IMG/VR virus record: IMGVR_UViG_3300044673_000582
Coordinates: 1 to 27,080 of that record
Origin: a virus
Length of the DNA: 27,080 bases
Strand: one strand, 5' to 3'
Below, piece by piece: positions 1-27,080 of this stretch (position 1 is the stretch's first letter; the number at the start of each line of letters is the position of its first letter). The notes beneath the pieces are model-generated. The model was not told where the DNA came from. It worked only from the letters and a program-made list of their open reading frames with translations, and ran no database searches. A program made the position numbers and the translations under genes.

Positions 1-711
1 ATGGTATCAGAAAAGAGAAAAAGAATTAATAATCTCGTTTTTGGATCTGGACTTATATTTACATTAGTAATACCAGTTTTTTTGCAACTATATTACCATG
101 ATTCAACTGCGGCCTGGATATCTTTATTATGCGGAGCATTTGTAACAATAATGCAAAAATTTGAAGATATTGTTGAACTTTCTTTTGGTCCAATAAAAGC
201 TAGAATGAAAGAAACGATAAAAGAAGCAACAGCTACAATAGAACAGCTTCAGAGAATTGCTAAATCACAATCTAAAGCCATGCTTACTGAAATGATGGCT
301 AGTAGCTTCATGGGTGGAACTAAATTCAGTAATAAAATAGACCTTCATGATGAAGTAATTAGTAATCTTAAAGTAATTGGAATCAGCGAGAGTGAAATTT
401 CAGAAATAGATGAGATGTGGAAACGTGGAATGAATATTATGTATTTAAATACTATAAAGGTAGCGCTCGAAGGAAGACGATCTTCCACAGATTTTAAAAC
501 AGCTGTTCCCGAGGAAGTATCAAGGGCATCCACAGAATTGTCTGAAATGATGGATTTTTCTAAATGGATAGTACCTACTCCAGATGAAATTGAAGGTTTT
601 ATTAGCAGAAAAGGATTAATGAATGATGTTGTCAGCAAAAAGATCGATGACTATCGAACATACAAAAAGGAAGGGAGAATCGTAAATCGGGATATGGTTG
701 ATTGGATATAA
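1..711 (+). CDS. Hypothetical two-TM membrane protein, AT-rich accessory gene
   Basis: 236 aa. The ATG is the first base of the window, so its ribosome site cannot be seen. A short basic N-terminus (KRKR) is followed by two hydrophobic stretches at about residues 12-31 and 37-52, then a soluble, charged, largely helical region to the C-terminus with a possible coiled coil at about 68-95. The likely topology is an N-terminal hairpin in the inner membrane with a cytoplasmic tail. No catalytic motif was recognised. The gene is clearly more AT-rich than the structural genes to its right and is separated from them by a 376-base non-coding stretch, which suggests an independently acquired cargo gene. 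A role in lysogenic conversion or exclusion is possible but only a guess. Confidence 0.7.
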   Translation: MVSEKRKRINNLVFGSGLIFTLVIPVFLQLYYHDSTAAWISLLCGAFVTIMQKFEDIVELSFGPIKARMKETIKEATATIEQLQRIAKSQSKAMLTEMMASSFMGGTKFSNKIDLHDEVISNLKVIGISESEISEIDEMWKRGMNIMYLNTIKVALEGRRSSTDFKTAVPEEVSRASTELSEMMDFSKWIVPTPDEIEGFISRKGLMNDVVSKKIDDYRTYKKEGRIVNRDMVDWI

Positions 712-897
712 AATATACTGGCAACTGCCAAAAATTTAGAATTCTGCTGCTTTACCTCTTCCTGCGGTATTGATACTCATAATATGTACTTATACTCCAA
801 GATTTCAAAAGTATATTGACACACTTTTCGTTTTCGCGCTCTTATATATACAAGGAATCACAATAGTATAACACTACTAACACACAAGAGATGAGAC
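712..897. other. AT-rich non-coding stretch before the structured RNA
   Basis: No open frame of useful length on either strand. It contains the TTGACA at 816-821 and several TATA-like runs. A small TGGC/GCCA inverted repeat (719-722 with 727-730) is followed by AAAA and then TTT, which is too weak to call as a terminator for the gene at 1-711. Confidence 0.5.
816..872 (+). promoter_or_regulatory. Candidate sigma70-type promoter region upstream of the terL leader RNA
   Basis: A perfect TTGACA lies at 816-821. The AT-rich TTATAT/TATATA at 842-848 is the nearest -10-like sequence, but the spacing (20-21) is too long. A better -10 match, TATAAC at 867-872, has no good -35 at the right distance. 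The position fits a start for the structured leader and the terminase operon. Treat this as a region rather than a mapped promoter. Confidence 0.3.
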
Positions 898-1079
898 GAT
901 CACTTTCCTCCGTCTCCAGAGGGCTTCGCTAACGCTCAGCACGACTTCGGAAAGTGCGCCACACGAAAGTGATCTTGAACGAAGGGAGAAAAGACCTGTG
1001 TCACCGAAAGGTGAAGGGGTCCAATCTCTCCATGTTCAAGGAGGTAGTATATACTTATGTGATAGTATGTGACTACTAC
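898..1079 (+). ncRNA. Candidate structured RNA / 5' leader of the terminase operon
   Basis: Three consecutive hairpins can be paired by eye. Hairpin 1 joins GATCACTTTC (898-907) with GAAAGTGATC (965-974), a perfect 10-bp stem. Hairpin 2 (974-1040) is a long stacked arm: CTTGAAC 974-980 with GTTCAAG 1034-1040, GGAGA 985-989 with TCTCC 1027-1031, GACC 993-996 with GGTC 1018-1021, and TCACC 1001-1005 with GGTGA 1010-1014, capped by a GAAA (GNRA) tetraloop at 1006-1009. Hairpin 3 (1044-1079) joins GTAGTA with TACTAC and ATACT 1051-1055 with AGTAT 1064-1068. The terL ribosome site GGAG (1080-1083) follows immediately. The element could be a regulatory leader, a packaging-related RNA or a DNA recognition site for packaging. 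I do not recognise a named RNA family. Confidence 0.6.
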
Positions 1080-1087
1080 GGAGATTT

Positions 1088-2650
1088 ATGGAGTATGTAA
1101 AGACTCCTGCTGAGAAGCGGAAGTATAGCGAGTTCTTTCAAAAGACAGGGAAGGAGGAGTTAGCGGCAGAGCTGTACCTTCAATGGAAGGCACTCACCGA
1201 CTTGTATTTCTTGGGTGCCGTCATCCTTGGCATGGACAAGATCGAAGACGGGGGTCGTCCCCGCCTCGATCCAGTACTTCATGGCTGGCTCGCAGGGATC
1301 ATGGAGAGGAACGACGACACGCTCATCTTGATACCTCGCGGTCACATGAAGTCAGCGTGGACCAAGGTGAAGATCGTCCAGCTCATCTTGCAGAATCCGA
1401 ATATCCGAATTGGACTCTTCTCACGCACATCGAGTCTTGTTGAGTCACAGCTAGGCGAGATTAAGCAGCTCTTTTGCACACCGATGCTCATGCGCTTGTT
1501 CCCCGACCGTATTCCCGAGCCAGGTAAAAGGTTCGTGAACTGGAAAAGGTCAGTCGCGAATGAGCTGACCGTTTATCGATCCAGTGAGTGGGGCAGAATA
1601 CCACAGGAAAACCAAGTGGAGGCCTGGGGAGTAGGAGCGACCATTGTTGGCCGCCATTACGACGTCATCATCATGGACGACATCATCAATGAGCAATCCT
1701 GTTCCACACCTGAGCAGATCAAAAAGGTTCGCGACTGGTATTCCTATATCCAGTCCATAAAAGACCCCGAAGGCTTCGAGTTGATGATAGGCACCCGCTA
1801 CCATTTCTCGGACATCTACGGGACGGTCATGAAGGAAGGCTGGTACAAGGATCGCGTCTACATTCGCCGCGCCGTCGAGGAAGGGAAGCCCATCTATCGA
1901 TTCTTCACCCTCTCGATGCTCGCGAAGATCAAACAACGCCAAGGTGCCTACGAGTATTCATGCCAGTACGACAACAACCCGGTGCCGAGAGATGACCAGA
2001 TATTCCCTCCCCCGCAGCCGACCTATGTGGTTCTAGCTCCGGGTGCCTACAGCTACTACATGACGGTGGACCCTGCGGCGACGGCAGAAACCTACTCGGA
2101 TGATACGGGTGTGATCATCGGCGCGGTCAACTCGGAAGGCTTTCTCTATGTGGTGGAAGCAAAGAAGATCCACTTAAAGCCGGACAAGATGGTGGATGAG
2201 CTTATTAGGCTCATCGTGCAGTACAAGCCTAAAGTCGTCGGCATCGAGCTGGGATTGCAGGCAGGTATTCAATACCTCCTCGACATCAAGAAACGCGAGT
2301 ACGAAGAGATCACCGGGAAGCCGTTGCGGTTCAAGCTGCAAGAGATCGACGCCCCGCGATCGATGTCAAAGGAAGACAAGATCAACCGAGTCCTTGGCGG
2401 CGTCGTCCGGGCTGGCAGGGTGTTCATCCAGGAAACGTTAGCCGACTTACTCCTCCAAATGGAATTCTTTCCCAAAGGGGAACACGACGATCTCGTAGAT
2501 GCGCTCACGATGATGGTCCAGATCATTACAGAGTTCACAGCCGGAGGTTCCGGCGATGCGCTAAGACAAGCAGCCTATCGGCCTGATTCGCTGTTTGGGA
2601 TGTTCAAGAAACGGCTTCGTTCGTCATGGGAGGCGAAATTTGTTGCGTAG
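1088..2650 (+). CDS. terL: Terminase large subunit (packaging ATPase/nuclease)
   Basis: 520 aa, a normal length for the family. It drives ATP-dependent packaging of DNA into the procapsid through the portal and cuts concatemeric DNA. The ATPase half shows a Walker A-like IPRGHMKS (82-89), a Walker B VIIMDD (193-198) and a coupling-type GTRYH (235-239). The C-terminal RNase H-like nuclease half shows the acidic set TVDPA (D328), GIELG (E387) and EHDDLVDAL (D467/D468/D471). The start ATG has GGAG at 1080-1083, directly after the leader hairpins. No small terminase subunit gene was recognised upstream, where it is commonly found. The downstream genes follow with little or no gap, so terL heads the structural operon. 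Confidence 0.97.
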   Translation: MEYVKTPAEKRKYSEFFQKTGKEELAAELYLQWKALTDLYFLGAVILGMDKIEDGGRPRLDPVLHGWLAGIMERNDDTLILIPRGHMKSAWTKVKIVQLILQNPNIRIGLFSRTSSLVESQLGEIKQLFCTPMLMRLFPDRIPEPGKRFVNWKRSVANELTVYRSSEWGRIPQENQVEAWGVGATIVGRHYDVIIMDDIINEQSCSTPEQIKKVRDWYSYIQSIKDPEGFELMIGTRYHFSDIYGTVMKEGWYKDRVYIRRAVEEGKPIYRFFTLSMLAKIKQRQGAYEYSCQYDNNPVPRDDQIFPPPQPTYVVLAPGAYSYYMTVDPAATAETYSDDTGVIIGAVNSEGFLYVVEAKKIHLKPDKMVDELIRLIVQYKPKVVGIELGLQAGIQYLLDIKKREYEEITGKPLRFKLQEIDAPRSMSKEDKINRVLGGVVRAGRVFIQETLADLLLQMEFFPKGEHDDLVDALTMMVQIITEFTAGGSGDALRQAAYRPDSLFGMFKKRLRSSWEAKFVA

Positions 2651-2825
2651 CGGTGGGCAAGTAGCTCAAGCCTCATACTCAAGCCTTCCTGAGAACTATC
2701 TTGAGAGGCTTATCGCGATGGAGGCACGCATAAAGAAAGCGCCTAAATATGTCTCTGGGTCACGCAGGACCGACGGCACCGCCATGCAGGACTTCCGTAC
2801 CGGAGCTTACGAGGTACAGCGGTGA
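2643..2825 (+). CDS. Small hypothetical protein between terminase and portal
   Basis: 60 aa from a TTG start at 2643, chosen because GGGAGG (2628-2633) sits 9 bases upstream and because an upstream ATG in the same frame (2595) would overlap terL further without a comparable ribosome site. The gene overlaps the last 8 bases of terL and its stop overlaps the next start (GTGA, 2822-2825), so translational coupling is likely. The protein is polar and basic with no recognised domain. Its position is where small packaging or head-assembly accessory proteins are often found, but no function can be assigned. Confidence 0.65.
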   Translation: MRSGGQVAQASYSSLPENYLERLIAMEARIKKAPKYVSGSRRTDGTAMQDFRTGAYEVQR

Positions 2826-3070
2826 TTCTCTACGACTTTATCTGCGAGCGGTGCGGCATTATGGAAGAAATATACGTGGAGCCTGAAAAGATCAGCGATA
2901 CTGAACAACTCTGCCCCACCTGCCAGAAGAAACTGCGCCGAAAGTACTCCTCACCGACGATAAAAGTAGCTTTCAGGGCCGGGCATGACCCCTACACCGG
3001 GATGGATTTCGACAGTCAGCGCAAGCGCGAACAGTATATGGCCGAGAACGGCATCATAAAAGGGGAATGA
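2822..3070 (+). CDS. FmdB-like zinc-ribbon protein
   Basis: 82 aa from GTG, overlapping the previous stop by 4 bases. The N-terminus carries the zinc-ribbon arrangement CxxC (C8, C11) and CxxC (C31, C34) spaced by 19 residues, introduced by the typical YDFIC segment. This matches the FmdB-type putative zinc-ribbon regulatory family, whose function is unknown. The C-terminal part (about 50-82) is charged, with a DSQRKREQYM stretch. Such small zinc ribbons occur in phage packaging/head operons. It may bind nucleic acid or help terminase/portal assembly, but this is inference. Confidence 0.8.
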   Translation: MILYDFICERCGIMEEIYVEPEKISDTEQLCPTCQKKLRRKYSSPTIKVAFRAGHDPYTGMDFDSQRKREQYMAENGIIKGE

Positions 3071-4927
3071 GTGACTTTTTCTGAACTGAAAGATGCCGTT
3101 GATGCCGCTTATGGCTCTCCTGAACATGAGGAGCGTCGCAAGAAGTGGCAGCGTTTCATCAAGGAATTCACCGGGAAGTGGTGGAATGAAGCAGAACTCT
3201 TGCCGGAAGACTCTAGGGTTTTCTGCAACTTCATTTTCTCCACGATCCAGACCACCGCGCCCTTACTCACCGACAACAGGCCGATCTGGACGGTCCTTCC
3301 CCGAAGGTATTTCTTCCAGCGTGTCGCGGACCTTTACAACGATGCCCTTAAATTCGTGTGGGAAATGACGAGGATGGATGAAAAACTCCTCGATGCCGTC
3401 TACGACTCACTCATTCACGGAACGGCTATCTTCAAGGTCTATTTCGACCCCGATGCCGTGAATGGCTTAGGGGACATCGCCATCGATATTGTCGATCCCT
3501 TCGATTTCGTCATCGCTCCTGGCTACGACGATCCCTGGAACGCCTCGTGGTGCGGGATGCGGAAGCTTATGCCTGTCGAGGATGTGAAGCGCCTTTACCC
3601 GAGCGCTGATAAGCAGATAACTCCTGAGGAATACGCAACCGAACACGATCAGAAGCAAGACCGCCTGGCCGAGCATGACCTTATCGGGGATTACATCCTC
3701 GTCTATGAAATATGGCTTAGGGACAACGCGACCGAAGAGGCCATAGAGGAGCAATACGCCGGGAAGGACACAGAAGGCCATGACGTCATGGAGGCGAAGA
3801 AGGTTAAGAAAGCGAAGTATCCAAATGGCAGGATTCTCACCTTCACCGGGGGCAACTGCATTCTCCTCGATGACCGCCCCTCCCCCTTCAAACATGGAAG
3901 GCCGCCCTATGTCGCTCTTCATGACTACAAGGTGCCACATCAATTTTGGGGGATAGGGGAGCCAGACCAGATCGAGAACCTTAACCGCGAGTTCAACGTC
4001 CGCTTGCAGCAGATTGTGGAGCATGCCCGGAAGTACACGAAGCGGAACATCGTCGTTGACGAATCGGCGGGCATCACGACCGAGCAGGTGAAGGAAGCGA
4101 TTCAGAAGGGAGACCAGGTTCTTATGTCGAAGGCTGGCTTTGCAAAGGATGTCGTCGCCACTCTCGATGTTCCCGACCTTCCCCCGGTGATCACGCAGAT
4201 CATGTCCACGCTTCCCCAACTCATCGAGGAAGTGTCAGGCGTCACCGATGTGACGAAGGGCGTCACGGGGAAGCGCCAGAGGCAGACCGCCACCGAGATG
4301 TCGATGCTTCTTGAATCTTCTTACACCCGGACGCGCCAGAGGGTGCGAAACCTGGAATCCTCGATCAAACGGCTCGCGACCCTCATTGTCGAACTCATGA
4401 TGCAGTTCTACACGGAGCCGAGGAATTTCTACATCCGCAAGGATGATGATGTTCAGTACGGCGTGATTTCAAACCAGAAGAGCTTCGTGGAGGAGGCGAT
4501 GAAGCCTCAAACCCCCGATGGCCTCATGGATGACGACCTATCCGAGGAAGAGAGGGAGGACATCGAGGACTACGAACAGCTCATTGACGCAATAGCGGAA
4601 ACTGATGAGGTCTACTTCGACTTCAACATCGAAATTCAGACCAATTCCACCCTCCCCCTCGATCGCCAATCCTTGGCGAATCTCATGCTCAGGCTTGCGG
4701 AAATGAAGATCGTCGATGCCCAGGCGGTTCTCGAAACCTTGCGCGTCCCGGGAACCGACAAGATCCTCGCTCGCTTGGCCGAGCAACGGCAGAAGGAAGA
4801 AGAGATGGCGAAAGCGCAAAGCGCAAATAGCGGCAATCCGCAGGAAGCGGAGGATAAGGCGATGGTTCAGAGCCTTTTGAGCGATCTATCAGACCAGCAA
4901 GTGAAGGAGGAAGCGGGTGCCTATTAA
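3071..4927 (+). CDS. Portal protein (head-tail connector)
   Basis: 618 aa from a GTG start that directly abuts the preceding TGA. The dodecameric portal forms the DNA entry/exit channel at one capsid vertex and docks the terminase. It is recognised from overall character: an N-terminal segment with WWNEAELLPEDSRVFCNFIF, a central conserved part around FWGIGEPDQIENLNREFNVR (about residues 297-316), a helical region with TGKRQRQTATEMSMLLE, and an acidic C-terminal tail. The position after terL and before scaffold and capsid is the standard place for a portal. The length is in the range of podovirus portals. A 250-aa open frame on the opposite strand (3467-4219) is a shadow of this gene. Confidence 0.9.
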   Translation: MTFSELKDAVDAAYGSPEHEERRKKWQRFIKEFTGKWWNEAELLPEDSRVFCNFIFSTIQTTAPLLTDNRPIWTVLPRRYFFQRVADLYNDALKFVWEMTRMDEKLLDAVYDSLIHGTAIFKVYFDPDAVNGLGDIAIDIVDPFDFVIAPGYDDPWNASWCGMRKLMPVEDVKRLYPSADKQITPEEYATEHDQKQDRLAEHDLIGDYILVYEIWLRDNATEEAIEEQYAGKDTEGHDVMEAKKVKKAKYPNGRILTFTGGNCILLDDRPSPFKHGRPPYVALHDYKVPHQFWGIGEPDQIENLNREFNVRLQQIVEHARKYTKRNIVVDESAGITTEQVKEAIQKGDQVLMSKAGFAKDVVATLDVPDLPPVITQIMSTLPQLIEEVSGVTDVTKGVTGKRQRQTATEMSMLLESSYTRTRQRVRNLESSIKRLATLIVELMMQFYTEPRNFYIRKDDDVQYGVISNQKSFVEEAMKPQTPDGLMDDDLSEEEREDIEDYEQLIDAIAETDEVYFDFNIEIQTNSTLPLDRQSLANLMLRLAEMKIVDAQAVLETLRVPGTDKILARLAEQRQKEEEMAKAQSANSGNPQEAEDKAMVQSLLSDLSDQQVKEEAGAY

Positions 4928-5279
4928 CCCGATGATGCCCGGCCCGGTGCAAAAGAATGTGAGCGAGGCGATGGACGAAAATCTCTCCATCATGAATCCC
5001 CAGGATGCCTTTCTCATGGCCGAGAAAGGGATGCTCAGGCCGGATATGACGATCCGGGAGCTGTTTTCAAGCCTCGGCGTCGATGTGGAGGGTCCAGTTG
5101 CCCAGCTTGCCGATATGGTCCAGCGGGAAACACAGAAGGCGAATCCCTTGAACAAGATGAAAGCGGTCTCAGGGGCAGGCCTTATGACCGATCCCGTGGC
5201 GGCGAAGATGGGGGGCGGCAACGCTCCCTCGCAATCGGGCGGTTCGCTCGAAGATTTGATTGGAATGGGAGGCATGTGA
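4917..5279 (+). CDS. Hypothetical head-region protein
   Basis: 120 aa from GTG at 4917, overlapping the portal stop by 11 bases, with a good GGAGG about 8 bases upstream inside the portal gene. The sequence is Met/Gly-rich at both ends, and its middle (about residues 20-85) is charged and probably helical. No motif was recognised. Placement between portal and scaffold suggests a minor head or assembly protein. Tight overlap implies coupled translation with the portal. Confidence 0.75.
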   Translation: MPINPMMPGPVQKNVSEAMDENLSIMNPQDAFLMAEKGMLRPDMTIRELFSSLGVDVEGPVAQLADMVQRETQKANPLNKMKAVSGAGLMTDPVAAKMGGGNAPSQSGGSLEDLIGMGGM

Positions 5280-5283
5280 GCTT

Positions 5284-6114
5284 ATGGAAATTCGTACCTA
5301 TTTCAGCCCTGATGGCGTGGGCGGTGGAAGCCCCGGCGAAGTTGCCGATACGGTTCCCAGCGATCCCATTCCCGGACAAGCTGAAAACACCCCTGCCCCG
5401 GCAGGACAAGTAGAGCAAGGTACATTCCTCGACCTTGATGACGAGAAAGGCGTAAGGAAGTCTTACCGGACAAAAGAGGAGTTCCTAAAAGACTGGAAGA
5501 ACATGGGCATGATGCGCTCGGACTACACCCGGAAGACCGCGGAAATCGCGAAGCTTCGGGAGGAACACGAGAAGGCGAGAGCCGAATGGGATTCCAAGCG
5601 ACAGGAAGAATCTTCCAAGTACGAGAAATACAACCAGTTCTTGCGCAACAACCCGGACATCTACCGCCAGCTTCAAGAGGCCGTGAAATCAGGCCCCTCG
5701 ACGCGCGGCGTACTAGATGGCGCACGGCAGTACGCGGATGAAAAGTACGCCGAACTAGAGAAGAAGCTTTCCGATATGGAGGGCTGGAAGAAAGGCAGGG
5801 AGCAGGAGGAAGCGAAGCGAAAGCTCTACGACTCCTTCAAATCCCGGTATGAGGATTTCGATGAGGCAACTATCGAAGATTCCCTGAAAGTCCTCTCAAA
5901 TGGTGACTCGGAAGCCATTCTCGATCTTCTCTACCACTCCATTAAAGGCCGCGCTTCCGTGAGCCCGCTTGAGGTGGAAAAACGTATCGTTGACCGGATT
6001 CAGGCGAAAGGCTCAGCCCGTGTCCTTCCTGGCAACGGTCCCGTCCCGAAAGCCCCCGGCTCGTATAAGAGCATGGATGAGGCTGAGCAGGCCGCGCTTG
6101 CTGGCTTGCATTAA
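5284..6114 (+). CDS. Capsid scaffolding protein
   Basis: 276 aa from ATG 5284, with GGGAGG at 5267-5272; a TTG at 5260 would add 8 residues but overlap the previous gene more. The protein is highly charged, with a disordered Pro/Gly-rich N-terminus and a long helical, coiled-coil-prone middle (roughly residues 75-190, rich in E/K/R), as expected for a scaffold that directs procapsid assembly and leaves before or during packaging. The position directly upstream of the major capsid gene supports the call. It corresponds to T7 gp9 by gene order. There is no visible protease motif. Confidence 0.82.
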   Translation: MEIRTYFSPDGVGGGSPGEVADTVPSDPIPGQAENTPAPAGQVEQGTFLDLDDEKGVRKSYRTKEEFLKDWKNMGMMRSDYTRKTAEIAKLREEHEKARAEWDSKRQEESSKYEKYNQFLRNNPDIYRQLQEAVKSGPSTRGVLDGARQYADEKYAELEKKLSDMEGWKKGREQEEAKRKLYDSFKSRYEDFDEATIEDSLKVLSNGDSEAILDLLYHSIKGRASVSPLEVEKRIVDRIQAKGSARVLPGNGPVPKAPGSYKSMDEAEQAALAGLH

Positions 6115-6139
6115 CAACGACAACAAGGAGAGCGAATAG

Positions 6140-7138
6140 ATGGCTCTAGAGATTTCCCAGGCGAATGCGGTGAGCCGCCAGTATTTCGAGAAGGCGCTTC
6201 TCAACATCGCGTATGACAATTCCCCCTTCTACAAAAAGCTGAAGAAAGGGAACCAGGTGAAGGTGAAAGGCGGCACCCACATCCAGTGGCCTATCCGCTA
6301 TACGGCCATGTCCGGCAACGGCGCGGTGAAGGGTGTCGATCCCGCCGCTCCCGTGACCTACGGCGTGGGCGACTCAAGGACTGCCGCGAAGTCTTCGTGG
6401 AAGTATTACTTCGGTTCCACGCAGATTAACTGGCAGGAGCGAGTCGAGAACGTGGGCGAAGCGCAGATTGTGTCCCTCCTCAAGGACAAGTACGTGGAGC
6501 TTCAGGAGGACTACGAGGACAAGATGGCGAAGGACCTCTACTCGACGGCAGCCTACGATGAATCCTGCCTCGATATGATCTCCCCCCTCACCTTCTTAGT
6601 CTCCGGGCAGAAGTACGCGGGGATCGACCCTGCCGACGCTCCCAACTGGAAGTCGAAAGTCTATGCGGGAACCGACTGGACCGTCCTCGACCTGTATACC
6701 GATGATGCAGTGAAGGGCAAGAAATCGCTCTACAAGGCAATCGTCGCGTCCACTTTCGGCGGTAAGAAACCCAAATTTATCCTCACGACCGAGGATGTCC
6801 TTGCGACGCTCAAGGAGAAGATTTGGCTTGCCACGAAGTATGAAGGAACCTCGGACAAGGAAACCGCCGACATGGGCTTCACCAACGTGACCTTCGAAGG
6901 CACGACCATCCTTGCCGATCCTTTCTGCCCTCCTGGCTATCTCTTCGGCCTCGACATGAACGCCTTCGAGTTCCAGATTCACCCGGATTTCAACTTCAAG
7001 ACGGACGATTGGGCTCCCCTTGAGAATTATCCCAACAACCTCGTGAAGAAGATGTCCTTCTCCGGGAACACGGTGATGAAATACCGCCACACGTCCTTCG
7101 TGTTCAACGGCCTCACCGGGGTTGAGAAGGCGGCGTAA
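6140..7138 (+). CDS. Major capsid protein
   Basis: 332 aa, with a strong AAGGAG site ahead of the ATG, in keeping with high expression. The N-terminus (MALEISQANAVSRQYFEKAL) and the following segment with IQWPIRY and YFGSTQINWQERVENVG are typical of phage major capsid proteins with the HK97-like fold. The position immediately after scaffold is diagnostic. No N-terminal delta-domain or maturation protease is apparent, consistent with a separate scaffold. Its stop is followed after 5 bases by the next gene, which lies in the -1 frame; no slippery site was found, so a T7 gp10B-like frameshift product is not supported. Confidence 0.92.
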   Translation: MALEISQANAVSRQYFEKALLNIAYDNSPFYKKLKKGNQVKVKGGTHIQWPIRYTAMSGNGAVKGVDPAAPVTYGVGDSRTAAKSSWKYYFGSTQINWQERVENVGEAQIVSLLKDKYVELQEDYEDKMAKDLYSTAAYDESCLDMISPLTFLVSGQKYAGIDPADAPNWKSKVYAGTDWTVLDLYTDDAVKGKKSLYKAIVASTFGGKKPKFILTTEDVLATLKEKIWLATKYEGTSDKETADMGFTNVTFEGTTILADPFCPPGYLFGLDMNAFEFQIHPDFNFKTDDWAPLENYPNNLVKKMSFSGNTVMKYRHTSFVFNGLTGVEKAA

Positions 7139-7143
7139 TCGTA

Positions 7144-7557
7144 ATGACCGGACTCGTTCGCAATGGCTCATCACCCTGGTTCACGCTGCTCTACGGCGCG
7201 GACGGGTCCGTTTTCTTGACGGCGAAGGCGCATAGCTACATTCCGCAATGCACCTTTTTCCAAATCACCTTTGCCCCTTCAGGCTTCATCGCCGTCCCCT
7301 TCGAGACGGAAATCGATGAGTTTTTTGTCGGCTGGACACCCCAGGCAATGCGGGAGGGACAGGAGAGGACCATTCAGATCGGGGGTGTCGTGGGTCCCGT
7401 CCTTTCTAATAGAAGGGGCGGCGCATGGTTACAGAAGGTGAACAACGAGGCGGTGGGCATCGATGCGCCATTCCGGCCTAAGGGATGCTTTGGCTATGCC
7501 CTCGATAACGACAGGGTGATGCTCTTCCCTGTCATGACGAGAAAGGATTGTACGTGA
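7144..7557 (+). CDS. Hypothetical virion-region protein after the capsid gene
   Basis: 137 aa. Only a weak ribosome site (GAAGGCGG) precedes the ATG, so expression may rely on coupling to the capsid gene 5 bases upstream. The protein has many aromatic and beta-prone residues (SPWFTLLYGADG, FFQITFAPSGFIAVPF) and looks like a compact beta-rich domain, possibly a head decoration or minor capsid protein. No family was recognised. It contains the palindrome CCTTTCTAATAGAAGG at 7401-7416. Its stop overlaps the next start by 4 bases. Confidence 0.8.
   Translation: MTGLVRNGSSPWFTLLYGADGSVFLTAKAHSYIPQCTFFQITFAPSGFIAVPFETEIDEFFVGWTPQAMREGQERTIQIGGVVGPVLSNRRGGAWLQKVNNEAVGIDAPFRPKGCFGYALDNDRVMLFPVMTRKDCT
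7401..7416. repeat. Short palindrome, copy 1 of CCTTTCTAWTAGAA(A)GG
   Basis: CCTTTCTAATAGAAGG. The TTCTA/TAGAA arms flank one central base, with CC/GG on the outside. Closely related sequences occur at 8247-8263 and 8927-8942, and a split form at 7837-7875. Confidence 0.6.
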
Positions 7558-8123
7558 CGTTAAAAAGCATGATCGAGAAAGCGCGCCGCCTCTCTAGGAC
7601 AGGAGCTTCCGTAAGCGATGAGATCGTAAAAGACTGGATCAACGAGGCCATGCGTCAATTCGTCATCGATGCTGGCGGCATTACGGAAGTCGGAGAACTC
7701 ACCATCGTAGGGAATTCGGCGGCGGTCCCTGAGCATTTCTTTAGTCTTCATCACCTCTTCATAGGGAGAAATGAGCTTCGTCGCGGCTCGATGCAGATTC
7801 TTGCCAACGCCGATATCGAGGGTACTCCCGCCCTGTACTTTCTATCAGCAGGTAAAATTCTTTTTGATAGAAAGTGTTCATCACCCGGAATGCCCTGCCG
7901 GATCATCTATGACCGCTTCCCCGTGGAACTAGTCGAAGAGACCGACATCCCGGAACTACCTGAGAAAGCACACCTGGCCTTAGCCTATCTCGCCGCCTCC
8001 AAGCTCTCGGAGGAGAACTTTGAATATGACGAGGCGACACGGGCTTTAGCCAATTACCGCAATGAAATCCAGCGGTATCTGCAAGATCAGTCAAATGCCA
8101 ACCCTTCAATATTTGGAAAATAA
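7554..8123 (+). CDS. Head-tail adaptor (connector) protein candidate
   Basis: 189 aa from GTG 7554, which overlaps the previous TGA (GTGA) and has AAAGGA 6 bases upstream; a TTG at 7548 is a poorer choice. The sequence (LKSMIEKARRLSRTGASVSDEIVKDWINEAMRQFV, here described by its start at residue 2) has the helical opening seen in gp6/gp11-type adaptors, and the C-terminus (ALAYLAASKLSEENFEYDEA) is also adaptor-like, with a helix that would pack on the portal. Gene order matches T7 gp11 (tail tubular protein A). The gene contains an 11-bp split inverted repeat at 7837-7875. Family assignment is by resemblance only. Confidence 0.7.
   Translation: MTLKSMIEKARRLSRTGASVSDEIVKDWINEAMRQFVIDAGGITEVGELTIVGNSAAVPEHFFSLHHLFIGRNELRRGSMQILANADIEGTPALYFLSAGKILFDRKCSSPGMPCRIIYDRFPVELVEETDIPELPEKAHLALAYLAASKLSEENFEYDEATRALANYRNEIQRYLQDQSNANPSIFGK
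7837..7875. repeat. Perfect 11-bp inverted repeat inside the adaptor gene
   Basis: ACTTTCTATCA (7837-7847) and TGATAGAAAGT (7865-7875) pair perfectly across a 17-base loop. The arms contain the same CTTTCTA/TAGAAAG core as the nearby palindromes, so this may be a member of the same family with separated halves. As RNA it would form a stable hairpin in the middle of the gene. Confidence 0.6.
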
Positions 8124-8127
8124 AGCT

Positions 8128-9951
8128 ATGCCGGGAACCATAAAAACCTACCTGGATTTTTCAGGTGGCTTCCACACGGATACCCCCTCCTCCTTCATGG
8201 CCGATTCGGACCTTACGATGGCCGAGAACTGTTACTGGAAAAACGGCCTTTCTATTAGAAAGGGCTACACTCTCAAAACGAGCTTTGAAGGAGAAGAAAT
8301 CATCGGGTTCCTGCGCACATGTATTTCCGGGGTCATGCGGGATTACATCGCCGCGAAGACAGAAAGCGGGGTGATCCTTCATATCGAGAATGGGACAGGC
8401 TACGAAGCCCTGCCGCTTTCCCTCATCTCCCTGTCCGAAACGTCCCTGCGCATGATCGAGTATTCCGGGCTCATCGTGATTGTGGGACAAGGTGGCTACT
8501 CGAAGGCATCCATTGTTCAATTTTTAAACGGGGAATACTCCGAAACCTCCCTCGATGCCCTCGATACACGGACTCGCGAATACTACGACTGGAACGCTGG
8601 ACGCGCCTCATTCGGGGTCTACACCGATGACACCCTGGCCGCCCAAAGCGGCGTATGGACGCTCTGCCCGGCTTCGGGTGAGGGCTTCTATATCGCCTCC
8701 GATCTCGTATTCAACCGTATTGAGATCGGCAATGTCTCAGCTCCCATCCAGAGCGCAACGGTGAGGATTTCCACGAAAGACGGCTGGAAAACTGTAACGC
8801 CCCGGATACTCACCGTGGAGAACCGTTTAGAGCTAGAGTTCGACCTTGAATTCAAGGGAACGGGGATCACCTTCACGCCTTCCACCCTCGACACCCAGTT
8901 CAAGGACCAGTACGCCGTCGAAGTATCCTTTCTATTAGAAGGTATTTCCCTTTCTGGCAGTATAGAAGAAGTGCGGCATACGCAGTACTTCAGCCAAATC
9001 ACGGGCAACGAGAATCCCACCGATGCCGCCGTGTATCGCTCGATGCTCTGCCTCGCAGCCGGAAACGTGGTCAACTTCTCTCCTCCCGATTCAGTCTCAG
9101 GCTGGCGCGGCGACGATGTTGAAATCTTCGTCGAAGGTGGAACGGGCATACAGCGGATCGTGAATTTCAAGGACTCGATGCTCGTCTTCAAGCGCCTTGC
9201 GCTCTACGGCTTTTCAGGGAACTCCCTCAACTCCCCCACCGTGACGAGGATTGCCGATGTCGGCACCGATCAGCCGGATTCCGTTGTGTCGCTTGAAAGC
9301 GAGATCATGTTCGTCTCTGGCGATAAGGTTCTCCTCTACGACGGCGCGACCACCGCCGTGGTGAGCGATCACATAGCGAAGGAACTTTCCGGGAAGCTCT
9401 CGCAAGGCGCTCATGCCATCGCTGATGAGGAGGGCAGGTACTTCGTCCTCGGCGCGAATCACGGCTACCTCTTCCTCCCTCAGACTCTACGGCGCAACAC
9501 TGCGGGAGCCTTTATCATCTCGGCGTTCAAATTCACGAATCATCCATTCTCAGGCTTCGGTAAGCGCAATGATCTAGGCGACATCGTTGCGTGGAAAGAC
9601 GGCGGGCTCTACACGCTTTTCTCAAGCACCACAGATGCGGGAAACCCAATAGCCCTTGATATCCGCACGAAAGACATGGATTTCGGATTCCCTGGAAGTC
9701 AGAAACGGTTTTTCAGATTCAAGCCGATTGGCATGTACAACGAGGATGAGGAACCAGAATTCCTTGTGCAGTTTGTCGCGGATTCCGTACGCGCTCATAT
9801 CGCATGGATCAAAGAGGAGAACTTTTCAGGTTTCGTGAGCATCCCCTATGCGATGGACGGCCTTTCACTCTCCGTGAGGATCGCATCCTTTTCCCAAACA
9901 CAGGCAGGACTTCAGGGCTTCGCGCTCGACATGAAGGGAGGAACGTTCTAA
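8128..9951 (+). CDS. Tail hub / tubular protein candidate
   Basis: 607 aa from ATG 8128, five bases after the adaptor stop; the frame is open to 8062, but that extension would overlap the adaptor and is not needed. The N-terminal signature, GG-x-x-TD followed by an A-x-N...NGLSIRKGY segment (residues about 13-48), is common in podovirus tail or head-closure proteins. The remainder is rich in short beta-strand repeats, suggesting a beta-propeller, as in T7 gp12 (tail tubular protein B) or P22 gp10. Gene order after the adaptor favours that role. Copies 2 and 3 of the short palindrome lie within this gene. Confidence 0.65.
   Translation: MPGTIKTYLDFSGGFHTDTPSSFMADSDLTMAENCYWKNGLSIRKGYTLKTSFEGEEIIGFLRTCISGVMRDYIAAKTESGVILHIENGTGYEALPLSLISLSETSLRMIEYSGLIVIVGQGGYSKASIVQFLNGEYSETSLDALDTRTREYYDWNAGRASFGVYTDDTLAAQSGVWTLCPASGEGFYIASDLVFNRIEIGNVSAPIQSATVRISTKDGWKTVTPRILTVENRLELEFDLEFKGTGITFTPSTLDTQFKDQYAVEVSFLLEGISLSGSIEEVRHTQYFSQITGNENPTDAAVYRSMLCLAAGNVVNFSPPDSVSGWRGDDVEIFVEGGTGIQRIVNFKDSMLVFKRLALYGFSGNSLNSPTVTRIADVGTDQPDSVVSLESEIMFVSGDKVLLYDGATTAVVSDHIAKELSGKLSQGAHAIADEEGRYFVLGANHGYLFLPQTLRRNTAGAFIISAFKFTNHPFSGFGKRNDLGDIVAWKDGGLYTLFSSTTDAGNPIALDIRTKDMDFGFPGSQKRFFRFKPIGMYNEDEEPEFLVQFVADSVRAHIAWIKEENFSGFVSIPYAMDGLSLSVRIASFSQTQAGLQGFALDMKGGTF
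8247..8263. repeat. Short palindrome, copy 2 (perfect 8-bp arms)
   Basis: CCTTTCTA T TAGAAAGG, a perfect 17-base palindrome around one central base. It reads LSIRK in the gene frame, whereas copy 3 falls in another codon phase. Confidence 0.6.
8927..8942. repeat. Short palindrome, copy 3
   Basis: CCTTTCTATTAGAAGG, 15 of 16 bases identical to copy 1 with the central base swapped. It encodes FLLEG, a different codon phase from copies 1 and 2, which argues that any conservation acts on DNA or RNA and not on the protein. Confidence 0.6.
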
Positions 9952-11294
9952 TGCTGAAAAGACAGCGCAATGACCTCGAAGACGATGCTATCGATTTCGA
10001 GAGCAACCCCTTCGATGTTCTCGCCCGTGATCCCCTCGCGACCGAAAACATTCTCCCCACAGGCGGCTACGATCCGTATGTTCCCTTCGTTTTCGATGAG
10101 AACAATATCGTCCATGATTCAAGGACTCCCGCTGAACGCGCAAGGGCGAGACGCGAAAGCATGCGAGGGGAAGCGGATGACGGCTTTACTGCCCCTACCG
10201 CATCTCCTCAAGCAGAGGAAAAGCCCGCCACTCTCCCCAACGGACAGCCTAAGAAAACCACTGATGAACTCATGAACATCATCAAGGCGAATCCCACCGC
10301 CTTGAAGCTTGAGGACATCGATTTCTCCGATCCTTCCCAGGTTGATGCCGTGGTGGCCGAACTGAAACAGGCGATGCTAAACGGCTCAGGCGAAATGCGG
10401 TACGAAACCGTCTTGCCCGGGGATGCCTCAGGCCGAGCGCCGGGCATTTATGACAAGGCATCAGGCCAGCTTATCCAGGCTTACGGCGACACGACCGCAT
10501 TAGAGGAACAGAACGCCGGAATCACGGCAAAGCTTGCCTCACTTTCATCAGGGCAGAGCGATGACTACTTGAGCGCTCTTGCCGCCATGCAGGAAGCGCA
10601 AGGAAAAGTGACGGGAGGCATCACAGAAGCCGACACCGAAGCTGGATACAACCGCCTCGATACCCTCATGGGCGGCGATTATCAGGGGACGATGGATACG
10701 CTCTCAGGAAGCGTGGGATCGGGGATCACGGGACAGGAAGGGCTTTCGGCAGAGGAAAAGGCGCTCTACCAGAGAGCGAACGAGAAGACCCTTGCGATGG
10801 AAAGCGCAAGCGCCCAGAGAACTTTGAATTCCGTCCGGGCGTCCACAGGCTCCACGATGGCCTTCCTAGCCTCTGCCGATGAAGTGCGGGCAAGCATCTC
10901 AAACCTTCGCACCCAGCAGGATGTTGGGCTCCTCAACGCCGACATGGCGAGGAAGGAGAAGAACTACCAGAACAAGGCCGAACAGTATTACGGGCTCTTG
11001 GAGCAGGGGCGCATAAGCATCGATGAATATGAGGACGGATTACGGGCTGAGCGCTTCAACGCCTTCCAGGCAACCGCTTCGACGCTCACCCAGATCGCTT
11101 CCCGCGACAGCGAGGAAATTCAAAACCTTACCCGGCTTGCGGATGTCATTTATGCCCAGATCAACGCCCAGAATGCGAAGGATAAAGAAGCCTATCAGAT
11201 GTGGATAGACCGCGCGAATCAGAATGTCGCGCCGATCAAGAACCTCCTGGATGCCATCATGGCGCAGGACACCCTTGTGACAAGTAGAACGTAA
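9951..11294 (+). CDS. Probable internal virion / DNA-ejection protein
   Basis: 447 aa from ATG 9951, overlapping the previous stop as TAATG with GGGAGG upstream; an in-frame extension to 9804 lies inside the preceding gene and has no ribosome site. The N-terminal 120 residues are acidic and Pro-rich, probably disordered (TASPQAEEKPATLPNGQPKK). The C-terminal half is helical and Ala/Gln-rich, with coiled-coil-like stretches (NADMARKEKNYQNKAEQYYG and following). No enzyme motif was seen. Position between the tail protein and the two large helical proteins fits the ejection-protein cluster of podoviruses (T7 gp14-gp16 by order). Confidence 0.65.
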   Translation: MLKRQRNDLEDDAIDFESNPFDVLARDPLATENILPTGGYDPYVPFVFDENNIVHDSRTPAERARARRESMRGEADDGFTAPTASPQAEEKPATLPNGQPKKTTDELMNIIKANPTALKLEDIDFSDPSQVDAVVAELKQAMLNGSGEMRYETVLPGDASGRAPGIYDKASGQLIQAYGDTTALEEQNAGITAKLASLSSGQSDDYLSALAAMQEAQGKVTGGITEADTEAGYNRLDTLMGGDYQGTMDTLSGSVGSGITGQEGLSAEEKALYQRANEKTLAMESASAQRTLNSVRASTGSTMAFLASADEVRASISNLRTQQDVGLLNADMARKEKNYQNKAEQYYGLLEQGRISIDEYEDGLRAERFNAFQATASTLTQIASRDSEEIQNLTRLADVIYAQINAQNAKDKEAYQMWIDRANQNVAPIKNLLDAIMAQDTLVTSRT

Positions 11295-11306
11295 AGGAGG
11301 AGGCGA

Positions 11307-11585
11307 ATGTCACTTTTCGGAAACAACTTTACAAATGGCGATGAAAATAGAGACCTCTTCGGCTCCCTTGCTTCGCAGGAAGGGGCACTCATTCAGGCGC
11401 GAAAGGACGCACACGCCCGGGCGAGTGCCCAGACCGAACAAGATAAAGCCGCGAAGGGGAGTTTCGCTTCGGGTGCGGCGGGGACGCTTGGAGCGCTTGG
11501 CGGCCTTGCGTCAGTGATTCCCGGTGGGCAGGTGATAGGCGCAGGACTTGGCGTCCTTGGGGCGATCGTCAGTCTTTTCAAATGA
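11307..11585 (+). CDS. Small Gly-rich hydrophobic virion protein candidate
   Basis: 92 aa with an excellent AAAGGAGG site. The N-terminal half is polar and charged; the C-terminal third (about 58-92) is a Gly/Ala/Val/Leu-rich hydrophobic segment (LGALGGLASVIPGGQVIGAG) able to enter a membrane. It sits between two predicted ejection proteins, so a role in forming the membrane channel for DNA entry is plausible. An alternative is a misplaced holin-like protein, less likely because a separate lysis module exists downstream. Confidence 0.7.
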   Translation: MSLFGNNFTNGDENRDLFGSLASQEGALIQARKDAHARASAQTEQDKAAKGSFASGAAGTLGALGGLASVIPGGQVIGAGLGVLGAIVSLFK

Positions 11586-11592
11586 GGGAGTA

Positions 11593-13449
11593 ATGGGACT
11601 TTTTGATTCAAACAACGCATCTTTGCAGATGCTAATTGGCGCTCGGCAGAAGAAGAAAGAGGATGCTCGCGCGGAAGAAGAGCTTGCGATGCAAAAGCGC
11701 CAGAACGGATTCAACAACATCCTTGGCGTCGTGAATAGCGCCGCAGGATTGGCGAAAGCAGGCTTCGATGTCTATGACACCTTAAAACTCGCGCCACAGC
11801 GAACCGCTCAGGAGTTCGCCAACACGAAGGAACAGCTCGCCATCAAACAGGGCTACGATGTCGAGAACGCCGCCACCGCGCATAAGAACGCACTGGATGA
11901 GAACCAGCAGCAGATAGATCAGCAACAGTGGGCCTTGAAGTTCGGAGCCAAGGCCAATGCGGATTTCCAGGCGGCTGGATTCACGAACGATATGCAGATG
12001 GAAGTCTACAGAGCCACCCAGAACATGGCTGAAGGCGACCGACAGCGCAAGGCGGCAGAACTTCTTCAGGAGAAGGGATTCGCCGCAGATACCGCCGCAC
12101 GGCTCGCCACCCAGCTTTGGGAAACAGAAGAGAGGAAGGCGACCGAGGCGCACCAGACTGCGCTAAAGAATCTCGATATCGCGGCTACCGCAGAACTCTC
12201 AAAAGCAGGGATCACTCAGGAACAGTGGAAGACCATCTACGATGCGTCAGCTCGGGCCACTGAAGGCGATAAGGCGCTTGCGATGCAGAAGCTTTTGGCG
12301 CAGATGGGCATGGACTCCACCATGGCGCTACAGATTTCAGACCAGGTATGGAAGTCAGGAGAAAACGCGCTCGACAGAAAAGCGCAGATGGACATCACGA
12401 AATACTCCGCTGAGGCGCAAGCCGCCCTTTCCCAAGCCGGAATCGATGCGGACAAGTATCGGATGATCTACGAGTACACAGAGAAAGCCAAGGACACCGA
12501 CAAGTCGCTCGCCATGCAGAAGCTTCTTGCGCAGATGGGCGTTGACTCCGCGATGGCGTTGCAGATTTCACAGCAAGCATGGCAGGGATCGCAGAACAAA
12601 GCTGAATTGGAAAACCGCAAGGATATCGCGAAGTATTCCACCGACGCACAGACTGAGATGTCTAAGGCCGAAATAGATGCCGCCAAGTTCAGGCTCATCT
12701 ATGAGCTGGCCGAGAAATCCAAGGATACGGACAAGTCTCTCGCGATGCAGAAAATGCTCACCCAGATGGGCATTGACGCCGCGATGGCTCAAGCCATTGC
12801 GGATCAGGCGTTCAAGAAGGAGGCGGCAGCCACCGCCAATGAGTTCGCGACAACCGAGAATGCGAAGGATAGGTCAAGTTCCATCAGCATTGCTGGAATA
12901 AATGCGGCGGCCACCCTGAACGAGTTGAAGGCGAAGAGCAAGATCGAGCTTGAAGCGGCTTCCACGCAGAATTATTCCTCGCCAGCCTCAGCCTATTCGG
13001 CGGCGGTTGATTTCGCTACGACGACACTTGGCAAGGCCATAACCGATCCGACAGTGAAAGCGCTCGCGGCCAGTATGCTCAAGATGGACTATGAGGGTTT
13101 TACGGAAAATGGTTTTACGCTTCCTGCGGCGGTGGCGAAAAAAGCTTGGGAAACCCTCACGGGGAAAAGCCTTGATACAGAACTCAAGGGGGCCGTCGCA
13201 CCCGGCGGCTCACAAGGAGCGATTCCCCCTAATGGCGCGGTTGTGGTACCGAAAGACCCGCGAAGTGATAGTCCTCCACTGCCAACAACCGACGTCTCGA
13301 AGCAGGGCGGCGCTGATGGAAGCTGGAACCTCGATCCCACCAACTTGAGCATGAGATACCGAACCTACAAGAACGATAAGGGGAAGACGGTGACTGAATA
13401 CCAGCGGTTCGATGCGAAAACCTCATCCTGGGTTCCGGTGAATAAGTAA
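11593..13449 (+). CDS. Internal virion / ejection protein with four 77-aa repeats
   Basis: 618 aa from ATG 11593 (GAGGGAG upstream; the frame extends to 11548 but overlaps the previous gene). Almost entirely helical, Ala/Gln/Lys-rich and soluble. Residues about 119-426 consist of four tandem 77-residue repeats, seen best in the anchor SLAMQKLLAQMG.DS.MALQIS. The C-terminal about 110 residues are Pro/Gly-rich, ending in a compact domain (YRTYKNDKGKTVTEYQRFD). Size and position match T7 gp15, an ejectosome tube component. The ORF stop overlaps the next start (TAATG). Confidence 0.72.
   Translation: MGLFDSNNASLQMLIGARQKKKEDARAEEELAMQKRQNGFNNILGVVNSAAGLAKAGFDVYDTLKLAPQRTAQEFANTKEQLAIKQGYDVENAATAHKNALDENQQQIDQQQWALKFGAKANADFQAAGFTNDMQMEVYRATQNMAEGDRQRKAAELLQEKGFAADTAARLATQLWETEERKATEAHQTALKNLDIAATAELSKAGITQEQWKTIYDASARATEGDKALAMQKLLAQMGMDSTMALQISDQVWKSGENALDRKAQMDITKYSAEAQAALSQAGIDADKYRMIYEYTEKAKDTDKSLAMQKLLAQMGVDSAMALQISQQAWQGSQNKAELENRKDIAKYSTDAQTEMSKAEIDAAKFRLIYELAEKSKDTDKSLAMQKMLTQMGIDAAMAQAIADQAFKKEAAATANEFATTENAKDRSSSISIAGINAAATLNELKAKSKIELEAASTQNYSSPASAYSAAVDFATTTLGKAITDPTVKALAASMLKMDYEGFTENGFTLPAAVAKKAWETLTGKSLDTELKGAVAPGGSQGAIPPNGAVVVPKDPRSDSPPLPTTDVSKQGGADGSWNLDPTNLSMRYRTYKNDKGKTVTEYQRFDAKTSSWVPVNK
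11947..12870 (+). repeat. Four tandem 231-bp (77-codon) repeats
   Basis: Units start at 11947, 12178, 12409 and 12640. The ATG of the shared MQK motif falls at 12283, 12514 and 12745, exactly 231 bases apart; the first unit is diverged and the last one is diverged after its first 60 codons or so. Units 2, 3 and 4 share long near-identical DNA stretches, pointing to recent duplication. Confidence 0.9.
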
Positions 13450-16400
13450 TGCCGTACAAAAGCATCTATGGAAACCGTTCATCGGGAATCTCTCCAGAGA
13501 CACGCGCCTATGTGGAATGGTCGAAACAGAAGCGGGAAGAAGATGAAAAGCGTCATACGCCGTTGGAGTGGGCATTAAACCTCCTGTCCATCGGCAACAA
13601 CATCACCGCGAACACAACCGAGAACGTCATGCAGTCGCTTCAAGGAAAATCCATCCCGTTCTCGGAATATGTTGGCGACCTTTTTAGAAGCTTCACCCCG
13701 GAAGGCGAGAAGAGCTTTCGGAAAGTGTTCTGGGGCGATGAGAATGAAGACGGCTATAAGGGCATGTTTGGCTCTGGCGGCGTGAAAGGCGGCTCTGGAA
13801 GTTTTGGCGACAAGGCATTTCGCTGGGCGACGGGAACGTTGGCTGACATTGTTCTTGATCCCACGAACTACGTCACCTTCGGCGCGACCAATGCCGCGAA
13901 GGCGGCGGCGGGAAAGGCCGCGGAATTGAAGATGATCGCCCGATCCGCTAACCCCATCGTTGACACGAAACTCTTCAGGGAAGGCTTCGATGCGCGGTAC
14001 TTATCGAAGCTGAAGGACACAGGCAAATCGAAGGAGGCTATCGAGTATGCGCAAAAGTGGGCGAAGGATGGCACCTTTGCGCGGGAGTATTCTCGCTACT
14101 ACAAGGAAGCCTTAAGAAAATCCAAGGACGAGTTGAAGGCTGACTTCCTAAAATCCTTAGACGGCAAGCCATATAATCCGCAAGGCGAACTCGTGAACTC
14201 AAGGGTAAAGGGCTGGGCTGACAGCTACGATGCTTCCTTGGGAAAGCGAGTCGATGAGCTTGCCGCGAAAGGCGACTATTCCCGCTATAAGGGCATTAAG
14301 GGCGCAAAGACTGAGAGAGGCCTTTCAACCATCGTCGGCAACGAGTCTGAAACCCTGCGAAAAGCACTCATCGAGAAAACGAAGGCGAAGAGGGCTTTCT
14401 TGCAGGAAAACGCCGAAGAAATTCAACGCGCGGCGTCGGAAGCGGTTCACAATAAGCTTCGCGGGGAGAAGGATGCCCTTTCCGGGATAACGAACCCTGC
14501 GATCCGCGATCTCTTTTCCGGGGACAAGGGGCTTCTATCGCACCTTGAGAACTCGGACCTCTTTTCAAAGGTGAATCTCGCTGAATGGGAAAATCCCCTC
14601 ACAGGGCTCGATCATGCCGGAGAGTCGGGGTTCAAGCTTTTCAGGAAGGAGCTGAAGACAGGGACGCACGAAGGCTTCAATAACGCGGCGAAGCAATGGG
14701 ACGCTTTCAAGGCCTCCATTGGCGGTAAAGAGATCGCGTTGGGGAAAAAGGGAACGACCTACTCCGATGCCTGGTGGTCCCTCATGAACAATTCCGTTAT
14801 CGGAAAGACGCGCCGCCTCTTAGGTTTCACGAATCCGTATGAAACGATGCTCAAAATAAAAGAGCGTGACGCCGCCGAATCGATGGAGTATTCCATCCAG
14901 AAATCGGTGAAGGGCATTCAGGAGCGCCTGTCGGAGTTCTCCGATGAGGACAAGCTTGAGTACGTGTTCCTAAAGAGTTTGAAGGAGCGCATAGGACAGA
15001 AGGAAAAGTATTCGGGCATGGATTTCAAGACCTTCATCAGGGCGACCGCCGAAAAGGTGAAGGCGACTACGGGACAGGCTATCGACGTGTCGGATGAATC
15101 CCTAGAAGCCCTTTCCCGCATCGATGAGGAAGTATCTGGCGTTTTCAAGTCCTTGAAAGAATCCGAAGATGTCTGGGCCTCTCTCGGCTACTCGAATGAG
15201 ATTCAGGAGCTTCCTGACTATCTCACCTTCATCTCGCAAGGCGGGAAACCCGCCCCGGTGGGTCCGGGGAAGAAGATCGGTACGAATGCGCAAGCCTTCA
15301 CGAAGACGAAGAAAAAAGGCCTGTATCGCTCCATTACTGAACAGGCCACCGCACTGCGCGATATCGTGGACATGCCCGATGACCAGATTGCCCAGCTTTT
15401 CAAAGACAATGTGACGAATACGAACCTCAACCTCGATGAAATTCTCGCAAGCCGCGCGATCCAGCATTACAAGCTGTCGAAGCGCGTGGACATGATTGAA
15501 AGCTTCAAGCCTTTCGGGATGAGGATCGATGAAATCACGGTCCCGAACCAGCATGTGGACCCCTTCTCGCTCGATCATACGAAGGGGGAAGGCTTCATAG
15601 CCTACACGGATGAGTCAGCAGAAAGCTTAAAGGCCGCTCAGAAGGAAGGCCGTGTCATGCAGGGCAACATGGCTTCTGATGAATATGCAGGGCTCATGGG
15701 CTTGGAGAGCGTCGATGATCCCTATTTCTCAGGCTATCTTTTCGATGAAGGCGTGGCATCGATCATCGATAGGACAATCAAGTTTTCCTCGAACGACCCG
15801 GATATCCAGGCATTGCAGAATGTCTTTTCAGGCTTCACCCATCTCTGGAAGACCACCGTCACCTCGAATCCGGGATTCCACCTTCGTAACTTCTATTCGA
15901 ACATGGTCACGCTTTTCCAGCAGCATGGCCTTGATGCCATCGATGGAGACACCGCGAAGGATGCGGCGATCGCGACCTTATCGAGCCTGAACGGGGTTAA
16001 GAAGGCGGCAGAGCAGTTGGGGCTTTCGGAAGCCGTCGTTCGTCAAGCGCTTGGAAAAACCTATGGTAGCCACACGCTAGGCGAGCTTACCGAGTATGCA
16101 CGCAAGAAAGGCATTATCTCCATGACCTTTGGAGGGCGGGATACGAAAGAGGCGGTCGTGGATCTTCTAGGTACGGGAAAGAAGGGAGTCCTTGATACCG
16201 TCGGCAAGGTGTCGCGGGATGTGGGCTCCCATATCGAAAGTTTCGCGAAGATGGATTCGTTCCTCATTGGCGCAAAGAAGATGGTGAACAAGGGGGGTGC
16301 CATCACTCCCACGATGCTCGAATACGCCAAGAACGAGTCAAAGAAATGGTTCATCGACTATGAGGATTTGACGGCATTCGAGAAGGACACGATGAAGAAG

Positions 16401-17282
16401 GTGTTCCCCTTCTACACCTGGCTCCGTCGCAATATCGCCAATCAAGTGGGCCAGATCGTCGCCGTGGAGAATTGGCCTTCAATGGCGCTTCCCCAAAAGC
16501 TCATACGAAGCTTCAAGGATACGTCGGTCGATATGGCGAAGATGCCCGGCTACATGAGGGAGGAGGGAGCTGTCCCCGTGGGGCGCGATGATGATGACAA
16601 CATAATCTTCATGTATCCCCAGCTTCCCATGAACGATCTCAATAAGCTCCCCTTCCGTTCAGGGTCCACGTTGAAGGAAACCCTCGGCAACAGCTTCGAT
16701 GCCTTCATGAACACGATGATCGATTCCGCGCATCCCTTTTTGAAAGCGGGATTATCCCTCTACGATTACGTGAACAAGGAGGATCGCGACAGGAGAAAAA
16801 AGGAGACCTCCGGCACCGCCGAAGACATGGCGCTTGCCGTCACTGATTCGGTGTTGCGGCTCTTCGGGGAGACGGCCACCGAGCGCGGAGAGAACGGAAG
16901 GCTCATGGTGGATTCCGATGTCCTAGAGGCGATCAGGGCGTTGGCCCCTCAAATCAGAACCATAGACCGCTTGCTTTCCGGTCCCATAAGTGCTACAAAA
17001 GTATTGTCACTCGATACTGAAGTATTGATCTCAGAAGTCGCGGCACGTGACACAAAGGCTGATAAAACAAGGGCTTTGTGGAACGCGCTCTCTTTTTATG
17101 CGGGCATACGTGGAACGAGCGTCGATGAGAACGAGGAACGCTACAGGCGGGCGCAAGGCATTTATTACAGCGCACTCGATGAGAAGAGCAAAGCCGAAAA
17201 GAAGTCTTCTAGGTACACGTCCAGGTCCTTGAAGAATCGAAAACAGATGGAAAAGACGTATAGGAGATTAAGGATTCTGTGA
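13449..17282 (+). CDS. Very large internal virion protein (T7 gp16-like position)
   Basis: 1277 aa, close to the size of T7 gp16 (1318 aa), and last in the ejection cluster. The sequence is mainly helical and charged. A segment at about 795-820 (FTHLWKTTVTSNPGFHLRNF) resembles the conserved NPGFHxRN region of large polyvalent phage virion proteins (the LPD38 type). I saw no clear lytic transglycosylase motif at the N-terminus, unlike T7 gp16. After ejection such proteins extend the tail across the cell envelope. The start overlaps the previous stop (TAATG) and its own stop overlaps the next GTG, so it is coupled on both sides. Confidence 0.72.
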   Translation: MPYKSIYGNRSSGISPETRAYVEWSKQKREEDEKRHTPLEWALNLLSIGNNITANTTENVMQSLQGKSIPFSEYVGDLFRSFTPEGEKSFRKVFWGDENEDGYKGMFGSGGVKGGSGSFGDKAFRWATGTLADIVLDPTNYVTFGATNAAKAAAGKAAELKMIARSANPIVDTKLFREGFDARYLSKLKDTGKSKEAIEYAQKWAKDGTFAREYSRYYKEALRKSKDELKADFLKSLDGKPYNPQGELVNSRVKGWADSYDASLGKRVDELAAKGDYSRYKGIKGAKTERGLSTIVGNESETLRKALIEKTKAKRAFLQENAEEIQRAASEAVHNKLRGEKDALSGITNPAIRDLFSGDKGLLSHLENSDLFSKVNLAEWENPLTGLDHAGESGFKLFRKELKTGTHEGFNNAAKQWDAFKASIGGKEIALGKKGTTYSDAWWSLMNNSVIGKTRRLLGFTNPYETMLKIKERDAAESMEYSIQKSVKGIQERLSEFSDEDKLEYVFLKSLKERIGQKEKYSGMDFKTFIRATAEKVKATTGQAIDVSDESLEALSRIDEEVSGVFKSLKESEDVWASLGYSNEIQELPDYLTFISQGGKPAPVGPGKKIGTNAQAFTKTKKKGLYRSITEQATALRDIVDMPDDQIAQLFKDNVTNTNLNLDEILASRAIQHYKLSKRVDMIESFKPFGMRIDEITVPNQHVDPFSLDHTKGEGFIAYTDESAESLKAAQKEGRVMQGNMASDEYAGLMGLESVDDPYFSGYLFDEGVASIIDRTIKFSSNDPDIQALQNVFSGFTHLWKTTVTSNPGFHLRNFYSNMVTLFQQHGLDAIDGDTAKDAAIATLSSLNGVKKAAEQLGLSEAVVRQALGKTYGSHTLGELTEYARKKGIISMTFGGRDTKEAVVDLLGTGKKGVLDTVGKVSRDVGSHIESFAKMDSFLIGAKKMVNKGGAITPTMLEYAKNESKKWFIDYEDLTAFEKDTMKKVFPFYTWLRRNIANQVGQIVAVENWPSMALPQKLIRSFKDTSVDMAKMPGYMREEGAVPVGRDDDDNIIFMYPQLPMNDLNKLPFRSGSTLKETLGNSFDAFMNTMIDSAHPFLKAGLSLYDYVNKEDRDRRKKETSGTAEDMALAVTDSVLRLFGETATERGENGRLMVDSDVLEAIRALAPQIRTIDRLLSGPISATKVLSLDTEVLISEVAARDTKADKTRALWNALSFYAGIRGTSVDENEERYRRAQGIYYSALDEKSKAEKKSSRYTSRSLKNRKQMEKTYRRLRIL

Positions 17283-18454
17283 GGACGGTATCGGATGTCG
17301 AAAGGATAAAAGCTTTGGAAGCCCAAAGGCGGCAGGAATCAGCCGTAACGGGGCTTCCACCTGGCTATATCTTTGGCCTTGAACTCTCAATCCGCAATAA
17401 TACACTCTTCCTCTCGCCCGGTGTGGCTTCCATTCGCGGCTCGCTCGTGACGGTGACGAAGGAACAAGTTATCTCTAGCGACTTCTGGATTGTTCCACGA
17501 AAGCCTTCCGCAAGCTATTTCGTCTATTTAAGCATCGCGGGGAAGATCACCGTGGAGCGCGTCGCCCCGGTGCTTGAGCCGGGACAGTACTACGACAGGA
17601 ATCCGGTGACAGGCTCGCGCTACATAGGCGGCTTGCAGACCAATGATGCCGGGCTTCTCATGCGCATAGTCGCCCGCGATCCAATCTACATCGGAGCTTC
17701 CACGACCTTCGAGGATGGCTACAACCCTGCGCAGAAATTGAACGCGACGGCAGGACGCTATGCGACCGCCGACGGAGAGCGATCGAAGCTTGAGATATTC
17801 CCCGATGGTGAACACGCGCTCAGGGTCCGGCGATGGGATGGTCTTTCATCCTCCTACAAGGATGTCCTCAAAGTCCTCGTGGACGGACAGCATGAAGGGG
17901 ATATCATCATTGGCCGCTATGATGCTGGCTTTGCGGGAGCCCAATGGGATGAGAGCGAATCAAGCCTGAAGGTTCGGGGAAAGATATTCGAGGAGAATGG
18001 GACTGCCTACCCCACTTCGGAAACGATAAGCCATTTCTTCTACGGCGAGCGCCCAATAGGTCCGTACGCCGTCGATGATTTCTGGGTATCCGATGGATCG
18101 ATATTCCGCGCCACCGTCGCCCGGGGGCTAGGGGAAGGGCTCGAAACGGATTGGCTCTGGTACATCAAGCCGAACATCGTTTCTGATATCCAGTCCACGA
18201 ACGGCGACAAGTTCCGTCCAGGGCAATCGGTATCGACGGTCCTCTCCGCGCGTGTCTTTCGGAACGGCCAGGAAGTCACCGACACCCTGCCTGATTCCGC
18301 ATTCAAATGGACTAGGAAATCGGTCATTCCCCAGAATCCCCCGTTCGATGACGGCACGTGGAACTACAACCACGCCTCAGGCTACAGGACGGTGGAAATC
18401 ACAACCGACAGCATATATGCCCGGGCAACCTATACGCTCGAAATACTAGAATAA
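17279..18454 (+). CDS. Tail appendage / fibre protein with C-terminal Ig-like domain
   Basis: 391 aa from GTG overlapping the previous TGA (GTGA). The N-terminal part has beta-strand character (PPGYIFGLELSIRNNTLFLS) typical of fibre or baseplate-like adaptor domains. The C-terminal about 90 residues (SVSTVLSARVFRNGQEVTD ... FKWTRKS) follow the pattern of bacterial Ig-like domains. The location right after the ejection genes is where T7 places its fibre gene. It probably links fibres to the tail or binds the host surface. No enzymatic motif. Confidence 0.6.
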   Translation: MRTVSDVERIKALEAQRRQESAVTGLPPGYIFGLELSIRNNTLFLSPGVASIRGSLVTVTKEQVISSDFWIVPRKPSASYFVYLSIAGKITVERVAPVLEPGQYYDRNPVTGSRYIGGLQTNDAGLLMRIVARDPIYIGASTTFEDGYNPAQKLNATAGRYATADGERSKLEIFPDGEHALRVRRWDGLSSSYKDVLKVLVDGQHEGDIIIGRYDAGFAGAQWDESESSLKVRGKIFEENGTAYPTSETISHFFYGERPIGPYAVDDFWVSDGSIFRATVARGLGEGLETDWLWYIKPNIVSDIQSTNGDKFRPGQSVSTVLSARVFRNGQEVTDTLPDSAFKWTRKSVIPQNPPFDDGTWNYNHASGYRTVEITTDSIYARATYTLEILE

Positions 18455-18464
18455 GGAGTACATC

Positions 18465-19811
18465 GTGGGTGTTGTTTCAACGAGCCAGTTTACCTTATAC
18501 GATCACAACGACGCAGCCCCGGTCACGGCATTTCTCTCGGCATCGAAAGGCCTTACCCAGGTCTATACCAAGGACGAGTCTTCGACCTCCTACGCCCCCG
18601 ACTACGCATCGACAGCCAACGTCCTCACGGCCTATGTCTACGTCAACGGCGTGAATGTCGCGGGGAGCCTCGCCAACAGAAAATGGGGGACCACGCTCGG
18701 CGCTTCCGACTTGGGCACGAATGTTTCGACGATCAACAAAGCGACGAACATTGATCCTGCGAGCCCCATTTATCAGATTTATTTCGAAGGCGACTACACC
18801 GATCCTGTCACGGGGCTCGTCACCCACGTGAACGCCACCGTTTCCCTCTCCTGCGTGAAATCAGGATCGAATGCGGTGTTCATCCAGGTCAACGGCCAGC
18901 TCGTCATCGAAAACGCAGCCTCGGGCGCGAAAAACAATGCGACCGTCAGCGCCGACCTCATGCGATCCGCTGGCGTGGACAATACGAACGTGACCTATAA
19001 ATGGTTCGTGACCCCTTTCGCCGCAGGAAATCAGCTCGACGCGAACCATGCGGACGTCATCGCTTCCAAATACAGCTTCAAGACAACGGCAGGAGGAGCC
19101 GCATCGATTCCCGCCGACGGCACCTGGGCTGACGTGAAATCCATCGTAATCCGCGAGGATGCCGTCACCGATATCGGCCTCTACATGGTCCAGGCGAAGG
19201 ACAACGACGGAAATATTTATACCGCCTATTTCCAGGTCTATGACGTTTCCGATCCCTACGATGTGAGAATCAACGCTTCGAACGGCAACGTCTTTCAGAA
19301 CGGAACCGGGACGAAAAACCTTGTTCCCGAAGTGTGGTATGGCGGCTCGAAGGTGGCCGACACCTCCGCATACACCTACCAGTGGCGACTGTACGACAAG
19401 AACGGCAAGAAATCCGGCTTCATCGATACGGCCAAGACCTCTGCGGCGAAAGCCATTTCCGCGCATACGACGGGTTCAGCCGCCGCATTCACAATTTCAG
19501 CCCTCGCGTCGGCTCCCATCGCGGGGGATGTCATTCGCGTCATCAGTGCTGACGGCCTTTCCATCGAATCCTTCGAAGTAGGCTCAGGGTCCACGACGAC
19601 GTCAGTAGTCATCAGGGCGGCGATCAACGGATTCTCGACGAACTACCCCACGGCTTCGCAGTACGTAGGCGGAAAGCTCTGGATGTACACGGGAACCGGC
19701 GCGACCGCAGGGGAAAAGAGTACGACGGGAACCGCCGCGTGCGCTGTCACCGGGGATGATATCGACGGCATGGGCGTCGTCTATGTGGACGCCAACAACC
19801 CCAACTACTAA
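18465..19811 (+). CDS. Tail fibre / surface protein with Ig-like repeats
   Basis: 448 aa from GTG with AAGGAG 7 bases upstream. Ser/Thr/Ala-rich, beta-rich, no signal peptide. Several segments share an Ig-like pattern (AYVYVNGVNVAG; VFIQVNGQLVIENAASG followed by VTYKWFV; VWYGGSKVADTSAYTYQWRL). The N-terminus MGVVSTSQFTLYDHND resembles that of the next gene (MGIVACGKETLYDSND), suggesting a common virion-attachment element. Likely an accessory fibre or decoration that binds sugars or proteins on the host. Confidence 0.65.
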   Translation: MGVVSTSQFTLYDHNDAAPVTAFLSASKGLTQVYTKDESSTSYAPDYASTANVLTAYVYVNGVNVAGSLANRKWGTTLGASDLGTNVSTINKATNIDPASPIYQIYFEGDYTDPVTGLVTHVNATVSLSCVKSGSNAVFIQVNGQLVIENAASGAKNNATVSADLMRSAGVDNTNVTYKWFVTPFAAGNQLDANHADVIASKYSFKTTAGGAASIPADGTWADVKSIVIREDAVTDIGLYMVQAKDNDGNIYTAYFQVYDVSDPYDVRINASNGNVFQNGTGTKNLVPEVWYGGSKVADTSAYTYQWRLYDKNGKKSGFIDTAKTSAAKAISAHTTGSAAAFTISALASAPIAGDVIRVISADGLSIESFEVGSGSTTTSVVIRAAINGFSTNYPTASQYVGGKLWMYTGTGATAGEKSTTGTAACAVTGDDIDGMGVVYVDANNPNY

Positions 19812-19819
19812 GGCGTTCG

Positions 19820-22009
19820 ATGGGTATAGTCGCGTGCGGGAAAGAGACGTTATACGATTCCAATGACTCTCCTATAGCCTCTCTTTCCCTTGATAGGTGT
19901 ACCCTCCCCGCCGATGCCGCAGGCACCGTCACAAGCTACGTAGGAGCGGTCTCCACGATAAGCATCCTCTTGTCCGGGGTCGATGACTCAAGCGCATGGT
20001 CCGTCACTTGCGCGGCCTCAGGGCTTTCAGGGTCCTTGTCCGGGAAGACCTATACCGTTGCCTCAATGAGCGCCGAATCCGGTTATGTCGATTTCACGGC
20101 CAAGAAAGCAGGGTATGCCGATCTTATTAAGCGCTTCCATGTCGGGAAAGTGCGGCAAGGCGCTACGGGAAGTCCTGGAAACCCTGGAAGCCCAGGTGCG
20201 CCCGGTTCGAGCGCATGGTACGCATACCACGACAATCCTCCAATCACTCAGCCAGCAACGCCGACGGGCAATGGAACCGATAACGGCTGGCACGAAACAC
20301 TTTCCTCTGCCTCCATTTGGATTTCCACAAAACAAGCGGTAACGCGCGACGGCGCTGGAACCTGGAACCCGCCTGTCCTCATCGCTTCGGTATCGCTTAC
20401 GCCCTTTTACGCTCCCAAGTACCTTGGCATAGGACAGCTTTCCAATGTGGCAACGGCGGCATTCTCTCACTTCCTTGTCTCGTCAAGCGGCGTAGTGACA
20501 GCGGATGGAAACCGTACACCGAATGCAGGCGACTGGATGTACAACAATGCGGATACGCCGTCACGCACCTACTACCGATGGTCCGGGACCGCCTGGGAAA
20601 CTTCAGCCATCACCTCCTGGCATAGGGCGGCAGGAGTGGAGGATATCTTGCGTCTATTGAAAGGCGGCGCGATAGCTCCTGATGGAATCGCCTACATCGA
20701 GGCGCTTTTAGGGAGCCAGGCTTTCTTTGATTCGCTTTCGGCCAAGGCTCTTTATTCCCTAGCAACCGTGAGCGACGGAAGCCCCGTATCCTCCTTCGTG
20801 TTGAATGACGGCAGGATAATCCTGCGCAATTCGGCGGGGGTGATCGTATTCGCCTTTGATCCGAACACAGGGCTGACACTCAAAGGCGATATCTCAGGCT
20901 TCAACGGCACCTTTTTCGGAGAACTGTATTCCGAGCAATTCAGAACCCATCAAGCCGCCGTTGGAACGACGATCGCTTTTTCCCCCACCTACATCGCATG
21001 GATTCTGGAAAACAATGATTCTTCGCTTCCCATAGCCGGGACCACCTATGCCGCAACAGGCACCTTTAACGGCAAAGCGGTGGCATCGGTGTATTTAGGC
21101 ATGGATGCTGGCGGCAACTATCGCCTTCTTATAACCAATCAGGATGCGACTACCCTCTCGTTACCGTATTCTGCTCCATTGCCTCCGGGTGCGAAGACTA
21201 TTCGCCCTATACATATCTATGAGTATAGCGGATCGTTTTCCTTCAACGACGGGACGGCAAAGACGTTCGCCCCGCCAAAAACAATCTATGACAATGCCGC
21301 AGTCTTCGCGCAGTTTTCAGCGGTCCCGACAGGACTTACCCTTCTTGCAGCCGGCAGTACGCTCGTACATCCGTGGGATGGCACTTTTTCAATAACGAAA
21401 ATCTCGAAAAGCGCCTCTGATATCGTGATCTTCACGAACTCAAGTAGATCGTTCAACTTTAGTAGTTCAGGTTATGGCAATGATTTTACATCGATAAAAA
21501 TGACGCTTGCCGCCGCTGGCGCAGGCGCGGATACAACGAACCTCTACCCACAGGCGAACAACACCTATGATATCGGACTGTCCTCGAACAAATACCGATA
21601 CGGCTATTTTGGCGCTTGTTACGGCGCTGTCGGCAATGACTTTGCCGACGCTCTTGATCTTCCCACAGAGAAAATAAAACCAGGGCTTGTGGCTTCCATT
21701 AAGGATGGAGAAATCGCCCTCGCTCGAAAAAGGAATGACCGCACCGCGCTTGGCATCGTATCGGACACCTATTCATTTCGCGCAGGCGTCGTGGAACACG
21801 GCGCTCCTATCGCGGTCGCAGGCTATGTTCTCGCCCACGTCGCAAAGGTGTATGCGCCGGGGACGAAGCTTACCGTGGCGAAAAATGGCCGCCTTACTAG
21901 GGCAATGCCGTGGGAACGAACGCTCGCCCTCTATATTCGAAAACCCCAAGGTGATGAATGGAATAGCGTCAGCGTGAATGGACGCGCAATAGTGAAGGTT
22001 ATGCGCTAA
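19820..22009 (+). CDS. Tail fibre, collagen-like linker and fibre C-terminus
   Basis: 729 aa. Opens with the N-terminal motif shared with the preceding gene. Residues 114-131 form six Gly-X-Y triplets (GATGSPGNPGSPGAPGSS), a short collagen-like trimer segment, followed by a domain typical after such linkers (SAWYAYHDN ... GTWNPPV). The middle (about 280-360) is helical then beta (ALYSLATVSDGSPVSSFVLN). Near residue 575 the motif YPQANNTYDIGLSSNKYRYG is the common fibre-end pattern, and the C-terminal 110 residues (GLVASIKDGEIALARKRND, GIVSDTYSFRAG) resemble tail-fibre C-terminal folding or autocleaving domains. Probably the main receptor-binding fibre. Confidence 0.75.
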   Translation: MGIVACGKETLYDSNDSPIASLSLDRCTLPADAAGTVTSYVGAVSTISILLSGVDDSSAWSVTCAASGLSGSLSGKTYTVASMSAESGYVDFTAKKAGYADLIKRFHVGKVRQGATGSPGNPGSPGAPGSSAWYAYHDNPPITQPATPTGNGTDNGWHETLSSASIWISTKQAVTRDGAGTWNPPVLIASVSLTPFYAPKYLGIGQLSNVATAAFSHFLVSSSGVVTADGNRTPNAGDWMYNNADTPSRTYYRWSGTAWETSAITSWHRAAGVEDILRLLKGGAIAPDGIAYIEALLGSQAFFDSLSAKALYSLATVSDGSPVSSFVLNDGRIILRNSAGVIVFAFDPNTGLTLKGDISGFNGTFFGELYSEQFRTHQAAVGTTIAFSPTYIAWILENNDSSLPIAGTTYAATGTFNGKAVASVYLGMDAGGNYRLLITNQDATTLSLPYSAPLPPGAKTIRPIHIYEYSGSFSFNDGTAKTFAPPKTIYDNAAVFAQFSAVPTGLTLLAAGSTLVHPWDGTFSITKISKSASDIVIFTNSSRSFNFSSSGYGNDFTSIKMTLAAAGAGADTTNLYPQANNTYDIGLSSNKYRYGYFGACYGAVGNDFADALDLPTEKIKPGLVASIKDGEIALARKRNDRTALGIVSDTYSFRAGVVEHGAPIAVAGYVLAHVAKVYAPGTKLTVAKNGRLTRAMPWERTLALYIRKPQGDEWNSVSVNGRAIVKVMR

Positions 22010-22536
22010 TGTCCGACGAAATTCTCGTGACCAACTCCGGTTTCGCTATGGTAAGCGGCTGGCAATACTACAACTCTTCCCGCATTACTCTCACAGGGAC
22101 AGACAGTCGCTATATGAATGGGCATCAATGCAAAGCCCAGGCACAAATCTACGATACAATTTTTACCGACAACAACCTCTACATGTACATCGACTACGCG
22201 ATTGTGGATAACGGCGGGTGGTCGAATAGCAATAACGTGGCATGGGAAGCGGTCAATGGAACCGCCGCAAGATCGATAACATGCCTGACAAGCCATGCAG
22301 GCTATGTCAGGTGGCGCGTCCGGTGGGAAGCGTATGGTGGAGACGGTAAAACCTACCTCGATTATTCCGCGATGCTTACTCACTCGGCATACTACGTAGA
22401 ATCCACTTCACCCGGTAGCACGAGAGGGAAATTGCTCTATCACCTCGCTGCCTGGAATTTCACCTCCGGCTTTCCAACGTTACAGCTCAATCACGGGACT
22501 CTGCTCAATACCACGTGTGGAATACTGGCAATCTAA
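22009..22536 (+). CDS. Hypothetical tail-tip / fibre-associated protein
   Basis: 175 aa starting at a TAATG overlap with the fibre gene. Rich in Tyr, Trp, Ser, Asn and Gly, as in sugar-binding or receptor-binding beta proteins; no charged coiled coil, no membrane segment and no recognised motif. Being coupled to the fibre gene, it could be a fibre-tip or fibre-assembly protein. Confidence 0.7.
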   Translation: MSDEILVTNSGFAMVSGWQYYNSSRITLTGTDSRYMNGHQCKAQAQIYDTIFTDNNLYMYIDYAIVDNGGWSNSNNVAWEAVNGTAARSITCLTSHAGYVRWRVRWEAYGGDGKTYLDYSAMLTHSAYYVESTSPGSTRGKLLYHLAAWNFTSGFPTLQLNHGTLLNTTCGILAI

Positions 22537-22548
22537 AAGGAGAACGAT

Positions 22549-22992
22549 ATGGGACTATTCGCTGATATAAACGGGGCGTTCACCTCGACGAAAGTTGCGA
22601 TGAACAATGTGTACCTGCGGATCAACCAGGTGAACGTCTATCCGAAATACGGCGTTATTAAAATCGCTGTCTCTGGCTACCTCAACAAGGAGTCCGGCCA
22701 GCTCTTGCGGAATCCAGAGTACGAGATGGCGCGGTACGTCGATACGGTGTACCAGACCACAGGGATGAGTATCACGAATGACGCAAGAATCACGATGGGA
22801 TATATGGTGAACCGGGATGAGATGATCCCCCCGCAAGCCCCCGACGAACCTCTCCCCATATTCCGAGATATCTACACGATCAAGATGACGGAAGCGAACG
22901 CTCAGGCAATGACGGTGGAATCCCTCTACCCCATTCTCTACAACGCACTTAAGGCCGATCCGCGCTTGAATAACGTCAGGGACGATATATAG
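22549..22992 (+). CDS. Hypothetical protein between fibre and lysis genes
   Basis: 147 aa with a strong AAAAGGAG site. Mixed alpha/beta, soluble (VYLRINQVNVYPKYGVIKIA at the N-terminus; NALKADPRLNNVRDD at the C-terminus). No motif recognised. Its context makes a minor tail protein or assembly factor most likely. Confidence 0.75.
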   Translation: MGLFADINGAFTSTKVAMNNVYLRINQVNVYPKYGVIKIAVSGYLNKESGQLLRNPEYEMARYVDTVYQTTGMSITNDARITMGYMVNRDEMIPPQAPDEPLPIFRDIYTIKMTEANAQAMTVESLYPILYNALKADPRLNNVRDDI

Positions 22993-23000
22993 GAATTCGC

Positions 23001-23291
23001 ATGAGCCTAAACCTCTCGACAATACTTGCCGTCACTTCCCTCCTCGGGACGCTCATCGTCATCGATAGATTCAGGATCGATAAAAGGACAGCCGCCGTGA
23101 ATGACGGAAGAAAAGAACAGGTCAATGCCCAGGTACACGAGGACATCATCGACCTAAAGAAGCGGGTGAACATCCTCGAAGAAAGGTTCAACCAGAACAA
23201 TATCGACTTGGCCGAGATAAAGCGGGACATGAAGTATGTCTTGGAAGGCCTTGGCAAGATCGAAAAGAAACTCGACCGGGAGTGCGCATGA
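23001..23291 (+). CDS. Single-TM coiled-coil protein of the lysis module
   Basis: 96 aa. One N-terminal membrane segment (residues about 6-21, LSTILAVTSLLGTLIVID) followed by a highly charged helical coiled coil with heptad spacing (IIDLKKRVNILEERFNQNNI). This resembles XhlA-like or holin-accessory proteins, although the membrane segment is N-terminal here. It directly precedes the endolysin, whose ATG overlaps its stop (ATGA, 23288-23291). It may help regulate membrane permeabilisation. Confidence 0.7.
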   Translation: MSLNLSTILAVTSLLGTLIVIDRFRIDKRTAAVNDGRKEQVNAQVHEDIIDLKKRVNILEERFNQNNIDLAEIKRDMKYVLEGLGKIEKKLDRECA

Positions 23292-23773
23292 GCCGATCGC
23301 TTGCCGACCTGAAGGAGCCTTTTCGTTCGAAGGCGGTTCTCTTCCTCGATGCCCTCAATGCCGATCCCCGGCTAAAGGATCTGGGTGTAGCGTGCTTCCT
23401 CATCGTGGAAACCTTGCGGGAGATCGATGTACAGCTCGCCTATGCTTCCCGACTCATGGCGAAATACGCCGCGACCGAGTACCGCATCATGGCGGTTGAT
23501 TTCGTGAAAGCCATGTATCACCGCGCAGGGCTCTACGCGATAAGCGAGAAGGAAGCCCTCATCCCGAACACCTGGACACTGAAAAGTAGGCATCTGGAAG
23601 GTTTCGCCCTCGATGTTGCTCCCTCCGTGGATGGGAAGAATTACTGGTGGGCTCCCCCCTCTTGGCCGGGTTGGGAGATCATGGCTGAGATTGCCGTAAA
23701 GCACGGTATCGAGCCGGGTTCACGGTGGAAGGGGAAAAAGGATTGTCCTCACTTTGAAGAGAGGGCGGCATGA
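23288..23773 (+). CDS. Endolysin, M15-type (D-Ala-D-Ala / L-Ala-D-Glu) peptidase
   Basis: 161 aa from ATG 23288 (a GTG at 23282 would add two residues). It cuts peptide stems of peptidoglycan at the end of infection. The zinc-site motif SRHLEGFALD (S100-D109, with H102 and D109) and the second motif DCPHFE (152-157, with H155 and E157) match the peptidase M15/VanY-like phage lysins such as the T5 enzyme. No signal peptide is seen, so release depends on a holin. There is no separate cell-wall-binding domain, as usual for phages of diderm hosts. The stop overlaps the next start (ATGA). Confidence 0.9.
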   Translation: MSRSLADLKEPFRSKAVLFLDALNADPRLKDLGVACFLIVETLREIDVQLAYASRLMAKYAATEYRIMAVDFVKAMYHRAGLYAISEKEALIPNTWTLKSRHLEGFALDVAPSVDGKNYWWAPPSWPGWEIMAEIAVKHGIEPGSRWKGKKDCPHFEERAA

Positions 23774-24006
23774 AATCGGTTAAGAAGTCGGAGTCATGGA
23801 GAACAGGGATCACCATCCTTACGGGGCTCTACCTTGTGACGCTTGCTGTCGCCCCATCGATCCTCGAAGTCGTGGGCGGTCCGATTGTGTACGCCATCAG
23901 CTTTGCCACCGTTGGGTATATCGGCGGGAATGTGGCTGACAATGCCGTGAAAGGGCGGTTCTATCGCTCGGAACTAGATGAGGGGTCGGGATGTGTCGAA
24001 AGGTAG
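23770..24006 (+). CDS. Putative holin
   Basis: 78 aa with two hydrophobic segments (about residues 13-30 and 36-57), a basic N-terminus (KSVKKSESWR) and a short charged C-terminus. Small size, two membrane helices and location directly after the endolysin support a holin that forms the lesion in the inner membrane. Translation is coupled to the endolysin (ATGA). Its last 29 bases also encode, in the other two forward frames, the starts of both spanin-like genes. Confidence 0.7.
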   Translation: MKSVKKSESWRTGITILTGLYLVTLAVAPSILEVVGGPIVYAISFATVGYIGGNVADNAVKGRFYRSELDEGSGCVER

Positions 24007-24343
24007 TATCCGTAGCTATGCTCTTGCTTGCCTCTTTGGCTTCCTGCTGGGGGGAGGCGCGACCGTCGGTTTCTACCGATCAACGCTCAAGTATCAACAA
24101 GCTGCTTTCGCAACCACCCTCGACGCTCTGGCAGAAAGCCGACGAATCGCTGACAATTATCGAAGAGAGCTTGATAGCACAAGGCGAGCCAGTGGAGAGC
24201 TTGTCAGTGAGCTTGCCCGAACTCTACCAGAAATCTCAAGAATTAAAGGAGAGCGTGAACGCGCTCTCGCAGCGGTTCGGGTCCTTAGAGGAGTATTTGA
24301 CCAGCTTAGGCAACAATTTGACCCAAGCTATCCTGACAGCTAA
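23978..24343 (+). CDS. Inner-membrane spanin candidate (Rz-like)
   Basis: 121 aa. An N-terminal anchor (residues about 14-32, YALACLFGFLLGGGATVGF) precedes a charged periplasmic helix (ALAESRRIADNYRRELDSTR and on to about residue 110), the plan of Rz-type i-spanins, which join the two membranes in the last step of lysis. The start is an ATG within the holin end; a GGAA lies 4 bases upstream, so initiation may depend on coupling. Codon choice looks ordinary in this frame and in the overlapping one. See the next entry for the nested lipoprotein gene. Confidence 0.62.
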   Translation: MRGRDVSKGSIRSYALACLFGFLLGGGATVGFYRSTLKYQQAAFATTLDALAESRRIADNYRRELDSTRRASGELVSELARTLPEISRIKGERERALAAVRVLRGVFDQLRQQFDPSYPDS

Positions 24344-24437
24344 AGCTTCGAAAGCAGAGTTGATAACCTGGAAGATACTTGCCATCGCTAGCGTATGTGT
24401 GACGATCACGATAGCGTATATCCGATTTGATCATTGA
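23991..24437 (+). CDS. Spanin lipoprotein candidate with C-terminal TM (o- or u-spanin)
   Basis: 148 aa, overlapping the Rz-like gene over 353 bases in another frame. It has a basic start, a hydrophobic signal and a lipobox LASC with C19, so it should be lipid-modified and sent to the outer membrane. A helical periplasmic part follows (about 25-120), and residues about 127-143 (WKILAIASVCVTITIAYI) form a C-terminal membrane segment. Lipid anchor plus C-terminal TM is the plan of the single-protein u-spanin of phage T1 (gp11), while a nested lipoprotein is the plan of lambda Rz1. AGGGG lies 5 bases ahead of the ATG. Confidence 0.68.
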   Translation: MCRKVVSVAMLLLASLASCWGEARPSVSTDQRSSINKLLSQPPSTLWQKADESLTIIEESLIAQGEPVESLSVSLPELYQKSQELKESVNALSQRFGSLEEYLTSLGNNLTQAILTAKASKAELITWKILAIASVCVTITIAYIRFDH

Positions 24438-24463
24438 CTTAACGTTTCAAGAGGCTCTTAATT
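24434..24463 (+). promoter_or_regulatory. Candidate promoter for the cargo gene
   Basis: TTGACT (24434-24439) and TTAATT (24458-24463) are 18 bases apart, and AAGGGGAT lies in front of the ATG at 24485. The -10 match is modest. The position at the start of an isolated, AT-richer gene with its own terminator supports it. Confidence 0.35.
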
Positions 24464-24484
24464 ATTGCTCGGAAGGGGATAGTT

Positions 24485-25234
24485 ATGACTAAAAATCAAC
24501 AAAACCGAGAAATGGCACTCCGGCTACTCGATGAATGCCCTGAGGGGATTCATTATATGGAACTTATCAATAAAATTGCTGCGGCCCTGCCAGATATGAA
24601 GGTAAATACAATTCATGGGAGCGTCTGGGATTTGGAGAGAGTATTTCCAGATAAAGTATTTAAGCCAGCAAAAGGACTCTTTCGCCTCCTGAAGTTCCAA
24701 GAAAATGTACAACCTGTTGATCCAACACCGACTTTAACTCAAGTTACTCCGACCTTGCCATCGATTAAGGAAGAAGATTTTTACCAACCGTTTGCTGATT
24801 GGCTTGTAAATGCAGTAGAAGAGTGTTCCAAGGCTATTGCACTCGGTAGAAACTTCTTCAGAGATAAATGGCAAACCCCGGATGTAATAGGTAAAATGGA
24901 ACCATCACGTAGCGATATTGTAAAATTCGAAACAGAAATTATCTCGGCAGAGATAAAAATAGATGGAAATGCCCTAATAGTCGCTTTCGGTCAAGCTTGC
25001 TCTTATAAGCTCTTCAGTCATAAAAGTTGGCTTGTTGTTCCTAAGAATTCAGGAGATGAGGATATCGCAAAGCTTGACTCGTTATGCAGGATTTTTGGCA
25101 TCGGGCTTGTTCTTTTTGATTCTCTCAATCCATCTCAACCGGATTTTAAAATTCAAGCACGCCCGCAGCGAAGTAACCCAGATATGTTCTATGTGAACAA
25201 GTACATGAAATTGGTTGAATCTAAGCTATTTTGA
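24485..25234 (+). CDS. Cargo protein: helix-turn-helix plus PD-(D/E)XK nuclease-like domain
   Basis: 249 aa. Residues about 8-70 look like a winged-helix/HARE-type HTH domain (IHYMELINKIAAALPDMKVN ... KGLFRLL). A Pro/Thr-rich linker (74-95) leads to an alpha/beta domain with TPDVIG (D133), a following strand pair, and AEIKID (E156, K158), then FGQACSYKLF with Q170 and a WLVVP strand: the order expected for a PD-(D/E)XK restriction-endonuclease fold with an E-x-K active site. The gene is AT-richer than the structural genes, stands apart with a candidate promoter and a terminator, and lies beside the integrase, all typical of a phage cargo (moron) gene. Possible roles are DNA cleavage in defence against other phages or host DNA control; these are inferences. 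Confidence 0.72.
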   Translation: MTKNQQNREMALRLLDECPEGIHYMELINKIAAALPDMKVNTIHGSVWDLERVFPDKVFKPAKGLFRLLKFQENVQPVDPTPTLTQVTPTLPSIKEEDFYQPFADWLVNAVEECSKAIALGRNFFRDKWQTPDVIGKMEPSRSDIVKFETEIISAEIKIDGNALIVAFGQACSYKLFSHKSWLVVPKNSGDEDIAKLDSLCRIFGIGLVLFDSLNPSQPDFKIQARPQRSNPDMFYVNKYMKLVESKLF

Positions 25235-25265
25235 AAAGAAAAACATAAGCCAACCTCCTAAATAG

Positions 25266-25294
25266 TATGCCTTCCCAAACATGGCATATTTTTT
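25266..25294 (+). terminator. Rho-independent terminator after the cargo gene
   Basis: TATGCC (25266-25271) pairs with GGCATA (25283-25288) around an 11-base loop and is followed by six T (25289-25294). It ends rightward transcription before the leftward genes. No other clear terminator was found inside the structural block. Confidence 0.75.
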
Positions 25295-25326
25295 AGTGAA
25301 TGCGTCTTATATTGAGGCTTTGTATC

Positions 25327-25575
25327 TTAATCTCCACTCGACCTTAGCACCGTAACCATTCTCCTTTCTTCCGTTTTCGCGATCTTCCCATCATGAAAGC
25401 AGATTCTAATTTCAACAGCCCCAAAATCGGGAGCCCACGACAATAGATTATCAATCTGCTTATGAATATTCTCCACAACGGCGGTATCATGAGGCTTTTT
25501 CATCTTTATCACTTCCTTTGCCAAAGCCCGGAACAGGCCTTCTAGCACTTCCACCTGGGCGTAAGTGAATCCCAA
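25327..25575 (-). CDS. Small hypothetical leftward protein
   Basis: 82 aa from a TTG start at 25575; there is no ATG or GTG nearby and no clear ribosome site, and the frame stays open upstream past the end of the integrase gene, so the true start is uncertain. The sequence is helical at the N-terminus (YAQVEVLEGLFRALAKEVIK) and beta-prone later (VEIRICFHDGKIAK), and looks like a genuine small folded protein. No family recognised. It lies 119 bases downstream of the integrase on the same strand and could share its transcript. Confidence 0.45.
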   Translation of the reverse strand: MGFTYAQVEVLEGLFRALAKEVIKMKKPHDTAVVENIHKQIDNLLSWAPDFGAVEIRICFHDGKIAKTEERRMVTVLRSSGD

Positions 25576-25694
25576 AGCCCGGCAGGAATGACCGCTAGCG
25601 ATCAGTGGAAGGACAAAGGGGATACTACAGAATTGAAAGGACGATGGAAAGATACTTTTGAAAATATCTTCGCCATCGTCCCAGATTGGGGAAG

Positions 25695-27080
25695 TTATGC
25701 GGTTTTTCGCTCGAATGGGATGATATTCCCGAAAATGTCATCGGCAGCATTGAGCAGGGTATCGATATCTTCTTCGCGCTCATGCTCGGTATAGTGTTCA
25801 AGCATGGCATCGGTAGAATGCCCCGTTGCGCGCTTAACGAAGTTAGGGTCGAGCTTGCTTCTCATCTTCGTGGCGAAGTAATGCCGCCATGAGTGGAATA
25901 CTATGTTCCGTTTCGCTCGCTCCTCTTCGCTGATTCCTATCTTCGTGAGCGCATCTTTCAGTCCATCCAGCAAGAAGTGAGTATCCATCGGCTTGTCAGG
26001 TTCCAAGCCATAGAAAATGAAGCCATCCTTCCCGTGGGGATTCGAGTTGCCAAGTCTGATTAGCTCCTCACGGACAGATTTCAAAAGCGGGACCACCCTC
26101 ACCTTTCCTGTCTTTGTGCATTTCAACCCATCGGACCATGACCAGGAATGATTGATGTACAGTCGGTCCTTTCCGATGTCGCACAGCTTCAAGGCAAGGA
26201 CTTCCCCTGCCCTTAGTCCGGTACTCATGCTCAAGAGGGAGGCTATCCTTGATCGTTCCTCTTTCCATTCAACCGTGAAGAGGCTCAAGGCCTCCTTGTC
26301 GGTAAGGATGCCCCTCGTTCGCGGTGTACCCGAGAACTTCATGAGCCCCTTCCCTGGGTCTTGCGGAATCTCATTGTGATATGCAGCCCATTTCAAGGGC
26401 AGGGTTCCAGCAACCATGATCTTGTTGATACTGCCCGCCGATAGGACTTTCTCTTTCTCAGGCTTCTTCGAGAAGAAAGATTCCTGCTCAGGCTTAGCTG
26501 TAGTTTTCATTGCGGGCTTCTTCTTTGAAACGATCTTGTATTCTGCCAACCAGAGCGAGAAGTCACGGAGATCGGAGCGGGTGACTTCCCCGATCCTCTT
26601 TTCGTCACCGAAATACTTCTTCCAGTACTTTACTGTCCTTGAGGAGTCTACAGCCCTCATCCGGCCAATCTTCTGCCCGTGGAGAAGCTTTTCCTTGATG
26701 TAGGGTGAGGTGTCGTAATCCCAGAACGACGTGAGATAGGAGATCAGCCCTACCGAACTGGTAGCCGAGGTGACGATTGCGCTCTCAAGAAGATTCCTGT
26801 CTTTTAGGATCGTTGTTATCTTTTGGACATCTTCGGTACTTAATGAGAGGGTATGAAGACTTGCCAATACGGATTTTAATGTTAACGCATCCTCTACAGA
26901 TCGTTTGCCTTCCAACTTTTTATCAGGCAAGCCGTTCTTGAGCCAGTCGGAAACTACACCAGCGGCTTCATCACGATTCGCCTTTCCAGTTGATTTTGCC
27001 GTGAGATAGGTGCCTGTTTGGGGGTTAAATAATTGTGCGTAATAGACATCATTCCGTAAAAATAACTTAAACCGACGCAT
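25695..27080 (-). CDS. int: Tyrosine recombinase integrase
   Basis: 461 aa, ATG at the very end of the window, so its upstream control is unseen. It catalyses site-specific integration and excision between attP and attB. The C-terminal catalytic domain holds the full set: R290 (STGLRAGEVLAL), a lysine in CTKTGK (K323 or K326), HSWRHYF with H396 and R399, GHS with H421, and the nucleophile Y430 (LEHYTEH). The N-terminal about 60 residues are an arm-binding-like domain, and about 112-235 form the core-binding domain, interrupted by a Lys/Pro-rich insert (about 184-213). All catalytic residues are present, so the protein should be active. Confidence 0.95.
   Translation of the reverse strand: MRRFKLFLRNDVYYAQLFNPQTGTYLTAKSTGKANRDEAAGVVSDWLKNGLPDKKLEGKRSVEDALTLKSVLASLHTLSLSTEDVQKITTILKDRNLLESAIVTSATSSVGLISYLTSFWDYDTSPYIKEKLLHGQKIGRMRAVDSSRTVKYWKKYFGDEKRIGEVTRSDLRDFSLWLAEYKIVSKKKPAMKTTAKPEQESFFSKKPEKEKVLSAGSINKIMVAGTLPLKWAAYHNEIPQDPGKGLMKFSGTPRTRGILTDKEALSLFTVEWKEERSRIASLLSMSTGLRAGEVLALKLCDIGKDRLYINHSWSWSDGLKCTKTGKVRVVPLLKSVREELIRLGNSNPHGKDGFIFYGLEPDKPMDTHFLLDGLKDALTKIGISEEERAKRNIVFHSWRHYFATKMRSKLDPNFVKRATGHSTDAMLEHYTEHEREEDIDTLLNAADDIFGNIIPFERKTA

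Follow-up and report, generated by a model that had tools for sequence, protein, structure and literature searches.

The locus ahead of the large terminase gene (terL) of this phage raises the question of what a short non-coding stretch does there, and whether it is read as RNA or as DNA. An earlier note had described a structured RNA of three hairpins at 898-1079, ending just before the terL ribosome site. The window, by which we mean the whole stretch of DNA analysed (27,080 bases, IMG/VR record IMGVR_UViG_3300044673_000582), bears no end repeats, and its gene content is that of the late half of a temperate tailed phage:

1088-2650, plus strand: terL, large terminase of 520 aa with a PF17289 nuclease domain (phrog_38, E 1.4e-72), first gene of the late operon
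Further genes of the window: P22-like portal, major head protein, tail genes, M15 endolysin and overlapping Rz/Rz1-like genes
Far right of the window, minus strand: tyrosine integrase

The overlapping Rz/Rz1-like genes and the M15 endolysin point to a diderm bacterial host, as far as gene content can indicate one. The sole annotated phage record matched by the major head protein (6140-7138) is Methanosarcina virus MetMV (22.9% identity, E 3e-11), in contrast to the lysis genes and the bacterial host that they indicate. Two large late ORFs in the mechanical ORF list (8062-9951 and 9804-11294) overlap by about 150 bases, so their true starts need checking.

TerL is 93-96% identical in 12 further IMG/VR records, which together with the window form a group of 13. 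No relative of the phage was found in the GTDB genome collection, and TerL matches annotated phages only at about 25% identity; by these comparisons, none of the collections searched contains a described phage close to this group. Two pairs of records are duplicates (G001 and G002 are identical across the 4.9-kb left flank compared, and G003 and G004 match exactly across the 1.2 kb compared), and their removal left 11 distinct leaders for alignment, namely the window and 10 relatives. At its left end the 47-kb relative G004 has another integrase-like frame, which is partial (87 aa, 39% identity; L031, G004:C1:980-1195, minus strand) and possibly belongs to a neighbouring element or is a remnant. 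The DNA ahead of terL is made up of the following parts:

796-902, plus strand: promoter-like region of the terL operon, with TTGACA at 816-821, AAAAGTNTN upstream of it and an AT-rich -10-like element at about 840-851
903-954, plus strand: ultra-conserved core of 52 nt, CTTTCCTCCGTCTCCAGAGGGCTTCGCTAACGCTCAGCACGACTTCGGAAAG, 44 of its 52 columns being the same across 11 sequences
903-908/949-954, 912-914/943-945 and 921-924/934-937, plus strand: possible core hairpin, from unguided RNAalifold on the whole alignment
955-1026, plus strand: linker without alignable conservation, bearing in the window most of the long GNRA-capped arm
1027-1054, plus strand: conserved block TCTC[C/G]ATGnTCAAGGAGGtggTnTATAC, from the alignment, with a Shine-Dalgarno (SD)-like AAGGAGG that can pair with the block's own CTCC
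1059-1076, plus strand: position of a covarying hairpin adjoining the terL SD, from RNAalifold and substitutions in relatives
1080-1083, plus strand: terL SD, GGAG, invariant in 11/11 leaders, with the ATG at 1088

Folding of the leader is strong in the window: the 890-1085 segment has a predicted energy of -67.3 kcal/mol (z -3.36, with none of 200 shuffles as good), and the long arm alone gives a z-score of -4.85. The arm was correctly recognised at 974-1040, where a GAAA loop (1006-1009) is closed by CACC/GGTG, but its upper helices (985-989/1027-1031 and 1001-1005/1010-1014) occur in the window only when the 11 leaders are aligned, and its basal helix (974-980/1034-1040) is shared by the window and two close relatives, G004 and G005, but not by the other leaders. 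Likewise, the 10-bp stem joins two perfectly complementary sequences, GATCACTTTC (898-907) and GAAAGTGATC (965-974), but appears in neither the minimum-energy nor the centroid fold and is complete in the window alone, with 2-5 of the 10 pairs left in the other rows of the alignment; it competes with an alternative hairpin, 903-908/949-954, whose stem persists in relatives with few mismatches. The third hairpin, just ahead of the terL ribosome site, is there at about 1043-1077. Three of the four helices listed in the earlier note thus fail in homologous phages, which is the comparison that it had itself put forward for refuting the structure, and a conserved three-hairpin RNA is not supported. 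Nor was a shared fold of the linker found across relatives by a sequence-independent comparison (mountain-plot correlation 0.313 against a null of 0.406). Linker folding scores stand out in the window, G007 and G009 and are close to chance for most of the other leaders; these three have a hairpin in one common position that was suggestive by eye and failed the mountain-plot test. That the functional unit is the three-hairpin RNA as drawn is most improbable, its strong folding in the window being set against helices missing in relatives and a linker without a common fold. The earlier note caught a real control region, but the parts that it singled out are the least conserved ones. That the best-folding helices are conserved least here shows that strong folding of a single genome can be misleading.

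The lasting finding, from the sequences compared, is instead the 52-nt core together with the covarying hairpin beside the SD, neither of which is described in the sources searched. Nucleotide identity, averaged over sequence pairs, is 0.945 in the core versus 0.841 in terL, compared with 0.62 in the promoter-like part, 0.43 in the linker and 0.68 in the block plus SD hairpin. The best 52-column stretch of terL also has 44 invariant columns, the terL mean is 34, and only 19% of third codon positions are invariant; the constraint on the core equals that on the most constrained coding stretch of terL, without coding. A protein-coding role was rejected because one-base deletions inside the core in G004, G005 and G009 shift every frame. 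The core is present in single copy per phage and is confined to the 13 records of this group. It was not found elsewhere when viral, GTDB genome, phage and plasmid collections were searched, and each half used separately as a query gave no extra phage record of the group; matches to the left half elsewhere were rejected as chance 17-mers with unrelated flanks. A non-coding 52 nt kept more strictly than most of the adjoining terL would mark an essential cis-acting step of the late programme, and the core probably serves the late genes as a switch or a landing site.

Whether the core is read as RNA or as DNA is a matter on which its own variation says little, and it may be either. Unguided folding of the alignment recovers a core hairpin in which 92.7% of cells are paired and one G-U pair is retained in 11/11 leaders, but no pair is changed on both sides; the hairpin lacks covariation because the sequence hardly varies. 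Two of its stem pairs carry unrepaired mismatches (U-A to A-C in G004 and G005, and C-G to C-A in G010). Folding z-scores of the core average about -1, and the hairpin is often unpopulated in folds of the full leader.

In longer relatives the order from left to right is conserved early genes, an Arc-like small gene, a terS-like gene, a variable region, the conserved element and terL, so that phage DNA continues leftward of the element. The terS-like gene (about 180 aa) scores as a small terminase (PF03592, phrog_51), and a 48-aa stretch of its product weakly resembles the TerS of TP901-1/ul36. It lies about 1.2-3 kb upstream, separated from the core by a variable accessory region that includes minus-strand genes in G007, G008 and G010. 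This terS-terL interval is a hot spot where nearly every relative has accessory genes of its own, unrelated to those of the others (L034, L035, L037, L038 and others; window 1-711). The left gene of the window, at 1-711, belongs to the variable region and matches no known family; DNA homology with the closest relatives starts at about 796-892, and the DNA leftward of that is variable and accessory. Among the accessory genes, one in G006 resembles AriA/AriB of the PARIS defence system (PADLOC E 1.2e-7), and one in G012 encodes a 528-aa P-loop ATPase whose family matches are only weak.

Because terS is cut off from terL by accessory genes, some of them on the minus strand, terL needs a promoter of its own and appears to start its own operon. 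We infer that this promoter lies in the element at 796-902. TTGAC is invariant in 11/11 leaders, the upstream AAAAG is conserved, and an exact pattern for the TTGACA motif matches 10 of the 12 relatives, where it occurs once per genome and always ahead of the core. A consensus promoter scan did not list the TTGACA element, so the -10 is uncertain. Neither the element nor the core occurs without the other; each genome has them once, in the same order and 78-90 nt apart (11/11 leaders). The earlier proposal of a cis-acting region for terL is supported, given a leader that follows a conserved promoter-like element and covariation, in relatives, of the hairpin next to the SD.

Our tentative preference, and a possibility that we rate somewhat short of an even chance, is that 796-1087 comprises the promoter and 5' leader of a late operon headed by terL, with the core acting promoter-proximally on the late transcription complex and the distal leader tuning translation of terL. 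The entry of accessory genes between terS and terL would have gone together with a separate promoter for terL; transcription would start about 45 nt ahead of the core, and the core would act in cis close to the promoter, probably being recognised in the nascent transcript or in the DNA under transcription. By analogy with put, ops and nut, it might condition the late transcription complex for an operon of about 24 kb through antitermination or processivity. The recovery of the core hairpin by RNAalifold and the covariation of the SD hairpin speak for this leader. Against it stand the absence of compensatory change in the core hairpin, the unrepaired breaks in its variable pairs and the modest z-scores. 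In addition, a terminator scan of the operon gave no clear surplus of plus-strand terminator-like sites, and no antiterminator gene, including a Q homologue, was identified.

Two relatives with mosaic leaders bear on how the parts belong together. G011 joins a window-like promoter side (0.87 identity) to the linker of G012 (0.93), and G008 joins a G005-like promoter side (0.84) to a G002-like terL (0.91) through an unrelated, longer leader; both junctions fall at the core. In G008 the promoter-like element and the core are kept, while everything between core and terL is replaced and the block and SD hairpin are lost, an arrangement that places the core with the promoter and not with terL translation. 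These junctions could also be taken to mean that the core is a DNA operator or a recombination joint, a module boundary conserved for the exchange of accessory cassettes. We consider this improbable, since the accessory DNA ends about 100 bp to the left of the core rather than at it. An attP was rejected, with the integrase at the opposite end, far to the right, and phage genes on both sides of the core, the early genes lying leftward.

The same junctions are compatible with the main rival to a role in late transcription, in which the core is where DNA packaging begins, a cos or pac site that TerS/TerL recognise as double-stranded DNA, and the RNA folds are incidental. This is unproven and doubtful, if almost as likely as the transcriptional role. 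The core lies 171-176 bp before the terL ATG in 10/11 leaders, comparable to the roughly 190 bp from the left end of lambda to nu1, and it lies where accessory genes give way to a packaging gene; its sequence is conserved and its pairing is not. The near-constant length from core to terL, kept despite unrelated linker sequence, would suit a spacing requirement at the DNA level: core end to block end measures 84-88 nt in all 10 leaders that have the block. The cos sites of lambda, P2 and PaP3 are likewise short, strongly conserved non-coding sequences near terminase genes at a module border, but here TerS is encoded on the far side of the accessory region, and the one-base deletions among relatives (G004, G005 and G009) would alter a cos overhang if they fell inside it. 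Similarity of the core to the cos regions of lambda, P2 and PaP3 was at chance against a shuffled core (p 0.28, 0.385 and 0.315), which counts against the idea without excluding a cos function, as cos sites that are unrelated may well differ in sequence. No contig was found to end inside the core, which is weak evidence. The P22-like portal and the TP901-1/ul36-like stretch of TerS would suit headful packaging, and in headful phages pac usually lies in or near terS.

A packaging role for the RNA itself, of the kind played by the phi29 pRNA, had been raised by the earlier note and is without support. The likeness is the idea of a structured RNA tied to packaging, but phi29 uses its own type of ATPase without TerS, whereas this phage has an ordinary TerS (PF03592) and a 520-aa, nuclease-bearing TerL (PF17289). 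The statement that no named family fits the leader is borne out, as no Rfam family reached its gathering score; at a permissive threshold Rfam gave two weak hits only (the L31 and L13 leaders), far below gathering scores.

Returning to the leader as a late-transcription element, the closest parallel is put of phage HK022, an element of about 70 nt with two stem-loops that binds the zinc-binding domain of beta' and serves the early genes (PMC9378689). Through this domain of RNAP, put suppresses termination. Like put, the core would be a cis element just past a phage promoter and ahead of a long operon, with a possible hairpin containing internal loops; it differs in being a single 52-nt hairpin with internal loops at a late operon, where put has two stem-loops. 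The comparison of placement relies on the conserved TTGACA, with a putative -10 and start site. In sequence, the best local score of the core against HK022 25.5-30 kb, a stretch that we take to hold putL and putR though they are not annotated in the record, was at chance (p 0.595). In lambda, too, a late promoter (pR') is followed by a leader where transcription is modified by Q, but here the conserved core is well downstream of the promoter-like element and not around the -10. The core might even represent a new class of small RNAs acting in cis, unrelated in sequence to put, through which the late transcription complex becomes termination-resistant with no dedicated phage protein. We regard this as quite unlikely; if true, it would be a valuable find, an antiterminator that needs no protein in phages other than the lambdoid ones.

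The distal leader is where pairing, as opposed to sequence, is conserved. In the relatives, 95% of cells of the SD-proximal hairpin are paired, 4 of 6 pairs have compensatory changes and 14 cells are changed on both sides, giving a covariation score of 0.652 versus 0.276 when shuffled (sd 0.061; 0/500) and at most 0.263 when slid, figures that are inflated by kinship among the sequences. The pair types differ by lineage (A-U/G-C; U-A/A-U/G-C; U-A/C-G). The window's homologous helix is degraded; its 3' arm is used by the longer local fold at about 1043-1077. Upstream, RNAalifold gives a short CTC/GAG helix within the block (alignment columns 260-263/274-277). A leader peptide starting at the ATG of the block is unlikely on inspection, with no SD ahead of it and stops that differ, the earliest at codon 12 in G010 and G012.

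One could suppose that the whole leader is a translational control RNA for terL, with the SD-like block as a decoy or standby site, the hairpin as its companion, and the core as a protein- or ribosome-binding part. The AAGGAGG block, its CTCC/GGAG helix and the covarying hairpin adjoining the SD fit this scheme. It nevertheless seems unlikely, the core being retained by G008 without block or hairpin. Pairing of the core with the terL SD was also rejected, appearing in some folds only and being broken by core changes in G004, G006 and G012. Within the late-operon leader that we prefer, the SD-like block and the SD-side hairpin would tune translation of terL downstream of the core.

Two observations concern the DNA between core and terL. 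The linker is unalignable even between relatives whose terL genes are 91-93% identical (G007/G009 and G002/G008), its length being kept in G007 and G009 (window 955-1026; L003, L008, L010). The leader of G008, which is 86 nt longer than the others (L009 4740-5001), has different hairpins, and a CTCC/GGGAG helix ahead of terL may sequester the SD there.
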